From assembly GCF_900177665.1 (NCBI RefSeq), contig NZ_FXAW01000005.1, positions 186,001 through 250,000 on the forward strand: 64,000 nt of DNA. Reading direction: 5' to 3'. This stretch comes from Marivirga sericea. GTDB taxonomy: Bacteria; Bacteroidota; Bacteroidia; Cytophagales; Cyclobacteriaceae. This document shows positions 1-64,000 of the stretch, piece after piece. Position 1 is the first letter of the stretch, and every line of letters starts with the position of its first letter. The notes under the pieces were generated by a model, which was not told where the DNA came from, searched no databases, and saw only the letters and a list, made by a program, of their open reading frames with translations. The position numbers were made by a program, and so were the translations under genes.

Positions 1-71
1 AATTATTAACCTATGAAAACGGCAGAGATCTGAGGTCTCCAATTCTAAATGCCATAAATAGAAAAAATTGA
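1..71 (+). CDS. Possible 3' end of an upstream gene (partial, unidentified)
   Basis: Reading from base 3, an open frame gives a 22-residue tail (ending SPILNAINRKN) before a TGA at 69-71. The residue mix looks protein-like, with charged and polar residues and no low-complexity run. The fragment is too short to assign to a family. The other two forward frames hit stops almost immediately. The 98 bases between this stop and the epimerase start hold the epimerase promoter. It could equally be non-coding sequence that happens to be open. Confidence 0.3.
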   Translation, partial: LLTYENGRDLRSPILNAINRKN

Positions 72-139
72 TTTCTATATTTTTCCCAATTTTAAACTAA
101 CTAAAACTACCCTAATTTTTACAACCCCCAATAATAAGT

Positions 140-147
140 TACTTTTG
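140..147 (+). promoter_or_regulatory. Bacteroidota -7 element upstream of the epimerase gene
   Basis: TACTTTTG matches the Bacteroidota -7 consensus TAnnTTTG exactly. It lies 22 bases upstream of the ATG at 170. No convincing -33 TTTG is seen upstream. The match alone is expected by chance roughly once per 1-2 kb per strand if GC is near 35 percent, so position is the main support. Confidence 0.45.
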
Positions 148-169
148 CTTTGTTTAAATCGAACACAGC

Positions 170-1099
170 ATGAAGAAAGTATTGATTACAGGAGGGGCCG
201 GCTATATTGGATCCGCTTTGATTGAAAAGTTATTACCATTGCCTGAAGTAGAACAAATTGTTATATATGATAACCTCAGTCGCAATAACTATCATTTCTT
301 TTTAGGCGAAAAACTCCCCAATCAAGACAAAATCAATTTTATTCAAGGGGAATTATTAGATACAAGAAAGCTTAAAAAAGCTTTAAAGGGAATTGATACA
401 GTCATCCATTTGGCAGCGAAGGTAACCACACCTTTTGCCGATGCCGATCCTCACTATTTTGAGCAAAGTAATCACTGGGGCACAGCCGAACTGGTTTATG
501 CTGTAGAAGAATCAAATGTAGAACATTTTGTATTTGCCAGTAGCGTTTCAGTCTTCGGGTCTTCGAAAGATATCATAGAGGAAAATCATCCCCCTAATCC
601 TAGGACGATCTATGGCATTTCAAAACTACGGGGGGAAGAGCATGTGGCGCGTTTGATGGAAAAAATCAACACACAAATTTTAAGACTAGGCAACGTTTAT
701 GGGTATGCTAATGCTGTTCGATTTGATGCAGTGATCAATCGCTTTATGTTTGATGCCAATTTTAATAAGCGAATTGCCATCCATGGTGACGGCAAACAAC
801 ATCGCCCTTTCGTCCCCATTCAAAAAACATCTGAAATTTTAAAGCAAGTAGCGATCCAAAATGATATTCCATCAGGCTACTACAATGTAGTGGACAAAAA
901 TTTACAAGTATTGGATATAGTAGATGCATTAAAGGCTATTTATCCTGAAATGGAATTCACTTTCATTAATCAGCATCTGAAACTAAGGGAATTGCTTGTT
1001 AATCCTGAAACTAAGCTTCAAAACCATATCGACTTTACAAATGATAACTCTAGCCTGAAAGACGACTTATTGCTGTTTAAGGAGCATTTAAGGTTTTAA
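170..1099 (+). CDS. NAD-dependent epimerase/dehydratase (extended SDR)
   Basis: This 309-residue protein is an extended short-chain dehydrogenase/reductase of the sugar-nucleotide epimerase/dehydratase type, expected in the cytoplasm. The NAD-binding glycine motif GGAGYIGS sits at residues 8-15. An acidic D34 follows the second beta strand, which favours NAD over NADP. The catalytic set is visible as S124/S125 and Y148xxxK152. The C-terminal 120 residues, which form the substrate-binding part, do not reveal the sugar. It has its own -7 element, so it is probably transcribed alone; any relation to the gene ending at base 71 is unknown. Length is normal for the family. It could be a UDP-glucose 4-epimerase-like or GDP-sugar enzyme; the sequence alone does not decide. 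Confidence 0.85.
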   Translation: MKKVLITGGAGYIGSALIEKLLPLPEVEQIVIYDNLSRNNYHFFLGEKLPNQDKINFIQGELLDTRKLKKALKGIDTVIHLAAKVTTPFADADPHYFEQSNHWGTAELVYAVEESNVEHFVFASSVSVFGSSKDIIEENHPPNPRTIYGISKLRGEEHVARLMEKINTQILRLGNVYGYANAVRFDAVINRFMFDANFNKRIAIHGDGKQHRPFVPIQKTSEILKQVAIQNDIPSGYYNVVDKNLQVLDIVDALKAIYPEMEFTFINQHLKLRELLVNPETKLQNHIDFTNDNSSLKDDLLLFKEHLRF

Positions 1100-1107
1100 A
1101 GTTTGGA

Positions 1108-1132
1108 GAGCGGGAGTAATAAAAGCCCGCTC
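1108..1132 (+). terminator. Hairpin after the epimerase gene, possible terminator
   Basis: GAGCGGG at 1108-1114 pairs with CCCGCTC at 1126-1132, a 7-bp GC-rich stem 9 bases after the epimerase stop. No T-run follows directly, though a weaker AAGTAT/ATACTT hairpin with T residues follows at about 1139-1159. It lies between convergent genes and could serve both. Confidence 0.4.
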
Positions 1133-1171
1133 AAATTGAAGTATACTTTAATACTTTTTAAAGCAAAAAAT

Positions 1172-2494
1172 TTAATGTAGCAATACTTCTCCCTCTACTT
1201 CAGAAACTTCCATCAAACCTTCAGGGGTTAAATTAGAAAGCTTGACCTTTTTTAATTCGTTGATCAATATAGGGTCATATTTGGCTACCACTCTCACATA
1301 ATTATCCGTAAAGCCTTCCATCAAACCATCATGAATATCATTTTCGAAAAGGACAATTTCTTCCCTACCCATATTTTCTTCATAAAAAGCTCTTTTCTTT
1401 TTTTCTGAAAGACTTCTTAACATTTTGGATCGCTCATTCCTTACTTTCATAGGGACAACTTCATCCATGTCGTTAGCATCAGTATTTGCTCTTTCCGAAT
1501 AGGTAAAAACATGCAAATAAGAAACAGGTAATTCTTGCAAGAAGCGATAGCTGTCCAAGAAATCATCTTCCGTCTCACCTGGAAACCCTACTATCACATC
1601 TACTCCTATGCAACAATTAGGCATTAGTTGCTTTATCTTAGCAACCCGGTCCTCATACAGCTCCCGTAAGTATCGCCTCCTCATCTTTCGCAGAATCTTA
1701 TTGCTTCCACTTTGAAGGGGTACATGGAAATGAGGAACAAATTTTTTGGATTGACTGACAAATTCAATGATTTCGTTTGTCAATAGATTGGGCTCTATAC
1801 TGGAAATTCTAAACCTCTCTATTCCCTCTACCTTATCAAGTTCTTTGATCAAATCAATAAAACGCTCTTTTCTTTTGCCATCTTGAATTCCAAAGTCTCC
1901 GGTATTGACCCCTGTCAATACGATCTCCTTCACATCTTCACTCGCAATTTGCCGAGCACTTTTTACGATGTTTTCAATAGCATCGCTCCGACTTTTACCT
2001 CTCGCCAATGGAATAGTACAGAAAGCACAATGATAATTGCACCCATCCTGAACTTTCAGGAACGTTCTAGTCCTATCATTTATAGAAAAGGCATTATTAA
2101 AACGCTTGGCTTCTTTTATATCCGAGGCTAAAACTTGAGGTTTATCTGTTTTGGTGAATCCGTCCAGTATATCAATCAGCTGGAATTTTTCTGCAGCTCC
2201 CAATACTGCATCTACACCTTTGATTTCAGAGATTTCTTTGGGTTTTAATTGTGCATAACAACCAATAATCGTCACAAAAGCATCAGGATTGATCTTTTTA
2301 GCTTCTTTTACGACCTTTTTGCATTTCTTATCAGCGTTTTCTGTAACTGAACATGTGTTGATAATAAAGATATCAGGAGTGGTCTGAAAATCCACTTTTT
2401 CATATCCCCTATTTTCAAACATTCTTGAAATGGAGGAGGTCTCAGAGAAATTTAGTTTACAACCAAGTGTATAAAATGCAACTTTTTTGTTCAT
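1172..2494 (-). CDS. mtaB: tRNA t6A37 methylthiotransferase MtaB
   Basis: MtaB converts t6A at position 37 of ANN-decoding tRNAs to ms2t6A, using radical SAM chemistry and two iron-sulfur clusters. The 440-residue protein shows the methylthiotransferase layout. An N-terminal UPF0004 domain carries cluster cysteines C12, C48 and C79. The radical-SAM CxxxCxxC motif is C152, C156, C159. A C-terminal TRAM-like part covers roughly residues 375-440. The N-terminus (KVAFYTLGCKLN) is the MtaB type rather than MiaB or RimO; the GCKLNFSE segment is typical. Length is normal. The substrate-forming enzyme gene tsaD lies about 5 kb away on the same strand. A -7 element is found 25 bases upstream of the ATG. 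Confidence 0.92.
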   Translation of the reverse strand: MNKKVAFYTLGCKLNFSETSSISRMFENRGYEKVDFQTTPDIFIINTCSVTENADKKCKKVVKEAKKINPDAFVTIIGCYAQLKPKEISEIKGVDAVLGAAEKFQLIDILDGFTKTDKPQVLASDIKEAKRFNNAFSINDRTRTFLKVQDGCNYHCAFCTIPLARGKSRSDAIENIVKSARQIASEDVKEIVLTGVNTGDFGIQDGKRKERFIDLIKELDKVEGIERFRISSIEPNLLTNEIIEFVSQSKKFVPHFHVPLQSGSNKILRKMRRRYLRELYEDRVAKIKQLMPNCCIGVDVIVGFPGETEDDFLDSYRFLQELPVSYLHVFTYSERANTDANDMDEVVPMKVRNERSKMLRSLSEKKKRAFYEENMGREEIVLFENDIHDGLMEGFTDNYVRVVAKYDPILINELKKVKLSNLTPEGLMEVSEVEGEVLLH

Positions 2495-2519
2495 GCCTAA
2501 CTTTTTGCAAATGGAAACA

Positions 2520-2527
2520 CAAAGTTA
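2520..2527 (-). promoter_or_regulatory. Bacteroidota -7 element for mtaB
   Basis: Read on the minus strand this is TAACTTTG, an exact TAnnTTTG match, 25 bases upstream of the mtaB ATG (complement of 2492-2494). The -33 region has no obvious TTTG. Confidence 0.45.
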
Positions 2528-2792
2528 AGGCTAAAATTCCTGAATATAAATCTTTTTAGCATTAAGCACTGCTCAGAATGAGATTTACACCTATACCTAT
2601 TGGTCACTCCAAAAAAAATGTTAACATTCTTATTATCAGCTAAATTGATATTTTACGTTAGCAAAACTCGACACATGAAAGCTTTTTATGTAACACCCAT
2701 ATCATTAAGCTAAAAAACCGTGTTTTTCACTTCATTTACTGTATTTAAAATAATTTTCAACCCTAAAATCAAATGTTTCACAAAAATTTACC

Positions 2793-2800
2793 TAAATTTG
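2793..2800 (+). promoter_or_regulatory. Bacteroidota -7 element for glnN
   Basis: TAAATTTG matches TAnnTTTG and lies 28 bases before the glnN ATG at 2829. A partial -33-like TGTTTC occurs at 2774-2779. The last G of the box is also the first base of the palindrome at 2800-2815. Confidence 0.5.
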
Positions 2801-2815
2801 GTTTAAATTTAAACC
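2800..2815. promoter_or_regulatory. 16-bp perfect palindrome at the glnN start region, candidate operator
   Basis: GGTTTAAATTTAAACC is its own exact reverse complement. It begins at the last base of the -7 box and ends 13 bases before the glnN ATG, so it would cover the transcription start. That is a classical repressor position. Which regulator binds, if any, is not shown by the sequence. Confidence 0.4.
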
Positions 2816-2828
2816 AATAATCATAAAT

Positions 2829-4991
2829 ATGGCTCATTTAAGATTTAATGCTCTCGATATTGTTTCTAAAAGAACAACAGACAGAATCGAAGCTCCATCT
2901 AACAAAATTTCTGACTATTTTGCACAGGATGTATTTACATTGGAGCAAATGAAAGCAACTCTAGCTCCTGATGTTTTCAAAAAAGTAAGTAATGCCATTG
3001 ATAAAGGCAAAAAGATAGATATGGAAACTGCAGATCAGATTGCTTCTGCTGTTAAGTCTTGGGCAATCTCCAAAGGGGTAACTCACTATACTCACTGGTT
3101 CCAACCTTTAACCGGTTCTACTGCAGAAAAACATGACTCTTTCTTCAATGCGCAGAAGGGCTTGGAAGTGTTCGCTGGCTCTATGTTAGTGCAGCAAGAG
3201 CCTGATGCCTCGTCATTTCCTAACGGTGGTTTAAGAACTACTTTTGAAGCAAGGGGATATACGGCTTGGGACCCATCTTCTCCTATGTTTGTTTGGGGAC
3301 GAACCTTATGTATTCCTACCATATTCGTAGCTTACACTGGGGAAGCTTTAGATCATAAAGCACCTTTATTGAAGGCGGTAGAAGCAGTCGATAAAGCAGC
3401 TACTAAAGTGGTTCAATTATTTGACAGAAATGTCAATAAAGTAAATGCGTCTTTAGGTTGCGAGCAAGAGTATTTTGTAGTAGACAAAGCGCTTTATTCA
3501 GCACGTCCTGATTTATTGATGTCAGGAAGGACTTTATTTGGTCATAATCCGGCAAGAGGTCAACAATTAGACGATCACTACTTTGGTTCTATTCCAAGTA
3601 GGATTTATAATTATATGAAAGATTTTGAAATTGAATGTTTAAAATTAGGCATTCCGATTTCAACCCGACATAATGAAGTAGCTCCAAGTCAGTTTGAGGC
3701 GGCACCACTATTCGAAGATATTAATGTGGCAACTGATCATAACAGTTTGATGATGGATGTAATGAACCGAGTTGCGGAAAGACATGATTTACAGGTTTTA
3801 TTCCATGAAAAACCATTTGCAGGGCTAAATGGAAGTGGAAAACACAACAACTGGTCATTGATTACGAACACTGGTGTTAATTTATTCCAGCCAAGCAATA
3901 GTGCTAGGGAAAACTTATTGTTCTTAGTCTTTTTAGTGAATACTATAAAAGCGGTAGCTGAAAATGGAGAGTTATTAAGAGCTTCAATCGCTTCCGCAAG
4001 TAATGACCACAGATTAGGAGCTAACGAAGCACCTCCTGCAGTAATGTCTGTCTTTATTGGTTCTCAATTAACAGCCGTTTTAGACGAATTGGAAGAAAAA
4101 GGTAATATTAAGATCGATAAAGGGGATAATATGTATATGAAGTTAGGCATAGACAAGATTCCTCAAATTATCTTAGATAATACAGATCGAAACAGGACTT
4201 CACCATTTGCCTTCACTGGGAATAAATTTGAGTTTAGAGCGGTTGGTTCAGACCAGAACGTGGCTCAGCCTATGTCAATATTGAACTTAATCATGGCAGA
4301 GCAATTAAATGAATTCCATGCGTCAGTTAAAGCTGAAATGCAAAAAGGAACTGATAAGAAAATAGCGATTGTCAACATATTGAGACAATACATTAAAGAT
4401 TCGAAAAAAGTCAGATTTGAAGGTGACGGTTACTCAGAAGATTGGGAAAAAGAAGCAGAAAAAAGAGGGCTAGCTAATGTAAAAAACACACCTAGAGCCT
4501 TACAGTCGTTCGTAACTGACAGGTCTAAAAAGCTTTTTGCAAAGCATAACGTGATGACTCCTGAAGAATTGGAAGCCAGAAACGAAATATACTTGGAGAA
4601 TTATATGATGAAGATTCAAATAGAAGCCAGATTGATGGGTGATATTGCATTGAATCAAATCATCCCGACAGCAGTAAAATATCAAAATACATTAGCTCAA
4701 AATGCTAAGAACTTAAGCACTTTAAAGCTAGATAATAGTGAAATCGTGAAAAACATAGAATTGATCAGCGGTTACACAAAAGATTTAAGAAGCTTGGTGC
4801 ATGATATGATTGAGAAGAGAAAAGAGCTGAATAAAATTGAGGATGTAAATGAACAAGCTATGAAGTATTGTGATGAAATAAAAGAAGCTTATTTTGACAA
4901 AATCCGTTATGCGGCTGATAAGTTAGAATTATACGTAGATGATGAGCTTTGGCCATTGCCTAAATACAGAGAATTGTTATTTTTAAGGTAA
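2829..4991 (+). CDS. glnN: Glutamine synthetase type III
   Basis: This enzyme joins ammonia to glutamate with ATP, the main entry of nitrogen into metabolism. The 720-residue length is that of GSIII, much longer than GSI (about 470) or GSII. The N-terminal GSIII-specific region comes first. The catalytic core includes E212 and E214 in CEQEYF and the ATP/glutamate segment NGSGKHNNWS near residues 338-347. NRTSPFAFTGNKFEFR follows further on, and a helical C-terminal extension ends the protein. GSIII is the usual glutamine synthetase of Bacteroidota. It stands alone with its own promoter, an overlapping palindrome and a strong terminator, so it is probably a single-gene unit. No PII or ammonium transporter gene is nearby. 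Confidence 0.95.
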   Translation: MAHLRFNALDIVSKRTTDRIEAPSNKISDYFAQDVFTLEQMKATLAPDVFKKVSNAIDKGKKIDMETADQIASAVKSWAISKGVTHYTHWFQPLTGSTAEKHDSFFNAQKGLEVFAGSMLVQQEPDASSFPNGGLRTTFEARGYTAWDPSSPMFVWGRTLCIPTIFVAYTGEALDHKAPLLKAVEAVDKAATKVVQLFDRNVNKVNASLGCEQEYFVVDKALYSARPDLLMSGRTLFGHNPARGQQLDDHYFGSIPSRIYNYMKDFEIECLKLGIPISTRHNEVAPSQFEAAPLFEDINVATDHNSLMMDVMNRVAERHDLQVLFHEKPFAGLNGSGKHNNWSLITNTGVNLFQPSNSARENLLFLVFLVNTIKAVAENGELLRASIASASNDHRLGANEAPPAVMSVFIGSQLTAVLDELEEKGNIKIDKGDNMYMKLGIDKIPQIILDNTDRNRTSPFAFTGNKFEFRAVGSDQNVAQPMSILNLIMAEQLNEFHASVKAEMQKGTDKKIAIVNILRQYIKDSKKVRFEGDGYSEDWEKEAEKRGLANVKNTPRALQSFVTDRSKKLFAKHNVMTPEELEARNEIYLENYMMKIQIEARLMGDIALNQIIPTAVKYQNTLAQNAKNLSTLKLDNSEIVKNIELISGYTKDLRSLVHDMIEKRKELNKIEDVNEQAMKYCDEIKEAYFDKIRYAADKLELYVDDELWPLPKYRELLFLR

Positions 4992-5019
4992 CATCTTACA
5001 CCAACTATTCACTTTTAGG

Positions 5020-5052
5020 AAAGCCGTTCTGCGCCAGCAGAGCGGCTTTTTT
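5020..5052 (+). terminator. Rho-independent terminator after glnN
   Basis: AAAGCCGTTCTGC pairs with GCAGAGCGGCTTT (13 positions, one G-T) around a GCCA loop. A run of six T follows. It lies 28 bases after the glnN stop and just before the stop of the convergent HNH gene. Confidence 0.85.
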
Positions 5053-5057
5053 GTGGA

Positions 5058-5579
5058 TTAAGCACTGAGTTGCTTTGTTTTCAGAAACGGCATCCATTTC
5101 TCATCTATCTGCCCAGAAAAATCCCTGATAAACATCACATAATTAGGTTTAAAAGGTCTTCTTTTAAGCTTCAAATCACTCTCTTCTGGTGAGTTATTTC
5201 CCTTTCTAGCATTGCATCTTTTACAGGCGGTCACCAAATTAGTCCAAAGTGATTTCCCTCCTTTTGATCTTGGAATCAAATGATCCAAAGTCAAGTCCTT
5301 GGAAGTCCCACAATATTGGCATTCATGCCCATCTCTTTTGAAAATATTTTGACGGGTAAGCATTACGCCTTTGTAAGGCATGCTGACATATTTTGTAAGA
5401 CGAATGACGGAAGGAAACGGAAATGAACGATCAACGGTACGCAATTGCAGCGATTCATTATTTTCAATTAGCTCTGCCTTTTGCAAATACAATAAAAGAA
5501 AAGCTTTAGGGATGCTGCAAACCGTAATGGGACTATAATCCTGATTTAAAACTAATGCGCGCTTGGAACCAATTTTCAT
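5058..5579 (-). CDS. HNH endonuclease family protein
   Basis: This 173-residue protein carries an HNH nuclease domain in its second half. Zinc-binding pairs are C87/C90 and C119/C122. The catalytic-type motif is D99-H100 followed by N114, in the order expected for McrA-like HNH folds. The N-terminal 75 residues are a conserved extension found in stand-alone bacterial HNH proteins. The natural substrate of this group is not established. It is the last gene of the tsaD-to-HNH minus-strand run, 41 bases after the NlpC/P60 gene. There is no methyltransferase or restriction partner nearby, so a classical restriction role is not supported. It ends against the glnN terminator. Confidence 0.8.
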   Translation of the reverse strand: MKIGSKRALVLNQDYSPITVCSIPKAFLLLYLQKAELIENNESLQLRTVDRSFPFPSVIRLTKYVSMPYKGVMLTRQNIFKRDGHECQYCGTSKDLTLDHLIPRSKGGKSLWTNLVTACKRCNARKGNNSPEESDLKLKRRPFKPNYVMFIRDFSGQIDEKWMPFLKTKQLSA

Positions 5580-5620
5580 GCTTATAAATTTTAATCAAGC
5601 ACGAAAAGCATTTCAATTTT

Positions 5621-6412
5621 TCATGCTAAAACTCTTTTTATGTCAGTCAAATAATGTGTATAACCTTTTTGTTCAGCATTGAAGATACCATTTTCATCTA
5701 AAAAATCAATTTTTACTTTACCAGAAGCATGAATAATTTCCTGATTATCAAGTAAAATACCGACATGCGTTACTTTCTTATGCTCATTTCTAAAATAAGC
5801 GAGATCTCCAGAAAGTGCATTTTCTAATCCTTCAATCGCTTTACCTTGCTCTACTTGTTGCGAGGCATCTCGCTTTAAAGTGTATCCGCAGATTTTAAAT
5901 ACAATTTGAGTAAAACCAGAGCAATCAATACCAAATGGCGATTTTCCTCCCCATAAATACGGAGCATTCAAATATCTTTTTGCAATGTTTTTAAGGAAAT
6001 CGAAATCTCTTCTGGCACTCAGAGACTTTGCTTCACCGTTGAATCCTAAATGCTCCTCCACTGCAAATATTTCATTTGTAGAAATGGGAATAATGGCACC
6101 CATGGTTACAGGCAGTAAATGCTTATGATATAGGATACTTGCGGTTAAATCTGTACAAATTTTATAGTCAGAATTATTTATTTGTTCAAAATACTCATCG
6201 GTGATGTAATGGAACTGCTTAATATCAATCCACCCTTCATAACTATCAAAGTAAATTTTTATCTTCACCCACTTTAAGTCTTTTGATAGGTCAATAACGC
6301 TATAGTGATCGCCAAACAACAATTGTGTTACCATTTCCGCAGCATCAGAAGCTGCTGCACGAACAGGAACTATACTTAATCTACAGATACCTTTTTCTTT
6401 AACCGAAATCAT
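5621..6412 (-). CDS. NlpC/P60 family cysteine hydrolase with SH3-like domain
   Basis: The 263-residue protein has an N-terminal bacterial-SH3-like region (about residues 10-120) and a C-terminal NlpC/P60 domain of the C40 type. Such domains cleave gamma-D-glutamyl bonds in peptidoglycan stem peptides. The catalytic triad is visible: C164 in DCSGF, H216 in VTHVGI and H228 in IIHASG. There is no signal peptide or membrane segment at the chosen start. That fits cytoplasmic recycling of muropeptides or an unrecognised export route. It sits 3 bases after smpB, in the middle of the tsaD operon. A dipeptidyl-peptidase VI-like role in murein recycling is plausible but inferred. Confidence 0.85.
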   Translation of the reverse strand: MISVKEKGICRLSIVPVRAAASDAAEMVTQLLFGDHYSVIDLSKDLKWVKIKIYFDSYEGWIDIKQFHYITDEYFEQINNSDYKICTDLTASILYHKHLLPVTMGAIIPISTNEIFAVEEHLGFNGEAKSLSARRDFDFLKNIAKRYLNAPYLWGGKSPFGIDCSGFTQIVFKICGYTLKRDASQQVEQGKAIEGLENALSGDLAYFRNEHKKVTHVGILLDNQEIIHASGKVKIDFLDENGIFNAEQKGYTHYLTDIKRVLA

Positions 6413-6415
6413 AGA

Positions 6416-6880
6416 TTAAAATTTCATTTTCGACAGTTCACGTTTCATATCTTTTTCTTTAATACTGTCCCTTTTATCATGCATTTTCTTCCCTTTCGCT
6501 AATGCAATTTCTAATTTAGCCAATCCTCTATTATTAATAAACAGCTTGGTAGGAATTAGGGTTAAGCCTTTTTCCTCCATTCGCTTTCTAATTTTTTCTA
6601 TTTCTTGTTTTTTTAGCAGCAATTTACGTTCACGCTTTTCTTCATGATTATAATGAGTACCTAGCTCATAGTGTCCAATATGCATACCTTTTACAAAAAC
6701 TTCTCCTCGGTGAATATAGCAATAAGCTTCTTGTAAACTTACTTTATGCAATCGAATAGCTTTTATTTCAGTTCCTTGTAAAACAATTCCCGTTAAGTAA
6801 GTGTCCAACCACTCGTACTCAAATCGGGCTTTTTTATTTTTTACTGTTACTGAAGTACTAAATTCTTTTTTATCACTCAT
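6416..6880 (-). CDS. smpB: SsrA-binding protein SmpB
   Basis: SmpB binds the tRNA-like part of tmRNA and brings it to stalled ribosomes for trans-translation. The 154-residue length is normal. Family segments visible include KNKKARFEYEW near the N-terminus, GIVLQGTEIKAIR, and GLTLIPTKLF. The basic C-terminal tail starting at KGKKMHDKRDSIKEKD enters the mRNA channel. It lies in the minus-strand operon between the thioesterase gene (29 bases upstream) and the NlpC/P60 gene (3 bases downstream). The tmRNA gene itself is not in this window. Confidence 0.95.
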   Translation of the reverse strand: MSDKKEFSTSVTVKNKKARFEYEWLDTYLTGIVLQGTEIKAIRLHKVSLQEAYCYIHRGEVFVKGMHIGHYELGTHYNHEEKRERKLLLKKQEIEKIRKRMEEKGLTLIPTKLFINNRGLAKLEIALAKGKKMHDKRDSIKEKDMKRELSKMKF

Positions 6881-6909
6881 ATTTCACAATTCTAACAAAA
6901 ATTAACACT

Positions 6910-7305
6910 TTATTCCGAAAGTCTGTTAAAAATCTTATTCAATTTTTCCTTCTGAAGGATTTTCTGACCTGTTGTTCCCTTTGCAACAATTCTTTCGTTA
7001 ACCTTCACAATAAAACTACATAGTATTTCTCTCTCTTTGACTCCTAGATATTCTGCCTCAATATTTACCTCACTACCCACCAGAGCAGGAGATAAATGCT
7101 CAATATTTAGATGCGATCCAATTCCCTCCTCTCCTTTTTCCAGCATATCCAAAACAAATAATCGCGTAGCCCATTCAATCTCTCTTGCCAAAGTAAAGGT
7201 AGCACAAACATCATGTACGGCTTCTTGCTCAAAATGTGCTACATCTTGAGCTTTTACTAGAAAGCTATGAATTTTTTTATCTCCTTTTTGAAAAGTCTCT
7301 TTCAT
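6910..7305 (-). CDS. Hotdog-fold thioesterase family protein
   Basis: The 131-residue protein looks like a single hotdog domain of the FlK-like (fluoroacetyl-CoA thioesterase-like) acyl-CoA thioesterase group. Supporting signs are the short length, an acidic/aromatic segment REIEWATRLF at residues 41-50 where the central helix begins, G63-S64-H65 near the active-site region, and the following strand pair (VGSEVNIEAEYLGV). The substrate is unknown; small acyl-CoAs are the family norm. Its ATG overlaps the tsaD stop by 4 bases (ATGA), so the two are translationally coupled. Why a thioesterase travels with tsaD and smpB is not clear. Confidence 0.7.
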   Translation of the reverse strand: MKETFQKGDKKIHSFLVKAQDVAHFEQEAVHDVCATFTLAREIEWATRLFVLDMLEKGEEGIGSHLNIEHLSPALVGSEVNIEAEYLGVKEREILCSFIVKVNERIVAKGTTGQKILQKEKLNKIFNRLSE

Positions 7306-8324
7306 GCTTTTTTATCAATAGAAAATTTCATTCTAGGAATTGGCGCTGCATCCATACCCAAAAACTCTTGCTGTTGATATTTAAAATGGGCAGTCATGGC
7401 GATCATTCCAGCATTATCAGTACAATACTCAAATTTGGGAATGTAAGTATTCCAATTTAATTCCTTTCCTGTTTCCGCCAACATTTTCCTTAAATGAGAA
7501 TTGGCGGAAACTCCACCCGCAATTGCTATTTCTTTGATTCCAGTATAACTGGATGCTTTTTTTAATTTCTGTAATAATGTTGTGATTAGACGATGTTGTA
7601 CACTTGCACAAATATCATCCAGATTATCGCTTACAAAATTAGAATCTTTTTGACTGTTATTCTGCAAAAAATAAAGGACTGCTGTCTTTATTCCACTAAA
7701 AGAATAATTAAATCCCTGCATTTCAGTTTCGGGAAATTGAAATGCCATTTGATCTCCTTTTTTCGCATGTTTATCAATCATCGGACCACCTGGATAAGGT
7801 AAGCCGATAATTTTTGCGATTTTATCGAAGGCTTCACCTACTGCATCATCTTTTGTCTCACCCAGTATCTCCATATCCAAATAATCACTTACTTTCACTA
7901 TTTGGGTATGTCCTCCACTGACTGTTAAGCACAGAAAAGGAAAATTAGGCTTCGGATCTTCAATATAGTGAGCTAAAATATGTGCTTGCATGTGATTCAC
8001 ACCGATTAATGGAATTTGCAAAGCGGATGCCAGAGACTTGGCAAAACTACTCCCTACTAATAATGCTCCCAAGAGACCAGGTCCTTGCGTAAAAGCTACT
8101 GCTTTTAAATCCTTCTTGCTTATATTTGCAGCGGAAAGCGCTTGTTCTACAACTGGTACAATGTGTTGTTGGTGTGCACGAGATGCCAATTCGGGAACTA
8201 CTCCCCCGTATTTTTCGTGAACCGACTGAGTAGCTATAATATTATTAAGTACTTTCCCGTTTTGTACAACTGCCGCAGAAGTTTCATCGCAGGAAGATTC
8301 GATGGCTAAAATATTGATATCCAT
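7302..8324 (-). CDS. tsaD: tRNA N6-adenosine threonylcarbamoyltransferase TsaD
   Basis: TsaD, with TsaB and TsaE, transfers the threonylcarbamoyl group from TC-AMP to A37 of ANN-decoding tRNAs, giving t6A. The 340-residue protein starts with ILAIESSCDETSAAVV, the ASKHA-fold signature of the family. Metal ligands are H111 and H115 in NHMQAHILAH, and an Asp near the C-terminus in CTDNAGMIA. The GGHTQ segment of the nucleotide site is present. It is the first gene of a five-gene minus-strand operon. Its ATG is only 5 bases from the divergent tamB-like start, so its promoter must lie inside that gene. TsaB and TsaE are not in the window. Confidence 0.95.
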   Translation of the reverse strand: MDINILAIESSCDETSAAVVQNGKVLNNIIATQSVHEKYGGVVPELASRAHQQHIVPVVEQALSAANISKKDLKAVAFTQGPGLLGALLVGSSFAKSLASALQIPLIGVNHMQAHILAHYIEDPKPNFPFLCLTVSGGHTQIVKVSDYLDMEILGETKDDAVGEAFDKIAKIIGLPYPGGPMIDKHAKKGDQMAFQFPETEMQGFNYSFSGIKTAVLYFLQNNSQKDSNFVSDNLDDICASVQHRLITTLLQKLKKASSYTGIKEIAIAGGVSANSHLRKMLAETGKELNWNTYIPKFEYCTDNAGMIAMTAHFKYQQQEFLGMDAAPIPRMKFSIDKKA

Positions 8325-8329
8325 AAAAT

Positions 8330-11300
8330 TTGAAAGAGGAGCAAAATATAACGCAAGGTATTAAAAAAGGTATTGCAAAAGCAATATTATGGGTGTTCCT
8401 TATACTTTTTTTTTCGATGAGTGTTTTGGTTTTAGCTATGCAGTCTTCTACTGTTCAAACCAAAGTAGCTCAATACGGCAGTGACTATTTAAGCGAAAAA
8501 TTAGGCTTTGACATTAGTATTGAAAAAATAAATATTGAATGGTTTGATCAGATTACGCTATCGGGACTACATGTTAAAAACAAGGATCAAAGCACCTTCA
8601 TAAACCTTCAATCAATTTGGATTGATTATGATATCAAGCAGCTAATTAATGATGAAAGCGTTTTGCTCGATAATTTAAGACTTAATGAAGGACGAGTAAT
8701 GCTGATAAGGGAAAAAGGTGATGACTATTTTAATATAGATTACTTAGTTGAAGCCATTAGGAATTTATCCGCCCCTAGAAAAGATACTTCGGAACGATCA
8801 GCAAAAAACCTATTAATTAGAGAGGCCTCACTTTCCAATATTACATTAGGAGTTGCTAATTTAGATACAGATAGTATCCAAGAAGGCTTTAATTATAATC
8901 AGTTTATTTTGCATGATTTAAACGCTGATTTGAACAGATTTTCGAGTAGAGCAGATACCATCCAAATCCAGATCAATCAGTTATCAGCAATCGATTCAGT
9001 TACAAATCTTACAATTCATCATTTAAATACAAATTTTGAAATATCTCAAAGTAGACTTTCCCTTACTGAGTTAAATCTAGAATTGAATAAAAGCACCATT
9101 GCCGATTCTGTTGTCTTCAATTATAATAGCGTTAGCGATCTTTCCTACATCATTGATTCTGTGAATATAAATGCCAATTTCAAAAATTCTATTATCTATT
9201 CAGAAGATCTGGCGCTCTTTGCACCATATTTACTAAAATATGATGAAAAAATTAATCTTTCTGGAAGATTCAATGGGAAAGTAAAAAAATTCAAAGCGCG
9301 AAATCTTGACATGAAATTTGGGAACTCCAGCTTTATTAAAGGAGATTTAAGTATGGATGGACTACCAAATTTTAGTGAAGCATTTATTGATATAGATTTA
9401 CTAAATTCCTCCTTAGTTCCTGCAGATATTAAACAATATGTAAATGACAGTCTAGCCTTTCGAAGAATACAGAATTTTGGCATTACTAATTTTAGAGGAA
9501 GCTTCATCGGATTCCCTTCAGATTTTGTGGCGGATGGAGTTTTTATTTCACCTTTAGGAAGAGTGGAATCGGATTTAAATCTCAAAATAGCGAATGATTC
9601 TAAAAACTCCACTTATAAAGGAAGCATCTCCACTTACAATTTTGATTTAGGTAAGTTTTTAGATGCTGATTCCATTTTCCAAAAAATTCAAATGACGGGT
9701 AATATACGCGGCTCAGGTTTTGCCTTGGAAACTGCTAAGGTGAACCTAAATGCAAATATTAATTTGATTGGCATCAATGGATACGAATATCAAAACATTA
9801 CTACAAATGCGGAATTAGCCTCTGAGTTTTTCAATGGAAAACTAAAAATTAAGGATCCGCTTTTAAAGTTTGAAATGGATGGTTCAATTGACTTAAGAGA
9901 TAAAAAAAACTTAATCAATATTACTGCAGATTTAGACACTATTAACTTTAAAGACTTGAATATCACTAAAGAGGATTTTATACTAACAGCGAAAGGAAAT
10001 CTTAATGGTAGTGGTATAACATTAGATAGTATTGAAGGAAACACTTCCTTGCAAAAAATCTATGCTGTTTATAGAGATAATTCTGTTCAATTAGATTCTC
10101 TAATCCTAAGCACTTCCAAAGGAAATGGATATAGAAAATTAAAGATTAATTCTGACCTCTTTAGAGCAAATATCGAAGGTGATTATCAATTTACTCAGCT
10201 TTACAAAGATGTCTTTAGAACTGTAAAAGAATACCAACTCAATATTGAAAATAATAAAGTCAAAATTGAAAATTACTATTCAACTATTGACTCGACTGTA
10301 AACTTAGAAGAATATACAGTGAATTTTGATTTCCTTATTAAAGAGCTTAACCCCTTATTAAATTTATTTATCCCTAACTTATACGTGCAAAAAGGGGCTG
10401 CCATAACAGGCCAATTCCAAAACGGAGAAAACAGTAACATTTTTATCGAATCTACCTTCGACTCTTTGAGTTTTGAAAATTACGAATTCTCTAATAGTAC
10501 AATTGATCTGAATTTTAGCAAATATCACCTGAGCCAGGATGTCTTAGGAATTGGATTTATAAACTCATCTAATCAACACTTAAATTCTAACATACAAAGT
10601 GAAAATCTAAGTATGGAGCTATATTGGACTGGAAGGGAAATTAATTTCACCACTTTTCTCGACCAGGTAAATAGCGAAAATCACCTTCAAATCAGCGGTA
10701 AATTAGAATTCCTAGAAGACACTATAAATCTGAATATTGCACAATCCGATATAAAGTTTTTTTCAAAGAACTGGAATTTTGTAGAAAACAATAATTTAAT
10801 GGTCAGTCAAAATAATTATGTCTTTAAGAATTTTGGTATCGCCTCAGAAAATGAGCGTATCATAGCAAATGGGGCCCTTTCCACTGATTCTACTAAATCC
10901 TTATTAATTAATATCGATAGTTTTAATATAGAAAATATAAATGAGCTTGTAGAACAGCATAACTTCAGAGGCACTGCCAATGGTTTTATTGACATCCAAA
11001 ATTTCCAAAATCAATTTCTACTTTCTACTGAGTTAAGCTTATTTAATTTCTATCTAGATGAGTTTTTAATAGGTGACATTAATGGATATTCAAACTGGGA
11101 ACCATTAAGTCAAAAATTAATGATGGATTATATTGTAAGACGACAAGAACAAGACATCATAAAAATAGAAGGGAGTTACTTACCAACTAATGAATTAAAC
11201 CCACTGAATTTAAAGGCAAAATTAAGCAAAACGAACTTAGTGATAGTTGAACCTTTTATTAACACAATCTTTTCAGACATGAAAGGAGAAGTAGATGGCG

Positions 11301-12943
11301 AATTCAAAATTACAGGTAATTTAAAAAGACCTATAGTTAATGGCACTGGCAAGATCACTAATGGTGGAATTAGAGTTAATTATTTGAATACCTACTATGA
11401 TTATACCGGAAACATTGATTTTGATCAAGACAAAGTTTCTTTTGTAAACATGCAACTCACTGATGATCAAGAAAACACAGCATTACTAAATGGTGATCTC
11501 TTACATGACGGCTTTACGGACTTAAGATTGGACCTGAAAGGAGTAATGAACAATCTTAAAGTGCTGAATACCTCTGCAAGGGACAATCAACTTTACTATG
11601 GGACGGCATTTGCAAGTGGTGAGGTTTCGTTTTTAGGAAGTGTAGGGAATCTGACCATAAATGCTAATGCCAAATCGGAAAAGGGCACAAGAATCTTCAT
11701 CCCAGTAGAAAGCACCTCTTCTGTAGAACAAGAAGATTATATAAATTTTATAAATGTAGCTGATACAGCCAATACTAAAACACAAATCATTAATAAATCA
11801 GAAGGTATTGATATTAAAGGAGTGACCATGAACCTCGATTTAGAACTTACACCTGACGCATATGCAGAAATAATATTCGATATAAAGTCTGGCGATATAA
11901 TCAGAGGTAGAGGAAATGGCAAATTAAGCATGAACATAGACACGAATGGGGCCTTTTCAATGATCGGAGACTATACACTTACAGAAGGAGGCTATAATTT
12001 TACTCTATACAATATAATCAACAAAGAATTTAGCATCCAACCCGGAAGTCAAATCACTTGGGATGGAGATCCGTACCGAGCAAATTTGGATATTAAAGCA
12101 ATTTATGAACAAAATGTTTCCTTGTTACCCATAGTTGATATGGGACAAGATTCAACCATTGCTGACTCCCCAGAGCTAAAAAGAAGATATCCTGCTAAAG
12201 TGATATTGGATTTGCAAGGTGATTTATTACAGCCGGAAGTAGATTTTGATATTAGCTTTTCAGAATATCCAGATTATGTTTTAACCAACAGCGGACAAAT
12301 ACCACTTCGAACAAGTATTGTTGCATTTGAATCAGAATTAGAAGCAAACGAACAAGAACTTAAAAGGCAAGTATTTAGCTTAATTATTCTAAGAAGATTA
12401 TCTCCCAGAGCTTCATTTGCTGTGAGTGGATCGGTCGGCAATTCAGTTAGTGAATTCTTATCGAATCAACTAAGCTACTGGGTAACGCAAATCGATGAAA
12501 ACCTTGAAATTGATGTTGATTTGGGCTCATTTGATGAAGATCAGTTCAATACATTTCAGCTGCGCTTATCTTACAGTTTCCTTGGTGGCAGACTCAGAAT
12601 AACAAGAGATGGTGGATTTACGCAAGGCGAGACTGATAATGTGAATCAAGAAATTCTAGGGATACTGGGGGACTGGTCAGTGGAGTACTTACTAACTCCA
12701 GATGGAAAACTAAGGGCCAAAATCTATAATAGAACTAATTTTAATACTCTAGATAGAATTAACAATACTGCCTCTACCAGTACGGGGGTCAGTTTAGTGC
12801 ATGTAACTAGTTTTAATCAGTTAAAAGAAATTTTCGAATCTGAAAAGAAGAAACAAAAAAGAGAAGAGGAAGAAGAGCCATCAGAGCCACAAAACATCAA
12901 TACCGATGCTGTGATTAGAGAAGAGGACGAAAATTCAAAGTAA
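8330..12943 (+). CDS. TamB-like translocation/assembly module protein (AsmA/DUF490 family)
   Basis: This 1537-residue protein has one N-terminal membrane helix (about residues 17-37). A very long beta-rich region of repeated short strands follows, then a C-terminal TamB/DUF490 domain (roughly residues 1100-1480). A charged tail rich in K and E ends the protein. TamB-type proteins span the periplasm and are linked to barrel-protein assembly and, more recently, to lipid transport between membranes. The start is a TTG: an in-frame TAA lies 4 bases upstream, and the next ATG (8417) would cut the membrane helix in half. A tamB-like gene divergent from tsaD is a recurrent arrangement in Bacteroidota as far as I recall. 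No tamA gene follows; photolyase does. Confidence 0.85.
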   Translation: MKEEQNITQGIKKGIAKAILWVFLILFFSMSVLVLAMQSSTVQTKVAQYGSDYLSEKLGFDISIEKINIEWFDQITLSGLHVKNKDQSTFINLQSIWIDYDIKQLINDESVLLDNLRLNEGRVMLIREKGDDYFNIDYLVEAIRNLSAPRKDTSERSAKNLLIREASLSNITLGVANLDTDSIQEGFNYNQFILHDLNADLNRFSSRADTIQIQINQLSAIDSVTNLTIHHLNTNFEISQSRLSLTELNLELNKSTIADSVVFNYNSVSDLSYIIDSVNINANFKNSIIYSEDLALFAPYLLKYDEKINLSGRFNGKVKKFKARNLDMKFGNSSFIKGDLSMDGLPNFSEAFIDIDLLNSSLVPADIKQYVNDSLAFRRIQNFGITNFRGSFIGFPSDFVADGVFISPLGRVESDLNLKIANDSKNSTYKGSISTYNFDLGKFLDADSIFQKIQMTGNIRGSGFALETAKVNLNANINLIGINGYEYQNITTNAELASEFFNGKLKIKDPLLKFEMDGSIDLRDKKNLINITADLDTINFKDLNITKEDFILTAKGNLNGSGITLDSIEGNTSLQKIYAVYRDNSVQLDSLILSTSKGNGYRKLKINSDLFRANIEGDYQFTQLYKDVFRTVKEYQLNIENNKVKIENYYSTIDSTVNLEEYTVNFDFLIKELNPLLNLFIPNLYVQKGAAITGQFQNGENSNIFIESTFDSLSFENYEFSNSTIDLNFSKYHLSQDVLGIGFINSSNQHLNSNIQSENLSMELYWTGREINFTTFLDQVNSENHLQISGKLEFLEDTINLNIAQSDIKFFSKNWNFVENNNLMVSQNNYVFKNFGIASENERIIANGALSTDSTKSLLINIDSFNIENINELVEQHNFRGTANGFIDIQNFQNQFLLSTELSLFNFYLDEFLIGDINGYSNWEPLSQKLMMDYIVRRQEQDIIKIEGSYLPTNELNPLNLKAKLSKTNLVIVEPFINTIFSDMKGEVDGEFKITGNLKRPIVNGTGKITNGGIRVNYLNTYYDYTGNIDFDQDKVSFVNMQLTDDQENTALLNGDLLHDGFTDLRLDLKGVMNNLKVLNTSARDNQLYYGTAFASGEVSFLGSVGNLTINANAKSEKGTRIFIPVESTSSVEQEDYINFINVADTANTKTQIINKSEGIDIKGVTMNLDLELTPDAYAEIIFDIKSGDIIRGRGNGKLSMNIDTNGAFSMIGDYTLTEGGYNFTLYNIINKEFSIQPGSQITWDGDPYRANLDIKAIYEQNVSLLPIVDMGQDSTIADSPELKRRYPAKVILDLQGDLLQPEVDFDISFSEYPDYVLTNSGQIPLRTSIVAFESELEANEQELKRQVFSLIILRRLSPRASFAVSGSVGNSVSEFLSNQLSYWVTQIDENLEIDVDLGSFDEDQFNTFQLRLSYSFLGGRLRITRDGGFTQGETDNVNQEILGILGDWSVEYLLTPDGKLRAKIYNRTNFNTLDRINNTASTSTGVSLVHVTSFNQLKEIFESEKKKQKREEEEEPSEPQNINTDAVIREEDENSK

Positions 12944-12970
12944 TGAAAACCTATTCATTAGTTGGTTAGT

Positions 12971-12978
12971 TAAATTTG
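12971..12978 (+). promoter_or_regulatory. Bacteroidota -7 element for the photolyase gene
   Basis: TAAATTTG matches TAnnTTTG and lies 18 bases before the GTG at 12997. It overlaps the upstream in-frame TTG at 12976, which argues that the TTG is not the start. No clear -33 element was seen. Confidence 0.45.
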
Positions 12979-12996
12979 CAAACAAAAACTTTCGCT

Positions 12997-14298
12997 GTGA
13001 GTAAAATTTCAATTTTTTGGTTTAGAAGAGATTTAAGACTTTTTGACAACACTGCTTTATACTATGCCCTGCAAGAAAATGAGCCCGTTCTACCTCTTTT
13101 TATTTTTGATTCAGACATTTTAGATGATCTAAATGATAAGTCAGACGCCAGAGTTAATTTCATTCATGATCAACTGACGCACATCGATAATGAACTGCAA
13201 AAAATTGGTTCTGGCGTTCTCGTAAAACATGGAACGCCAGAAGACGTCTTCAGGGAGTTAGTAGAAGAATATGATGTTCAATTTGTATTTACTAATCGTG
13301 ATTATGAACCTTATGCCCTTGAAAGGGACGAAAAAATCGATAACATATTACAAAACAAAGGAATTGATTTTTATCACTTCAAAGATCATGTGATTTTTGA
13401 AAAAGATGAAATTTTAAGCGGCAGTAATGAACCTTATAAAGTATTTACACCCTTCAAAAATAAGTGGATAGAAAAACTGCAATCAGGACATCTTCATCCT
13501 TACAAAATTTCTTTAAGCAAAGCGAATTTCCATCAATTCGAAGCAAAATTACCAAGCTTAGGAGATATTGGATTCAAAAAATCTGACATTCCAATTCCCA
13601 AGAAAAAATACGACAGCAGCATCATTGAGAACTACGATACCCAGCGAGATTTCCCAGCAAAAAATGGAACAAGCAGGTTAGGAATTCACTTAAGATTTGG
13701 TACTATTAGCATCCGTGAGGCAGTTTCTCATGCTCAACAACTAAATGATACATGGCTTAATGAATTAATCTGGAGAGACTTCTACAGCATGATTTTAGCC
13801 AATTATCCGCACGTTGTAAACAAAGCCTTCAAGTCAAAGTACGATTCCATTCCGTGGAGAAATAGCCAAGAAGATTTTCAAAAATGGTGTGAAGGCAAAA
13901 CAGGTTATCCTATCGTTGATGCTGGCATGAGAGAATTGAATCAAACCGGCTACATGCACAATCGTGTTCGTATGATTACTGCTAGTTTTTTGACCAAACA
14001 TCTCTTAATCGATTGGAGATGGGGAGAAGCATACTTTGCTGAAAAATTATTGGACTATGAATTAGCCTCTAATAATGGGGGATGGCAATGGGCCGCTGGC
14101 ACCGGAACTGATGCTCAACCCTATTTCAGAATCTTTAATCCTTACAGCCAAACTGATAAATTCGATAAGAACAAAGCCTACATCGAAAAATGGGTACCTG
14201 AGGTAAATTCTTCTGATTATCCTAAACCAATGGTTGATCATAAAGAAGCAAGGCAGCGCGCGCTTGACACTTACAAATCAGCCTTAGATAATGCTTAA
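12997..14298 (+). CDS. phrB: Deoxyribodipyrimidine photolyase / cryptochrome family
   Basis: The enzyme uses FADH and blue light to split cyclobutane pyrimidine dimers in DNA. It opens with KISIFWFRRDLRL, the start of the antenna-binding alpha/beta domain. The FAD-binding helical half carries RLGIHLRFGTIS, WRDFYSMIL, GYPIVDAGMRELNQTGYMHNR and NNGGWQWAAGTGTDAQPYFR, all family hallmarks of class I enzymes. I chose GTG at 12997 because family proteins begin at this point. The alternative TTG at 12976 (7 residues longer) falls inside the likely -7 box. With this start the protein is 433 residues, normal for the family. A cryptochrome-like role cannot be excluded, but the conserved core favours CPD repair. 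Confidence 0.92.
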   Translation: MSKISIFWFRRDLRLFDNTALYYALQENEPVLPLFIFDSDILDDLNDKSDARVNFIHDQLTHIDNELQKIGSGVLVKHGTPEDVFRELVEEYDVQFVFTNRDYEPYALERDEKIDNILQNKGIDFYHFKDHVIFEKDEILSGSNEPYKVFTPFKNKWIEKLQSGHLHPYKISLSKANFHQFEAKLPSLGDIGFKKSDIPIPKKKYDSSIIENYDTQRDFPAKNGTSRLGIHLRFGTISIREAVSHAQQLNDTWLNELIWRDFYSMILANYPHVVNKAFKSKYDSIPWRNSQEDFQKWCEGKTGYPIVDAGMRELNQTGYMHNRVRMITASFLTKHLLIDWRWGEAYFAEKLLDYELASNNGGWQWAAGTGTDAQPYFRIFNPYSQTDKFDKNKAYIEKWVPEVNSSDYPKPMVDHKEARQRALDTYKSALDNA

Positions 14299-14312
14299 TT
14301 ATTAAATATCCT

Positions 14313-14320
14313 TAATTTTG
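14313..14320 (+). promoter_or_regulatory. Bacteroidota -7 element directly before the DUF2279 gene
   Basis: TAATTTTG matches TAnnTTTG and ends only 4 bases before the ATG at 14325. If used, transcription would begin at or next to the start codon, giving a leaderless message. Confidence 0.35.
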
Positions 14321-14324
14321 GATC

Positions 14325-15203
14325 ATGAGGATATTCATAAAGGCTTTTATTGTTATTATTCTGTTCCAAAGCTCTGCCTTTACACAAATTAAAACAGATA
14401 GCATCGACAAAAAGCAATTAAAGAATATCATTATTGCTGAGAGTGTATTGTATACAGCTGGTATGGTAGGCCTAGGATTTCTTTGGTACAAAGATAGCAA
14501 CTCACAATCTTTTAAATTCTTCAATGATAATCAGCAATGGCTCCAAATGGACAAAGTTGGCCATGTTTACACTTCCTATCATCTAGCTGATCTTAATTAT
14601 CAGCTACTGAAAACTTCAGGAATGGATCCTAATAAAGCCATGCTTTACGGTAGCATAGGTGCAACAATTATGATGCTTCCGATTGAAATATTTGATGGTT
14701 TTTCCGCAAGCTATGGTGCTTCTTGGGGTGATGCTTTAGCAAATACAGTCGGAGCTTTCCTCCCCTATCAGCAATTTCTTTTCGATCAGAATTATATATA
14801 TCCGAAGTTTTCATTTTCACAAAGCTCATATTCTAGATTGAGGCCTAATACTCTTGGAAATAACTACATTGAACAATTAATTAAGGACTACAATGGCCAA
14901 ACATATTGGTTGAGCACTGATCTCAATATTTTTAGTCCAAATAATAAATTCCCTCCTTGGCTGCAGTTTTCAATGGGCTACAGTGGAAATGAAATGGTTT
15001 ATGGAACTCCAAAAGATAATCTTAGTAATGGATATAAGGCTAACAGACAATGGTTGCTAAGTCTTGATCTAAACCTGAGCAAAATTGAAGTAGAACAACA
15101 ATGGTTAAAGATTATACTTAAAGTAATCAATACAGTTAAAATTCCGTTTCCTGCTGTAGAATGGGATGGAAAAGCAGTAGTTTTGCATCCTTTATATTTT
15201 TAA
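14325..15203 (+). CDS. DUF2279 family secreted/membrane-associated protein
   Basis: The 292-residue product has an N-terminal signal peptide (about residues 1-21, ending SAFTQ). A hydrophobic segment follows at about residues 35-54, then the DUF2279/YfiM-like core with QWLQMDKVGHVYTSYHLADL. Further hydrophobic stretches include MLYGSIGATIMMLPIEIFDGF. The conserved H in KVGH and the D in EIFDG are typical of this group. The function is not known; the location is periplasmic or at the outer membrane. It is followed 11 bases later by the DUF2027-Smr gene, so the two may be co-transcribed. Length is normal. Confidence 0.75.
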   Translation: MRIFIKAFIVIILFQSSAFTQIKTDSIDKKQLKNIIIAESVLYTAGMVGLGFLWYKDSNSQSFKFFNDNQQWLQMDKVGHVYTSYHLADLNYQLLKTSGMDPNKAMLYGSIGATIMMLPIEIFDGFSASYGASWGDALANTVGAFLPYQQFLFDQNYIYPKFSFSQSSYSRLRPNTLGNNYIEQLIKDYNGQTYWLSTDLNIFSPNNKFPPWLQFSMGYSGNEMVYGTPKDNLSNGYKANRQWLLSLDLNLSKIEVEQQWLKIILKVINTVKIPFPAVEWDGKAVVLHPLYF

Positions 15204-15214
15204 AAGAAGTAATT

Positions 15215-16204
15215 ATGCAAATAGGTGATAGAGTAAGGTTAATGAAAGGCACAGAAGAAGGCATTGTTGTTAAGATGCTGGATAAGTCTTTAGTTGAAGT
15301 AGAAATTGAGGATGGTTTCGCTATTCCTGTACTGGAATCTGAACTAGTAGTGGTATCTTCTGACGAAAGTACTGCATTTGACACGCCAAACTACGAGAGT
15401 CAAAAGCCCAGTAAGCAAAAAACGGTATATGAAAAACCTAATCAACTAAAAGGCTTTCATTTAGCTATTATTCCACTGAATGATCATCTAAATAGCATCT
15501 ATTTTTTGAATCCATCAAGTGAAGATGTTCTACTTATGGCAAATGAAGTAAATGGGAAAAATGAAGAAAAGACCATTTTATCTGAAAAAATATTTGCTGA
15601 AAAATTCACTAAAATAACGGAAAGAAATATGGATCATCTCAATACCTGGGCTCCACTTTCGTTTACAATCCTAACTGAAAATAGCAAATGGTCTATTCCT
15701 ATGAGACCAGAAAAAATAATTGTTAAAATTAAATCAAAGCACTTTCAGAAAGAAAAAGGTGAAATACCATTTCTCAATAAAAAAGGCTATCTAATCGCTC
15801 TAAATCAATCTCACAAAGAAACGGTCGAACCAGAAAAAATTGACATTGATAAATTAAGAGATAGTTTTTTTACTAGCAAAGAGGAAACAAAGGATTACCG
15901 AAACACTAAAAAAGGTACTGCTAAGACTCCAGAAATAGATTTACATATTGAGACAATTGATCCCTATTATGAAAATCTACCAAAGGAGGATATTTTACGA
16001 ATTCAGCTCTCAAAATTTGAGGAAAAGCTAAATGAAGCCTTTGTGGCTGGCTTAGATGAAATCATCTTCATTCATGGGGTAGGAAATGGCGTCTTACGAG
16101 ATAATATTCATAAACAACTATCACAACACCATAATATTCAATTCTTTAAAGACACTCATAAAGAGAAATTTGGCTATGGAGCCACATTAGTAAAGATTAA
16201 ATAA
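15215..16204 (+). CDS. DUF2027 domain protein with C-terminal Smr domain
   Basis: The 329-residue protein has three parts. An N-terminal SH3-like beta domain starts MQIGDRVRLMKGTEEG. A DUF2027 middle holds about residues 70-190 (GFHLAIIPLN...). A C-terminal Smr domain holds the motifs IDLHIE and HGVGNGVLR. Smr domains are found at the end of MutS2 and act as nucleases on DNA or mRNA; recent work links them to rescue of collided ribosomes. Here the MutS2 ATPase part is absent. I chose ATG at 15215: the longer frame from 15161 overlaps the previous gene and adds 18 residues without family character. It likely shares a transcript with the DUF2279 gene. Confidence 0.82.
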   Translation: MQIGDRVRLMKGTEEGIVVKMLDKSLVEVEIEDGFAIPVLESELVVVSSDESTAFDTPNYESQKPSKQKTVYEKPNQLKGFHLAIIPLNDHLNSIYFLNPSSEDVLLMANEVNGKNEEKTILSEKIFAEKFTKITERNMDHLNTWAPLSFTILTENSKWSIPMRPEKIIVKIKSKHFQKEKGEIPFLNKKGYLIALNQSHKETVEPEKIDIDKLRDSFFTSKEETKDYRNTKKGTAKTPEIDLHIETIDPYYENLPKEDILRIQLSKFEEKLNEAFVAGLDEIIFIHGVGNGVLRDNIHKQLSQHHNIQFFKDTHKEKFGYGATLVKIK

Positions 16205-16235
16205 AATTTTATCTAAATTTTATACTATAATTTAC

Positions 16236-16243
16236 TAAATTTG
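16236..16243 (+). promoter_or_regulatory. Bacteroidota -7 element upstream of the 132-residue gene
   Basis: TAAATTTG matches TAnnTTTG; it lies 65 bases before the ATG at 16309, implying a leader of about 60 bases. The surrounding DNA is very AT-rich, so a chance match is quite possible. Confidence 0.3.
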
Positions 16244-16308
16244 TTATTATATAAATTTCCTCCATTAAGGAATTATGTATTTTTTAAATAAGAAAATTTT
16301 ACTGCTTT

Positions 16309-16707
16309 ATGAACTTTAATCAATTTATGGAATCGTATGCCAACGAGATAGGTGGCCAATTCCAAGAATACGACACTAATAAATCAGTTGTGATTTATCC
16401 ACTAGGAGGAAATAGATATCAAGCAGTGCTAGGTACCTTAAAAACAAGCGACATTACCAATAAACCTAGCATCGAGTTCACTTCAAAGGTTTGTGAGTTT
16501 AGTACAACAATTAATTTGGAAAACCTTATTCGTGCGAACGCAACCTTTTGTTCTGCGCGCTTTGTTTTAGTAGATGATTTTATCCGAGTAGAAGCAGCAA
16601 TTTTAGAAGAAAGCGCCACTGAAGCGGTATTAAAAGATATAATAGAAGAAGTTGCAACAGTAGCAGATGCTTGGGAACATAAACTAACAGGGCAAGATGT
16701 GCATTAA
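16309..16707 (+). CDS. Small protein of unknown function, possibly YbjN/CesT-like fold
   Basis: I do not recognise this 132-residue protein with certainty. It is soluble, with no signal peptide or membrane segment. An N-terminal helix (MNFNQFMESYANEIGG) leads into alternating strands (VVIYPLGG, YQAVLGTL, ARFVLVDDFIRVEAAIL). A long acidic C-terminal helix (about residues 103-127, containing DIIEEVATVADAWEHKL) ends it. This alpha-beta-alpha order resembles YbjN and type III secretion chaperone-like proteins, but that is an inference from pattern only. Codon use resembles the neighbours, and the frame is well formed. It sits between the Smr gene and rnpB on the same strand. Confidence 0.75.
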   Translation: MNFNQFMESYANEIGGQFQEYDTNKSVVIYPLGGNRYQAVLGTLKTSDITNKPSIEFTSKVCEFSTTINLENLIRANATFCSARFVLVDDFIRVEAAILEESATEAVLKDIIEEVATVADAWEHKLTGQDVH

Positions 16708-16779
16708 ACTTGCCTTCTTTTTGGTTTAATAATTTCAACTAATTCCCTCCTTTACTCTTCCAAATCCATAATTTGGTCT

Positions 16780-16787
16780 TATTTTTG
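16780..16787 (+). promoter_or_regulatory. Bacteroidota -7 element for rnpB
   Basis: TATTTTTG matches TAnnTTTG and ends 25 bases before the P1 stem of RNase P RNA. A start near 16793-16800 would give the expected short 5' lead. The same-strand position supports it. Confidence 0.45.
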
Positions 16788-16812
16788 CCAAAGGTATACA
16801 ATTATAAAAATT

Positions 16813-17221
16813 ACAAGCTGTCTTATCGCCTTCCGATTTATCGGGGGGAGGAAAGTCCGAGCAACATAGAGCACCGTACCTTGAGAAACCAAGGGTCTTG
16901 ATATAATCAGGAACAGATAGTGCCACAGAAAACAGGTAGCCATGTTGATCAGCTTGCTGATATAACACGGTCATAGTGAAAAGGTGGGGTAAGAGCCCAC
17001 CGTCTTGGATAGTAATATTCAGGTGCACGGTAAACCTTTCGGGTTGTAAGGTCACATACATTTTTGCTTCCTCAGCTATTTTGTAGCTGGGGAATAAGGG
17101 CTGCTCGTCCGAAAATCCTGAATTAATTGGGGTGGTAAAAAGGGGTAGACTGCGTTAGATAAATGATAAGAGCGCTTTCAAATTTATTTGAGGGCGAACA
17201 GAACTCGGCTTATAGGCTTGT
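16813..17221 (+). ncRNA. rnpB: RNase P RNA (bacterial type)
   Basis: RNase P RNA is the catalytic subunit that removes 5' leaders from pre-tRNAs. The conserved 5' core GAGGAAAGTCCGAGCA is at about 16848-16863. ACAGTGCCACAGAAAACAG-like sequence (acagatagtgccacagaaa) follows at about 16912-16930, and GTGAAAAGGTGGGGTAAGAG at about 16977-16996. The 3' core CAGAACTCGGCTTAT is at about 17199-17213. A GGTGGTAAAAAGG segment near 17130-17143 fits the P15 loop that binds the CCA end of tRNA. ACAAGC (16813-16818) pairs with GCTTGT (17216-17221) as P1, which fixes the ends. A run of 12 T follows at 17224-17235. Any open frame seen on the opposite strand here is spurious. Confidence 0.95.
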
Positions 17222-17223
17222 AA

Positions 17224-17235
17224 TTTTTTTTTTTT
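17224..17235 (+). terminator. T-run closing rnpB
   Basis: Twelve consecutive T follow two bases after the P1 stem of RNase P RNA, which itself supplies the terminator hairpin. Some read-through into the regulator gene 29 bases downstream is possible, since no separate -7 element was found for that gene. Confidence 0.6.
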
Positions 17236-17263
17236 GATTATAATTACCGAAAACTGTATAAAT

Positions 17264-18418
17264 ATGGCAAAAATATTATTGATAGATGATGAAGCCAGTA
17301 TCCGCCAAACCTTAAAGGAGATATTGGAATACGAAAAATATGAAGTAGAAGAAGTTGCCAATGGTGCTGATGGATTCAAAAAGATTGAAAATGAGCATTA
17401 TGATCTAGTTCTTTGCGATATTAAAATGCCAAAAATGGACGGCATGGAACTTCTTAATGAAGTTTACGAAAAAGGTATTGAAATACCATTCATTATGATT
17501 TCGGCTCACGGAACAATTGACAATGCAGTGGAAGCCACAAAGAAAGGAGCCTTTGATTTCATTTCTAAACCACCGGACCTAAATAGGCTATTAGTTTCTG
17601 TAAGAAATGCCCTGGACAAATCAACTCTGATGGCGGAAACTAAAACACTGAGAAAAAAAGTTTCCAAAAAATATGAAATGATCGGCTCTTCAAAAGAGTT
17701 AGAAGAAGTAAAAGGTACTATTGCTAAAGTAGCCCCAACAGATGCGAGAGTGCTAATCATTGGTGAAAATGGAACTGGTAAAGAACTAGTTGCGCGTCAA
17801 ATCCATGAGCAAAGCGACAGAGCAAAACTACCTATGGTAGAGGTGAATTGTGCAGCGATCCCTTCTGAATTGATAGAAAGTGAATTATTTGGGCACGAAA
17901 AAGGATCTTTCACTTCAGCTGTAAAACAGAGAATAGGAAAATTTGAGCAAGCAACGGGTGGTACCTTATTTTTAGATGAAATAGGTGATATGCCACTAGC
18001 GGCACAAGCAAAAGTTCTCAGGGCTTTGCAAGAAAGTAAGATTAATAGAGTGGGTGGAGATAAAGATATAAAGGTGGATGTGAGAATTATTGCAGCCACA
18101 AACAAAAATCTCAAAGAGGCTATTGATAAAGGTGAATTTAGAGAGGATCTATTTCACAGATTGAGCGTCATTAGAATAAATGTACCCCCTTTGAAAGAAC
18201 GAAAAGAGGATATTCCTGAATTGGTTGAAAGATTTTTGGGCGATATTGCAGAAGAGCATGGATCAAAGAAAAAGTCGATTGATAAAAACGCACTAAATCA
18301 ATTAAAAGAATATAGTTGGGGTGGTAATATTCGAGAGCTTCGAAATGTAGTGGAGAGACTTATCATCTTAGGAGCTGACACAATTACAGCTCAAGACGTA
18401 AAAAAATATATTGAATAG
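17264..18418 (+). CDS. NtrC-family response regulator lacking the HTH domain
   Basis: The 384-residue protein has a receiver domain (residues 1-120; phospho-acceptor D52 in LVLCDIKMP; K102 in FISKPP). A sigma-54-interaction type AAA+ domain follows (about 140-384). Walker A is GENGTGKE (167-174), Walker B is GGTLFLDEIGDM (232-243), and the sensor II segment WGGNIRELRN is near the end. Two things are unusual. The sigma-54 contact loop GAFTGA reads GSFTSA (214-219). The protein also ends right after the AAA+ helical subdomain, with no Fis-type DNA-binding domain. Similar short regulators occur in other Bacteroidota as far as I recall. ATG at 17264 is chosen because MAKILLIDDE is the true receiver start. 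No kinase gene is directly coupled to it. Confidence 0.88.
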   Translation: MAKILLIDDEASIRQTLKEILEYEKYEVEEVANGADGFKKIENEHYDLVLCDIKMPKMDGMELLNEVYEKGIEIPFIMISAHGTIDNAVEATKKGAFDFISKPPDLNRLLVSVRNALDKSTLMAETKTLRKKVSKKYEMIGSSKELEEVKGTIAKVAPTDARVLIIGENGTGKELVARQIHEQSDRAKLPMVEVNCAAIPSELIESELFGHEKGSFTSAVKQRIGKFEQATGGTLFLDEIGDMPLAAQAKVLRALQESKINRVGGDKDIKVDVRIIAATNKNLKEAIDKGEFREDLFHRLSVIRINVPPLKERKEDIPELVERFLGDIAEEHGSKKKSIDKNALNQLKEYSWGGNIRELRNVVERLIILGADTITAQDVKKYIE

Positions 18419-18429
18419 TCTATTGAAAA

Positions 18430-18561
18430 CTAAACTGACTGCTCTACTGAAGAAGCTTCTTGATCTAAGTTCAAATCATTAGAAGAATAAGTAGGGCAGG
18501 TTTTCTGAGCACATGCACCAAGAAATAATGCTGATAATAGTACGAGTAAAAGTCTCTTCAT
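18430..18561 (-). CDS. Small lipoprotein, 43 residues
   Basis: A short gene easily missed by gene callers. The translation starts MKRLLLVLLSALFLGACAQ and continues KTCPTYSSNDLNLDQEA, ending at a TAG. Residues 1-16 form a lipoprotein signal peptide with lipobox LGAC, lipidated at C17. The mature part is only 27 residues and has a second Cys (C22) in a CPTY motif. That motif recurs, as far as I recall, in tiny lipoproteins of Cytophagales. A -7 element lies 27 bases upstream. The stop is 11 bases from the convergent regulator stop. The function is unknown. Confidence 0.75.
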   Translation of the reverse strand: MKRLLLVLLSALFLGACAQKTCPTYSSNDLNLDQEASSVEQSV

Positions 18562-18588
18562 GTCGAAAGTGTTTAAATATCTTACATT

Positions 18589-18596
18589 CAAATATA
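18589..18596 (-). promoter_or_regulatory. Bacteroidota -7 element for the small lipoprotein gene
   Basis: On the minus strand this reads TATATTTG, an exact TAnnTTTG match, 27 bases upstream of the lipoprotein ATG. It supports the short frame being a real gene. Confidence 0.45.
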
Positions 18597-18840
18597 AGCC
18601 CATTAATCTAAAATTTAAAATCTATTATTAAATTAATTACATTTTTACCTAAATTTTAAATTCTAAATGAGAGCTAACTTCTGAAAAATGACCTAAAAAC
18701 CCAAATTAAGGCGATTAGGAATCAATTAGCTGAATTAATAATTCATATCCATAATTCTTAATTATCACTTAAAAAACACTTAGACTCATACATACTATCA
18801 ATATTTTTTTTCTTAATTTGATATTTAATATCAATTCATA

Positions 18841-20838
18841 ATGCTTAAAAAAGCGATCTTCTTAATTATAGTCTTCATTACCTCAGTCTTAAGTGTTGAG
18901 GCGCAAAAGGCAGATTTGGCTGCAGAATGGGATTGGTTTGAAGCATTAGAAAAACATATTCATGAAGCTAATGCAGAAGAACTACTTGAAAACAAACAAG
19001 AGAAGCTTCAGTCTGCTAAAGATATTGAAAGAAGTGACATTGAAAGCAGGCTTTCAAAAGAATTGGCTTTCATTCATATCAATAAAACCAATGATTTAGA
19101 AAAAGCAATGTCAATGCTGATCAGAGCATTAGAAATCGATGAAAGCGTAGATAATGAAACTGCACTAATTTTTACATATTTAGGCTTCTATCAACTTTTT
19201 GAACAAGTAGAAGATTACTATTACGGTAAAGAGTTTTTAGAGAAGGCTTCCAATATTTTGAGAAACTATGACTTCCCTCCTCTTCGACTCTACATTAATC
19301 AGAAATTAGGTTTAACTTATTATTTCATCGGAGAAACCGGAAAATCCATAGAACAACATCAGAATATTCTGGAATACGCCGAAGCAGAAAGGATTCCCAA
19401 GATTGAAGCAGAAGCACACACAGATCTAGCAACTATTTACGCAAACGAAAATGTGTATGAAAAAGCCCTAGAGCATTTTAAAAATGCTTTGACCATCTAC
19501 CGGAGAATAAAATCACCATTTAAAGAAGCAGAATGTCTTAATGCAATAGGTGATATATATCTAATGCAAAACAATCAAGATAAAGCATATGAAAACTATT
19601 TAGTTGCTCTTGATATACTAAAAAATCTTCCAAAAAATAATGCTCATTTAGCAGTTCTCTATAACTCTGTAGCTCGCTATTACTTGAAAGAAAATAATGC
19701 TGAAAGAGCTTTAGCAAACCTGAGATTAGCCAATCCTCTGGCTCAAACTTCTCAAAATCAAGGACTCATTCAGGAAACTTATGCTTTGTTGAGCAAAGCC
19801 TATAAAGTAGAGAAAAACTACAAAATGGCGCTAGAATACAGCGAATTGTACAAAGCCCTAGAAGACTTTTTACAAAAGGAAAAGAATGACCGTAGTATTC
19901 TAAAAATGCAAAGTCGATACTCCTTAAATCAAAAGCAGAGCTTGATTGACAAATTAGAATTAAATAGAATTCAAAAAGAGTTCGAATTAGAAGAAGAAAA
20001 GCGGTTTAAAAATTTCTTAATTATTATGGTGGTCTTAATTGCCATTATATTACTATTAATACTGACCCTGTTTATTTTACAGCGTAAAAACAATAGGAGG
20101 TTAAAAGTGGCAAATTTAAAAGTGAAAGCCCAAAATGATGAGTTAGAAGACCTAAATGCTACTAAGGATAAATTCTTTTCTATTATAAGCCACGACTTAA
20201 AAGGCCCTTTAAATTCACTCACTTCTTTTTCTGGCTTATTAATGAACCACACTAGCAGCTTAAGTACGGAAGAGATTCAGATGCTAGCAAAAGATCTCGA
20301 TAAATCACTAAAAAACTTATTTGCGCTACTAGAAAACCTATTACAATGGTCTCGTTCTCAAACCGGCAATATAGAATTCACAGCAGAAGAATTTAATGTA
20401 ACTGAAATGCTACTCGAAAATAAAAAGCTTTTAGAGAAACAAGCTCAGAATAAAAACATAAGTATAGAGGTTAAAAATACAAAACCGATTTCAGCAAAAG
20501 CTCATATAAATTCAATTAGCACGGTGATTAGAAATTTGCTGTCGAATGCGATAAAGTTCACTGCTGAAGATGGGCAAATAAAAATGGGCATAGTCGAGGA
20601 AAAAAATCGATATGTAGTCAAGATAGCCGACAACGGGGTCGGAATGCCAAAAGAAGTTGCCAGCAAAATCTTTAGAATTGACACTAAACATTCAACGCAA
20701 GGAACTGCAAAAGAAAAAGGCACTGGCTTAGGTCTTATTTTATGCAAAGAATTCGTAGAAAAAAATGGTGGTGAAATTTGGGTAAAAAGTGAAGAAGGTA
20801 AAGGTACAATCTTCTCCTTTTCAATTCCTAAAAACTAA
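18841..20838 (+). CDS. TPR-containing membrane sensor histidine kinase
   Basis: The 665-residue protein has a signal sequence (1-22). A periplasmic domain of tetratricopeptide repeats follows (about 50-360, for example EAHTDLATIYANENVYEKAL). A coiled segment leads to one membrane helix (about 391-413). The cytoplasmic kinase core has its phospho-acceptor H451 in SIISHDLKGPLNSL and ATP-site motifs NLLSNAIKFT, ADNGVGMP and GTGLGLIL. Periplasmic TPR kinases are common in Bacteroidota and are thought to sense protein or peptide ligands; the ligand here is unknown. No receiver domain is attached. The nearest receiver gene is the HTH-less regulator 0.4 kb upstream, a possible but unproven partner. 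The stop codon shares bases with the convergent kinase gene. Confidence 0.9.
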   Translation: MLKKAIFLIIVFITSVLSVEAQKADLAAEWDWFEALEKHIHEANAEELLENKQEKLQSAKDIERSDIESRLSKELAFIHINKTNDLEKAMSMLIRALEIDESVDNETALIFTYLGFYQLFEQVEDYYYGKEFLEKASNILRNYDFPPLRLYINQKLGLTYYFIGETGKSIEQHQNILEYAEAERIPKIEAEAHTDLATIYANENVYEKALEHFKNALTIYRRIKSPFKEAECLNAIGDIYLMQNNQDKAYENYLVALDILKNLPKNNAHLAVLYNSVARYYLKENNAERALANLRLANPLAQTSQNQGLIQETYALLSKAYKVEKNYKMALEYSELYKALEDFLQKEKNDRSILKMQSRYSLNQKQSLIDKLELNRIQKEFELEEEKRFKNFLIIMVVLIAIILLLILTLFILQRKNNRRLKVANLKVKAQNDELEDLNATKDKFFSIISHDLKGPLNSLTSFSGLLMNHTSSLSTEEIQMLAKDLDKSLKNLFALLENLLQWSRSQTGNIEFTAEEFNVTEMLLENKKLLEKQAQNKNISIEVKNTKPISAKAHINSISTVIRNLLSNAIKFTAEDGQIKMGIVEEKNRYVVKIADNGVGMPKEVASKIFRIDTKHSTQGTAKEKGTGLGLILCKEFVEKNGGEIWVKSEEGKGTIFSFSIPKN

Positions 20839-22856
20839 TTGTAATTTAACGTCTCGGTAATTTGACGGACAGGTAGAATGACTTCTATGGTAGTTCCATG
20901 CTCTAGTTCACTTTCTAAATTTAACTCCCCACCAAGACGAGACACAACCTTTTTGGCCATGTAAAGCCCCATTCCTACATTAATATCACTTCTCTTTCCT
21001 TTAAAAAATACTTCAAAAACCTTCTTTTGTAAGTTTTCAGGTATTCCCACCCCGTTGTCTTTAAAGTAGAGTTTATAATAGGATGCGTTATCCTTTTCAA
21101 ACGTGATTTTCAACTCCGTAGAATAATAATTATTATGCTCAAATACATTCTCGATCAATTGATAGAATAACCTTTTCACCAAAGCCCTATCAGAAGTCAT
21201 ATATTGCGAATCAGATAATAATTGAAAATCAATCTGTGCCTTGGAAATATCTTTGTTTCTTTTCATGAAAACTGAGACCGACACTTCCTCAATAAGCTCT
21301 CTCAAATCAAAAGTTGTTATATTCAAGTCACCATGCAAAATAAAGCTGACCTCTTTGAAGTCATTGAAAATATGTTCTAATTTCTCGACACTTTTCGCAA
21401 TCAAGCCAAAATAACCTTGAATTTCTTTATTTTTAGAAGTCATATTCCCCAGATTTACTAACCCTAATACATTCGCAATGGGTCCTCTGACGTCATGAGA
21501 AGTTTTATACATGAAATTTGCTAACTCAGCGTTCAAGTCTTTTAAATTTAAATTCGCCTGTTTTAGAGGAGTTATATCTCTTAAAAATTGCTTAAATCCT
21601 TTTATTTTATTTCTTTGATCATAAAGTAGCGAAGTACTGCTATCTATCCATACAGCTGTATTTGCACTGGTTTTGAATTCAAACTCTGCATCCAAATAAG
21701 GAAACTCCCTATTAAGTAAAACAGTCTTAATCTCTTTATCTTTAGCCACGGATTTAGTAGTTAAAAGCTGACGAATGTTTACACCTAAAATGTCATCTTC
21801 TTCAAAGCCTAAGATTGTATAAAAAAGTTTGGGAGCCTGCGTGATATTGTGTTCTAAATCTGTTTCCACAAGCATTACTGAAGTGAAATCCTCCATTTTT
21901 TTTCTTAAATTCTCACTTTCAATTAGTTCCCATTCTGTTTCCGCTCTACTCTGAATTTCCCTCTTGATGACTTGCGATTTTTTCCTGACCAAATTTCGTA
22001 AGGAATAAATATAAATTAGAGCTGCTACTGCCATCAGAAATAAAATGAACAAAAACATGATTACTAAATCTTGATTTTCTGACCACCATCCTTTTTTAGG
22101 CGTCAGCCATTTTTGAAATAATCTATCGTATTCTCCTGATGCTTTTACCAACCTTAAGCCCCAATCCAAAGAATCAAGCATCGCAGCATCCTGCTTCTTA
22201 ACAACAAAACAATATTCAGTAATAAACACTGGGTCACTAGAGGACTGAATATTTTTAATGTTTTCCACTTCCATTTTATAGCTGGTCGTCATAAAAGAAG
22301 TAATTGCACAATCAGCATCACCTCTCACTACGGCATCAATAGCCTCAGATTCAGAAGAGTAGGCTTGAAGTGCTTGTAAATCTAGAAAACCTAGCTGATC
22401 AAAGTATTCTTCAACGATAGTAACTTCTTGGATAGCCACTTTTTTTCCTGATAAACTGAATAAGTCCTCTACTGGCTCTTTGTCAGCGCGGGTAAATATT
22501 GAATAATACACCAAACTGATGGGTCGACTGAATAGGATGCTATCTTCACGAGCAGCACTTTTAAAATACGCAGCCACATCAAGCTCTTTTGTAACTTCTA
22601 ATTTTCTCCTCACAATTTTCCAATCATCAGGATAAATACTAACATTCCAATTAAGCTCTTGTCCGATTGCCTTAATTATGTCGACATTGAACCCATCTGC
22701 ATTGCCAACTTCATTTACAAATTCGTATGGTTCATAGGTCTTATCTATTCCATAATTAATTGATTTTTCAGGCAAAGTATTATTACTTTTAGCCTGTCCG
22801 AACAAGCTAAAGGGAAAAAAAGACAGTAAAATTAAAGCACTCGATATAAATTTCAC
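20835..22856 (-). CDS. Histidine kinase with periplasmic solute-binding (SBP_bac_3) sensor and PAS domain
   Basis: The 673-residue protein begins with a signal peptide (1-20). An amino-acid-binding-type periplasmic domain follows (about 33-252; IDKTYEPYEFVNEVGNADGFNVD is the usual opening of SBP_bac_3 domains, given here as residues about 38-60). One membrane helix lies at about 268-290. Then come a coiled linker, a PAS domain (about 333-430), a phospho-acceptor H454 in TSHDVRGPIANV, and an ATPase domain with DNGVGIPE and GMGLYMAKK. The layout resembles BvgS-like Venus-flytrap sensors without the relay domains. It probably senses a small polar ligand in the periplasm. Convergent with the TPR kinase, the two genes share four bases at their stops. 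Confidence 0.9.
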   Translation of the reverse strand: MKFISSALILLSFFPFSLFGQAKSNNTLPEKSINYGIDKTYEPYEFVNEVGNADGFNVDIIKAIGQELNWNVSIYPDDWKIVRRKLEVTKELDVAAYFKSAAREDSILFSRPISLVYYSIFTRADKEPVEDLFSLSGKKVAIQEVTIVEEYFDQLGFLDLQALQAYSSESEAIDAVVRGDADCAITSFMTTSYKMEVENIKNIQSSSDPVFITEYCFVVKKQDAAMLDSLDWGLRLVKASGEYDRLFQKWLTPKKGWWSENQDLVIMFLFILFLMAVAALIYIYSLRNLVRKKSQVIKREIQSRAETEWELIESENLRKKMEDFTSVMLVETDLEHNITQAPKLFYTILGFEEDDILGVNIRQLLTTKSVAKDKEIKTVLLNREFPYLDAEFEFKTSANTAVWIDSSTSLLYDQRNKIKGFKQFLRDITPLKQANLNLKDLNAELANFMYKTSHDVRGPIANVLGLVNLGNMTSKNKEIQGYFGLIAKSVEKLEHIFNDFKEVSFILHGDLNITTFDLRELIEEVSVSVFMKRNKDISKAQIDFQLLSDSQYMTSDRALVKRLFYQLIENVFEHNNYYSTELKITFEKDNASYYKLYFKDNGVGIPENLQKKVFEVFFKGKRSDINVGMGLYMAKKVVSRLGGELNLESELEHGTTIEVILPVRQITETLNYN

Positions 22857-23001
22857 TTAATTGAGTTTAGTTGAAAATATTGAAAATATAGCCGCAATCA
22901 ATAGAAGTTATAAACAATATAACCAAAATACAAAAACAAACCCATAGTTTGTATAATTTTAACAAGAAAAATATTAGATTTTAGATATTCTTTAATAGCT
23001 C

Positions 23002-23829
23002 ATGGAAGAACAAGCCAATACAAACGCCCAATGGAAGATCAAAACGTTTAATGTAATTTTCAAAGCAGATACTTTTTGGGGGAAACTGTTTGACGGAATC
23101 CTTTTAATTATAATTTTTTTAAGCGTTCTAGCTGTTGTACTAGAAAGTGTGGGAAGCATTAGATTATCCTATGGATCCTATTTTTTATTAGCAGAATGGA
23201 TCTTTACAGGTTTCTTCTTAATAGAGTATATCCTGAGAATAATCATTGTTAAAAAGCCCTGGCATTATATCAAGAGTTTTTTTGGCGTAGTAGATTTACT
23301 ATCAATTTTACCCTCACTTTTTGCTTTCTTTTTTGTTGGAGCTCAATCTCTAATGATTATCAGAAGTTTAAGATTATTAAGAATATTTAGAATATTTAAA
23401 CTTACTCAATATTTAGGTGAAGCCTCTCAGCTTTCTTCTGCTCTATTAGCCAGCAGGAAGAAAATAACATTGTTTATTGGAACAATATTAATACTTGTCT
23501 CAATTTTAGGTGCTATAATGTATTTGATTGAACCGCCTGAAAGCGGTTTCACAAACATCCCTAAAGGCATCTATTGGTCAATTGTGACGCTCACCACTGT
23601 TGGATATGGTGATATAGCCCCAATAACGGCATTAGGTCAAATAGTAGCTTCATTTATTATGATTATGGGATATGGTATTATTGCAGTACCAACTGGGATC
23701 GTTACATCAGAAATGAACAAAAGCAGATTTAAAATGGACAATAGAAGTTGTTCAAACTGTAAAGCAACGGAACATTCGGACTTTGCAAAATTTTGTCATA
23801 ATTGCGGGAAAAAATTACCCGAACTTTAA
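23002..23829 (+). CDS. Voltage-gated potassium channel with C-terminal zinc ribbon
   Basis: The 275-residue protein has six membrane segments. The S4 helix carries regularly spaced arginines (IIRSLRLLRIFRIFKL, about residues 118-133). The pore loop has the K+ selectivity filter TVGYGD (G201-Y202-G203-D204) followed by S6. The C-terminus is unusual: C250xxC253 and C265xxC268 form a small zinc ribbon of about 25 residues on the cytoplasmic side. Bacterial Kv-type channels set membrane potential; the role here is unknown. The zinc ribbon may be a tetramerisation or redox-sensing element (inference). It has its own intergenic region upstream, shared with the divergent kinase gene. Confidence 0.9.
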   Translation: MEEQANTNAQWKIKTFNVIFKADTFWGKLFDGILLIIIFLSVLAVVLESVGSIRLSYGSYFLLAEWIFTGFFLIEYILRIIIVKKPWHYIKSFFGVVDLLSILPSLFAFFFVGAQSLMIIRSLRLLRIFRIFKLTQYLGEASQLSSALLASRKKITLFIGTILILVSILGAIMYLIEPPESGFTNIPKGIYWSIVTLTTVGYGDIAPITALGQIVASFIMIMGYGIIAVPTGIVTSEMNKSRFKMDNRSCSNCKATEHSDFAKFCHNCGKKLPEL

Positions 23830-23845
23830 AAAGACCTACTCCGTT

Positions 23846-23886
23846 TGTACCAACATAATAAGTACGATAATCGTTGTAGGTACATG
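23846..23886 (+). promoter_or_regulatory. Possible leader hairpin covering the pirin start codon
   Basis: TGTACCAAC (23846-23854) can pair with GTT (23873-23875) and GGTACA (23879-23884), giving nine pairs with a three-base bulge (GTA). The 3' arm ends in the A of the pirin ATG. An inner ACGAT-A-ATCGT repeat lies at 23864-23874 in the loop. Such a fold could limit initiation of the pirin-cysE-cysM message. This is a hand-drawn structure only. Confidence 0.3.
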
Positions 23887-24903
23887 GAAAATTCAGGAAT
23901 TATTAAAATAGAAAAATTAAGCTTCCCTTGGCAAACGCAAGACCCCTTTTTGTTTTGTGTTCATCATGAGGACTTTTTCCCTAAGGGAAATAAAGATTTA
24001 GGACCTTCAGCTTCTTTGGAGGGCAGGATGATAGGACAAGACTTTAATATTAAGGACGGTTGGAGAATGTATCATGGTAGCAAAGTTCCCGGATTCCCGG
24101 CTCATCCGCATTGCGGATTTGAGACTGTGACTGCCGTACGAACAGGACTTGTAGATCATTCTGATTCCTTGGGTGCTGCTGGTCGATTTGGTAATGGTGA
24201 CGTGCAATGGATGACAGCTGGAAAAGGAGTGCAACACTCTGAAATGTTCCCTTTGTTAAAGGACAATGAAGAGAATCCGCTTGAACTATTTCAAATTTGG
24301 TTGAATCTACCAAGAGATAGTAAAAAAGTAGACCCGCATTTTGCAATGCTATGGAAAGATACTATTCCAGTTCATAAGTATACTGATGCTAATGACAAAA
24401 CTACTGAAGTGGAAGTAATGGCTGGACAATTAGGCGATGATTACGCACCTAAACCCGCTCCAGATTCTTGGGCTGCTAAGTCTGAAAATGAAGTGGCTAT
24501 TTGGCATATAAAAATGGAGCCGGGAGCTGAATTCTCTTTACCTACCAGCCAAAATAAAATCAATAGAAACCTATATTTTTTCCAAGGAGAGAATCTCAAA
24601 TTAAATGATGCTGATTTACCTCATTATCATAGTGCATTCCTTGACGCTAGAGCAGATATTGTATTGAAAAATGGTGATAAAGAAGCAAGATTATTATTGC
24701 TTCAGGGTAAACCTATTAACGAGCCAGTAGTTCAACATGGGCCATTTGTCTTGAACTACCCTGCTGAAGTAAGAGAAACTATCATGGAATTTCAAAAGAC
24801 TGAATTTGGGGGTTGGCCGTGGCCTTCATATGAAAATGTTCATGATAAGAGCAGAGGAAGATTCGCAATTCATGCAGATGGTAGAGAAGAAATAAAAGAA
24901 TGA
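23884..24903 (+). CDS. Pirin family protein
   Basis: Pirins are bicupin proteins that bind one iron; some have quercetinase activity and others act as redox-linked regulators. This 339-residue protein has the N-cupin metal-site signature [10 protein letters not shown] and the following GVQHSEMF segment, both typical. The C-terminal cupin follows from about residue 200 and holds [16 protein letters not shown] near the end. ATG at 23884 is preferred over the upstream TTG at 23845, because the extra 13 residues have no pirin character. The stop is only 3 bases before the cysE start, so pirin leads a pirin-cysE-cysM operon. That suggests a link to cysteine or redox metabolism, but no direct role is shown. 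Confidence 0.88.
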
Positions 24904-24906
24904 TTT

Positions 24907-25719
24907 ATGCAAGAAGATTTTTTAGATAGCATCTACAAAGAACATAAAAATGCGCTGGGCTGTCCTTCGCCAGACAGTATTATTTCATTTTATGAGGCAT
25001 TATTGGGTTTTATTTTCCCCGACTATGGAAATGAAAAAATTTCAAATAGGTCTGAATTAGAAGCTAGATACGAAGAACTAAAAAATGAGTGGCATTATTT
25101 ATTAGAAAAGAGATGCAAGAATCTTCAAAAAAAATATCCTGGTGAAGAGCAGATTCTGTTCCTTGATTTAATTAAAATTAAGGCCGCTTTGGAAAAGGAT
25201 ATTAACGCAATTTACGAAGGAGATCCAGCAGCTAAAAGTAGATTGGAGGTTGTTAAAACTTATCCTGGCTTTAAAGCTATTGCCGCTTATAGAATAGCTC
25301 ATTGCATTTATAATGCCGGTTACGTTTTAATAGCACGTATAATTAGTGAACATGCTCATAGCAAAACTGGTGTAGATATTCACCCAGCGGCCAATATCGG
25401 TGACCATTTTTGTATAGACCATGGCACTGGGATAGTAATTGGGGAAACCACGGACATTGGTTCTTATGTGAAAATATATCAAGGTGTGACCTTAGGAGCT
25501 ACTAGTGTCCGGAAGGAAAATGCTAGTCAAAAGAGGCATCCAACTATAGGTAACCATATTGTTATTTATGCAAATGCAACAATTTTGGGTGGTAAAACAT
25601 TTATTGGTGATCATTGCATCATAGGTGGCAATAGCTGGATAACCAAAAGTCTGCAGGCTCACTCGAGACTTTATTATGATTCGGAAAATAAACATTTACA
25701 TAGAAGCACTTTAGAATAA
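24907..25719 (+). CDS. cysE: Serine O-acetyltransferase
   Basis: The enzyme acetylates serine with acetyl-CoA, the first step of cysteine synthesis. The 270-residue protein has an alpha-helical N-terminal domain (about 1-155). A left-handed beta-helix with hexapeptide repeats follows: GVDIHPAANIGDHFCIDHGTG, then IGETTDIGSYVKIYQGVTLG, both around the active site. The conserved D-H pair (IDHGTG) is intact. It resembles the EpsC/SAT type found in Bacteroidota. It sits between pirin (3 bases) and cysM (1 base), clearly one operon. The C-terminal tail that usually docks into cysteine synthase is not recognisable as a terminal Ile; the protein ends in STLE. The lack of a terminal Ile may mean no classical CysE-CysK complex. 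Confidence 0.9.
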   Translation: MQEDFLDSIYKEHKNALGCPSPDSIISFYEALLGFIFPDYGNEKISNRSELEARYEELKNEWHYLLEKRCKNLQKKYPGEEQILFLDLIKIKAALEKDINAIYEGDPAAKSRLEVVKTYPGFKAIAAYRIAHCIYNAGYVLIARIISEHAHSKTGVDIHPAANIGDHFCIDHGTGIVIGETTDIGSYVKIYQGVTLGATSVRKENASQKRHPTIGNHIVIYANATILGGKTFIGDHCIIGGNSWITKSLQAHSRLYYDSENKHLHRSTLE

Positions 25720-25720
25720 T

Positions 25721-26602
25721 ATGTTTGTAGAAGATTTAGTAGGAAATACGCCAATAGTTGAGCTTAAAAGCATCCCGACCAACAAGAATGTAAAAATCTA
25801 TTGCAAACTTGAAGGACAAAATCCGGGAGGAAGCGTGAAGGATCGCGCAGCTTTAGGAATGATAGGTGCAGCCTTAGAAAGAGGTGACATAAAAGAAGGT
25901 GATAAATTAGTAGAAGCCACCAGTGGTAATACTGGTATTGCTTTAGCAATGATTGCAAAACTGAAAGGTCTTCACATGACCTTAATAATGCCTAAAAATT
26001 CAACTGCGGAAAGGATCCAAACCATGGAGGCTTACGGTGCGGAAGTGATTTTAACCAAAGCAGAAGGCACCATCGAGTATTCAAGAACAGTGGCCGAAGA
26101 AATGGCAGCCACTGGTGAATATTATATGTTAAACCAATTCGGAAATCCTGATAATTACAAACAGCATTATAAAACTACTGGTCCTGAAATATGGAAAGAT
26201 ACAAAAGGAAAAATCACGCACTTTGTATCCGCTATGGGAACTACCGGTACAATAATGGGGGTTTCTCGCTATCTTAAAGAACAAAACTCTGCAGTTCAGA
26301 TAGTAGGGACTCAACCAACAGATGGTTCTAGAATCCCTGGAATTAGAAGATGGTCTCCTGAGTTTTTACCAAAGATATTTGAGGCTAATCGTGTAGATAG
26401 AACAATCGATATCAGCGAAGCAAATGCTACTAAAATGACGCAAAGAATGGCAAAAGAAGAAGGTATCTTGGCAGGTATGAGTAGTGGTGGGGCCTTATAT
26501 GCTGCTTTGCAAATTGCTCAAGAAATTGAAACAGGCGTAATTGTATGTATTACTTGCGATCGAGGAGATCGTTACCTAAGTTCTGACCTATTTAAGTCTT
26601 AA
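25721..26602 (+). CDS. cysM: Cysteine synthase (O-acetylserine sulfhydrylase, CysM type)
   Basis: This PLP enzyme replaces the acetyl group of O-acetylserine with sulfide (or thiosulfate in CysM-type enzymes) to give cysteine. The 293-residue protein has the PLP lysine K40 in NPGGSVKDRA. The substrate loop is EATSGNTGIALA and the phosphate-binding loop GTTGTIMG. The segment GTQPTDGSRIPGIRRW with a compact length is typical of CysM rather than CysK. ATG follows the cysE stop by one base, so translation is likely coupled. Its 3' end overlaps the convergent truA gene by 11 bases. Confidence 0.92.
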   Translation: MFVEDLVGNTPIVELKSIPTNKNVKIYCKLEGQNPGGSVKDRAALGMIGAALERGDIKEGDKLVEATSGNTGIALAMIAKLKGLHMTLIMPKNSTAERIQTMEAYGAEVILTKAEGTIEYSRTVAEEMAATGEYYMLNQFGNPDNYKQHYKTTGPEIWKDTKGKITHFVSAMGTTGTIMGVSRYLKEQNSAVQIVGTQPTDGSRIPGIRRWSPEFLPKIFEANRVDRTIDISEANATKMTQRMAKEEGILAGMSSGGALYAALQIAQEIETGVIVCITCDRGDRYLSSDLFKS

Positions 26603-27377
26603 ATTCAATATTTTTCACCATCAATCCAGAGGCAGCTGCATTTAACTTGTCGAAATTTGGTGTCTTACCTTGCAAGGTGTTTTCAATATCCTGTAAGGTG
26701 ATTTCGTTCCTACCAATTCTTATTAAAGCACCCATCATCAGTCGGACTTGATAACGCATGAAGCCTTTTCCCTTCACTTTAAAAATATAACTTTTCTCGG
26801 GAAAGAAACTGGCAGTTAATTCTGAATTCTCTTCAATCCTACTGTATTCAATTGTTCGAACAGTAACTTTATTCTCAGCCTCACCCATCACAAAATAGTT
26901 GAAATCACGTTCGCCTTCAAACAATTTGGCCGCTTCTTCCATTTTTGAAATATTCAAGTCATTATGAATACAATTCATAAAAGGAGATGCAAATGGAAAT
27001 TTCTTTGTAACAGATGCAAAAAAGTAATGGTAGGTTTTAAGCCTTACATCCTGAATCACATTAAATTGTTTATCAGTTTCTTTAAAGTTAATGACACTAA
27101 TATCTGGAGGAAGATTGTAGTTTAATTCATGTTGAAAATCTACTACATCAAGTCTTCGGTCAGTAAATAATTCAAAATAAGCAGATTGAGCTGAAACCAT
27201 TGCATCAGTCCTTCCAGCTCCTAAAATCTTGAATTTCTCTCCTTCAAAAAGAAAATTAAATGTTTTTTCAAGCATACCTTGAAGGGTCTTCAATCCGTGC
27301 TGAAACTGCCAGCCATGATAACGAAAACCTAGATATTGAATCTCTACTAAATAGAAATAATCAAACCGAGATGCCAT
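26592..27377 (-). CDS. truA: tRNA pseudouridine synthase, divergent TruA family
   Basis: TruA makes pseudouridine at positions 38-40 of the tRNA anticodon stem. The 261-residue protein has the TruA opening (VEIQYLGFRYHGWQFQHG) and the catalytic Asp, D58, in GAGRTDAMVSA. The usual motif is GRTDAGVHA; here the G-V-H part is M-V-S. The C-terminal KVKGKGFMRYQVRLMMGALIRIGR segment, a TruA hallmark, is present (about residues 197-220). Many Bacteroidota carry two TruA-like proteins, and this looks like the less canonical one, so its exact target uridines are uncertain. It is the last gene of a four-gene minus-strand operon, 6 bases after the lipoprotein gene. Confidence 0.82.
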   Translation of the reverse strand: MASRFDYFYLVEIQYLGFRYHGWQFQHGLKTLQGMLEKTFNFLFEGEKFKILGAGRTDAMVSAQSAYFELFTDRRLDVVDFQHELNYNLPPDISVINFKETDKQFNVIQDVRLKTYHYFFASVTKKFPFASPFMNCIHNDLNISKMEEAAKLFEGERDFNYFVMGEAENKVTVRTIEYSRIEENSELTASFFPEKSYIFKVKGKGFMRYQVRLMMGALIRIGRNEITLQDIENTLQGKTPNFDKLNAAASGLMVKNIEFKT

Positions 27378-27383
27378 AAGATT

Positions 27384-27854
27384 TTATTTGCAGAGTTCCG
27401 CATTAACTACCTGATGTCCGCGGTTAGCTTTGCAAGTCCAGGCCTTTTTGATATCCATAACTTGCCAAATGCTGCCGGCCAGCTTCAATTCTATTCTATA
27501 GTATTGATTGTTTACTGAGTCATCTTGCAAATTTTTCTTCTCAATCATAACTACAGCGTGGGTAATTAACTCATTACCGGATTTGCTTTTCGCTATAATT
27601 TTTACTTGGGGACTAATCATTTGTTGGCCAGCAACTCTAATTGCAATAGTGATCGGACTGTAGGCCCAGCTCAGTCGCATTGTGGAAGCTTGTTCAATTG
27701 ATTGATTGATATCAGCAATTTCAATATTCTCACCATTTTCGTAGACTTGTTGTTCTAATTCCCACAAAGGGTCTTGAGAGCTTTCTCGCGTAGTATCAGC
27801 CCCACAAGATAAGGTAAATAGTGCTGGAATCAAGATCAAAAAATAAGGTCGCAT
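27384..27854 (-). CDS. Lipoprotein of unknown function
   Basis: The 156-residue product has a lipoprotein signal peptide with lipobox TLSC and lipidation at C17. The mature part is about 140 residues, predicted mostly beta with short helices (SWAYSPITIAIRVAG, PQVKIIAKSKSG, YYRIELKLAGSIWQVMDI). Two further cysteines near the end (CKANRGHQVVNAELC) could form a disulfide. I do not recognise a family. It lies between the DUF2141 gene (8 bases upstream) and truA (6 bases downstream), suggesting shared transcription but not shared function. Confidence 0.8.
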   Translation of the reverse strand: MRPYFLILIPALFTLSCGADTTRESSQDPLWELEQQVYENGENIEIADINQSIEQASTMRLSWAYSPITIAIRVAGQQMISPQVKIIAKSKSGNELITHAVVMIEKKNLQDDSVNNQYYRIELKLAGSIWQVMDIKKAWTCKANRGHQVVNAELCK

Positions 27855-27862
27855 AAATTTGA

Positions 27863-28288
27863 TTAATAAAATATCTTCAATTTTAAAGTTTTCTTTTCAC
27901 CTTGCAAAAGGAATTTCGCCTCTTTATACTTCGGTGCACTAAAAGTATTAACTGCATCATTGCTTGCTCCATATCCCTCCTCTGGTGCACCAACGAAATT
28001 GGTATCCATTTCTTCATTATCGTTCTCATCATGCAAAAAAACCACCGCATATTCTCCTTGAGGTAGATCTTCGATAGTAATTACGTGAGTCTTGTCTGTT
28101 ACTTTAACTTTTTTATTAGCTATTGCTTTTTCTTCCTGATCGGGAAAATCATTTGCACTATTGAAAACGGAAATTAAAACATGTCCATTCGTATTTCTAA
28201 ACTCACTTATTTCTAATTCTAGAGTAGAATTTGAGGGCTGCGTAAAGAATGTGAATAAAAGAAGGATGTAGTGGCTTAATATCATCAT
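27863..28288 (-). CDS. DUF2141 family exported protein
   Basis: The 141-residue protein has an N-terminal signal peptide (about residues 1-20). One DUF2141 domain follows, a small beta-sandwich of unknown function common in Bacteroidota. Family features include LELEISEFRNTNGHVLISVFN, LPQGEYAVVFLHDENDNEEMDTN and GAPEEGYGASNDA, with an acidic, calcium-site-like DENDNEEMD run. It is likely periplasmic or outer-membrane associated. The start overlaps the stop of the upstream 287-residue gene by 4 bases, so the two are coupled. Confidence 0.85.
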   Translation of the reverse strand: MMILSHYILLLFTFFTQPSNSTLELEISEFRNTNGHVLISVFNSANDFPDQEEKAIANKKVKVTDKTHVITIEDLPQGEYAVVFLHDENDNEEMDTNFVGAPEEGYGASNDAVNTFSAPKYKEAKFLLQGEKKTLKLKIFY

Positions 28289-29148
28289 AATGGTTTTATT
28301 GTAAGTAACAATTTGTCTAAGTCAATGTTCACTTTCCCGAAACGTTCTAAAACATCAAAGCTTATGAACATCGATCTCGAAATGTCTTCTGAAATAACGG
28401 TTTCAAGATTAGTTAATTGTCCTTCGCCTAATGCTAAGGAATTTAAACTAAAAATATGCGGTGGTGCAAAAGCTTTCTTATCATCAATGAACTGGTAGTA
28501 ATTACCTTCCTTCCACTCCTTGTAACCTAAAGTCTTAGTCTCAATTAGTGTTTTAGCAATATCCTTAGAGACAATTACTTCCTTTGAAGTCTTTTTCAAG
28601 CCCACGTATATTTTCAGAACATCGTTAACTAAGACAGGTATCTGTACCGAACCTGAATCACTTAATTGAATAGGAATGGAAATCTCATCCCTTTTAAAGG
28701 CTTCATCCATAAAGACCTTATCCATATCTGTCGGTTCTGTCGCTTTTTCAGGGTAAATCATTTTAAACTCGTCAATGGACCAATCAGACCAATAAAGAAT
28801 AAACTTCTTGTTACCAAAAACAATTTTAATATCTTCCAAATTGGGTTTAGTCGGTTTTCCTGCATTCCATCGGCCTTCGTACATCTCTTCCGACCTTGCA
28901 ATCATTCCTTTCAAATCACCATATACCCAATTCTCTAATCCTCCTTTTAAGTAAACTAGTTTATAGACATCCTCATCCTTGGCTAGTGCGATTGAATACG
29001 ACCTACTACTACCAGAAATAGAGTAAATGCCCTCTATGGGTTCTCGTCCTATATTTTCCCACTTCTGCTTGAGGCTATCTAATTCAAATTGTGCCAGAGA
29101 AGTAAGTGGAAAATAAAAAAGTGCTATAAAGATTAGTAAATGCTTCAT
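28285..29148 (-). CDS. Secreted protein with degenerate retropepsin-like region
   Basis: The 287-residue product has a signal peptide (1-20, ending SLAQ). Its middle part (about 21-130) is beta-rich and unassigned. The C-terminal 130 residues follow the pattern of a single-domain clan AA aspartic protease: a strand IPVLVNDVLKIYVGL, then KEVIVSKDIAKTL, and near the end MFISFDVLERFGKVNID followed by a hydrophobic strand. The catalytic D-T-G expected at residues 185-187 reads K-K-T, so it should not be an active protease. This match is by eye. It is the first gene of the operon ending in truA and has a -7 element upstream. Confidence 0.7.
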   Translation of the reverse strand: MKHLLIFIALFYFPLTSLAQFELDSLKQKWENIGREPIEGIYSISGSSRSYSIALAKDEDVYKLVYLKGGLENWVYGDLKGMIARSEEMYEGRWNAGKPTKPNLEDIKIVFGNKKFILYWSDWSIDEFKMIYPEKATEPTDMDKVFMDEAFKRDEISIPIQLSDSGSVQIPVLVNDVLKIYVGLKKTSKEVIVSKDIAKTLIETKTLGYKEWKEGNYYQFIDDKKAFAPPHIFSLNSLALGEGQLTNLETVISEDISRSMFISFDVLERFGKVNIDLDKLLLTIKPL

Positions 29149-29178
29149 GGTCCAGAGTTCGTAGTTTTAAGATTTATC

Positions 29179-29186
29179 CAAAGATA
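29179..29186 (-). promoter_or_regulatory. Bacteroidota -7 element for the 28285-29148 operon
   Basis: On the minus strand this reads TATCTTTG, an exact TAnnTTTG match, 30 bases upstream of the operon's first ATG. No -33 element was recognised. Confidence 0.45.
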
Positions 29187-29342
29187 GACTCAATTCAGTT
29201 AATTATAAAAATATGTTAATTTGAATTACAATCATCCCCGCAATTACCAAATAAACTTACATTAAAAAACATAAACTCATCATTTGTTAATACCAATTAT
29301 AAAAACTGTGGTATCAAAACGATTATCTAAACTAAAATTTGT

Positions 29343-29350
29343 TAGTTTTG
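29343..29350 (+). promoter_or_regulatory. Bacteroidota -7 element for the alanine symporter gene
   Basis: TAGTTTTG matches TAnnTTTG and lies 42 bases before the ATG at 29393. Confidence 0.45.
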
Positions 29351-29392
29351 TCCCCATTCACAACAAATTTGACTGATTGAACTATAAGCTTT

Positions 29393-31117
29393 ATGCAAGA
29401 AGTAGATAATATTCTAAAATTTATTGATAGTTTTATTGGAAGCGCTACTTGGTTTCCATACGCCCTTTTAGGTACAGGTTTATTTTTCACTATCTATTTA
29501 AAATTTCCTCAAATAAGATTTTTTAAACATGCTATAAAGATTGTGAGCGGTAAATTTGATAAAAAAGATTTACCTGGAGACACCTCTCACTTTCAAGCTT
29601 TAGCTACCGCACTATCTGGAACTGTAGGAACCGGTAATATTGCAGGGGTGGCATTTGCCATTCACTTAGGTGGACCTGCAGCATTATTTTGGATGTTAGT
29701 AACCGCTGCCATAGGTATGTGTACAAAATTTGTCGAAGTATCGCTTTCACATAAATACAGAACAAAACTAGATGATGGCACCATGGCTGGCGGACCTATG
29801 TATTACATGAAAAACGCCAATTTCAAATTCAATGGTAAAAAAGTGAATTTGAAATGGTTAGCTGCCATATTCGCCTTTGCAACTGTGCTTTCATCATTCG
29901 GTACCGGTAGTTTACCACAGATCAACAGTATTTCAAGTACATTATTAGCTACTTTCGGTATAGATCAAGTGGTAACGGGAGCTGTTCTTGCCGTTTTATT
30001 AGCATTAGTTATCATTGGAGGAATCAAAAGAATTGCTGCTGTGACTTCCAAGCTAGTGCCGGCTATGGCCATTATTTATTTCATAGGCGCTTTTGCTGTG
30101 ATACTTTTCAATTATGAAAATATCATACCATCTTTAATGGCAATCTTTGGTGATGTGTTCACCGGCTCTGCTGCCACAGGAGGATTTATTGGAGCAAACA
30201 TTGCTTACGCTTTTAATCGAGGCGTAAATAGAGGATTATTCTCAAACGAAGCTGGTCAAGGATCTGCTCCAATTGCTCATGCTTCGGCTAAAGCAAACGA
30301 ACCACTTTCAGAAGGAATGGTAGCTATTTTAGAGCCATTTATCGATACAATTATTATATGTACTGTGACTGGTTTGGTATTATTGTCATCAGGTGCGTGG
30401 AATGAAAAACATGTAAATCAGTTCGAATATTCTGAAATTGAAGTTTTACAAAATCAGTACGTAGAATCAAATGAGGAGCATAAAAATAAAATCTATCTTC
30501 ATATCAATGATGAAGAAAAATTACCGACCTATACCGGTGACTTGAAAGTGGTAGAGGGAAAGGTTCAAAATGATAATTTCACCTTTATTCATAGCAGAAG
30601 TTTTGCTGATAACATCATGGTTTATAAGGATGAAGACCTTTTAACAGACGAGGTTTTCACAGGTTCTGTTGCAATAACTAACGGCAAGGTATCAGATGAA
30701 AGACCAATCAAATTTATTGGTGAATCCTTAGTACACAGTGCTCCATTAACCGCCTTGGCTTTTAAAAGAGGGTTCTTTGGTGATTGGGGTCAATATATCG
30801 TTTCCATAGGTTTGCTACTTTTTGCTTTTAGTACAGCTATTAGTTGGTCTTATTATGGAGATAGAGCAATGACTTATTTATTTGGACCTAAATCTGTAAT
30901 TTATTACAGAATTGTCTATGTAGTGGCTTTCTTCTTTGCTGCATTCCAGGATACTACAATAATTTGGACCTTATCTGCGATTACTATTGCTTTAATGACA
31001 CTACCAAACTTGGTTGGGATTCTATGGTTGAGAAAAGATATGAAAAGGACTATTGCGGAGTATGGTGACTTTTTTGAAGAAAATTTTCCAGGTAAAGATC
31101 ATCCGAAGTTTAAGTAG
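29393..31117 (+). CDS. Sodium:alanine symporter (AGCS family) with a large soluble insert
   Basis: AGCS transporters bring alanine or glycine into the cell with Na+. Family motifs are clear: [16 protein letters not shown] (about 72-87), MAGGPMYYM, and [23 protein letters not shown] (about 275-297). There are about eleven membrane helices. The protein is 574 residues, roughly 100 longer than typical members. The extra length is a soluble beta-rich insert at about residues 340-448, between two late helices. The last helices follow ([20 protein letters not shown] and on). It is a single gene with its own -7 element and a terminator after it. Confidence 0.92.
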
Positions 31118-31140
31118 AGGGCAAATTTTATGGCAAAAAC

Positions 31141-31173
31141 AAAGGCTGACCGTTTTGCGGGCAGCCTTTTTTA
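31141..31173 (+). terminator. Rho-independent terminator after the alanine symporter gene
   Basis: AAAGGCTG at 31141-31148 pairs with CAGCCTTT at 31162-31169. It is followed by T residues to 31172, 23 bases after the symporter stop. It may also serve the convergent small gene. Confidence 0.75.
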
Positions 31174-31216
31174 TAGATATTCCATAAAATTACTGTTTAG
31201 AAGTGAAAATCAAACT

Positions 31217-31570
31217 TTAGAAAACTTTGTAGAAATTTTTATTTCCAGAAGACATGATAAAGTCTGCTTTAGTCAAAAGTCTTGTTAAAAAAGCATTGTT
31301 TTCATCTTCCAATTGATGACTTCCCTGATAGACTATTTCATCATCTTCTCCTAATACTACGATGATCTCAGTATTTTCGCACTCTAGTATCCCTTCAGCT
31401 CGAAGTGTACTCTCAAACTGATTTAATTCTGAATCTAATTCCAGCATGTTAATAATTTCTGTATCAGAGTAAAATGGATTTACAGTGTTTGCAAAGGCAG
31501 TAACATTTATTGTTAAACTCATTAATAAAGTTACTGCAATCATTTTGGCGGTGGTCTTAAAAGTTTTCAT
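31217..31570 (-). CDS. Small secreted protein of unknown function
   Basis: The 117-residue product has a clear signal peptide (about 1-27, ending VTAFA). The mature 90 residues are acidic and probably alpha/beta. One helix has NMLELDSELNQFESTL, a strand has TEIIVVLGEDDEIVYQG, and the C-terminus is basic and aromatic (NKNFYKVF). A single Cys is in ECEN. I do not recognise a family. It is monocistronic, between the symporter terminator and an AT-rich upstream region. Confidence 0.75.
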   Translation of the reverse strand: MKTFKTTAKMIAVTLLMSLTINVTAFANTVNPFYSDTEIINMLELDSELNQFESTLRAEGILECENTEIIVVLGEDDEIVYQGSHQLEDENNAFLTRLLTKADFIMSSGNKNFYKVF

Positions 31571-31691
31571 TTTTTTTAGATTTTTTGTTAAAATTTTATT
31601 TTGTTATTGTTTCTATAGCTAAGACGCTGCCAGAAATTAATTAGTTGCAGATAGGCGTTTAAACAGAATTAGAAGGGTTTTAAAAATATAG

Positions 31692-31733
31692 AGTGGTCAT
31701 TATTGTTCATAAATGAACACTATTTTTTCCACT
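31692..31733. repeat. Nested inverted repeat between small secreted gene and fructosamine kinase
   Basis: TGTTCAT (31704-31710) and ATGAACA (31713-31719) form a near-perfect dyad around AA. An outer AGTGG/CCACT pair lies at 31692-31696 and 31729-31733. It is 11 bases past the kinase stop and about 120 bases upstream of the small gene. It could be a terminator for the kinase or an operator for the small gene. Confidence 0.4.
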
Positions 31734-31744
31734 TGCGGACAATT

Positions 31745-32602
31745 TCACACATATTGATTTAGGTTACTCATTAGAGAACCGTAATATCCGGTGCCAAATA
31801 AATTCAAATGAACTAAAAGTGGGTAAATATTATAAAGCGCAATTCGATCTTGAAATCCTTTCGCCAAAGGATAATACGAATTGTAGGCATCATAGAATTG
31901 CCTATCAAAACCACCGAAAAGATGCGTAAAAGCTATATCCGTTTCTCGAAAATTATAATGAATAGAGGGGTCGATCAAAAATGGAGTATCCTCCTCTCCT
32001 ATCATGAAATTCCCACTCCATAAATCACCATGCACTAAAGACGGCTGAGTTTCGGGTAATATATCTTCTAGTTTTTGAAACAAGCAGTCGAATTTTTTAA
32101 TCTCTTCTGCAGAAAAGTAATCATTCGCTTTTGCCAACTTAATTTGAGGTCTCAGTCTTTCTGAAATAAAAAAATCAATGAAATCCTCATATTTCTTATT
32201 GGTCTGATGGAGACTTCCTATAAAATTATCCTGGTACCATCCGTAGTAGGTAGCAGGTTTCAAATGCATTTCAGCCAATTGCTGTCCGAAGCTCTCCCAC
32301 GCCTTAGGCGTTCTTAATCCAGAATTTATAAATCGTAAAACCAGAACTTCATAATCATCTAATTTCTCATAGGCAATAATCTCCGGTGTCTTTATACAAT
32401 TCAAATTGGCAATTGCATTCAGCCCGTCCACTTCCCGATTAATTATCCCCTGTACTTGATTATTATACTTCACAAAAAACTCTTCATTTCCGACAGAGTA
32501 GCGAAAAGCATCGTTAATACTTCCTCCTCCTACTAAAGCAAAGTGATGAATATCCCTTTTATGTAGCGCCTGTAAAAATTCTTTAATTAACTCAGGAATC
32601 AT
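31745..32602 (-). CDS. Fructosamine kinase family protein
   Basis: Fructosamine kinases phosphorylate sugar amines on glycated proteins or amino acids, which lets the adduct fall off (deglycation). Bacterial members are often ribulosamine/erythrulosamine-3-kinases. This 285-residue protein shows the aminoglycoside-kinase-like fold. GGGSINDAFRYSV at about 25-37 is the nucleotide loop. The catalytic segment LVHGDLWSGNFM is near residue 190, and the metal-site FLIDPSIHYNFRETDIAFTHLFGG follows. Length is normal. It appears to be a single gene. Confidence 0.9.
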   Translation of the reverse strand: MIPELIKEFLQALHKRDIHHFALVGGGSINDAFRYSVGNEEFFVKYNNQVQGIINREVDGLNAIANLNCIKTPEIIAYEKLDDYEVLVLRFINSGLRTPKAWESFGQQLAEMHLKPATYYGWYQDNFIGSLHQTNKKYEDFIDFFISERLRPQIKLAKANDYFSAEEIKKFDCLFQKLEDILPETQPSLVHGDLWSGNFMIGEEDTPFLIDPSIHYNFRETDIAFTHLFGGFDRQFYDAYNSYYPLAKGFQDRIALYNIYPLLVHLNLFGTGYYGSLMSNLNQYV

Positions 32603-32749
32603 ATTTCTCTTACGATCATTTGATAAACTATTCGATTTAATTTATTTAAAATTCCCTGAAGAAGTCAAGAAAAATATCCGTAATTCACAATGTGATTAAA
32701 CATCATCACTATTTAATCATTCTATAAGCTAAATAAAAACACTAACAAC

Positions 32750-33253
32750 ATGAAAATATCTATGATCGTGGCAAAAGCCAATGATAATGCTATAGGAAAA
32801 GACAATGGTATGATTTGGCACTTACCTGATGATTTAAAGTATTTTAAAGACAAAACGCGGAATCATCATATACTAATGGGAAGAAAAAACTTTGACTCAT
32901 TAGGGGAAAACTATCAGCCACTTCCTAAAAGAATCAATATTGTGATTACAAGAAATGAAGATTGGCAGCATGATGGAGTAAAAGTATTTCATGATATTGA
33001 AGATGGGATTGCATTTGCTAGGGAAAATAATGAAGAAGAATTGTTCATTATCGGGGGTGGTCAAATTTATGAAGCATGCTTACCGCTTGCCGATTGCCTA
33101 TATATTACTGAAGTCGATGCTGAATTCCCTGATGCAGAGGCCTATTTTCCTGTTATTGATAAAACTCAGTGGAAAGAAGTAAGTAGAGAACATCACTCCA
33201 AAGATGAAAAGCATGCAATTGAGTTTGATTACGTGATTTATAATCGAAACTGA
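32750..33253 (+). CDS. folA: Dihydrofolate reductase
   Basis: DHFR reduces dihydrofolate to tetrahydrofolate with NADPH, feeding thymidylate and purine synthesis. The 167-residue protein has the signature NAIGKDNGMIWHLPDDLKYF, with W23 and the active-site acid D27. GRKNFDSLG and IVITRN (NADPH phosphate site) follow, then FIIGGGQIYE (cofactor glycines). Length and order are normal for chromosomal DHFR. No thymidylate synthase gene is adjacent. The upstream 147 bases are divergent with the fructosamine kinase gene. Confidence 0.95.
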   Translation: MKISMIVAKANDNAIGKDNGMIWHLPDDLKYFKDKTRNHHILMGRKNFDSLGENYQPLPKRINIVITRNEDWQHDGVKVFHDIEDGIAFARENNEEELFIIGGGQIYEACLPLADCLYITEVDAEFPDAEAYFPVIDKTQWKEVSREHHSKDEKHAIEFDYVIYNRN

Positions 33254-33379
33254 GAAAACTTACATCTTTCAAACTTACTTCTAAAATTTATTCTATTGAT
33301 ATAGGCTTAGTTTTCATTATATTTAATGACAAATGTAATAAAGCTGCATAAACTAAATGCAACCTTTGAAAACTAGTTA

Positions 33380-35959
33380 ATGCCTCATAATAATCAAATA
33401 CATCTGCAAGATTTCATGGACTTATCTTTGGATATAGTTTGCGTGATTAGTACAGACGGGAAATTCATTAATGTTAGTCAAGCCAGTAAAAGAATATGGG
33501 GCTATGACCGTGAGGAGTTAATCGGTAACTACTTTATAAATTACGTAGCAAAAGCTGACAGAATAGAAACCAAAGAAGTCGAAGAACAAATAAAAAACGG
33601 AAGAGAGGTAACTCATTTTGAAAACAACTATATTCATAAAGATGGAAGCTTAATACCCATAATTTGGTCAGCCAAGTTTGAGCCAAAAAAAGGACTGATC
33701 TTTTGCATTGCAAAAGATAACAGCCCAATAAAGAAAAGAGATATTGAGAAAGAGGAAATTATCCAATCTTCGCACGACATCATCAACGGCACTCAAAATT
33801 TAATCTGGTGTATTGATAAGAAGTATCAATTGCTTGACTTTAATAAGGCCATGAAAACACAATTTCAGGACAAATTCAACGTGCAATTAGAAGTTGGACA
33901 AAACATGGTCGATTTTCCACCTGATCATCAAGAATATATCAACAGATGGAAATCGCTTTATGATCAATGTTTAGCAGGTGAAACTATTTCAGTAGAAATT
34001 GCTCCATCAGAACACAAAAATGTGGAACCCTCCTGGGTTCACGCCAATCTTACGCCCATCTATGAGGGTGATGCAGTTAAAGGACTTGTCTGCCACAGCA
34101 CCGATATTACTGAAAAAAAGAAGATTGAATTAGAATTACAAAAGCAAAATGATCTAGTACAAAACATTTTGAAACATATTCCCATGGGTGTGGCGGTAAA
34201 CAAAATCAGCACTGGAAATCAAATTTTAATTAACCAGGAGTTTAGTAATACCTACGGCTGGCCAGAAAGTGAACTAACTGATGTCAATTCATTCTTCAAA
34301 AAAGTATATCCTGACCCCATTTATAGAAAAGAAATATCAGAAATGATAATTGAAGGGATTGAAAGCGGGGACATAAACAAAATGCGTTGGAATGAAATAA
34401 AAATCACCACTAAAAAAGGACAATCAAAATATGTAGATGCTAAAAACATCCCCTTAACCAATCAAGATTTGATGATTTCCACCGTAATGGATGTCACTCA
34501 AAAAGTTAATAACAAGAAAAAGATTGCCAATGCATTGGAAGAAAAGCAGAATATTTTAGAAAGTATTTCTGACGCATTTTACGCATTAGATAAAAATCTT
34601 AATTTCACTTATGTGAACGAAAGTGCTCTTAAAAGCATGAATAAATCACAAAATGATCTGATTGGCAAAAATTTATTTGAAGAATTCCCTCAACTAGGCA
34701 ACACTGTGTTTAAGGAATTTTTGAAGGAAGTTAAAAGAACCGGAAAACCTTCACAGTTTGAGTTTTACTATAAATACTATGATTTATGGTTTGACGAAAG
34801 CATTTATCCAAGCCGAGATGGCTATTCGATATACTACAAGGATATCACCAAAAGAAAGCTCATTACTGAAGCCTTAGAAGAAGCCTACGAAAAAGAGAGC
34901 CAAATATTAGAAAGTATATCTGATGCTTTTGTTGCAGTAGACCGAAATTTCAATTTCACCTATTTCAATAAAAAAGCAGAACAACTCTTAAATATTACAA
35001 GAGAAGAAGCATTGGGCAAAAATCAATGGGACTTATTTGAGTATGCGAAAGGTAGTATTGCTGAGCAAGAATACAATAAATCAATTCAAAACAACGAAAC
35101 GCGAACTTTTGATTTCTATAATGAACGCTTGAATATATGGCTGAACATCAGCAGCTATCCCTCAAAAAACGGATTATCAATCTATTTTCGAGATATCACT
35201 CAAGAAAAAAAACAGCGAAAAGAATTAGAAAGATTAAATGCCGAATTGAAAAGCTACACGCAAAAGCTAGAACAAAGCAATAAAGATTTAGAGCAATTTG
35301 CCTATATCGCTTCGCATGATTTGCAGGAACCATTGAGAATGGTATCAAGCTTCATGACTCAATTACAAAAGAAATATGAAGACCAACTCGATGAAAAAGG
35401 ACAGACTTATATTAATTTCGCAGTTGATGGCACACGAAGGATACGCCAAATAATTATTGATCTTTTAGAGTTCTCCCGAGCCGGGACACAAAATCAAAAA
35501 CTTGAGAAATTAGATCTAAATGAAGAATTAGCTGAAGTTTTGAGTTTGCATCACACAAATTTGAATAAGTACAACATTAATCTAGAAGTAGAAGACCTAC
35601 CAGAATTAGTTTATACAAAAACGGGCATTAGGCAGCTTTTTCATAACCTAATAGGGAATGCTATCAAATACAGAAGGAAAGAAGGGCAGGCAAATATCGC
35701 TGTGACCTGGAAAGATCATGATGAAGAATTCTTATTTGAAATAACTGATAATGGCATTGGCATAGATGAGAAATATGAAAACAAAATATTTCAAATATTT
35801 CAAAGATTACATTCCAAATCAGAATACTCTGGTACAGGTATAGGATTGGCGATTTGCAAAAAGATAGTTGAAAAGTATGGTGGTGAAATTTGGCTTAATT
35901 CTAAGCTTGGAATTGGCAGTACTTTTTGCTTTACTATACCTAAAAACATAAAACCATGA
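33380..35959 (+). CDS. Soluble multi-PAS sensor histidine kinase
   Basis: The 859-residue protein has no signal peptide or membrane helix, so it should be cytoplasmic. It has about five PAS domains in series: roughly residues 10-125, 140-245, 255-375, 390-495 and 510-615. The last two are closely similar, each opening with ILESISDAF. A coiled coil leads to the dimerisation domain with phospho-acceptor H646 in YIASHDLQEPLRMV. The ATPase domain has NAIKYR, DNGIGID and GTGIGLAICKK. It has no receiver domain. Its stop overlaps the start of the CheB-CheR fusion by 4 bases, and a receiver gene follows that, so the three form one signalling unit. The signal is unknown. Confidence 0.9.
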   Translation: MPHNNQIHLQDFMDLSLDIVCVISTDGKFINVSQASKRIWGYDREELIGNYFINYVAKADRIETKEVEEQIKNGREVTHFENNYIHKDGSLIPIIWSAKFEPKKGLIFCIAKDNSPIKKRDIEKEEIIQSSHDIINGTQNLIWCIDKKYQLLDFNKAMKTQFQDKFNVQLEVGQNMVDFPPDHQEYINRWKSLYDQCLAGETISVEIAPSEHKNVEPSWVHANLTPIYEGDAVKGLVCHSTDITEKKKIELELQKQNDLVQNILKHIPMGVAVNKISTGNQILINQEFSNTYGWPESELTDVNSFFKKVYPDPIYRKEISEMIIEGIESGDINKMRWNEIKITTKKGQSKYVDAKNIPLTNQDLMISTVMDVTQKVNNKKKIANALEEKQNILESISDAFYALDKNLNFTYVNESALKSMNKSQNDLIGKNLFEEFPQLGNTVFKEFLKEVKRTGKPSQFEFYYKYYDLWFDESIYPSRDGYSIYYKDITKRKLITEALEEAYEKESQILESISDAFVAVDRNFNFTYFNKKAEQLLNITREEALGKNQWDLFEYAKGSIAEQEYNKSIQNNETRTFDFYNERLNIWLNISSYPSKNGLSIYFRDITQEKKQRKELERLNAELKSYTQKLEQSNKDLEQFAYIASHDLQEPLRMVSSFMTQLQKKYEDQLDEKGQTYINFAVDGTRRIRQIIIDLLEFSRAGTQNQKLEKLDLNEELAEVLSLHHTNLNKYNINLEVEDLPELVYTKTGIRQLFHNLIGNAIKYRRKEGQANIAVTWKDHDEEFLFEITDNGIGIDEKYENKIFQIFQRLHSKSEYSGTGIGLAICKKIVEKYGGEIWLNSKLGIGSTFCFTIPKNIKP

Positions 35960-38900
35960 GCCAAAACAACAGTCCTATAATTGGAATAGGAGCCTCAGCT
36001 GGTGGCTTAGAGGCTTTAGAGCTATTTTTTAATCAAGTGGATAATAATGCAGGATATGCTTATGTGGTGATTCAGCACTTAGCGCCCAACCACAAAAGTC
36101 TAATGGATGAGTTATTGGCAAGACATACAACCCTACCAATAAAAGTTATAGAGGATGGTATGCCGGTTCAAGTCAATACGATTTACTTAAATCCTCCCAA
36201 AAAGTTTGTATCAGTTTCTAATGGGAAGTTAAAATTGAACGAAAAGGAAGATAGAAAATTAAGTTTTCCTATTACGACCTTTTTTCAATCATTGGCAGAA
36301 GAACAAAAAGAGAATTGTGCAGCCATCATACTTTCCGGGACAGGCAGTGATGGTTCAGAAGGAATAAAATTTATAAAAGAAAAAGGTGGGATCGTCTTAG
36401 TTCAAACACCTGAATCTGCAAAATTTGATGGAATGCCAAAAAACGCTATTCATACTAATTGTGTTGATAAAGTATGTGTGGTTGAAAATATGCATGAGGA
36501 AATAAAAGTGTTTTTCAACAGTCATAAAAAGCTTAGTTTGATAGACTTCCAAACCGAGAAAAACACCGAGCAAATCAAGAATATACTCAAGGAAGTCAAC
36601 AAAAAAACGTTAATAGATTTTTCCGGTTATAAATTCTCCACCATGTACAGGAGAACAATCCGAAGAATGGGCCTGCAAGGATTTAAAAATCTTGATGACT
36701 ACACGCACTACATTCAAACCCATTCCAATGAAGCCCCCCTTTTGGCTAAAGAACTATTGATCGGAGTTACTCGCTTCTTTCGCGATGGAGAAACCTTTGA
36801 AGTGCTGATGGATCAAGTTATTCCTAAATTAGTAGAGCAAAACTCCGAAACTAAAAATATTAGAGTTTGGGTTCCTGCTTGCTCTAGTGGGGAAGAAGCT
36901 TATTCAATTGCCATATTGATTAAAGATTATCTAAAGAAAAACAGCTTGCAGTATGATGTGAAAATTTTCGCTACTGATTTGGATGTTGATGCAATAAAGG
37001 TGGCTAGTAATCAGATTTTCCCAGAAAGCATAAGCAATGAAATCAATCCTTATCTACTAAATGCTTACTTTATTCGTCAGAAAGAAGGTTTTAAGGTTGC
37101 AAAAGAGATCAGAGATATGATCGTCTTTTCAGTGCATAATGTGATTCAGGACCCACCATTTAGTAAAATTGATCTATTAAGCTGCAGAAATTTTCTGATT
37201 TATTTAGAATCACCTATTCAGCAAAAATTATTCTCTTTATTTCGATTTACACTGGTTCAAAATGGCTTTTTATTACTAGGGGCTAGTGAGTCATTAGGAG
37301 AAACCCTGAAGGACTTTACAGAATTCGATAAGAAGCATAAAATCTACATCAATAAAATAAACATAAAAGTATTAAAGACAAACGGTCAAAACACGAATGA
37401 GAATACTATTCGAATGAAAAGGATGGCTAGTAGCTATAAATCTAGTAGTCAGGAAATTGAATCTCCCAAGTCCACTAAGAGAGTTTTAGAAAGTATTCAT
37501 GAGCACCTAATTCAGCAATATGTTCCAGACGCAGTTGTTTTCAATGACTATTTTGAGCTTATTCATACTACAGGAAATACTAATAAATGGCTTAGGCTTC
37601 CGATTGGTGAAGTAAGTATCAATATCATCCGAATGTTGCCAGAGGAATTCAGATTACCTTTTGAACTCGCGAGTAATAAATTGATGAGTGAACATAATTC
37701 CATCAATCTCAAGAATGTTGAAATCCCTAAGGAAATGATGGATATTTATGATAGCAAATTCATTAATATTAATTTGCGAATATTAGATGTCAGTCATTCC
37801 CCATTGTATATTGCTCTATTTGAAAGCCCAAAAATCAAACCAGATAAGAGGAAGATTAGAGAAGCTTCAGATATCGACTTGGACTTAGCCTCGAAAGAAA
37901 AAATTGGACTACTAGAAAGGGAATTAATAGTTAATAAAGAGAATCTTCAGACCACGATTGAAGAATTAGAATCAAGCAATGAAGAATTACAGGCTTCAAA
38001 TGAAGAATTGCAAAGCTCAAATGAAGAATTAGAATCAGTAAATGAGGAGTTATACACTGTCAATGCAGAATTTCAAGAAAAAGTCGAAGAATTAACGATT
38101 ACAAATAATGACTTAAATCATCTCATACAAAGTACAGATATAGCTATCCTATTTCTAGACACTGAATTGAAAATTCGGAAATTTACTCCTGCCATTAAAG
38201 AAATTTTGAACTTGGAAAATTCTGACATAGGTCGGCACATTAGCCATTTCAAGTCACATATACAGTTAGAAAAGTATGCTCATGAAATAGAAGAAGTTCA
38301 CCGTAATTTGCAACCGTTTGAGACAACTATTCAGGATCGATTTGAACGTAAGTTCATGGTCAGGATATCTCCATTTAGAACGGTTAAAAATGAAATTAAG
38401 GGTGTTGTGATATCCTTTATTGAAATTACTGCTTTTGCACAGGCAAAAGAGGATTTAAAATTTTCTAAAAGGGCACTTGATCAAGTTAATTTAAAATATG
38501 ACACTCAATTAGAACTGTTTGAAATCATCACTAATAATTCTAAAGATTTAATTGCTTTGCACAATGTAGAGGGCGCCTTCGAATATGTTTCACCCTCCGC
38601 TATAAATATCTCAGGATTGAACCAGACTGAACTGATTGGCATTCATCCTTTTGATTTTATCAAAATTAAAAGTGAACAAAAGATCTGGAAGGAAGCGTTT
38701 GAAAAAGTAAAAAGTGGAAAACAAGTTGGCCTCATTCAGTTAAAAATTATCAATAATAAAAAGCAAAAAAAATGGATTGAGGTAAGTTTCAAACCTGTAG
38801 AGGATCCTTCTGACAATATCAATAAGATTCTAGCTACCTACACCGATGTAAGTGATAGAATATATTTTGAAGAAGAACTACATAAGTTGTCACTTATTGC

Positions 38901-39978
38901 AAAGCAAACTAAGAATTCAGTTATCATTACTGATCTAGGAGGAAGAATAACCTATGTCAACCAATCATTTTTAAAGCTCACCGGATATGATGAGTCATTT
39001 GTGATGGGTAAAAAGCCAGGAAAATTTTTACAGGGAAAAGAAACTAATCCAAAGACCGTAAAAATCATGCGCGATGCAATAGAAGCCAAAAAGGGTTTTC
39101 AGGTTGATATTTTGAATTACAGTAAAATTGGATACAAATACTGGACGACAATTACCTGTGAACCACTGTTTGACCAACACGGAGAGACAATAGGATTTTT
39201 TTCTATTCAATATGAAATCAGTCACCAAAAAGAATACGAAGACCAAATTGAATCTTTAAATGAATTACTAAAATCTAGAAACAATAAATTATCCGAATTG
39301 AACAAATCACTTGAAGAGTTTGCTTACGTAGCTTCTCATGATTTGAAAGAACCTGCTAGAAATATCAAAAGCATGCTAGAATTAATTCTTAGGAAATCTG
39401 AAAACTCCTTGGATAAAAAATTAATGAACTATATGCAAATGGCTGCAGGAGCAGGTGACAAAATGAATCAAATGATTAATTCATTATTAGAATATTCCCG
39501 ATCAGGCGTGTTAAATGAGGAGTTGAAAACCATTACTATTAAAGAGTTGGCAGAAGAAGTGGAATTCTCTTTACAGAAGCTTATTAAGGAAAATAACACT
39601 GATATTATAATTAATGATGAAATTGGGAGTTTCAAAGCTTATCCTATCCTCTTCGGAAGATTATTGCAGAACTTGATTCAAAACGCGATAAAATATCGTT
39701 CAAAACAGAACCCAGAAATAAAAATTAATACAGCAGAAAATGAGCTATACTATTTGTTCTCAGTGGCTGACAACGGAATAGGTATTTCTGAAAGAAATTT
39801 TGACAGAGTATTCAAGATTTTTCAGAAGTTACATGATGGTGATCCCAACAGCTACGGCATTGGATTAGCTATTTGCAAAAAAATTGTGGAAACGCATCTA
39901 GGCGAGATTAAAATTGAAAGTCAAGAAGGTCTAGGAACTACTATTCATTTTAGCATTAGCAAGCAACTAGAAAACTAA
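35956..39978 (+). CDS. CheB-CheR-PAS-histidine kinase fusion protein
   Basis: A 1340-residue cytoplasmic fusion. Residues 1-190 form a CheB methylesterase domain with the complete triad S14 (GASAGG), H41 (QHLAPNH) and D132 (GTGSDGSEG), but no CheB receiver domain. Residues about 200-470 are a CheR methyltransferase with TRFFRDGE, ACSSGEEAYS (SAM site) and CRNFLIYL. A long heptad coiled coil at about 654-712 is built from repeats of SSNEELQ type. PAS domains follow at about 720-830, 860-965 and 980-1090. The last has a LOV-like PGKFLQG (about 1021-1027) without the photoactive Cys. The kinase core has H1128 in ASHDLKEP and GIGLAICKK. Such fusions are known in other phyla; the target protein is unknown. 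Confidence 0.92.
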   Translation: MSQNNSPIIGIGASAGGLEALELFFNQVDNNAGYAYVVIQHLAPNHKSLMDELLARHTTLPIKVIEDGMPVQVNTIYLNPPKKFVSVSNGKLKLNEKEDRKLSFPITTFFQSLAEEQKENCAAIILSGTGSDGSEGIKFIKEKGGIVLVQTPESAKFDGMPKNAIHTNCVDKVCVVENMHEEIKVFFNSHKKLSLIDFQTEKNTEQIKNILKEVNKKTLIDFSGYKFSTMYRRTIRRMGLQGFKNLDDYTHYIQTHSNEAPLLAKELLIGVTRFFRDGETFEVLMDQVIPKLVEQNSETKNIRVWVPACSSGEEAYSIAILIKDYLKKNSLQYDVKIFATDLDVDAIKVASNQIFPESISNEINPYLLNAYFIRQKEGFKVAKEIRDMIVFSVHNVIQDPPFSKIDLLSCRNFLIYLESPIQQKLFSLFRFTLVQNGFLLLGASESLGETLKDFTEFDKKHKIYINKINIKVLKTNGQNTNENTIRMKRMASSYKSSSQEIESPKSTKRVLESIHEHLIQQYVPDAVVFNDYFELIHTTGNTNKWLRLPIGEVSINIIRMLPEEFRLPFELASNKLMSEHNSINLKNVEIPKEMMDIYDSKFININLRILDVSHSPLYIALFESPKIKPDKRKIREASDIDLDLASKEKIGLLERELIVNKENLQTTIEELESSNEELQASNEELQSSNEELESVNEELYTVNAEFQEKVEELTITNNDLNHLIQSTDIAILFLDTELKIRKFTPAIKEILNLENSDIGRHISHFKSHIQLEKYAHEIEEVHRNLQPFETTIQDRFERKFMVRISPFRTVKNEIKGVVISFIEITAFAQAKEDLKFSKRALDQVNLKYDTQLELFEIITNNSKDLIALHNVEGAFEYVSPSAINISGLNQTELIGIHPFDFIKIKSEQKIWKEAFEKVKSGKQVGLIQLKIINNKKQKKWIEVSFKPVEDPSDNINKILATYTDVSDRIYFEEELHKLSLIAKQTKNSVIITDLGGRITYVNQSFLKLTGYDESFVMGKKPGKFLQGKETNPKTVKIMRDAIEAKKGFQVDILNYSKIGYKYWTTITCEPLFDQHGETIGFFSIQYEISHQKEYEDQIESLNELLKSRNNKLSELNKSLEEFAYVASHDLKEPARNIKSMLELILRKSENSLDKKLMNYMQMAAGAGDKMNQMINSLLEYSRSGVLNEELKTITIKELAEEVEFSLQKLIKENNTDIIINDEIGSFKAYPILFGRLLQNLIQNAIKYRSKQNPEIKINTAENELYYLFSVADNGIGISERNFDRVFKIFQKLHDGDPNSYGIGLAICKKIVETHLGEIKIESQEGLGTTIHFSISKQLEN
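37965..38063 (+). repeat. Heptad-encoding DNA repeats in the CheB-CheR fusion coiled coil
   Basis: Several near-identical 21-base units encoding the heptad SSNEELQ/ASNEELQ/SVNEEL occur in tandem inside the coding sequence. They form the signalling coiled coil between the CheR and PAS parts. Such repeats can slip in replication and alter helix phase, though here the frame is intact. Confidence 0.7.
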
Positions 39979-40027
39979 ATTAAAATGCTTAAATATTTAT
40001 TTTTAAACTACAGTAAAGTACTTTTTT

Positions 40028-41035
40028 ATGTCATTAGCTGAAACCAACGGACTTAGAGTTTTATTAATTGAAGATAATGTTGGAGATCAAACATTAGTAA
40101 AAGAGTATCTTCAAGATGAGTTTTCAAAATTAAGTCTTGATATAGTGGATACTTTCAAAGCGGCTAAAACTTTACTTCAGACTGCAATAAAACCTTACAA
40201 AATCATACTTCTAGATTTAAGGTTACCTGATATTGATTACCATTCCTTATTAAATGAAATTATTTCGCTATCCCCAAGATCACCCATTATCATTTTAACA
40301 GGGCAAGATGATATTCACATTGCAATTGAGGCTTTGACTTTAGGTTATACGGATTACCTTCTGAAGGATGAAATCACTAGTGAAAAGCTTAGAAAAAGTA
40401 TTATTTACGCTTTTGAAAGAAAACATATTGACAGGCAATTAGAGCTCTCAGTAAAAAGGTATCAAGAACTTTTTCAGTTAAATCCTCAACCCATATGGGT
40501 CATTAATGACAAAACTCACGAATTCCTAGAGATTAATAATGCAGCTATAAAAAAATATGGTTTCAGCAAAGATGAATTTCTGAATATGAAAATTCATGAT
40601 ATAGATGCAACTTACAAAAAAGAGAACTTAGAGCGCCACTTAGAGGACGGAGAGATTCGAATCAATGATGACCTGCATGAACAGCAAGTGAAAAGCGGAG
40701 CTAAAATTCATGTTAAACTTTATGGCAATCCTATTGAATACCAAGGAATGGATGCTACTCTATTAATGGCAATTGATGTAAGTGAAACTGATTCCTATAT
40801 CCGGAAAATCGAATTTCAAAATCAACAACTTCAAGATATAGCATGGGAACAATCACACTTAGTGAGAGAACCTCTTACCCGAATGATGGGGATTATTAAC
40901 AGGTTAGAGGAAAAACATCTAGAGCATCTAGATAAAGAATGTCAATATCTACTAAAAAACGCCTTGAGTTCTGCTCATGAAATTGATAATGTAATAAGAA
41001 GTATAGTACAAAAGGCAAGTGGTAAGAATAAATAA
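40028..41035 (+). CDS. Response regulator: receiver-PAS with DHp-like domain and no ATPase
   Basis: The 335-residue protein has a receiver domain (about 8-130; phospho-acceptor D63 in IILLDLRLPD). A PAS domain follows (about 140-260). The C-terminal 70 residues look like a histidine-kinase dimerisation hairpin. The motif QSHLVREPLTRM places H277 where the phospho-acceptor sits in SHDLREP, but the following Asp is Leu. The protein then stops, with no ATP-binding domain. It may pass phosphate on, accept it from the two upstream kinases, or pair with other kinases as a regulator; these are inferences. It follows the CheB-CheR fusion by 49 bases, so it is probably in the same operon. Confidence 0.85.
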   Translation: MSLAETNGLRVLLIEDNVGDQTLVKEYLQDEFSKLSLDIVDTFKAAKTLLQTAIKPYKIILLDLRLPDIDYHSLLNEIISLSPRSPIIILTGQDDIHIAIEALTLGYTDYLLKDEITSEKLRKSIIYAFERKHIDRQLELSVKRYQELFQLNPQPIWVINDKTHEFLEINNAAIKKYGFSKDEFLNMKIHDIDATYKKENLERHLEDGEIRINDDLHEQQVKSGAKIHVKLYGNPIEYQGMDATLLMAIDVSETDSYIRKIEFQNQQLQDIAWEQSHLVREPLTRMMGIINRLEEKHLEHLDKECQYLLKNALSSAHEIDNVIRSIVQKASGKNK

Positions 41036-41092
41036 GGCCACTTATAAAATTTGTCTTAGAATCAATCGCTACTTTTAGTAGTATTGCATTCG

Positions 41093-43378
41093 ATGAAGAA
41101 ACCCATTCCAAGTACAGCATTAATATTCATTCTTTTAGGAATTTATTCCGTTGCCTATTGTCAAAATAAGCCGCAACAAACCCAATATTCACTGCAAAAA
41201 ACAAAAGAAAATATTATTCTAGACGGTGAATTAAATGAAACCATCTGGGACAATTCGGAGGTTGCTACTGATTTCTATATGACTATTCCTAATGATGACC
41301 GTCCGGCATCGCTTCAGTCTGAAGTACGAATGACCTATGATGAAGAAAATTTCTATTTTGCTGTTACTTGCTTTGATGGAAAAGAGGGTTATGTAGTACA
41401 ATCTTTAAGAAGAGATTGGGAAGGCTCTATCAATGAGAATTTCTCAATCTTTATTGATCCCTATAGTGATTTCACAAATGGATTTTCTTTTGGAATAACG
41501 CCATTTGGCGTGCAGCGTGAAGCAACTATAGATGAAGGTGCTAACACGAACTCTGATTGGGATAATAAATGGTTTTCCAATGTAAAAACATATGATGATC
41601 GATGGGTTGCCGAAATCGCAATCCCATTTAAGTCGATTCGCTACAGCGAAGAAAACATGATCTGGAATATACAATTTACACGCAACCATTTGAAAAGAAA
41701 TGAACAAAGCAGTTGGATAGCAGTACCACAACAGTACAATGCCAATGCATTAACTTTTTCAGGTCAAGTAAAGTGGCCTGAGAACCCGCCACCTGCAGGA
41801 ACCAATATTTCATTCATTCCTTACACTCTGGGAAATTACGACAGAAATTTTGAAGATCCAGAATTAGACAACGGTTTCGGGGCCAATGCAGGATTTGATG
41901 CAAAAATAGGCCTCTCTCCCTCCTTAAATTTGGATTTGACGGTGAATCCTGATTTTTCACAAGTCGAAGTAGACCGTCAAGTTATTAACCTTAGTAGATT
42001 TGAAGTCCAATTTCCAGAGCGAAGACAATTCTTTCTCGAGAATGCTGACCTTTTCAGTAAATTTGGATTTCCTCAATCGAGAGCTTTCTTTTCTAGAAGA
42101 ATTGGCATAACAACTGATACATTGGGTCGCTCAGAACAAGTGCCAATTCTAGGAGGTGCAAGGATGAGTGGTAAAATCAATGAAAAATTGAGAATTGGAG
42201 TCCTGAACATGTTGACAGACAAAAGAGATGATTTGCAATTGCCGTATCAAAATTATAGTGTAATAGCACTTCAACAAAACATCCTTAAAAGATCCAATGT
42301 TGCTTTTGTATTTGCTAATAAAGAAAATTTAGGTATTGAAAAGGGACGAGACATTAGCGAATATAACCCACAAGTAGCACGAAGGGAAATTCAAGGAAAT
42401 GACACTGTAACTAGCTATAAACTCTATAATAGAGTCTTAGGAGCTGAATTCAACCTTTTTACTGAAGATACTCGATGGGCCGGTGATTTCTATTATCAGC
42501 GGTCTTTTGATAATTGGAATCAAAATGGAACCTATAATCATGGGGCTTTCCTTCGCTATCAAAGAAGAAATTATTCCGTTCGATGGGTACACACTGCTAT
42601 TGGAGATGGTTTTAATGCAGAAATGGGATTTGTACCTAGAGTGGGTTATAACCAAGGATCCCTAAGTCCTTCCTATATATTCTACCCGGAAAATGACAAA
42701 ATCATCAACCACAGTTTAAGTTTTGATATTTCTTACACATCAAATGCTGATTTTAGCAGAATCACTGACCGATCATTTAACCTATCTCACAATTTCAATT
42801 TCACCAATACTTCCTCAGCTTCTATTAACTTGACTAGAAATTATGAATATATGTTTTTTGATTTTAGTCCAATAGCGCCTTTTAGTGAAAGCTTATTGGA
42901 ACAGGGCACTGACTATGAATGGAACGTAGTTCAAGCTAATTACACCTCTGACAGACGATCAGTTCTGAACTATGATATCAGCACAAGCTATGGTGGATTT
43001 TATAATGGGAATCGCTTTAATGTAAATGGTAATATTGGCTATCGCTTTCAACCTTACGGATCTTTTGCTATTCGTTATGATTACAACTCCATTCAGTTAG
43101 CTGAAGGATTTGGAAGTGCTGATTTCTATCTCTTAGGTCCTAGATTAGATCTTACCATGACAGACGCTATATTCTTTACTGGTTTTGCGCAATACAATAA
43201 TCGTTTTGATAATGTCAATTACAATTTACGTTTCCAGTGGCGTTTTGCACCTGCATCTGATATATTTCTAGTCTATACAGAAAATTTCGCTCCAAACGGA
43301 CCGGTTGATTTCATTCCAGGTGATAATACCAAAAATAGGGCTCTGGTATTAAAACTAACTTATTGGTTAAATTTGTAA
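41093..43378 (+). CDS. DUF5916 outer-membrane protein with CBM9-like domain
   Basis: The 761-residue protein has a signal peptide (about 1-24, ending AYCQ). A carbohydrate-binding-family-9-like beta sandwich follows (about 30-215; IILDGELNETIWDNSE is the usual start). Then comes a DUF5916 region of many amphipathic strands consistent with an outer-membrane barrel, ending in an aromatic-rich strand (LKLTYWLNL). Such proteins are frequent in Bacteroidota; the function is not established. ATG at 41093 is preferred to the TTG three codons upstream. A TTTG (41050-41053) and TACTTTTA (41070-41077, 7 of 8 to the -7 consensus) lie just upstream. Confidence 0.85.
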   Translation: MKKPIPSTALIFILLGIYSVAYCQNKPQQTQYSLQKTKENIILDGELNETIWDNSEVATDFYMTIPNDDRPASLQSEVRMTYDEENFYFAVTCFDGKEGYVVQSLRRDWEGSINENFSIFIDPYSDFTNGFSFGITPFGVQREATIDEGANTNSDWDNKWFSNVKTYDDRWVAEIAIPFKSIRYSEENMIWNIQFTRNHLKRNEQSSWIAVPQQYNANALTFSGQVKWPENPPPAGTNISFIPYTLGNYDRNFEDPELDNGFGANAGFDAKIGLSPSLNLDLTVNPDFSQVEVDRQVINLSRFEVQFPERRQFFLENADLFSKFGFPQSRAFFSRRIGITTDTLGRSEQVPILGGARMSGKINEKLRIGVLNMLTDKRDDLQLPYQNYSVIALQQNILKRSNVAFVFANKENLGIEKGRDISEYNPQVARREIQGNDTVTSYKLYNRVLGAEFNLFTEDTRWAGDFYYQRSFDNWNQNGTYNHGAFLRYQRRNYSVRWVHTAIGDGFNAEMGFVPRVGYNQGSLSPSYIFYPENDKIINHSLSFDISYTSNADFSRITDRSFNLSHNFNFTNTSSASINLTRNYEYMFFDFSPIAPFSESLLEQGTDYEWNVVQANYTSDRRSVLNYDISTSYGGFYNGNRFNVNGNIGYRFQPYGSFAIRYDYNSIQLAEGFGSADFYLLGPRLDLTMTDAIFFTGFAQYNNRFDNVNYNLRFQWRFAPASDIFLVYTENFAPNGPVDFIPGDNTKNRALVLKLTYWLNL

Positions 43379-43564
43379 CATATAGCATGCGCTAAAAAAG
43401 AAGGCGAATCTTTTAAAAATTGCGTTAAATTTAATCCGATTCGTAACAAAATTATGTTTATTTAACTAAATAAAGGATAGCTAAGCCCAACCGGGATCAA
43501 ATTATTTACAATTCCAAAAAGTGATGATCACCTACTCGCATCAACACATAAGCTCTTAAGCCCT

Positions 43565-44104
43565 TCAAAACTTGAGCAGAACATACCCATCTGCTACATT
43601 TTTTGTAATAGTAGTTAAAGCTGAAGTGGCAACAAGTGTATTTTTCCAGATTTCATTTCTTCCCAATTCCCTAGCTACCAACGATTGACCACAAACAATA
43701 ACATCTGCTCCTGCCTCAGCTAAAGCTTCCCAAACTACTATATTTGGATTTTTAGGGATTTTGTATTTTTCAAAATAATTACCGTGCGATAGCAAATCGA
43801 AAACAGCAGGACCATGAACAATCACTTTTACATCTAGATTAGCTGAAGAAACTCCCTCAATTCCGTGCAAATTCATAAGTCTTGCAATGTTATTTACCCA
43901 AAAAGAATACTGCTCTGGAGTCTCATTTCCCGAGACAAGCTCTACCACGATTTTTACTTTCTTACCAGCCACAAGCTGTTCTACCACATCATCAATTTGA
44001 TAAATACCCCCAAATCCTTTAACAATCGGAAATTGAGGCTCTTGGGCAAAAGCAGGAGTATTAAAAAGTACAATGACACATAAAATGGAAACGAAATATT
44101 TCAT
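43565..44104 (-). CDS. Secreted DsrE-family protein
   Basis: The 179-residue product has a signal peptide (about 1-20, ending AFAQ). A DsrE/DsrF-like alpha/beta domain follows. Visible parts are KIVVELVSGNE, VKVIVHGPAVFDLL and ADVIVCGQSLVARELGR, in which the single Cys after VIV is the usual sulfur-carrier position. DsrE-type proteins carry sulfur in persulfide form. An exported version suggests a periplasmic sulfur or redox role, but this is inferred. It is a single gene facing the DUF5916 gene, with about 185 bases between that show no terminator. Confidence 0.82.
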   Translation of the reverse strand: MKYFVSILCVIVLFNTPAFAQEPQFPIVKGFGGIYQIDDVVEQLVAGKKVKIVVELVSGNETPEQYSFWVNNIARLMNLHGIEGVSSANLDVKVIVHGPAVFDLLSHGNYFEKYKIPKNPNIVVWEALAEAGADVIVCGQSLVARELGRNEIWKNTLVATSALTTITKNVADGYVLLKF

Positions 44105-44279
44105 CTTGAAAATGCTTTAAAGTTTAAATCACAAATTACATCAAAATTCGGATTTTAACTTCTTTCAATTCCTTAAAAATATGATTTTTCATTGGAGCCT
44201 GATATTTTATATGAATTCACTTAATTTATTGCTGATATAATGGTTAATTTGCAACTTTTTAAAATGAACTTCACAATTA

Positions 44280-45032
44280 ATGGCATTACAGGAAGAATTT
44301 GAACAACAAGGTGTTTGGCTTTTTAAATATAGAGGGACTTTACCGGTAGTAATTTTATTTATTGGAATGGGCATTTATGTTTACACAGCTTTAAATCCCG
44401 AACTATTTATTATTCAAGATGCTACAATAAAAAGTTATTTTCTGATTTTTTGTATTGCAGTAAGTCTGTTTGGCCAGTATATCAGAGCATATACAGTGGG
44501 TCACACTCCAAAAAACACCTCAGGCAGAAATACCGGCAAACAAATAGCAGATACGCTCAACACCACCGGAATCTACTCAACTGTTAGGCACCCTCTCTAT
44601 TTTGGTAACTTTTTCATGTGGTTAGGACCAGCTCTATTAACTGAAAATATTTGGTTCGTTGTTGCTTTTATTTTATTCTATTGGGTGTACTATGAGCGAA
44701 TCATGTTTGCCGAAGAACAATTCTTAAGAAGAAAGTTCAAAGAGACTTATACGACTTGGGCTGAAAAAACACCTGCCTTCATTCCTACATTTAAAAGTTT
44801 TGTGAAACCTAATTTAACATTTAGCTGGAAGAAAGTATTGAAAAAAGAGAAAAATGGGTTTGCTGCCATTTTTATCATCTTTAGTGCATTCGATGTAACA
44901 GCAGAGCTATTGAAGGGTACTCAAAATTTTAATATCTATCTCTTAATTGCTGCTGCAATTTCTATTGTTTTGTATTTGATTTTGAAAGCTCTAAAGACAT
45001 CTTCTCTCTTAAAATTGGATGCAGATAGATAA
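44280..45032 (+). CDS. Integral membrane methyltransferase (isoprenylcysteine/phospholipid methyltransferase-like)
   Basis: The 250-residue membrane protein has about five to six helices. A conserved SAM-binding region holds GIYSTVRHPLYFGNFFMW and YERIMFAEEQFLRRKFKETYTTW, the RHP...EE pattern of the ICMT/PEMT superfamily. The substrate may be a lipid or small isoprenoid; the sequence does not decide. Two extra helices at the C-terminus (about 200-245) follow the catalytic part. The gene ends at a T-rich hairpin terminator and is convergent with a lipoprotein gene. Confidence 0.8.
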   Translation: MALQEEFEQQGVWLFKYRGTLPVVILFIGMGIYVYTALNPELFIIQDATIKSYFLIFCIAVSLFGQYIRAYTVGHTPKNTSGRNTGKQIADTLNTTGIYSTVRHPLYFGNFFMWLGPALLTENIWFVVAFILFYWVYYERIMFAEEQFLRRKFKETYTTWAEKTPAFIPTFKSFVKPNLTFSWKKVLKKEKNGFAAIFIIFSAFDVTAELLKGTQNFNIYLLIAAAISIVLYLILKALKTSSLLKLDADR

Positions 45033-45062
45033 AAACCAAACAATTTTTGCTATTAAGATTTT

Positions 45063-45096
45063 AAGCTGCTTCAGAACGAATCAGCTTTTTTTTTTA
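45063..45096 (+). terminator. Rho-independent terminator after the membrane methyltransferase gene
   Basis: AAGCTGcTTC pairs with GAAtCAGCTT (one internal mismatch) around AGAAC and is followed by a long T-run. The T-run reaches into the stop codon of the convergent lipoprotein gene. Confidence 0.75.
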
Positions 45097-45768
45097 ATCC
45101 TCGCTCAGGGCCTCTTCAGCTTCGGATTCTTTTGATTTTTCACCCTCGTCATTATCAGATTTATCTTTCCCTCTGAAAATTCGCTTAAAAAAGCCTTTTT
45201 TCTCATTTGAAGTCGAATCAGAAACATTTTCAACTTCATTACTTTCGGCTTTTGCTTTAGCTGAATCTCTTTGCGCTGCTTGTGCTCTTAAAATGTCATT
45301 CCCGACTAGCAACATATAGTTTACAAAATCTACATTATATTTAAATCTCTTTGTATTATCCCAGGCATCTTGTCCTTGTGCAATCTGTGCTGAATCAAGT
45401 TGTGGGGTAAATGGTGATTTTTCCTTTATCTCTCCTCCCTCAGCCATTTCTGGTACGCCATTTTTTCGAACATCTAGTAATGAATCAACCTCTTCACTGT
45501 ATACATCTTCCTGTTTCACTTTGAGCAATCCTTGTTCTTTCCAATAACCGTACTTCTTCTCGGAAATACCATAGATATTGGTTTTATAGTTACTTGTTGC
45601 GGTTGAGGCAGTTAAAACCAACGAATCCCCTTGGAATAAGGAAAATCGTTTCCTTTGTTCCTCCTCATCTAATATATAACTACTTTGGAAAGCAGCACAT
45701 ACCATTTTGTCTTTACAGCCTGTAAAAACAAAGAAAACAAGTAGATATAAATGGATGTGCTTTTTCAT
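45094..45768 (-). CDS. Lipoprotein with acidic C-terminal tail, unknown function
   Basis: The 224-residue product has a lipoprotein signal peptide with lipobox FTGC and lipidation at C18. Residues about 22-45 (VCAAFQSSYILDEEEQRKRFSLF) form a motif I associate with Cytophagales lipoproteins of unknown role; this is recollection, not a search result. The middle part is polar. The C-terminal 60 residues are rich in K, E, D and S (EKKGFFKRIFRGKDKSD...) and probably disordered. Start and the upstream GDSL gene's stop share one base (TAATG), so they are translationally coupled. Confidence 0.75.
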   Translation of the reverse strand: MKKHIHLYLLVFFVFTGCKDKMVCAAFQSSYILDEEEQRKRFSLFQGDSLVLTASTATSNYKTNIYGISEKKYGYWKEQGLLKVKQEDVYSEEVDSLLDVRKNGVPEMAEGGEIKEKSPFTPQLDSAQIAQGQDAWDNTKRFKYNVDFVNYMLLVGNDILRAQAAQRDSAKAKAESNEVENVSDSTSNEKKGFFKRIFRGKDKSDNDEGEKSKESEAEEALSED

Positions 45769-46454
45769 TAATCTTTCAGTAATTGAAAAACTCCAGGTTC
45801 AATGTATTCTGCCCATTCCGCATACATTTTCGCTGAAGGATGTAATTTATCGCTGGCTACATATCCTGTATCCCAAAAGGCTTTTAAAGAAATTGGAGTA
45901 ATATCGAAAAATGCAATGCCATATTCATGACAGAGGTTCCTAGCAATTCGATTATATTCGTTTAATTCTTTAGCTATCAGTGCAGCATTCTTATTATTTT
46001 CTATTGCGAAAGGCGTAACACCATAATCAGGAATACTTACAACAAACACTCTATCTGTCTTTTTGCCTGCTAAATTGATAGCCTTCTTTAAAAGCAACTC
46101 AAATTCTTCTTGGTATTGCTTGATTCCATATCCTCTATATTGATTATTAACTCCGATCAACAAGCTAACGAGATCAAAATTAACATCTTGAATCAAGGCG
46201 TCATTTTCAATTGCCTCTAATAACTCATCTGTTGTCCATCCTGTGGTAGCAATAATCTTATTAAGTTCTAAGTCAATTCCTCTGCTATGTAGCTTTTCTA
46301 CGAGCACCTTCGACCAAGTATTTTCACTTTCCACCGCCTCGCCAATTGTATAAGAATCTCCTAATGCTAAATATGATTTTGAATCTTGTGCCATAATATT
46401 ATTGGATCCATTCCAAAACAAAATCAAAATTACTAGAGATTTTAGGATTTTCAT
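45768..46454 (-). CDS. Secreted SGNH/GDSL hydrolase
   Basis: The protein is an exported esterase/lipase of the SGNH family. A signal peptide (about 1-23, ending IMAQ) precedes LALGDSYTIGE, block I with the nucleophile Ser. The oxyanion block LIGVNNQYRG is block III, and DKLHPSAKMYAEWAE holds the catalytic D and H (block V). The start chosen is the ATG at 46454 (MKILKSLVIL); an ATG three codons upstream (46463) is also possible. With this start the protein is 228 residues. Its substrate may be an acyl ester or a sugar acetyl group. It precedes the lipoprotein gene in a two-gene operon. Confidence 0.88.
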   Translation of the reverse strand: MKILKSLVILILFWNGSNNIMAQDSKSYLALGDSYTIGEAVESENTWSKVLVEKLHSRGIDLELNKIIATTGWTTDELLEAIENDALIQDVNFDLVSLLIGVNNQYRGYGIKQYQEEFELLLKKAINLAGKKTDRVFVVSIPDYGVTPFAIENNKNAALIAKELNEYNRIARNLCHEYGIAFFDITPISLKAFWDTGYVASDKLHPSAKMYAEWAEYIEPGVFQLLKD

Positions 46455-46759
46455 AATCGTCATTATAAATAAAATGCAATTTAAAATATATTAGTTGAAA
46501 TAAAAATAATCTTTTCATATAGTTGTAGAGATGAATACGTACATAGACCAACTTAATAGCAAATCTTTACCAACTAAAAAATATGCAAAAGAAGGAAACG
46601 GGTTCCAACAAGTAAAATTACCAAAAATCAGAGAAATTCATATACAATTATAGGCGCTTAGTCGAAAAAAGCTCTATCATCTCATAATTTTTCCTTTTTT
46701 TTAATATTTAAAACATTGAATAGTTGTTTTTCATTCAAACCTTCAAAATACATTTTTCT
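46455..46759. other. Divergent intergenic region between GDSL hydrolase and OmpA-like genes
   Basis: About 305 AT-rich bases. A 40-codon open frame (46531-46653, plus strand) is present but has no signal peptide, promoter or recognisable motif, so it is not called as a gene. No clear -7 element or RNA structure was found. Confidence 0.6.
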
Positions 46760-48319
46760 TTGAGAACGTTTATATCAGTTATCATTCTCTTTCTACCTTT
46801 TTTAGCTACAGCTCAAGAAAAAGTAACAACTGAAGGTGTCCCTGGAGCTATCAATAGCACCTCTCAGGACGTAAGGCCTATTATTTCAGATGATGGCAAA
46901 AAACTATATCTAAACAGAAGATTCCACCCAGAAAATATAAAAGGTAATAAGGATTTTCAAGATGTATGGGTAAGCCAATTGGATTCTAGAGGCATTTGGA
47001 GCAAACCTAAAAATCTTGGTACAGATTACAATGACAAAAGACCTAATGATCTGGTGAGAGCAAGCAAAAATGACGACTCGCTCATCTTTGTAAATACCAA
47101 ATATCGAGGTGTAAATTCGGAATTAGCGCTTTTTACAAAAGGAAGTACTAATCCCAAAAATTTCCCTATTGATGGATTCTATAATAACAATCCCTACGTA
47201 GATTATGACTATAACTTTAAGCATCAAGTTATTTTAATGGCTGTCGAACGGAAAGATTCTGAAGGTGATCAGGATTTATATTATAGTGTTTATCAAGAAT
47301 CTTCCAAAAGATTCAGCACCCCTATGAATATAGGGAAAGTCATTAACTCAGATAAAGCAGACTTTGCACCCTTTCTTACAAATGATGGTAACACTCTTTT
47401 TTTTGCCAGTTACGGACATGGAGGTCGAGGTGCCGCTGATCTATATATGTCACACCGAACAGGAGATGGATGGGATAAATGGACGGAACCTCAAAACTTA
47501 GGTAATGTAATTAACACAAAATTTGAAGAAACATTCGTTTCTATTGATCCTAGTTTTGATTATTTGTATTATGATTCTTACCCACCTGGCGCTGGAAATC
47601 GCAATATCTGGCGAGCAACGCTTTCAACAGAAATAAAGGATCAGATAATAGCCGCTAGAGACCGGACTAAGCAAAAAGTGAAAATCGAACAGGAAGTAAT
47701 TCGAGAACCTCAACCTGAGAAAGTTATAGCAGAAAACACAACAGCTAATGAAGTTGATACTAATGAAAAAATAGTGACAGACTCCCTTCAAGAAACCGCT
47801 TTCATTAATGAGAATGAAGCTGTTGCTTACGATCCTAAACCTGACCCTGTAACTATTGATCAAGAGATGGATTATGCTAAAGAACAAGAAAGAAATAATC
47901 AAGGATTTCTATCACAACTTGGTGCAAAACTGGGCCTAGGTGAGGAAGAAGAAATTGAATTAATAGAGGCTGGAACTAAAGGAAAGAAAATAAACCGTAA
48001 TATTTATTTTAGATTCAATTCCGACAAACTGCAAGGAAAATTTAGTGTTCTTTTAGATATGATTAGTGAAGAATTAGAAAAAAACCCGCAAGTAAAAATT
48101 TTACTTGAAGGTCATACTGATGCTATTGGGGGAGAGGATATAAATATTGACTTGTCTTGCAATAGAGCTGATAATATCAAAGAAGCTCTTATTGCAAGAG
48201 GTGTCAATCAATATAGAATAGAGATTAGCTGCGAAGGAAAAGAAAGACCTATTGCCACGAATGATGATGAATTTGAAGGAAGAGAACTTAACAGAAGAGT
48301 AGAGTTCTATTTGTTTTGA
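46760..48319 (+). CDS. OmpA-family protein with PD40 beta-propeller repeats
   Basis: An exported protein with a signal peptide ending FLATAQ. A WD40-like PD40 propeller follows (about 25-290, repeats such as DVRPIISDDGKKLYLNRR and ADFAPFLTNDGNTLFFASYG). A polar linker comes next, then a C-terminal OmpA domain that binds peptidoglycan (IYFRFNSDKLQG, LLEGHTDAIGGEDINIDLSCNRA, ELNRRVEFYLF). The start is uncertain: TTG at 46760 gives a compact signal peptide (MRTFISVIILFLPF), while TTG at 46724 adds 12 residues. Related proteins in Bacteroidota occur with type IX secretion components, but none are adjacent here. The 3' end overlaps the convergent mmcQ-like gene by 13 bases. Confidence 0.88.
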   Translation: MRTFISVIILFLPFLATAQEKVTTEGVPGAINSTSQDVRPIISDDGKKLYLNRRFHPENIKGNKDFQDVWVSQLDSRGIWSKPKNLGTDYNDKRPNDLVRASKNDDSLIFVNTKYRGVNSELALFTKGSTNPKNFPIDGFYNNNPYVDYDYNFKHQVILMAVERKDSEGDQDLYYSVYQESSKRFSTPMNIGKVINSDKADFAPFLTNDGNTLFFASYGHGGRGAADLYMSHRTGDGWDKWTEPQNLGNVINTKFEETFVSIDPSFDYLYYDSYPPGAGNRNIWRATLSTEIKDQIIAARDRTKQKVKIEQEVIREPQPEKVIAENTTANEVDTNEKIVTDSLQETAFINENEAVAYDPKPDPVTIDQEMDYAKEQERNNQGFLSQLGAKLGLGEEEEIELIEAGTKGKKINRNIYFRFNSDKLQGKFSVLLDMISEELEKNPQVKILLEGHTDAIGGEDINIDLSCNRADNIKEALIARGVNQYRIEISCEGKERPIATNDDEFEGRELNRRVEFYLF

Positions 48320-48663
48320 TTTACTTCCTCTCTAAGTCTTTTTGGTAATTTCGAAACTACCAAATCGTAACTGTGGTTCACCCAGTGGAATATTTCTCTA
48401 TCCGCTAAACTACCATCAAAGTTGATAGTATTCCAATGCTTCTTATTCATATGATAGCCGGGTTTAACTGCTTCAAATCTTTCTCTAAGCTTGACCGCCT
48501 CATTCGGATCACATTTCAGATTAACACTTTGAAATAACTCAACATCGATCAAAGCAAATATTTTACCCATGACCTTGAATGCTAAGGTATTTTCATCAAA
48601 TGGTAACTCTTCAGTCACTCCATATTTTTGGATACAGAAATTTCTAAAATCTTCAATATTCAT
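48307..48663 (-). CDS. MmcQ/YjbR family protein
   Basis: The 118-residue soluble protein matches the MmcQ/YjbR (DUF419) family, a small double-wing fold often described as DNA-binding but of uncertain role. Family signs include the N-terminal NIEDFRNFCIQKYGVTEELPFDENTLAFKV. VNLKCDPNEAVKLRERF, PGYHMNKKHWNTI and SYDLVVSKLPKRLR follow. Length is normal. A -7 element lies 42 bases upstream. The stop lies within the end of the OmpA-like gene. Confidence 0.88.
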   Translation of the reverse strand: MNIEDFRNFCIQKYGVTEELPFDENTLAFKVMGKIFALIDVELFQSVNLKCDPNEAVKLRERFEAVKPGYHMNKKHWNTINFDGSLADREIFHWVNHSYDLVVSKLPKRLREEVNQNK

Positions 48664-48705
48664 AGAAAGCTACTTCGATTTCAATTCATCTAAACTAAGC
48701 TTAAA

Positions 48706-48713
48706 CAAAGATA
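48706..48713 (-). promoter_or_regulatory. Bacteroidota -7 element for the MmcQ gene
   Basis: On the minus strand this reads TATCTTTG, an exact TAnnTTTG match, 42 bases upstream of the ATG at 48663. Confidence 0.4.
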
Positions 48714-48797
48714 CTGAACATATTAGCTACCGCAAGACGCAAAAAATAACTAATTGGAACATTTTCTTCATTTCATGTCTCCACTGCAGATAGGAAC

Positions 48798-50051
48798 TCA
48801 AACAGTGTTTTTATTTCTATATTTATTCAAAACAGTTAAAACCAAGAGCCATAAAAACGGCATATAAGCCACTTCATATCGAATCAAACTTCCAAAGTTC
48901 GGAGTAGCAATTGTAATAACAGCCGACAGCACTGATCCGTAAATCAAAATAGCTATTCCCCACCACAACTCAGCCTTATTGAATATTAGCTTTCTTGAAA
49001 TAATAATTGCCGAAATCACTGCAAGACTGAAAAATGTTTTTTCTATAGCCCACAGTAAAGAGAAAACACTAAATGATTCCCAGATAAAAGGTCTGAAAAT
49101 TCCAGTAAACCAAGAAATAGGAAGATTTTTAATAAAAAACCATACATCATTTTCTGCATTTTGAAAATGAATTATAGCATCCGTAGAATTAACAACTATA
49201 GCATCATGGCTGATACGGACTAATTCAAAAAAACGACCACTGTTAAATACAGGATGGATAAAGGCAATCCCGAATCCCCCTATTATTAAAAGCGCAAAAT
49301 AAAGTATGAGCTTTTTTGAAAACGAAAATCGCCTTAAAAACCTAGCTCGATAGAATACGAGGGTCAAAATTAGGACAGGCATCAAAGTGATAGGGACATA
49401 ATACTTCACCTTCCAAAGTACATATATACTGAGGATAGTAGGTATGAAATACCACCACTTCTGTCGCTTCTTTAACCATCTTATTATTACTATACCTAGC
49501 ACATAAATAGCAGTAGTCATCAAGCTCTCCTTTAATAAGCCAGAACTCCAAAATGTAATAGAGGGAACGAAAAGTATAGCTACGTAGATCACTAATTTAT
49601 TGTCGCTAGTACTTCTAACTAGTTCACGAGCAAAACCCCAAGTAGCTAAAGCAGAGAAAAAGCTCACATAGGCACTCATTATCAAATAATTGCCTTGCGT
49701 GAAGGCTGTTAACATACTCAAAAATCGCACAAAAAAGAACGTTCTTGGTTCTGCCTGAGCTGAAAAATCAGCATGAGTTAAGCTTAGAGGAGCAATTCCA
49801 ACCCATTCAGAAAAGGAGATCCTATCGGTTTGAAAAAAGTTGAAGAGCACTTGAGCTTGTTCGTGGAAATAAATTGTGTCTCCAACACCCTCATAGTAGG
49901 TCCAGTATAAAAAGCCCATTAATAATCCGCAACTTATTTTCAGCACACTAAAAATAGCAAAGACAATTCGATCATCTCTTCTTGTTTGTGCCCTCATAAT
50001 CAAGAAGAAACCTACTATAGTAAGCAGTGCAAGTATGAAAAATGACATCAT
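48798..50051 (-). CDS. Polytopic membrane protein of unknown function
   Basis: The 417-residue protein has about ten to eleven hydrophobic helices and short loops. The pattern, with an early loop carrying acidic and aromatic residues (YYEGVGDTIYFHEQA), resembles GT-C glycosyltransferases and polysaccharide polymerases. The loop's D-T and E may be a substrate site. No family motif is certain. The ATG overlaps the upstream DUF2851 stop by 4 bases, so the two are coupled. A polysaccharide-related role is an inference only. Confidence 0.75.
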   Translation of the reverse strand: MMSFFILALLTIVGFFLIMRAQTRRDDRIVFAIFSVLKISCGLLMGFLYWTYYEGVGDTIYFHEQAQVLFNFFQTDRISFSEWVGIAPLSLTHADFSAQAEPRTFFFVRFLSMLTAFTQGNYLIMSAYVSFFSALATWGFARELVRSTSDNKLVIYVAILFVPSITFWSSGLLKESLMTTAIYVLGIVIIRWLKKRQKWWYFIPTILSIYVLWKVKYYVPITLMPVLILTLVFYRARFLRRFSFSKKLILYFALLIIGGFGIAFIHPVFNSGRFFELVRISHDAIVVNSTDAIIHFQNAENDVWFFIKNLPISWFTGIFRPFIWESFSVFSLLWAIEKTFFSLAVISAIIISRKLIFNKAELWWGIAILIYGSVLSAVITIATPNFGSLIRYEVAYMPFLWLLVLTVLNKYRNKNTV

Positions 50052-51328
50052 CTTTTAAATATGGATAAGCCGATGCTGCAATCCAAGCATTTCTTCGGTT
50101 GACAATATTCGTTATGAAGCTGAATCATCGCTTGCGAATCAAATGCAGATTTAGTTTCCTTTCCTAAGACAGTGAATTTTTTGGTAATATAGTTCTTTTC
50201 TGCTTTAATATCATTTAATAAAGTAATGGCTTTATCCATATATTTATCTTCCCCTATGCTCTTAGCATAAAGTGCTAAAAGTGGCGGAATGCAATTTATA
50301 ATCAAGGTTTTTAAAGAAGTTTGACCTAATTGCTTGAGACGAAATTTACTTTGTCTGTCAAATTGGTAATGGTTTAACCAATAGTCAGATAAAGTAGCTC
50401 TCAATTTTTTTTGAATCACTTTCAAATCCATGTTAATTACAAAAGCATCAAAGAGGGACGGGGAAATATGTAAAATTTGAGCTAATTCTGCGATTCTTAT
50501 CGTGGGAAAATTGGCAGGTCGCAACCTGAGAAACCGCCATTCATGGGCATTCATTTCACCGCTGAAAACAGATTTGTGTTTATGCTTCAAAAACTGCCAT
50601 TCCTGTCTCAATTCATTCGGATAATCATCTTCAAAATCCTGCGATAGAAACCCAGCTGCTCCGAAAAGTAAAGCCTCTAGCTGAAAAATCGAAGAACTAT
50701 ATTTCTTCAATAAACTAAAAGGTAAAACTTCAGCTAAACGTTCAAAGGGATGTTGATTAACCTTGAATCCCATCGCAGACAATAACATAAAATAAGATGC
50801 TTGATCCCAATCTTGACAAACTTCTTCAAAATGCTTTTTAACCTTATTTGATTTCTGATGAAGTCGTTCTACCAATACTTTTTCAAACATTTCTATTTTG
50901 AACAAGTCACTGGTTTGAATCCAATGTTTTGTACATGGAATTTCATCTTTTGAGCTTTTAAGTTGTTGATATTTTTCGATCAAGCTATAATCTACACGAT
51001 TTTTCAATTCAATAGTGGGAATATTGCTGCCGTCAGGATGTTGAATTGGTTTATCATTTTGCCAAACCACGTGTAAAATCACATTTTCGTAGCTAGGATC
51101 AAGTTGGTGCTTATGCCTATTCCAGTCGGAGGATTTGATATGAATCTCTACGGCTCCATTCCATTCAATATCATCTATAAAAACTTTTGCTTGTTGAAAG
51201 TCGGGACCTGCATGAGTGTGTCCAAAGCCTGCATTGATGGTTTTTACTTTACTTCCATCAGTACTTACCAAATCAGATTTATCAAATTTTTGATAACGCC
51301 AGACATAGTGTAAAAAATCTTCTTTCAT
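50048..51328 (-). CDS. DUF2851 family protein
   Basis: The 426-residue soluble protein belongs to DUF2851, a Bacteroidota family of unknown function. It opens MKEDFLHYVWRYQKFD, followed by the family block TINAGFGHTHAGPDFQQAKV and WNGAVEIHIKSSDWNRH; the H, E and K pattern there is nuclease-like in look, though unproven. The C-terminus has a Cys cluster (CQPKKCLDC), possibly metal-binding. Length is normal. It is coupled to the downstream membrane protein gene. Confidence 0.88.
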   Translation of the reverse strand: MKEDFLHYVWRYQKFDKSDLVSTDGSKVKTINAGFGHTHAGPDFQQAKVFIDDIEWNGAVEIHIKSSDWNRHKHQLDPSYENVILHVVWQNDKPIQHPDGSNIPTIELKNRVDYSLIEKYQQLKSSKDEIPCTKHWIQTSDLFKIEMFEKVLVERLHQKSNKVKKHFEEVCQDWDQASYFMLLSAMGFKVNQHPFERLAEVLPFSLLKKYSSSIFQLEALLFGAAGFLSQDFEDDYPNELRQEWQFLKHKHKSVFSGEMNAHEWRFLRLRPANFPTIRIAELAQILHISPSLFDAFVINMDLKVIQKKLRATLSDYWLNHYQFDRQSKFRLKQLGQTSLKTLIINCIPPLLALYAKSIGEDKYMDKAITLLNDIKAEKNYITKKFTVLGKETKSAFDSQAMIQLHNEYCQPKKCLDCSIGLSIFKR

Positions 51329-51549
51329 TAGGTCAATAGTTGGTTGAAAAATGAATATCTGAAAACTATGAATTTATTACAAGTTGGGCTTGGTTTTTAT
51401 CCATCAGCTGATGTCATGACTTTCTAATTAAAAGCTTTTGGAGGACGCTTAAGTTTTGATGGTAGAAACCCCTTTAATTACCTAAAGATCTATGCTCTCT
51501 AATGAACACAAAATCAACTTAAGTCCAGAAGAACAGTTGGTTTAAATTT
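51329..51549. other. Intergenic region between the small barrel and DUF2851 genes
   Basis: These 221 AT-rich bases follow the small barrel gene and precede DUF2851 on the minus strand. No exact -7 element, terminator hairpin or open frame over 20 codons was noticed. Confidence 0.5.
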
Positions 51550-52101
51550 TTAAAACCTGAAGTTTATTCCTGCAAATGCCTTTCTATATGATGTCTCTTG
51601 GAAAAAATCATATTCCAGAAACAGTCCGAAACTTCTGTAGATACTGTACCTTGCTCCTATTCCTAACTGGATATCCTTACGTTTACTTTTTGGAAACAAA
51701 TACGCATCGGGATAATCGTAAACAAATCCTTTACGAAATTTTAGAGCGATATAAACTTCGAATTTATCTTGATGTCTTACCTCCGGAATCAATTTTGTTA
51801 AAAATATATTTGAATTAAAACCTATGGTAAAGATAGGTCTTTGAACGTCTTTGTATTCGTTTGTAGAATCATTGTAAGCGACAGGAATCAGAATTTTATC
51901 ATATCCAAAATGGATACCCACCTCCAAAATATTCTTAAAAACCTTTTGATTATACTCGATCCCAATGTAAGAGTATGAGGATAAAGTTGTGAAGTTGTAA
52001 GCCGATACCCCAGATTTTATTTCTCTTTTTAAGTCTTGAGCAGTTATTGTAAAAAGCGATACTTTAAGTACAATGAGAAGCAAAGGAACACCTTTTTTCA
52101 T
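51550..52101 (-). CDS. Small outer-membrane beta-barrel-like protein
   Basis: The protein has a signal peptide (MKKGVPLLLIVLKVSLFTITAQ, residues about 1-22, cut after Q). It continues with alternating amphipathic strands, ending in an aromatic residue (FAGINFRF). That is the usual outer-membrane beta-barrel signature. From ATG at 52101 it is 183 residues; the upstream TTG at 52116 adds five. About eight strands would fit an OmpW/OmpX-size barrel. I do not recognise a specific family. It is a single gene, with 151 bases to the divergent SpmAB-like gene. Confidence 0.78.
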   Translation of the reverse strand: MKKGVPLLLIVLKVSLFTITAQDLKREIKSGVSAYNFTTLSSYSYIGIEYNQKVFKNILEVGIHFGYDKILIPVAYNDSTNEYKDVQRPIFTIGFNSNIFLTKLIPEVRHQDKFEVYIALKFRKGFVYDYPDAYLFPKSKRKDIQLGIGARYSIYRSFGLFLEYDFFQETSYRKAFAGINFRF

Positions 52102-52267
52102 AAATGAATTATTCAACGCTATTTTCTTATAATGTTAATGTTAAAATAAATATTATAAAAGTTGTTTCCTCTAATTTGTTATCCATGGTTTCATCATAAC
52201 TCAATTTCTTTCTACATATTTCCACCTCATTATTGTAAAATCATCATTTTAGTGATTAATTGCGCAC

Positions 52268-53500
52268 ATGGTTCTGAACTATATTTGGATTGCATTTTTT
52301 CTGATTGCATTTGTCTTTGCTCTTGTACAATGGATTTTCATGGGCGACATGGAAATATTTCCAGCACTAACCCAAGCTACCTTTGATAATGCCAAGCTCG
52401 GTTTTGAAATATCATTGTGGCTTACTGGAGTGATGTCTTTATGGCTAGGTATTATGAAAATAGGTGAAAAAGGAGGAATGGTAGGCATTCTAGCTAAAAT
52501 CACCTCTCCTCTTTTCTCAAGACTTTTTCCTGAAGTTCCTAAAAATCACCCAGCAATGGGCGCCATGTTGATGAATATTTCTGCTAATATGTTGGGGCTA
52601 GATAATGCCGCTACGCCATTAGGCTTAAAAGCAATGCATAGTCTGCAAGAATTAAATCCTAAAAAAGATACAGCCAGTAATGCGCAAATCATGTTTCTAG
52701 TTCTAAATACTTCTGGTTTAACCATTATTCCGATAAGCATTATGGTTTATCGATCGCAATTAGGAGCAGCCGATCCTTCAGATGTGTTTATCCCTATTTT
52801 ATTAACCACATTTTTTTCAACTTTAAGCGGATTAATAGCGGTATCGCTTATTCAAAAAATCAACCTATTTCATAAAAACATATTACTTTCATTGGGGATA
52901 CTAAGCTTGATCATAGCAGGAATTATATGGTTTTTCAGTAGTTTAAGCCAATCTGAATTAGGACCAATATCATCAAACATTGCTAATTTTATTTTATTCT
53001 CAATTATCATTGCTTTTATCGTTTTGGCAGTTCGTAAGAAGGTAAATGTTTATGATTCCTTTGTGGAAGGAGCTAAGGAAGGTTTCAATTATGCTATTAT
53101 GATCATTCCTTATTTGATCGCAATTTTAGTTGCTGTAGGAGTTTTCAGAGCTTCAGGAGCAATGTCTGTTTTAAAAGACGGATTAGAGGCAATGGTAGCT
53201 TTCGTGGGACTAAATACAGATTTTGTACCAAGTATTCCTACTGCACTTATGAAGCCTTTAAGTGGAAGCGGTGCGCGTGGCATGATGGTAGATGCAATGG
53301 AGACTCATGGAGCTGATTCTTTTGTCGGTAGACTAGTGAGTGTAATGCAAGGCTCAACAGAAACTACATTTTACGTGTTAGCGGTTTACTTCGGTTCGGT
53401 CAATATCCGTAATTCTCGATATGCATTGACGTGTGGTTTAATAGCTGATGCTGTAGGAATTATAGCGGCAATTTTGATTAGTTATATGTTCTTTTATTAA
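52268..53500 (+). CDS. SpmA-SpmB fusion (nucleoside recognition domain membrane protein)
   Basis: The 410-residue membrane protein joins two Gate/nucleoside-recognition halves, as in SpmA and SpmB of spore formers. The first half has PAMGAMLMNISANMLGLDNAATPLGLKAM and ends near residue 185. The second half starts near 250 (VYDSFVEGAKEGFNYAIMIIPYLIA). It ends with PLSGSGARGMMVDAMETHGADSF and STETTFYVLAVYFG. In non-sporulating Bacteroidota the transported molecule is unknown. The gene is single and followed by the DUF2805 gene after 86 bases. Confidence 0.88.
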   Translation: MVLNYIWIAFFLIAFVFALVQWIFMGDMEIFPALTQATFDNAKLGFEISLWLTGVMSLWLGIMKIGEKGGMVGILAKITSPLFSRLFPEVPKNHPAMGAMLMNISANMLGLDNAATPLGLKAMHSLQELNPKKDTASNAQIMFLVLNTSGLTIIPISIMVYRSQLGAADPSDVFIPILLTTFFSTLSGLIAVSLIQKINLFHKNILLSLGILSLIIAGIIWFFSSLSQSELGPISSNIANFILFSIIIAFIVLAVRKKVNVYDSFVEGAKEGFNYAIMIIPYLIAILVAVGVFRASGAMSVLKDGLEAMVAFVGLNTDFVPSIPTALMKPLSGSGARGMMVDAMETHGADSFVGRLVSVMQGSTETTFYVLAVYFGSVNIRNSRYALTCGLIADAVGIIAAILISYMFFY

Positions 53501-53586
53501 GGCTCACTTTATCTTTTTCGGCAATAAAACTTAAAAATTTCCTTCATCTAGGAAAAACAATGATGCTGTCGATCTGTTCTTTTTCT

Positions 53587-53865
53587 ATGAAAAAAATTAA
53601 AGATTTAAAACCAGAAGAGATAGATAGAATAATTGAAATGGGTTGGGAAGATCGTACTACATTTGATGCAATTTTTAATCAGTTTGGCATTTCTGAAAAG
53701 CAAACGATCAAAATTATGAGGAAAGAAATGAAGGCTTCAAGCTTCAGAATGTGGAGAAAAAGGGTACAAGGCAGAAGAACTAAACATGAGGCCTTAAGAA
53801 AAGATGAAGTAAAGCGATTTAAATCAACCCGTCAAAAAGCCATTAGTCTTAATAAATATAAATAA
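53587..53865 (+). CDS. DUF2805 (TIGR03643) family protein
   Basis: The 92-residue basic protein has a helix-turn-helix-like N-terminus (KPEEIDRIIEMGWEDRTTFD and FGISEKQTIKIMRKEM). A strongly basic C-terminus (WRKRVQGRRTKHE...) suggests nucleic-acid binding. This DUF2805/TIGR03643 family is small and of unknown function. ATG at 53587 gives MKKIKDLKPEEID, the usual start; the longer frame from 53560 has no support. The stop is 1 base from the convergent miaE gene's stop. Confidence 0.85.
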   Translation: MKKIKDLKPEEIDRIIEMGWEDRTTFDAIFNQFGISEKQTIKIMRKEMKASSFRMWRKRVQGRRTKHEALRKDEVKRFKSTRQKAISLNKYK

Positions 53866-53866
53866 T

Positions 53867-54466
53867 CTAATGCAACCTATCTTCTCTTAGCTCTAGATTC
53901 TTCATGATTTCAGCTTCCGCAGCTAAAAGTGCAGCCCATCGTTTTTTAACTTCTTCTTTCGGTTGATAGGTCTCTGCTAACTTTAAGAAATTTTTATAAT
54001 GCCCTGCCTCAGAAACCATTAACTCATAATAGAATTTCTTCAGTTCCACATCCTGTATATGAAGATGCAACTGCCTGAATCTTTCACAACTTCTGGCTTC
54101 AATTAAGGCATTGATCAAGAGCTTTTCCATCAACTGGAATTTTCTACTCCCTCCTTTAATCTCCAGCTTCATCAGTTGAGAAACATACTCATCTTTACGC
54201 TGAAAGCCCAGCTTGTAGCCTCTCTTCTCCAATTGCTCTAAAACTCTTTCGAAATGTGACCATTCTTCTGCAACTACTGGCGTCATAACCTTCACCATTT
54301 CATCCATCTCAGGAAAATTGATAATTAAGCTCATGCATGAACTCGCTGCCTTTTGCTCACAATAGGCGTGATCAACTAAGATATCCTCAATATTCTTTTC
54401 AGCTATATTAACCCATCGAGGATCGGTAGGTAGTTCTAAACCTAAAGTGAATTTTTCCTTTTCCAT
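53867..54466 (-). CDS. miaE: tRNA-(ms2io6A)-hydroxylase MiaE
   Basis: MiaE is a diiron monooxygenase that hydroxylates the isopentenyl group of ms2i6A at tRNA position 37. The 199-residue protein has a ferritin-like helical bundle with the iron ligands in DHAYCEQKAA (E, and H of DH), EEWSHFE, EARSCERF and SEAGHYKNF. Length is normal. It requires MiaA and MiaB, which are elsewhere. It lies 22 bases after the porin gene on the minus strand and is probably the last gene of the lpxK-porin-miaE operon. Confidence 0.93.
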   Translation of the reverse strand: MEKEKFTLGLELPTDPRWVNIAEKNIEDILVDHAYCEQKAASSCMSLIINFPEMDEMVKVMTPVVAEEWSHFERVLEQLEKRGYKLGFQRKDEYVSQLMKLEIKGGSRKFQLMEKLLINALIEARSCERFRQLHLHIQDVELKKFYYELMVSEAGHYKNFLKLAETYQPKEEVKKRWAALLAAEAEIMKNLELREDRLH

Positions 54467-54488
54467 TTATCGATTATGAAAATTTATT

Positions 54489-56357
54489 TTAATCAAAAAA
54501 CGACCAACTTAGTCCAAAATCCAGAATTCTCTCCTGCCCTGTATAGTATGGAGTCGTGAAATATCCACCAGCAGTGACATCTTGATTGAAATGCCTAAAC
54601 TTAACAAATAACTGGGCTGTATTTATTTTTGCACTAGCGTAAAAATCCAAAAACATATATCCAGGAACTTCAAAGTAATTTTGTAAGTGAAATTGTTGAA
54701 CCACTGGATCATAATCATCTGCAAAATAAGTTGACTTATAGTGTGCCTCAATACCAATTCTAGCTTCTAACTTTCCTTCAAATACTTTATGATAGTATAA
54801 GTCCATCGTCAAAAAATGCTCCGGAATCCTAAAAAGATCTGCATCTGCTCCTTCTTTCAGAGTGTAAACATAGTTGGCATCCAAGTTCATAGATCTGTAT
54901 TTTGCTTTTGCTTCAATGCCAGGGTGAATCAATGTAGCAGTTGCATTAGATTGCTGCGGCATCGCCAAAGTGTCAAAATACATATGATTACTCACCACCT
55001 TAAGGTCTAGCTTCGGTTGAATCCTGAAAAAATCTCTCCACTTAAAATCTAATTTACCACTAAGCTGTTGCACCTGTTCGCTTCCAAAATTATTCCGCCA
55101 GTAATCATGATTCCCCAAATGCTGCTCATAAAAGAAAGGCGAAGCAAACTGCATACTAGAAGCAGTAACCGTAAGAAATGGTACTTTCAAACTAGCTCCA
55201 ATCCTGTAATTCCCACTTAGTTCATATTCAGCATTTGCATTTAATTGCCAATTCTCTCTAGGTGCAAATCTTGCATATCCTCCAGCATAATTTTCTACCA
55301 AGGCATTAACTGTCGGAAGGTATTTTCCAGTAAATCGCATATCTTTACTTTTACCGTAAAACCTGTAAAATACATCTCCTATACTCCCCTTAAATCCAAC
55401 CTCATTCTGAAAGTATACATATCTGCTTAAATCCACAGTGGAATCAGTTCTTATTAAAAATTGATCAAAAAACTCTTCATCTGTTTCTGCTGATGGATCG
55501 GTGTTCAAAAATGAGTTCATTCTATTGGACCTATCAAAAACATGGTAGAGCTGCAAGAGCTTTTTCCATTTATATTGCTGATACAAATGATATTGCTGCC
55601 TTAACTCTCCGCCTTGGGCGTTCCTTAAATTAATGTCTTCATCGTCATAATCAAATAGTTCATCATAAATGATGACTTCCGCAGTATCTCTAATTCCTCC
55701 TGTTTCGTTCACTGCATGGAAGGTTCTAGCGAAATTGAACATGACATGATATTTTCTGTCAGGTGATCGGTAATCAGTTTGCAAATCATAAGAATGGCTA
55801 AGGACGTTCAAATCCCCGCGACTCTGAAGAGGGCCTATTTGCTTATCTACAGTCCATCGTCTAAAACTGAAACCCACATTCCAATTTTCATTCACATTTC
55901 TTGAAAAATCAATCCCTATAAATGCTCTATAATTACCACCAAATACTGATCTCAAATTAGTATAAGGTGATTTTGTATCAAAATATTTGAACTTCTCAGG
56001 GGTCTTGATATAATAATCATAAACTCCAAACCCACTTCTTTTACCAATTACATCAGGAGCTTGATAAAAAACAGGTCGCATTGCAGTACCTATTGTCCCA
56101 AGGTTTTGATAATAATAATCACTAATATTTACTGGATTCCAGTTATGATTATTGGTTAAACTAGTATCCAGCACTTGGTACTCAATTACATTATTCTTGA
56201 TGTTTTCTTCTGTTGTAAATAAGGTCGTTTTAGCACCGTAAACATTTTGAGTAGAATCATCAGTTACTTGGGCGAAAACTGAGCCTATTCCACTAGCAAA
56301 AACCGATATGATAATGATAAATTTCTTCAAAACAGATGCGAAATTAAGTAAAGTCAT
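54489..56357 (-). CDS. Putative outer-membrane porin (Porin_10-like)
   Basis: The 622-residue product has a signal peptide (about 1-30, ending SVFAQ). It then consists of alternating amphipathic strands typical of a large outer-membrane barrel. It ends ERILDFGLSWSFFD, with a near-terminal aromatic residue. It matches the pattern of the Bacteroidota putative porin family (Porin_10). The solute is unknown. It sits 4 bases after lpxK, so outer-membrane lipid and porin genes share a transcript. Confidence 0.85.
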   Translation of the reverse strand: MTLLNFASVLKKFIIIISVFASGIGSVFAQVTDDSTQNVYGAKTTLFTTEENIKNNVIEYQVLDTSLTNNHNWNPVNISDYYYQNLGTIGTAMRPVFYQAPDVIGKRSGFGVYDYYIKTPEKFKYFDTKSPYTNLRSVFGGNYRAFIGIDFSRNVNENWNVGFSFRRWTVDKQIGPLQSRGDLNVLSHSYDLQTDYRSPDRKYHVMFNFARTFHAVNETGGIRDTAEVIIYDELFDYDDEDINLRNAQGGELRQQYHLYQQYKWKKLLQLYHVFDRSNRMNSFLNTDPSAETDEEFFDQFLIRTDSTVDLSRYVYFQNEVGFKGSIGDVFYRFYGKSKDMRFTGKYLPTVNALVENYAGGYARFAPRENWQLNANAEYELSGNYRIGASLKVPFLTVTASSMQFASPFFYEQHLGNHDYWRNNFGSEQVQQLSGKLDFKWRDFFRIQPKLDLKVVSNHMYFDTLAMPQQSNATATLIHPGIEAKAKYRSMNLDANYVYTLKEGADADLFRIPEHFLTMDLYYHKVFEGKLEARIGIEAHYKSTYFADDYDPVVQQFHLQNYFEVPGYMFLDFYASAKINTAQLFVKFRHFNQDVTAGGYFTTPYYTGQERILDFGLSWSFFD

Positions 56358-56361
56358 TGAT

Positions 56362-57420
56362 TTATTCGACTCTAATAATAGAATCTTCTAAGATTCGGTG
56401 AAAAGATTCTTCATCTTCCAAAAACTGTACCATAATAGGAATATAAAACAGCTTGTTTTGGAATGACTCACCTAATTCAGGCATTGACATTAATCTTACC
56501 CAATCCTTTTCTGTCGTAATAATATCCGCATTTTCTTGTTCTGCAAGTCTTTCAATTGCATTTATTTCCTTAGAATTAAAAACATGATGATCTGCAAAAT
56601 CGAAATGTTTCATAATTTCAAATCGTTCTTGACTTAAATACTCTTTAAATTTCTGTGCATATGCTATGCCTGTTACTAGAATAATTCTCTTTCTAGCTTG
56701 CCTTCGATTCATAGCGGCTACAGCTTCTTTATACTTTATAGTAGTGAAGAATACACTTTTATCTGTATAGATGGAAATATTATCCCTTATGATCTGCATT
56801 TCATCTTGACCCAAATCAGGAGGACACTTGGTTACCATCACAACATCTGCTCTTTCAGCCCCCATTCTGCTTTCTCTTAGTGTACCAGAGGGCAATACAT
56901 AATCCTTGTAAAAAATAGAATTATAATCAGTCAACAAAACTGAAAAATTGGGTTCTACACTTCTATGCTGATAGGCATCGTCTAGAACAATAACTTCATT
57001 TTCAGGATGCTCATAAATTATACTAGGTATTGCCAATACCCTATCCTCTCCAACTGAAACTGTGACATGATCTTTAAATTTCTGATAAATTTGAAATGGT
57101 TCATCTCCTATGGTTTGGGGTAAATCATGATCATTTGCTAACCTAAAACCTTTGGATCTCCTCCCATAACCTCTTGATAGAGTTGCAACCTTATTTGAAT
57201 AGCCTCTTTCAATCAAGAATCTAATTACATATTCAACAAATGGCGTCTTCCCGGTTCCTCCCATAGAAAGATTTCCAACGGAAATTATCTTTGTATCAAA
57301 TCTGAAAACAGGCTTGTATTCAATATCGTATAAGTGATTGCGGAATTGCATCACAAACTTGTATAAAATACTAAAGGGGGACATTAATAATTGCCAATAC
57401 TTCTTTTTAAACACTTGCAA
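56362..57420 (-). CDS. lpxK: Tetraacyldisaccharide 4'-kinase LpxK
   Basis: LpxK phosphorylates the 4' position of the lipid A precursor disaccharide at the inner membrane. The 352-residue protein has an N-terminal membrane-associated helix (LMSPFSILYKFVMQ). The Walker A is GGTGKTP (residues 54-60) after SVGNLSMG, and the Walker-B-like VIVLDDAYQHR follows, in which the DDAYQHR block is a family hallmark. The start is uncertain: TTG at 57420 is listed, GTG at 57414 is equally possible. The gene leads lpxK-porin-miaE and is divergent from the Nif3 gene with 47 bases between. Confidence 0.93.
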   Translation of the reverse strand: MQVFKKKYWQLLMSPFSILYKFVMQFRNHLYDIEYKPVFRFDTKIISVGNLSMGGTGKTPFVEYVIRFLIERGYSNKVATLSRGYGRRSKGFRLANDHDLPQTIGDEPFQIYQKFKDHVTVSVGEDRVLAIPSIIYEHPENEVIVLDDAYQHRSVEPNFSVLLTDYNSIFYKDYVLPSGTLRESRMGAERADVVMVTKCPPDLGQDEMQIIRDNISIYTDKSVFFTTIKYKEAVAAMNRRQARKRIILVTGIAYAQKFKEYLSQERFEIMKHFDFADHHVFNSKEINAIERLAEQENADIITTEKDWVRLMSMPELGESFQNKLFYIPIMVQFLEDEESFHRILEDSIIRVE

Positions 57421-57436
57421 GGGCTATAAAACTTTT

Positions 57437-57444
57437 TAACTTTG
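57437..57444 (+). promoter_or_regulatory. Bacteroidota promoter for the Nif3 gene
   Basis: TAACTTTG matches TAnnTTTG and a TTG at 57415-57417 lies 19 bases upstream, the expected -33 spacing. The -7 ends 23 bases before the ATG at 57468. It is the best two-part promoter in the window. Confidence 0.55.
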
Positions 57445-57467
57445 ACCGAACTGAAACAAAAGCAAAT

Positions 57468-58565
57468 ATGAGCAAAATAAAGGATATCGTCCAACATTTA
57501 GAAAGCATTGCACCTTTAGCTTATCAGGAATCGTATGATAATGCAGGTCTGATTGTGGGCGATGCCAATAAAAAAGTAAGCAATATCTTAATTACATTAG
57601 ATGTAACCGAGGAAGTAATTGCAGAAGCGATTTCTAAAAATTGCGAACTGATAGTGGCACATCATCCGATTATTTTCAAAGGCTTGAAAAAACTTACAGG
57701 ATGCAATTATGTAGAAAGAACAGTAATCGAGGCCATTAAAAATGATATTGCCGTATATGCTTCGCACACCAATTTGGATAACATCAAAAATGGTGTGAAC
57801 GCAAAAATAGCTGAAAAACTAAACCTCTACAATACTGAGATTCTAAGTCCAAAAAAAGGCTCTCTAGCAAAGCTGAGCGTATTTGTTCCGAAAGAAAATG
57901 CAACTGCATTGAAATCAGCTTTGCATGACGCTGGAGCAGGCCAAATTGGAGCATATGAAGATTGCGCCTTCGAGAGCGTGGGAATAGGTAGCTTCTTACC
58001 TACTGACAAAGCCAATCCAAGCATCGGAAAACAAGGCAAGTTAGAAACTGTTGAAGAGCATAAAATAGAAGTGATTTTTCCAATGCACTTAAAAAATAAG
58101 GTTTTGAGTGCGATGAATCAAGCACATCCATATGAAGAGGTAGCATACTATTTGCACCAGTTAGAAAATACCTATCATGATTTAGGTTCCGGAATGATCG
58201 GAGAAATTGAAATGGAAATGAAAGCGAAAGATTTCTTCGACTACCTTAAAGAAAGGATGGGCTTGACAGTTATAAAACATACTAAAGAGATAAACCGTAA
58301 AATTAAAAGAGTTGCAATTTGTGGAGGATCAGGAGCATTCTTAATTTCGCAAGCAATAAATAAAAAAGCAGACATCTATATCTCATCAGATATAAAATAT
58401 CATGAATTTTTTGATGCTGAGGAAAGGCTGATTATAGCCGACATAGGGCATTATGAGAGTGAACGTTTTACAAATGAGATATTTTATGCAATATTGAAAG
58501 AAAATTTTGCTAATATTGCACTCCATTTAGGACAGACTGTCACGAATCCGATAAAATATTATTAA
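57468..58565 (+). CDS. Nif3-like dinuclear metal centre protein
   Basis: The 365-residue protein belongs to the Nif3/YbgI family (also called GTP cyclohydrolase I type 2, DUF34). Its molecular role is still debated. Metal ligands are H65 and H66 in VAHHPIIFKG, an Asp in ASHTNLDN, and near the end GHYESER. A PII-like insert domain in the middle (about residues 130-235; KLSVFVPKENATALKSAL) is typical of longer members. It is followed 4 bases later by the zinc-ribbon gene, a common Nif3 neighbour. Confidence 0.92.
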   Translation: MSKIKDIVQHLESIAPLAYQESYDNAGLIVGDANKKVSNILITLDVTEEVIAEAISKNCELIVAHHPIIFKGLKKLTGCNYVERTVIEAIKNDIAVYASHTNLDNIKNGVNAKIAEKLNLYNTEILSPKKGSLAKLSVFVPKENATALKSALHDAGAGQIGAYEDCAFESVGIGSFLPTDKANPSIGKQGKLETVEEHKIEVIFPMHLKNKVLSAMNQAHPYEEVAYYLHQLENTYHDLGSGMIGEIEMEMKAKDFFDYLKERMGLTVIKHTKEINRKIKRVAICGGSGAFLISQAINKKADIYISSDIKYHEFFDAEERLIIADIGHYESERFTNEIFYAILKENFANIALHLGQTVTNPIKYY

Positions 58566-58569
58566 CTGC

Positions 58570-59370
58570 ATGGAAAGTACTGTAGCACAAAAACTTGATG
58601 CCTTGAAAAAATTACAAGGTATCGATTCAAAATTAGACGATATTAAAAAAGTGAGGGGAGCACTACCTGACGAGGTAGCTGATTTGGAAGATGAAATTGC
58701 AGGCTATGAAACCCGTATTCAGAAATTTGATGATAGCGTTCAAGCTATCAAAGACGATATATCGGCGGCTAAGCAAGGAATCAAAGATTCAGAAAAGTTA
58801 ATCGCCAAATATGGCGAGCAACAAATGAGCGTTAGAAATAATCGCGAATATGATGCCATCACTAAAGAAGTTGAACTACAGCAATTGGATATTCAAATCC
58901 ATGAGAAAAAAATAAAAGAAGCTGAAGCAAAAATTGAAGATAAGGTAAAAGGCATAGAAGAAACGAAAGCCTTGCACGAAGACCGATTAAAAGATTTAGA
59001 TAGCAAACGCTCTGAATTAGAAAATATCGAGTCGGAAACAACAGAAGAGGTTGCAAAGCTTGAAAAAGATAGAGAAAAAGCGCTAAAGAAAATTGAAGAT
59101 AGATTAGCTGCTTCCTACGAAAGATTAAGAGGAAATGTTAGAAATGGCTTAGCTGTTGTTCCTGTCAAGAGAGGTGCTTGCGGTGGATGTTTCAATACGG
59201 TTCCCCCTCAAAGACAAGCTGACATAAGAGATCGAAAAAAATTGATCGTTTGTGAGCACTGTGGGAGAATCTTAACAGATGTTGAAGATGAAATCGTAGA
59301 AGAGAAGCCAAAAAAGAAACGTACTACTAGAAAAACTACAACTGCCAAGAAGAAAAAAGCAGAAAAGTAG
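58570..59370 (+). CDS. C4-type zinc ribbon coiled-coil protein
   Basis: The 266-residue protein starts with a long antiparallel coiled coil (about 1-185, rich in E, K, D and L). A zinc ribbon with C204xxC207 (GACGGCFN) and C228xxC231 (CEHCGRIL) follows. The C-terminal tail is basic with KKK and TTRKTT runs. This CT398/DUF164-like family is thought to bind nucleic acid or to act as an adapter; the function is not established. It forms an operon with Nif3 and ends at a strong terminator. Confidence 0.9.
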   Translation: MESTVAQKLDALKKLQGIDSKLDDIKKVRGALPDEVADLEDEIAGYETRIQKFDDSVQAIKDDISAAKQGIKDSEKLIAKYGEQQMSVRNNREYDAITKEVELQQLDIQIHEKKIKEAEAKIEDKVKGIEETKALHEDRLKDLDSKRSELENIESETTEEVAKLEKDREKALKKIEDRLAASYERLRGNVRNGLAVVPVKRGACGGCFNTVPPQRQADIRDRKKLIVCEHCGRILTDVEDEIVEEKPKKKRTTRKTTTAKKKKAEK

Positions 59371-59391
59371 ATTAGAAAAGATTCTATGATG

Positions 59392-59427
59392 AAAAGCCCG
59401 TTAAATATAAATTTAACGGGCTTTTTT
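59392..59427. terminator. Strong bidirectional terminator
   Basis: AAAGCCCGTTAAAT pairs perfectly with ATTTAACGGGCTTT, flanked by T on the plus side and A (T on the minus strand) on the other. It lies between the zinc-ribbon gene and the convergent cheR gene, so it probably ends both transcripts. Confidence 0.9.
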
Positions 59428-59432
59428 GTGAA

Positions 59433-60278
59433 TCAACGCTTTCTAAAAACCCTTTGCCGTAAATCATAGTATTCGAACTTTTCGTCAGTTAAATAACTCA
59501 GCATACTATCAAGAAACCCAATAATAAGAAACCCGCCAGGCTTTAAAGCTCTATAAATCTTTGCAATTACTTTTTCTTTAGCAGGTCCATCGAAATATAT
59601 CAAAACATTTCTACAGAAAATTATATCATATTGATTATCCCCATAGTCCTCCATAATTAAATTAGAGTTCTTGAAAGTTACCTTCTCAAGAAATTTTGGT
59701 ATGAATACAATGCCCCCCTCTCCTTCGGTGAAATACTTATCCAGTCTAGCATTAGATTGGTATAATTTCAAATTTCTTTCGTACTCCGGTAATTTGGCTT
59801 GAATAATCTTCCCGCTTGCTGCCGTTTTTAATGCATTGGAAGAAATATCAGTTGCTATACTTTTCACTTTTCCAGTGAACCCTAACTCATCCCAGACAAT
59901 AGCTGAGGTATAAATTTCCTCTCCAGAAGAGCATCCGGCATGCCACACATTGATTCGATATTGTTCTGAAAAATGATCTTTACAAACTTTTTTAAAGGTT
60001 TGCCAAAATTCAGGATCTCTAAAAAGAGAAGTTAAGCCAACAGAAACCTCGTTTATAAAATCATGGACAAAATCTTTGTCTTTCAGAGTTCTACTCCACA
60101 AATCAAAGCTTGACGTGAAATTGAATTTTCTATATATTCTCTGTAATCTTCTTTTGAAAGATTTGGGTTCATAATTAAAAAAATCTATGCTGTACCTTTT
60201 CATAATTGCATCCTGAATAGAACGCATTTCTTCATCAGTAATCTCTACTCCCGTTGATATAGTGTTATCAGTTGACAT
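59433..60278 (-). CDS. cheR: CheR-type chemoreceptor methyltransferase
   Basis: CheR methylates glutamates of chemoreceptors with SAM to adjust sensitivity. The 281-residue protein has the N-terminal all-helical CheR domain (about 15-75; KRLQRIYRKFNF). The SAM-binding half holds AGCSSGEEIYTSA (SAM glycine/serine loop), SIATDISSNALKTAA and CRNVLIYFDG. There is no PAS or TPR extension. It is the last gene of the chemosensory operon, and its start overlaps the upstream PAS-array gene by 11 bases. No classical methyl-accepting receptor is visible in the window, so its target is open. Confidence 0.92.
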   Translation of the reverse strand: MSTDNTISTGVEITDEEMRSIQDAIMKRYSIDFFNYEPKSFKRRLQRIYRKFNFTSSFDLWSRTLKDKDFVHDFINEVSVGLTSLFRDPEFWQTFKKVCKDHFSEQYRINVWHAGCSSGEEIYTSAIVWDELGFTGKVKSIATDISSNALKTAASGKIIQAKLPEYERNLKLYQSNARLDKYFTEGEGGIVFIPKFLEKVTFKNSNLIMEDYGDNQYDIIFCRNVLIYFDGPAKEKVIAKIYRALKPGGFLIIGFLDSMLSYLTDEKFEYYDLRQRVFRKR

Positions 60279-63183
60279 TTTTCAGTTTTAATTGTTGCTC
60301 TACCATACCTGTGAATAGAATAATAATTTTATCTAACTCTAAATCCAAGTTTTGGACAGCTGCTATACTGACATTTGACTCTACCCAATCACCCTGCTGA
60401 GTTTGAAACTTTAGAGTAGTTTCCACTCGTTTACCATTCTGTAATTCCTTTAAAATAGATTTAGACGAAAATCCTTTCTCAAGTTTAAAGCTATCACTAA
60501 AATCAACACTTTTTAAACTCATTCTACTATAACCGGATGCTTCAAAAAACAAAGGATTAGCATTTTTTAAGCTGAAATCTGTATTCAATTCCAATATTGG
60601 AATCACTCCTTTCATGGCTGTTACTGAACCACCAAGGTCATTAAGCTTCTGCTTTTCTTTAGTGGTAAATTGAGCCAGTAAAAGTACCTTTTCTAAATTG
60701 TTGGCATTATCGTAAATTGGATTGATAGTACCTGAAAGCCAAACTTCATGACCTTGCTTATCCACTTGTTTAAATTCCCCTGAGAAAAACTTTCCGTTCT
60801 GAAGACTCTCCCACATTAATTGATATTGAGGTTTAAACCTATCTTTTTCCGGTAATAAATCAAAATACGACTTGCCTTGGATATCCTCCATTTTAAAACC
60901 GGTTATACTTAAATAGATTTCATTAGCCGTCACTATTTTTCCTTTTTTATCAAACTCTAGAGAACCAATGGTTTTATTAATCGCTTCCATGTGGTTCATG
61001 AGTTCAACTTGTTGTCGTTGATTTTCCAATTCCAGCCTTTTCTCTTGGGTAATATCAGTAGCAAACTTCACCACTTTAATCGCATTACCATTAATATCAA
61101 AGATTGGATTAAAAACTCCTTTTAATATCACTTTCTTTCCGGATTTAGTATAGCGTTCAAATTCTCCGGTAATAAATTCACCCTGTGCTAATCGCGACCA
61201 CAAATTCTTATATTCTGTTGATTTCGCCATATACTGATCAACCATTACTTCGTGATGCTTTCCAATCAGCTCGTCTTTTTCAAATCCCACTATATCTAAA
61301 TAATTTTGATTAGCATCGAGTACAAACCCATTAGTATCAAACTCAATGACAGCATTTGATCTACCAATAGCTTCCAGCTTATATTTAGCATCCAAAGCGG
61401 ACTTCTTAGTAGCAGTAATATCAGCCTGAACAGCTATGTAATTCTTCAATTCTCCGTTTTCATCTCTTACTGGATTGATAGCTAAGGAAACCCAGTATGT
61501 CCTTCCATCTTTACTGTAATTAAGAATTTCCTCGTAAATTGGTTTTTGCTCTTTCAGTAGCTGACTGATTTTCCACTTCGTCTCTTGATTAGTTTCAGGA
61601 CCTTGTAAAAATTCACCAGGCTTTTTCCCAACAATTTCATTAAGTGTGTAACCAGTCATATTTTCAAAACCAGAATTGACATATTCTATCAACCCGTCTT
61701 TATCAGTAATAATCACTGAGTTATCAGTATTATCTGCCACCAATGATAACCTTCTTTGTTCTTCTTCATTAGCTATACGTTCTGAAATATCCTGACCTAG
61801 CAAAAGCACCTTACTAAGATTACCAGCCGCATCCAAAACAGGTGAATAGGAAGCTTCAATCCATACTTTCTCTTTTTTGGAGGTGCGGGTCTCAAATTCA
61901 ACAATATGGTTATTCCCTGTCTGCACTCTACTCCAAACCTCATTGCATAGATCAGCATTTTTACAAATATGGCTATGCCTTTTATTCTTAATCTCCGTTT
62001 CTTCCCATTTCAGAAAATCAATAAACTTTTGATTGGTAGCAATAACATTACCTTCAATATCAAATTCCGCTTTAAGTAAAGTGTTATTAATTGCGCTGAA
62101 TACACCATCCAATTCCATTTGATTACGCGCCATTTCTTCCTGAGTAGCCTCCATTTCTTCCATATTCTGGCGCATCTCCTCTTCATTGGCCTGCAATTCG
62201 CTGGACATCTTCTGCGACTTTTCAAGCAATAACTGCGTATTCTCATTAACTTGAATCACAGCTACCGAAGCAGCAATGTTTTTGGCCAAATCTTTCAAAA
62301 AATCAATTTGATAATCTTCCAAAATTTGAAAAGACGCCAGCTCCATTGCTCCTACCATCTTCTCATCGCTTATTAATGGAATAATTATGATGTGTCGCGG
62401 TAGTGCATGACCTAATCCTGAGGTGATTTTAACATATTGCTCAGGGACATCAGTAATGTAAATCAAATCTTTTTCCTGCATGCACTGACCCACAAGGCCC
62501 TCTCCTTTTGAAATTCGCTTCCTAGCCAGCTTTCTTCGTTCATATGCATAGCAACCTATCATATCTAGGTATTCTTCGTCTTCATCCTGGCCGGCCAAGA
62601 ATAGAGCTCCCTGATTCCCGTTAATGTACTTTACAGTTTCACTAATAATGTGGAAACCGAAATCTTTTATATTTTCATTATAGCTGCGAAGTAATTCGGA
62701 AAATTTAGCTAAACCTTCCGCTTGCCAGGTACGCTTCTCTTCTTTACTTCTGAATTTGATTAGCTCAGACTGGAGATTTACGACCGCTTTAGAGAGTTCA
62801 TCATCATTCTCAGCTGCCAATTCAAGCTTCCCACCTTCTGCTATAGTGTTGATCCATTCGGTTGCTTGCTTTATTTTCTGCCTGTTGGTCAAAATATCCT
62901 GATAAAAATTTCGAGTCCATGTATTAGAAGACTTGATTTCAAATACAGTGTCCGATACGCTCAAATCAGTACCTAAATCAGAAATCTGCTTTATTGCACT
63001 TCTTTCTCGCTTATAGCTTATCATCATTACGAAGAAAAATACAAATGCCGCAGCGTAAATAGTAAGGTGGTAGTAAGGATTTAAATTTTGTAATACCAGA
63101 GTTAGCAAAATGCTGGAAATGAGCATCACCAGAATTCCACTAAGGCCTACTATTAAAAATTTATGGGTTCGATCAATTTGCAT
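60268..63183 (-). CDS. Membrane GAF and multi-PAS sensor protein without kinase or MCP output
   Basis: The 971-residue protein has two N-terminal membrane helices (about 10-30 and 36-53). A coiled segment and a GAF domain (about 155-315) follow. A heptad-rich coil (about 320-360; MRQNMEEMEATQEEMARNQ) leads to about five PAS domains (about 360-475, 485-600, 605-720, 730-845 and 850-965). The second PAS has PGEFLQG (LOV-like, no reactive Cys). There is no histidine kinase, GGDEF, or MCP signalling hairpin that I can recognise. It sits between a CheC-like gene and cheR with 11-base overlaps on both sides, in the position of a receptor. It may feed CheA by its coiled coil; this is inference. Confidence 0.85.
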   Translation of the reverse strand: MQIDRTHKFLIVGLSGILVMLISSILLTLVLQNLNPYYHLTIYAAAFVFFFVMMISYKRERSAIKQISDLGTDLSVSDTVFEIKSSNTWTRNFYQDILTNRQKIKQATEWINTIAEGGKLELAAENDDELSKAVVNLQSELIKFRSKEEKRTWQAEGLAKFSELLRSYNENIKDFGFHIISETVKYINGNQGALFLAGQDEDEEYLDMIGCYAYERRKLARKRISKGEGLVGQCMQEKDLIYITDVPEQYVKITSGLGHALPRHIIIIPLISDEKMVGAMELASFQILEDYQIDFLKDLAKNIAASVAVIQVNENTQLLLEKSQKMSSELQANEEEMRQNMEEMEATQEEMARNQMELDGVFSAINNTLLKAEFDIEGNVIATNQKFIDFLKWEETEIKNKRHSHICKNADLCNEVWSRVQTGNNHIVEFETRTSKKEKVWIEASYSPVLDAAGNLSKVLLLGQDISERIANEEEQRRLSLVADNTDNSVIITDKDGLIEYVNSGFENMTGYTLNEIVGKKPGEFLQGPETNQETKWKISQLLKEQKPIYEEILNYSKDGRTYWVSLAINPVRDENGELKNYIAVQADITATKKSALDAKYKLEAIGRSNAVIEFDTNGFVLDANQNYLDIVGFEKDELIGKHHEVMVDQYMAKSTEYKNLWSRLAQGEFITGEFERYTKSGKKVILKGVFNPIFDINGNAIKVVKFATDITQEKRLELENQRQQVELMNHMEAINKTIGSLEFDKKGKIVTANEIYLSITGFKMEDIQGKSYFDLLPEKDRFKPQYQLMWESLQNGKFFSGEFKQVDKQGHEVWLSGTINPIYDNANNLEKVLLLAQFTTKEKQKLNDLGGSVTAMKGVIPILELNTDFSLKNANPLFFEASGYSRMSLKSVDFSDSFKLEKGFSSKSILKELQNGKRVETTLKFQTQQGDWVESNVSIAAVQNLDLELDKIIILFTGMVEQQLKLKNVN

Positions 63184-63781
63184 AATTTAGTTTTTTTTGG
63201 TTCAACACTGAGTAGAACTGCTTATCTAAAATCCAGATAAAATATGGATTGATTTTCATATTTCCCTCAAATGAAAAATTGGCTGATGATAGAATGGCAA
63301 ACATATCTTCATGATGCTCAATTTCATTTTGCAACCAAGCTCGATCTGCTTCCTTAGGAAAGATCATTTTAGGAACATCTCCATATATTTTTAAATCCAG
63401 TTGATTGGATAATTCCGTAATCACTGCAGCAGACACCATATTATCAACCTCCTTGAGGATAATCTCTGCATAATCAGGATTGGATTGCAAACTCTTCATT
63501 TTTTGAATCAACATATCAGGGACAGCCTGCGCATCTGCCTCACTAAAAACTAAATAACTTCGCCCTTTTGCTTCACCAATAATATCTGTTGTCAAAATAG
63601 AGGGGTTCTTTGTTTTAATTATTTTTTGTAAGAAATCTGGTCCTTCTCCCAAAAACAATTCGAAGTTCTTAATGCTTACAGGTGCTCCTGATAAACTAGA
63701 AAAGGACTGACTTGCCTTTTCGTATCCTTTAAGGAAGATCTCCTGCGCTACCGATTTTAATTCTTTACTAATTTTTTCCAT
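63173..63781 (-). CDS. CheC-like phosphatase domain protein
   Basis: CheC-family proteins remove phosphate from CheY. The 202-residue protein has one well-kept active-site helix: EVDNMVSAAVITELSNQL has the E-x-x-N pair of the family followed by a Pro in GDVPKM. The other half (SQSFSSLSGAPVSI) resembles the degenerate first site. It might also be read as a CheX-like protein. It lies 5 bases after the CheA C-terminus and overlaps the PAS-array gene by 11 bases. The gene order CheA, CheC-like, receptor-like, CheR supports a chemosensory role. Confidence 0.78.
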   Translation of the reverse strand: MEKISKELKSVAQEIFLKGYEKASQSFSSLSGAPVSIKNFELFLGEGPDFLQKIIKTKNPSILTTDIIGEAKGRSYLVFSEADAQAVPDMLIQKMKSLQSNPDYAEIILKEVDNMVSAAVITELSNQLDLKIYGDVPKMIFPKEADRAWLQNEIEHHEDMFAILSSANFSFEGNMKINPYFIWILDKQFYSVLNQKKLNYAN

Positions 63782-63786
63782 ATGAT

Positions 63787-64000
63787 TTAAGCTACAGCAG
63801 TAGCGTTTACGTTGACTGAATGATTGAATAGTTTTTGCACAATTTGAGGTATGTTAATTACAAGACATACCTTACCATTTCCCAGAATGGTTACGCCACT
63901 AACGTAGCGTACAAAATCGACAGGCTTCTTTAAAGGTTTCTCAACTATTTCTTTCTGCTGCAATAATTTATCGACTACCAATCCTAATTTTTTACCATTG
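63787..64000 (-). CDS. cheA: CheA histidine kinase, C-terminal part (runs off the window)
   Basis: The last 71 codons of a gene that enters from the right edge. The reading frame is open to base 64000. LVVDKLLQQKEIVEKPL and VSGVTILGNGKVCLVINI are the end of a CheW-like P5 domain. The KEIVEKPL and G-V-T-I-L-G-N-G-x-V series is the CheA form rather than stand-alone CheW. CheA autophosphorylates and passes phosphate to CheY and CheB. Only the C-terminus is seen, so the kinase core cannot be checked. Confidence 0.75.
   Translation of the reverse strand, partial: NGKKLGLVVDKLLQQKEIVEKPLKKPVDFVRYVSGVTILGNGKVCLVINIPQIVQKLFNHSVNVNATAVA

Follow-up and report, generated by a model that had tools for sequence, protein, structure and literature searches.

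Split chemoreceptors, and chemoreceptor arrays that are not embedded in the membrane, have both been described in bacteria. CetA and CetB of Campylobacter jejuni form a bipartite energy-taxis receptor in which PAS-based sensing and signaling through a methyl-accepting chemotaxis protein (MCP) are split over two co-encoded proteins, one of them bearing a two-helix membrane anchor; there the MCP is membrane anchored and the PAS protein is peripheral (PMC2628428). A two-protein receptor is also reported in magnetotactic bacteria (PMC12442639), and cytoplasmic arrays are described in Rhodobacter sphaeroides and Vibrio cholerae, in which MCPs free of transmembrane (TM) helices are coupled to CheA and CheW (PMC3964821). 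Titles and abstract beginnings in the open-licence literature, together with passages of PMC9239204, yielded no account of the operon described below.

The window, by which we mean the whole 64,000-nucleotide stretch that was analyzed, corresponds to C9:186001-250000 of the Marivirga sericea genome (4.74 Mb in 26 contigs) and ends inside a chemosensory operon (Table 1). Reading frames together with Pfam and structure matches gave the order end of cheA, a CheC-like gene, a gene for a 971-aa protein with TM, GAF, and five PAS regions, and cheR, as a first-pass annotation of this DNA had proposed. The spacing it had reported was likewise correct: 5 bases separate the cheA stop (63787) from the start of the CheC-like gene, and 11-base overlaps follow at 63173-63183, between the CheC-like and 971-aa genes, and at 60268-60278, between the latter and cheR. 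Both overlaps recur in the closest relatives (L162 to L164), so the arrangement is not a matter of chance.

Table 1. Features of the operon and of a second CheR-containing gene (window position = L002 position + 57999).
Feature	Position	Strand	Description
cheR	59433..60278	(-)	281-aa methyltransferase; Pfam PF01739, 7.9e-37
971-aa 2TM-linker-GAF-coil-PAS5 protein	60268..63183	(-)	Accessory membrane sensor (predicted) without an MCP hairpin
Coil, residues 316-365 of the 971-aa protein	62089..62238	(-)	Within helix 290-368 of the model; not an MCP hairpin
CheC-fold CheY-P phosphatase-like protein (predicted), 202 aa	63173..63781	(-)	Fold match and ExxN motif
cheA 3' end	63787..64000	(-)	Full cheA encodes 607 aa, L002:5788-7611
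cheB, cheY, cheD, cheW, PAS-PAS-MCP gene	L002:7624-11989		Upstream of cheA, outside the window
CheB-CheR-PAS-kinase, 1340 aa	35956-39978		In the window

The annotation had also suggested that the 971-aa protein stands in place of a chemoreceptor and feeds CheA directly. In favor of this are that no MCP is encoded within 59433-64000 and that cheR lies adjacent. The DNA to the right of the window speaks against this reading. The operon extends about 6 kb farther, through the rest of cheA, cheB, cheY, cheD, cheW, and a gene for a PAS-PAS-MCP, and its transcription order, by frames and Pfam matches, is MCP-cheW-cheD-cheY-cheB-cheA-cheC-PAS-cheR. CheA, CheW, and CheY are thus all encoded, and with them an MCP upstream of cheA, which the annotation had itself named beforehand as the finding that would tell against it. 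This MCP is the sole PF00015 match in the genome, and the only CheW-domain matches are the operon's own CheW and CheA. Judged by these matches, the genes at 59433-64000 close a complete chemosensory operon with a single receptor, and the predicted receptor lies just outside the window.

The MCP has the architecture PAS-PAS-hairpin and no predicted TM helix (helices were called by a hydropathy window of 19 residues with a mean of 1.6 rather than by a trained predictor; the membrane proteins were called in this way). Both marks of an MCP were found, a hairpin matching PF00015 at 5.6e-39 (Pfam) and, near the C terminus, two perfect sites, AAGTQQVASS and ASSSQELNAG, for a pattern that we take to be the MCP methylation consensus. 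Its frame spans 665 aa; given the length of 642 aa of the MCPs in two relatives, L162 and L163, translation probably begins at the internal Met 24. As this MCP is the genome's only one and carries two consensus sites, CheR has an evident target, which the annotation had regarded as unclear, and no receptor is replaced by the protein of 971 aa; with the operon read past the window, replacement was ruled out as a working model, and we consider it highly improbable. Among the 81 MCP frames longer than 300 aa in the 85 loci fetched in all (before merging; see below), at least one consensus site lies in the last 330 residues in 62, and by the strict pattern none does in the other 19.

Residues about 199 to 305 of the MCP, its second PAS domain (PASb), match the PAS domains of MmoS (3ewk, 5.6e-29) and Aer (8dik, 1.9e-26; also 31cj). 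Aer is membrane bound and has one PAS domain, unlike this MCP with two. In the 971-aa protein, PAS2 has matches among LOV domains, and at what we take to be the position of the photoactive Cys it has a Gly in the three alignments shown, which are to LOV entries with Ala there. The matches of the two domains suggest flavin binding, as a prediction.

The first-pass annotation had found no recognizable MCP hairpin in the 971-aa protein, and Pfam, an AlphaFold model, and an MCP profile all agree. Pfam gave GAF_2 (6.1e-14) and repeated PAS matches and no PF00015 match at 0.01. The model (pLDDT 77, pTM 0.32) contains two N-terminal helices, the GAF domain, a single long helix at residues 290 to 368, and five PAS-like units extending to residue 958; it contains no antiparallel hairpin. 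A profile built within the analysis, with the operon MCP among its training sequences, scored 1.0 bit for the 971-aa protein versus 492.6 for that MCP. The two segments proposed as places for an MCP-like coil held none by profile or model: around residues 316 to 360 the best score was 3.4 bits (at 310 to 354), and residues 846 to 971 gave no profile signal, residues 863 to 958 being a PAS-like unit in the model. The methylation consensus is absent from this protein and was found in 0 of 40 membrane GAF-coil frames across loci. Neither the hairpin nor the methylation site of an MCP is present in the 971-aa protein, and the missing hairpin also counts against its replacing a receptor.

The 202-aa protein encoded between cheA and the 971-aa gene drew a Pfam match to CheX of 0.0018, under that family's cut-off, and its AlphaFold model (pLDDT 88) matched Thermotoga maritima CheC (1xkr) with an E value of 7.6e-13 and a TM-score of 0.75. 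All 26 sequences aligned have E111 and N114 of the ExxN active-site motif. The protein has both the fold and the motif of the CheC/CheX/FliY family and is a predicted CheY-P phosphatase. The likeness to T. maritima CheC (1xkr) and CheC-CheD (2f9z) includes the fold, the ExxN motif, and a cheD gene in the same operon, but identity to the 1xkr and 2f9z chains is 15 to 18%, and, set against T. maritima CheC, our copy has only one ExxN as read by eye.

To place the operon among its relatives, we surveyed the order, in which 38 of 148 genomes gave a CheA match at a threshold of 1e-80; among 10 further members of the family that were sampled, there was no such match. PF00015 was searched in 49 genomes, including all 38 with CheA, and among the latter exactly one match was found in 28 and more than one in 10, whereas R. 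sphaeroides and V. cholerae have cytoplasmic arrays beside membrane arrays (PMC3964821). Loci were fetched by their CheA or MCP stretch and never by the membrane protein; 33 of the 38 CheA places listed outside our own locus, 51 named loci found by MCP stretch, and our own made 85, which were merged at 95% into 69 distinct loci. The nearest named loci from cultured strains are those of Marivirga arenosa (92%) and M. aurantiaca (90%). An MCP was seen in 64 of the 69, with no predicted TM helix in any of these 64, a status that refers to MCPs of the fetched stretches, the MCP of a few genomes sitting away from the fetched cheA stretch. CheA was held by 60 loci, 55 of which also showed the MCP.

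The side downstream of cheA, taken as visible when cheR was reached or at least 4.5 kb followed cheA, could be read in 54 of these 60 loci; 15 of the 69 were left out of the count, either because too little sequence followed cheA or because the fetched DNA lacked CheA. Among these 15 are two loci, L087 and L188, that bear the membrane protein. The membrane protein was found in 30 of the 54 operons, 29 with cheR and one without (L081), and was absent from 24, 11 with cheR and 13 without. Where cheR alone was present, it comes -14 to 184 bases after cheA or cheC, which leaves no room for the membrane-protein gene. An MCP is visible in 22 of the 24 operons without the membrane protein, a further point against receptor replacement, and because so many related operons keep the MCP without it, the 971-aa protein has the standing of an accessory. 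On a CheA tree, a quick build with long branches that may be misplaced, the membrane-protein trait changes 10 times; it has thus often been gained or lost, as an accessory and not a core receptor. We consider it likely that the MCP is the receptor of this operon and that the 971-aa protein is an accessory to it.

A segment-wise scan of the MCPs from 34 loci showed no fusion with the TM-GAF module in one protein. The coil alone is present in several of these MCPs, and not in our own. A trade-off between the membrane protein and MCP length was rejected, as the length ranges overlap (633 to 1276 with the membrane protein, 665 to 2090 without).

The TM-GAF-coil stretch itself is far more widely distributed than the operon, being matched in 95 of the 148 genomes, some without a CheA match, and 13 times in our own genome, the operon copy included. 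Eleven of the other 12 copies have no output domain, so in this respect the operon copy does not stand apart. Ten of the 12 were scanned at 0.001 and showed no enzymatic, DNA-binding, or MCP signaling domain, and nine of the ten have a TM-kind hydrophobic stretch. One of the ten has a 4HB_MCP_1 sensory match. The remaining two are direct neighbors at C11; one ends in SpoIIE, and the other is a 279-aa GAF protein. This abundance of output-less relatives, and the absence of the operon copy from 24 of 54 operons, would fit a 971-aa protein that is a bystander, one more family member lodged in the operon and taking no part in its pathway. Such a reading is at odds with operons of eight families that hold the gene in the same slot, with overlapping or close spacing, and with copies that form one branch, and we think it improbable. 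A tree built from 55 GAF-coil rows places the 14 operon copies, which come from these eight families, on one side of a single branch (support 67/72, which is not strong, from a bootstrap that had not yet settled), and the operon-location trait changes once, versus a mean of 12.6 after shuffling, with 0 of 500 shuffles as low. The GAF-coil profile had the 14 operon copies among its training rows, the paralogs were chosen by likeness to the query, and L072 has, upstream of its MCP, a second GAF-coil protein that was treated as a paralog. The kept place and the single branch argue that the 971-aa protein is a real, conserved component of the operon.

What it contributes there can be framed in two ways. 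It may act on the adaptation side, holding CheR and/or CheC at the membrane or having its coil methylated by CheR. The gene lies between cheC and cheR (it is placed after cheR in L066), and cheR accompanies 29 of the 30 membrane-protein genes and is lacking in 13 of the 24 operons without one. However, neither this link nor one with cheB was independent on the CheA tree, where among seven independent pairs cheR went the same way in about two, the opposite way in none, and showed no difference in five; the MCP methylation consensus was found in 0 of 40 such proteins; and some of the 14 aligned operon copies lack the Glu pairs of the coil.

A second source of evidence for the adaptation-side reading lies elsewhere in the genome, which has four CheR matches: that of the operon, the 1340-aa protein of Table 1, a weak one of 28.8 bits at C8, and one beside cheB at C11. 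The C11 locus runs cheR, a methylesterase-only cheB, the 279-aa GAF protein, a dCache-HAMP-GAF-coil-PAS-PAS-SpoIIE protein, DUF6272 (presumably SiaB-like), SiaC, and an ABC transporter-like protein. CheR was matched in 25 of 26 genomes searched, and from each of 20 of these we took the surroundings of one stand-alone CheR frame of C11-like length. The cheR-cheB-GAF set was present in 19 of the 20, with CheR 62 to 73% identical to our C11 CheR (43% in the other, L232), and 16 of the 20 had every gene of the set as far as SiaC. All eight genomes without a PF00015 match are among the 20, seven with the whole set and the eighth (L217) with cheR-cheB-GAF. CheR and CheB have thus been retained in genomes in which no MCP was found. 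Of the 17 SpoIIE proteins, 14 were read, and 12 of these have Glu at three seven-residue steps in the coil of the clade; the frames of this clade that were checked showed no MCP consensus. The presence of a cheR-cheB-GAF-coil-SpoIIE-siaB-siaC locus in MCP-free genomes is a pattern implying non-MCP substrates of CheR, and we propose that methylation may take place there; titles and abstract beginnings in the open-licence literature held nothing that ties CheR to SiaA or SiaC. Non-MCP targets are thus possible in this order, and with the points above we judge an adaptation-side role of the 971-aa protein unlikely.

The other way, to which we lean tentatively and at somewhat less than an even chance, gives the 971-aa protein the part of a co-sensor: anchored in the membrane and lacking a hairpin, it would inform the soluble array of the state of the membrane or of redox state by way of PAS or coil contacts. 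From what is known of these families, the PAS-PAS-MCP, with its Aer/MmoS-type second PAS domain, would form cytoplasmic arrays with CheW and CheA, CheA would phosphorylate CheY, CheR, CheB, and CheD would adapt the MCP, and CheC would take phosphate off CheY. The result would be a two-protein receptor with its membrane part on the PAS side, a CetA/CetB-like split turned around. As in CetA/CetB, a hairpin-less PAS protein is co-encoded with an MCP. The membrane anchor of the MCP and the TM-free PAS partner were not found: 64 of 64 MCPs have no predicted TM helix, and the TM helices are on the PAS side. In our operon the MCP has two PAS domains and no predicted TM helix, its presumed partner having two TM helices, a GAF domain, and five PAS domains.

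The annotation had named gliding or gene control, rather than swimming, as a possible output, and the gene content of the genome is consistent with that view. FliG and PilT gave no match in the genome, and GldL was matched at 3.4e-78 (263.8 bits); GldJ-family matches fell under the cut-off, at a level where two unrelated control genomes also match. Because FliG and PilT are without a match and GldL is present, output to gliding or gene control is probably likelier than output to flagella.

Drawn more broadly, CheR systems of the Cytophagales might have, as working partners or substrates, membrane GAF-coil sensors that are not MCPs: the 971-aa protein would be the sole membrane input to a cytoplasmic, single-MCP array, making a split receptor of inverted form, and where a genome has no MCP, CheR and CheB would tune the GAF-coil-SpoIIE phosphatase of a SiaABC-like switch. 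We regard this combined scheme as rather unlikely to hold in full. Because the cheR-cheB locus is conserved even in genomes that gave no MCP match, the existence of receptor methylation outside the MCPs can be tested directly. Genomes with a single, soluble MCP offer a simple natural setting for learning how the membrane feeds a soluble receptor array and how the output of CheY reaches gliding or another nonflagellar machine.

In six fetched stretches (L082 and L088-L092), 5 to 9 stretches of each operon MCP match the pre-hairpin segment of the Marivirga sericea MCP, many of them at 92-residue steps, and no TM segment was predicted in these proteins. The MCPs encoded in the operons of L068-L071, L094, and L095 are 1840 to 2090 amino acids long, with about 11 to 13 PAS-like units each and likewise no predicted TM segment; cheR, cheB, and the membrane protein gene are all absent from these fetched stretches. 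The same Bacteroidota-type operon also occurs in a record titled Thalassovita sp. MAG (L212), a contig that is perhaps wrongly binned.

Ten GAF-coil(-PAS) proteins of the M. sericea genome (L115-L124) each end without any output domain. Their common coil reads approximately EEEMRQNMEELQATQEEM; a hydrophobic, TM-like stretch is present in nine and a HAMP match in four.

Features located in M. sericea and Rhodocytophaga aerolata
Feature	Position	Source
cheR-cheB-GAF-(dCache-HAMP-GAF-coil-PAS2-SpoIIE)-DUF6272-SiaC locus	L125:2278-9287	M. sericea contig C11, outside the window
CheB-CheR-PAS-histidine kinase hybrid, 1340 aa	35956-39978	Same window as the operon end
Second GAF-coil membrane protein, upstream of the MCP	L072:17621-19900; also L195	Rhodocytophaga aerolata

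The entire cheR-to-SiaC set was found in 16 of the 20 other genomes whose cheR surroundings were fetched, including 7 of the 8 among them that lack a PF00015 (MCP) match. The locus on C11 implies that CheR and CheB are paired there with a putative non-MCP partner.
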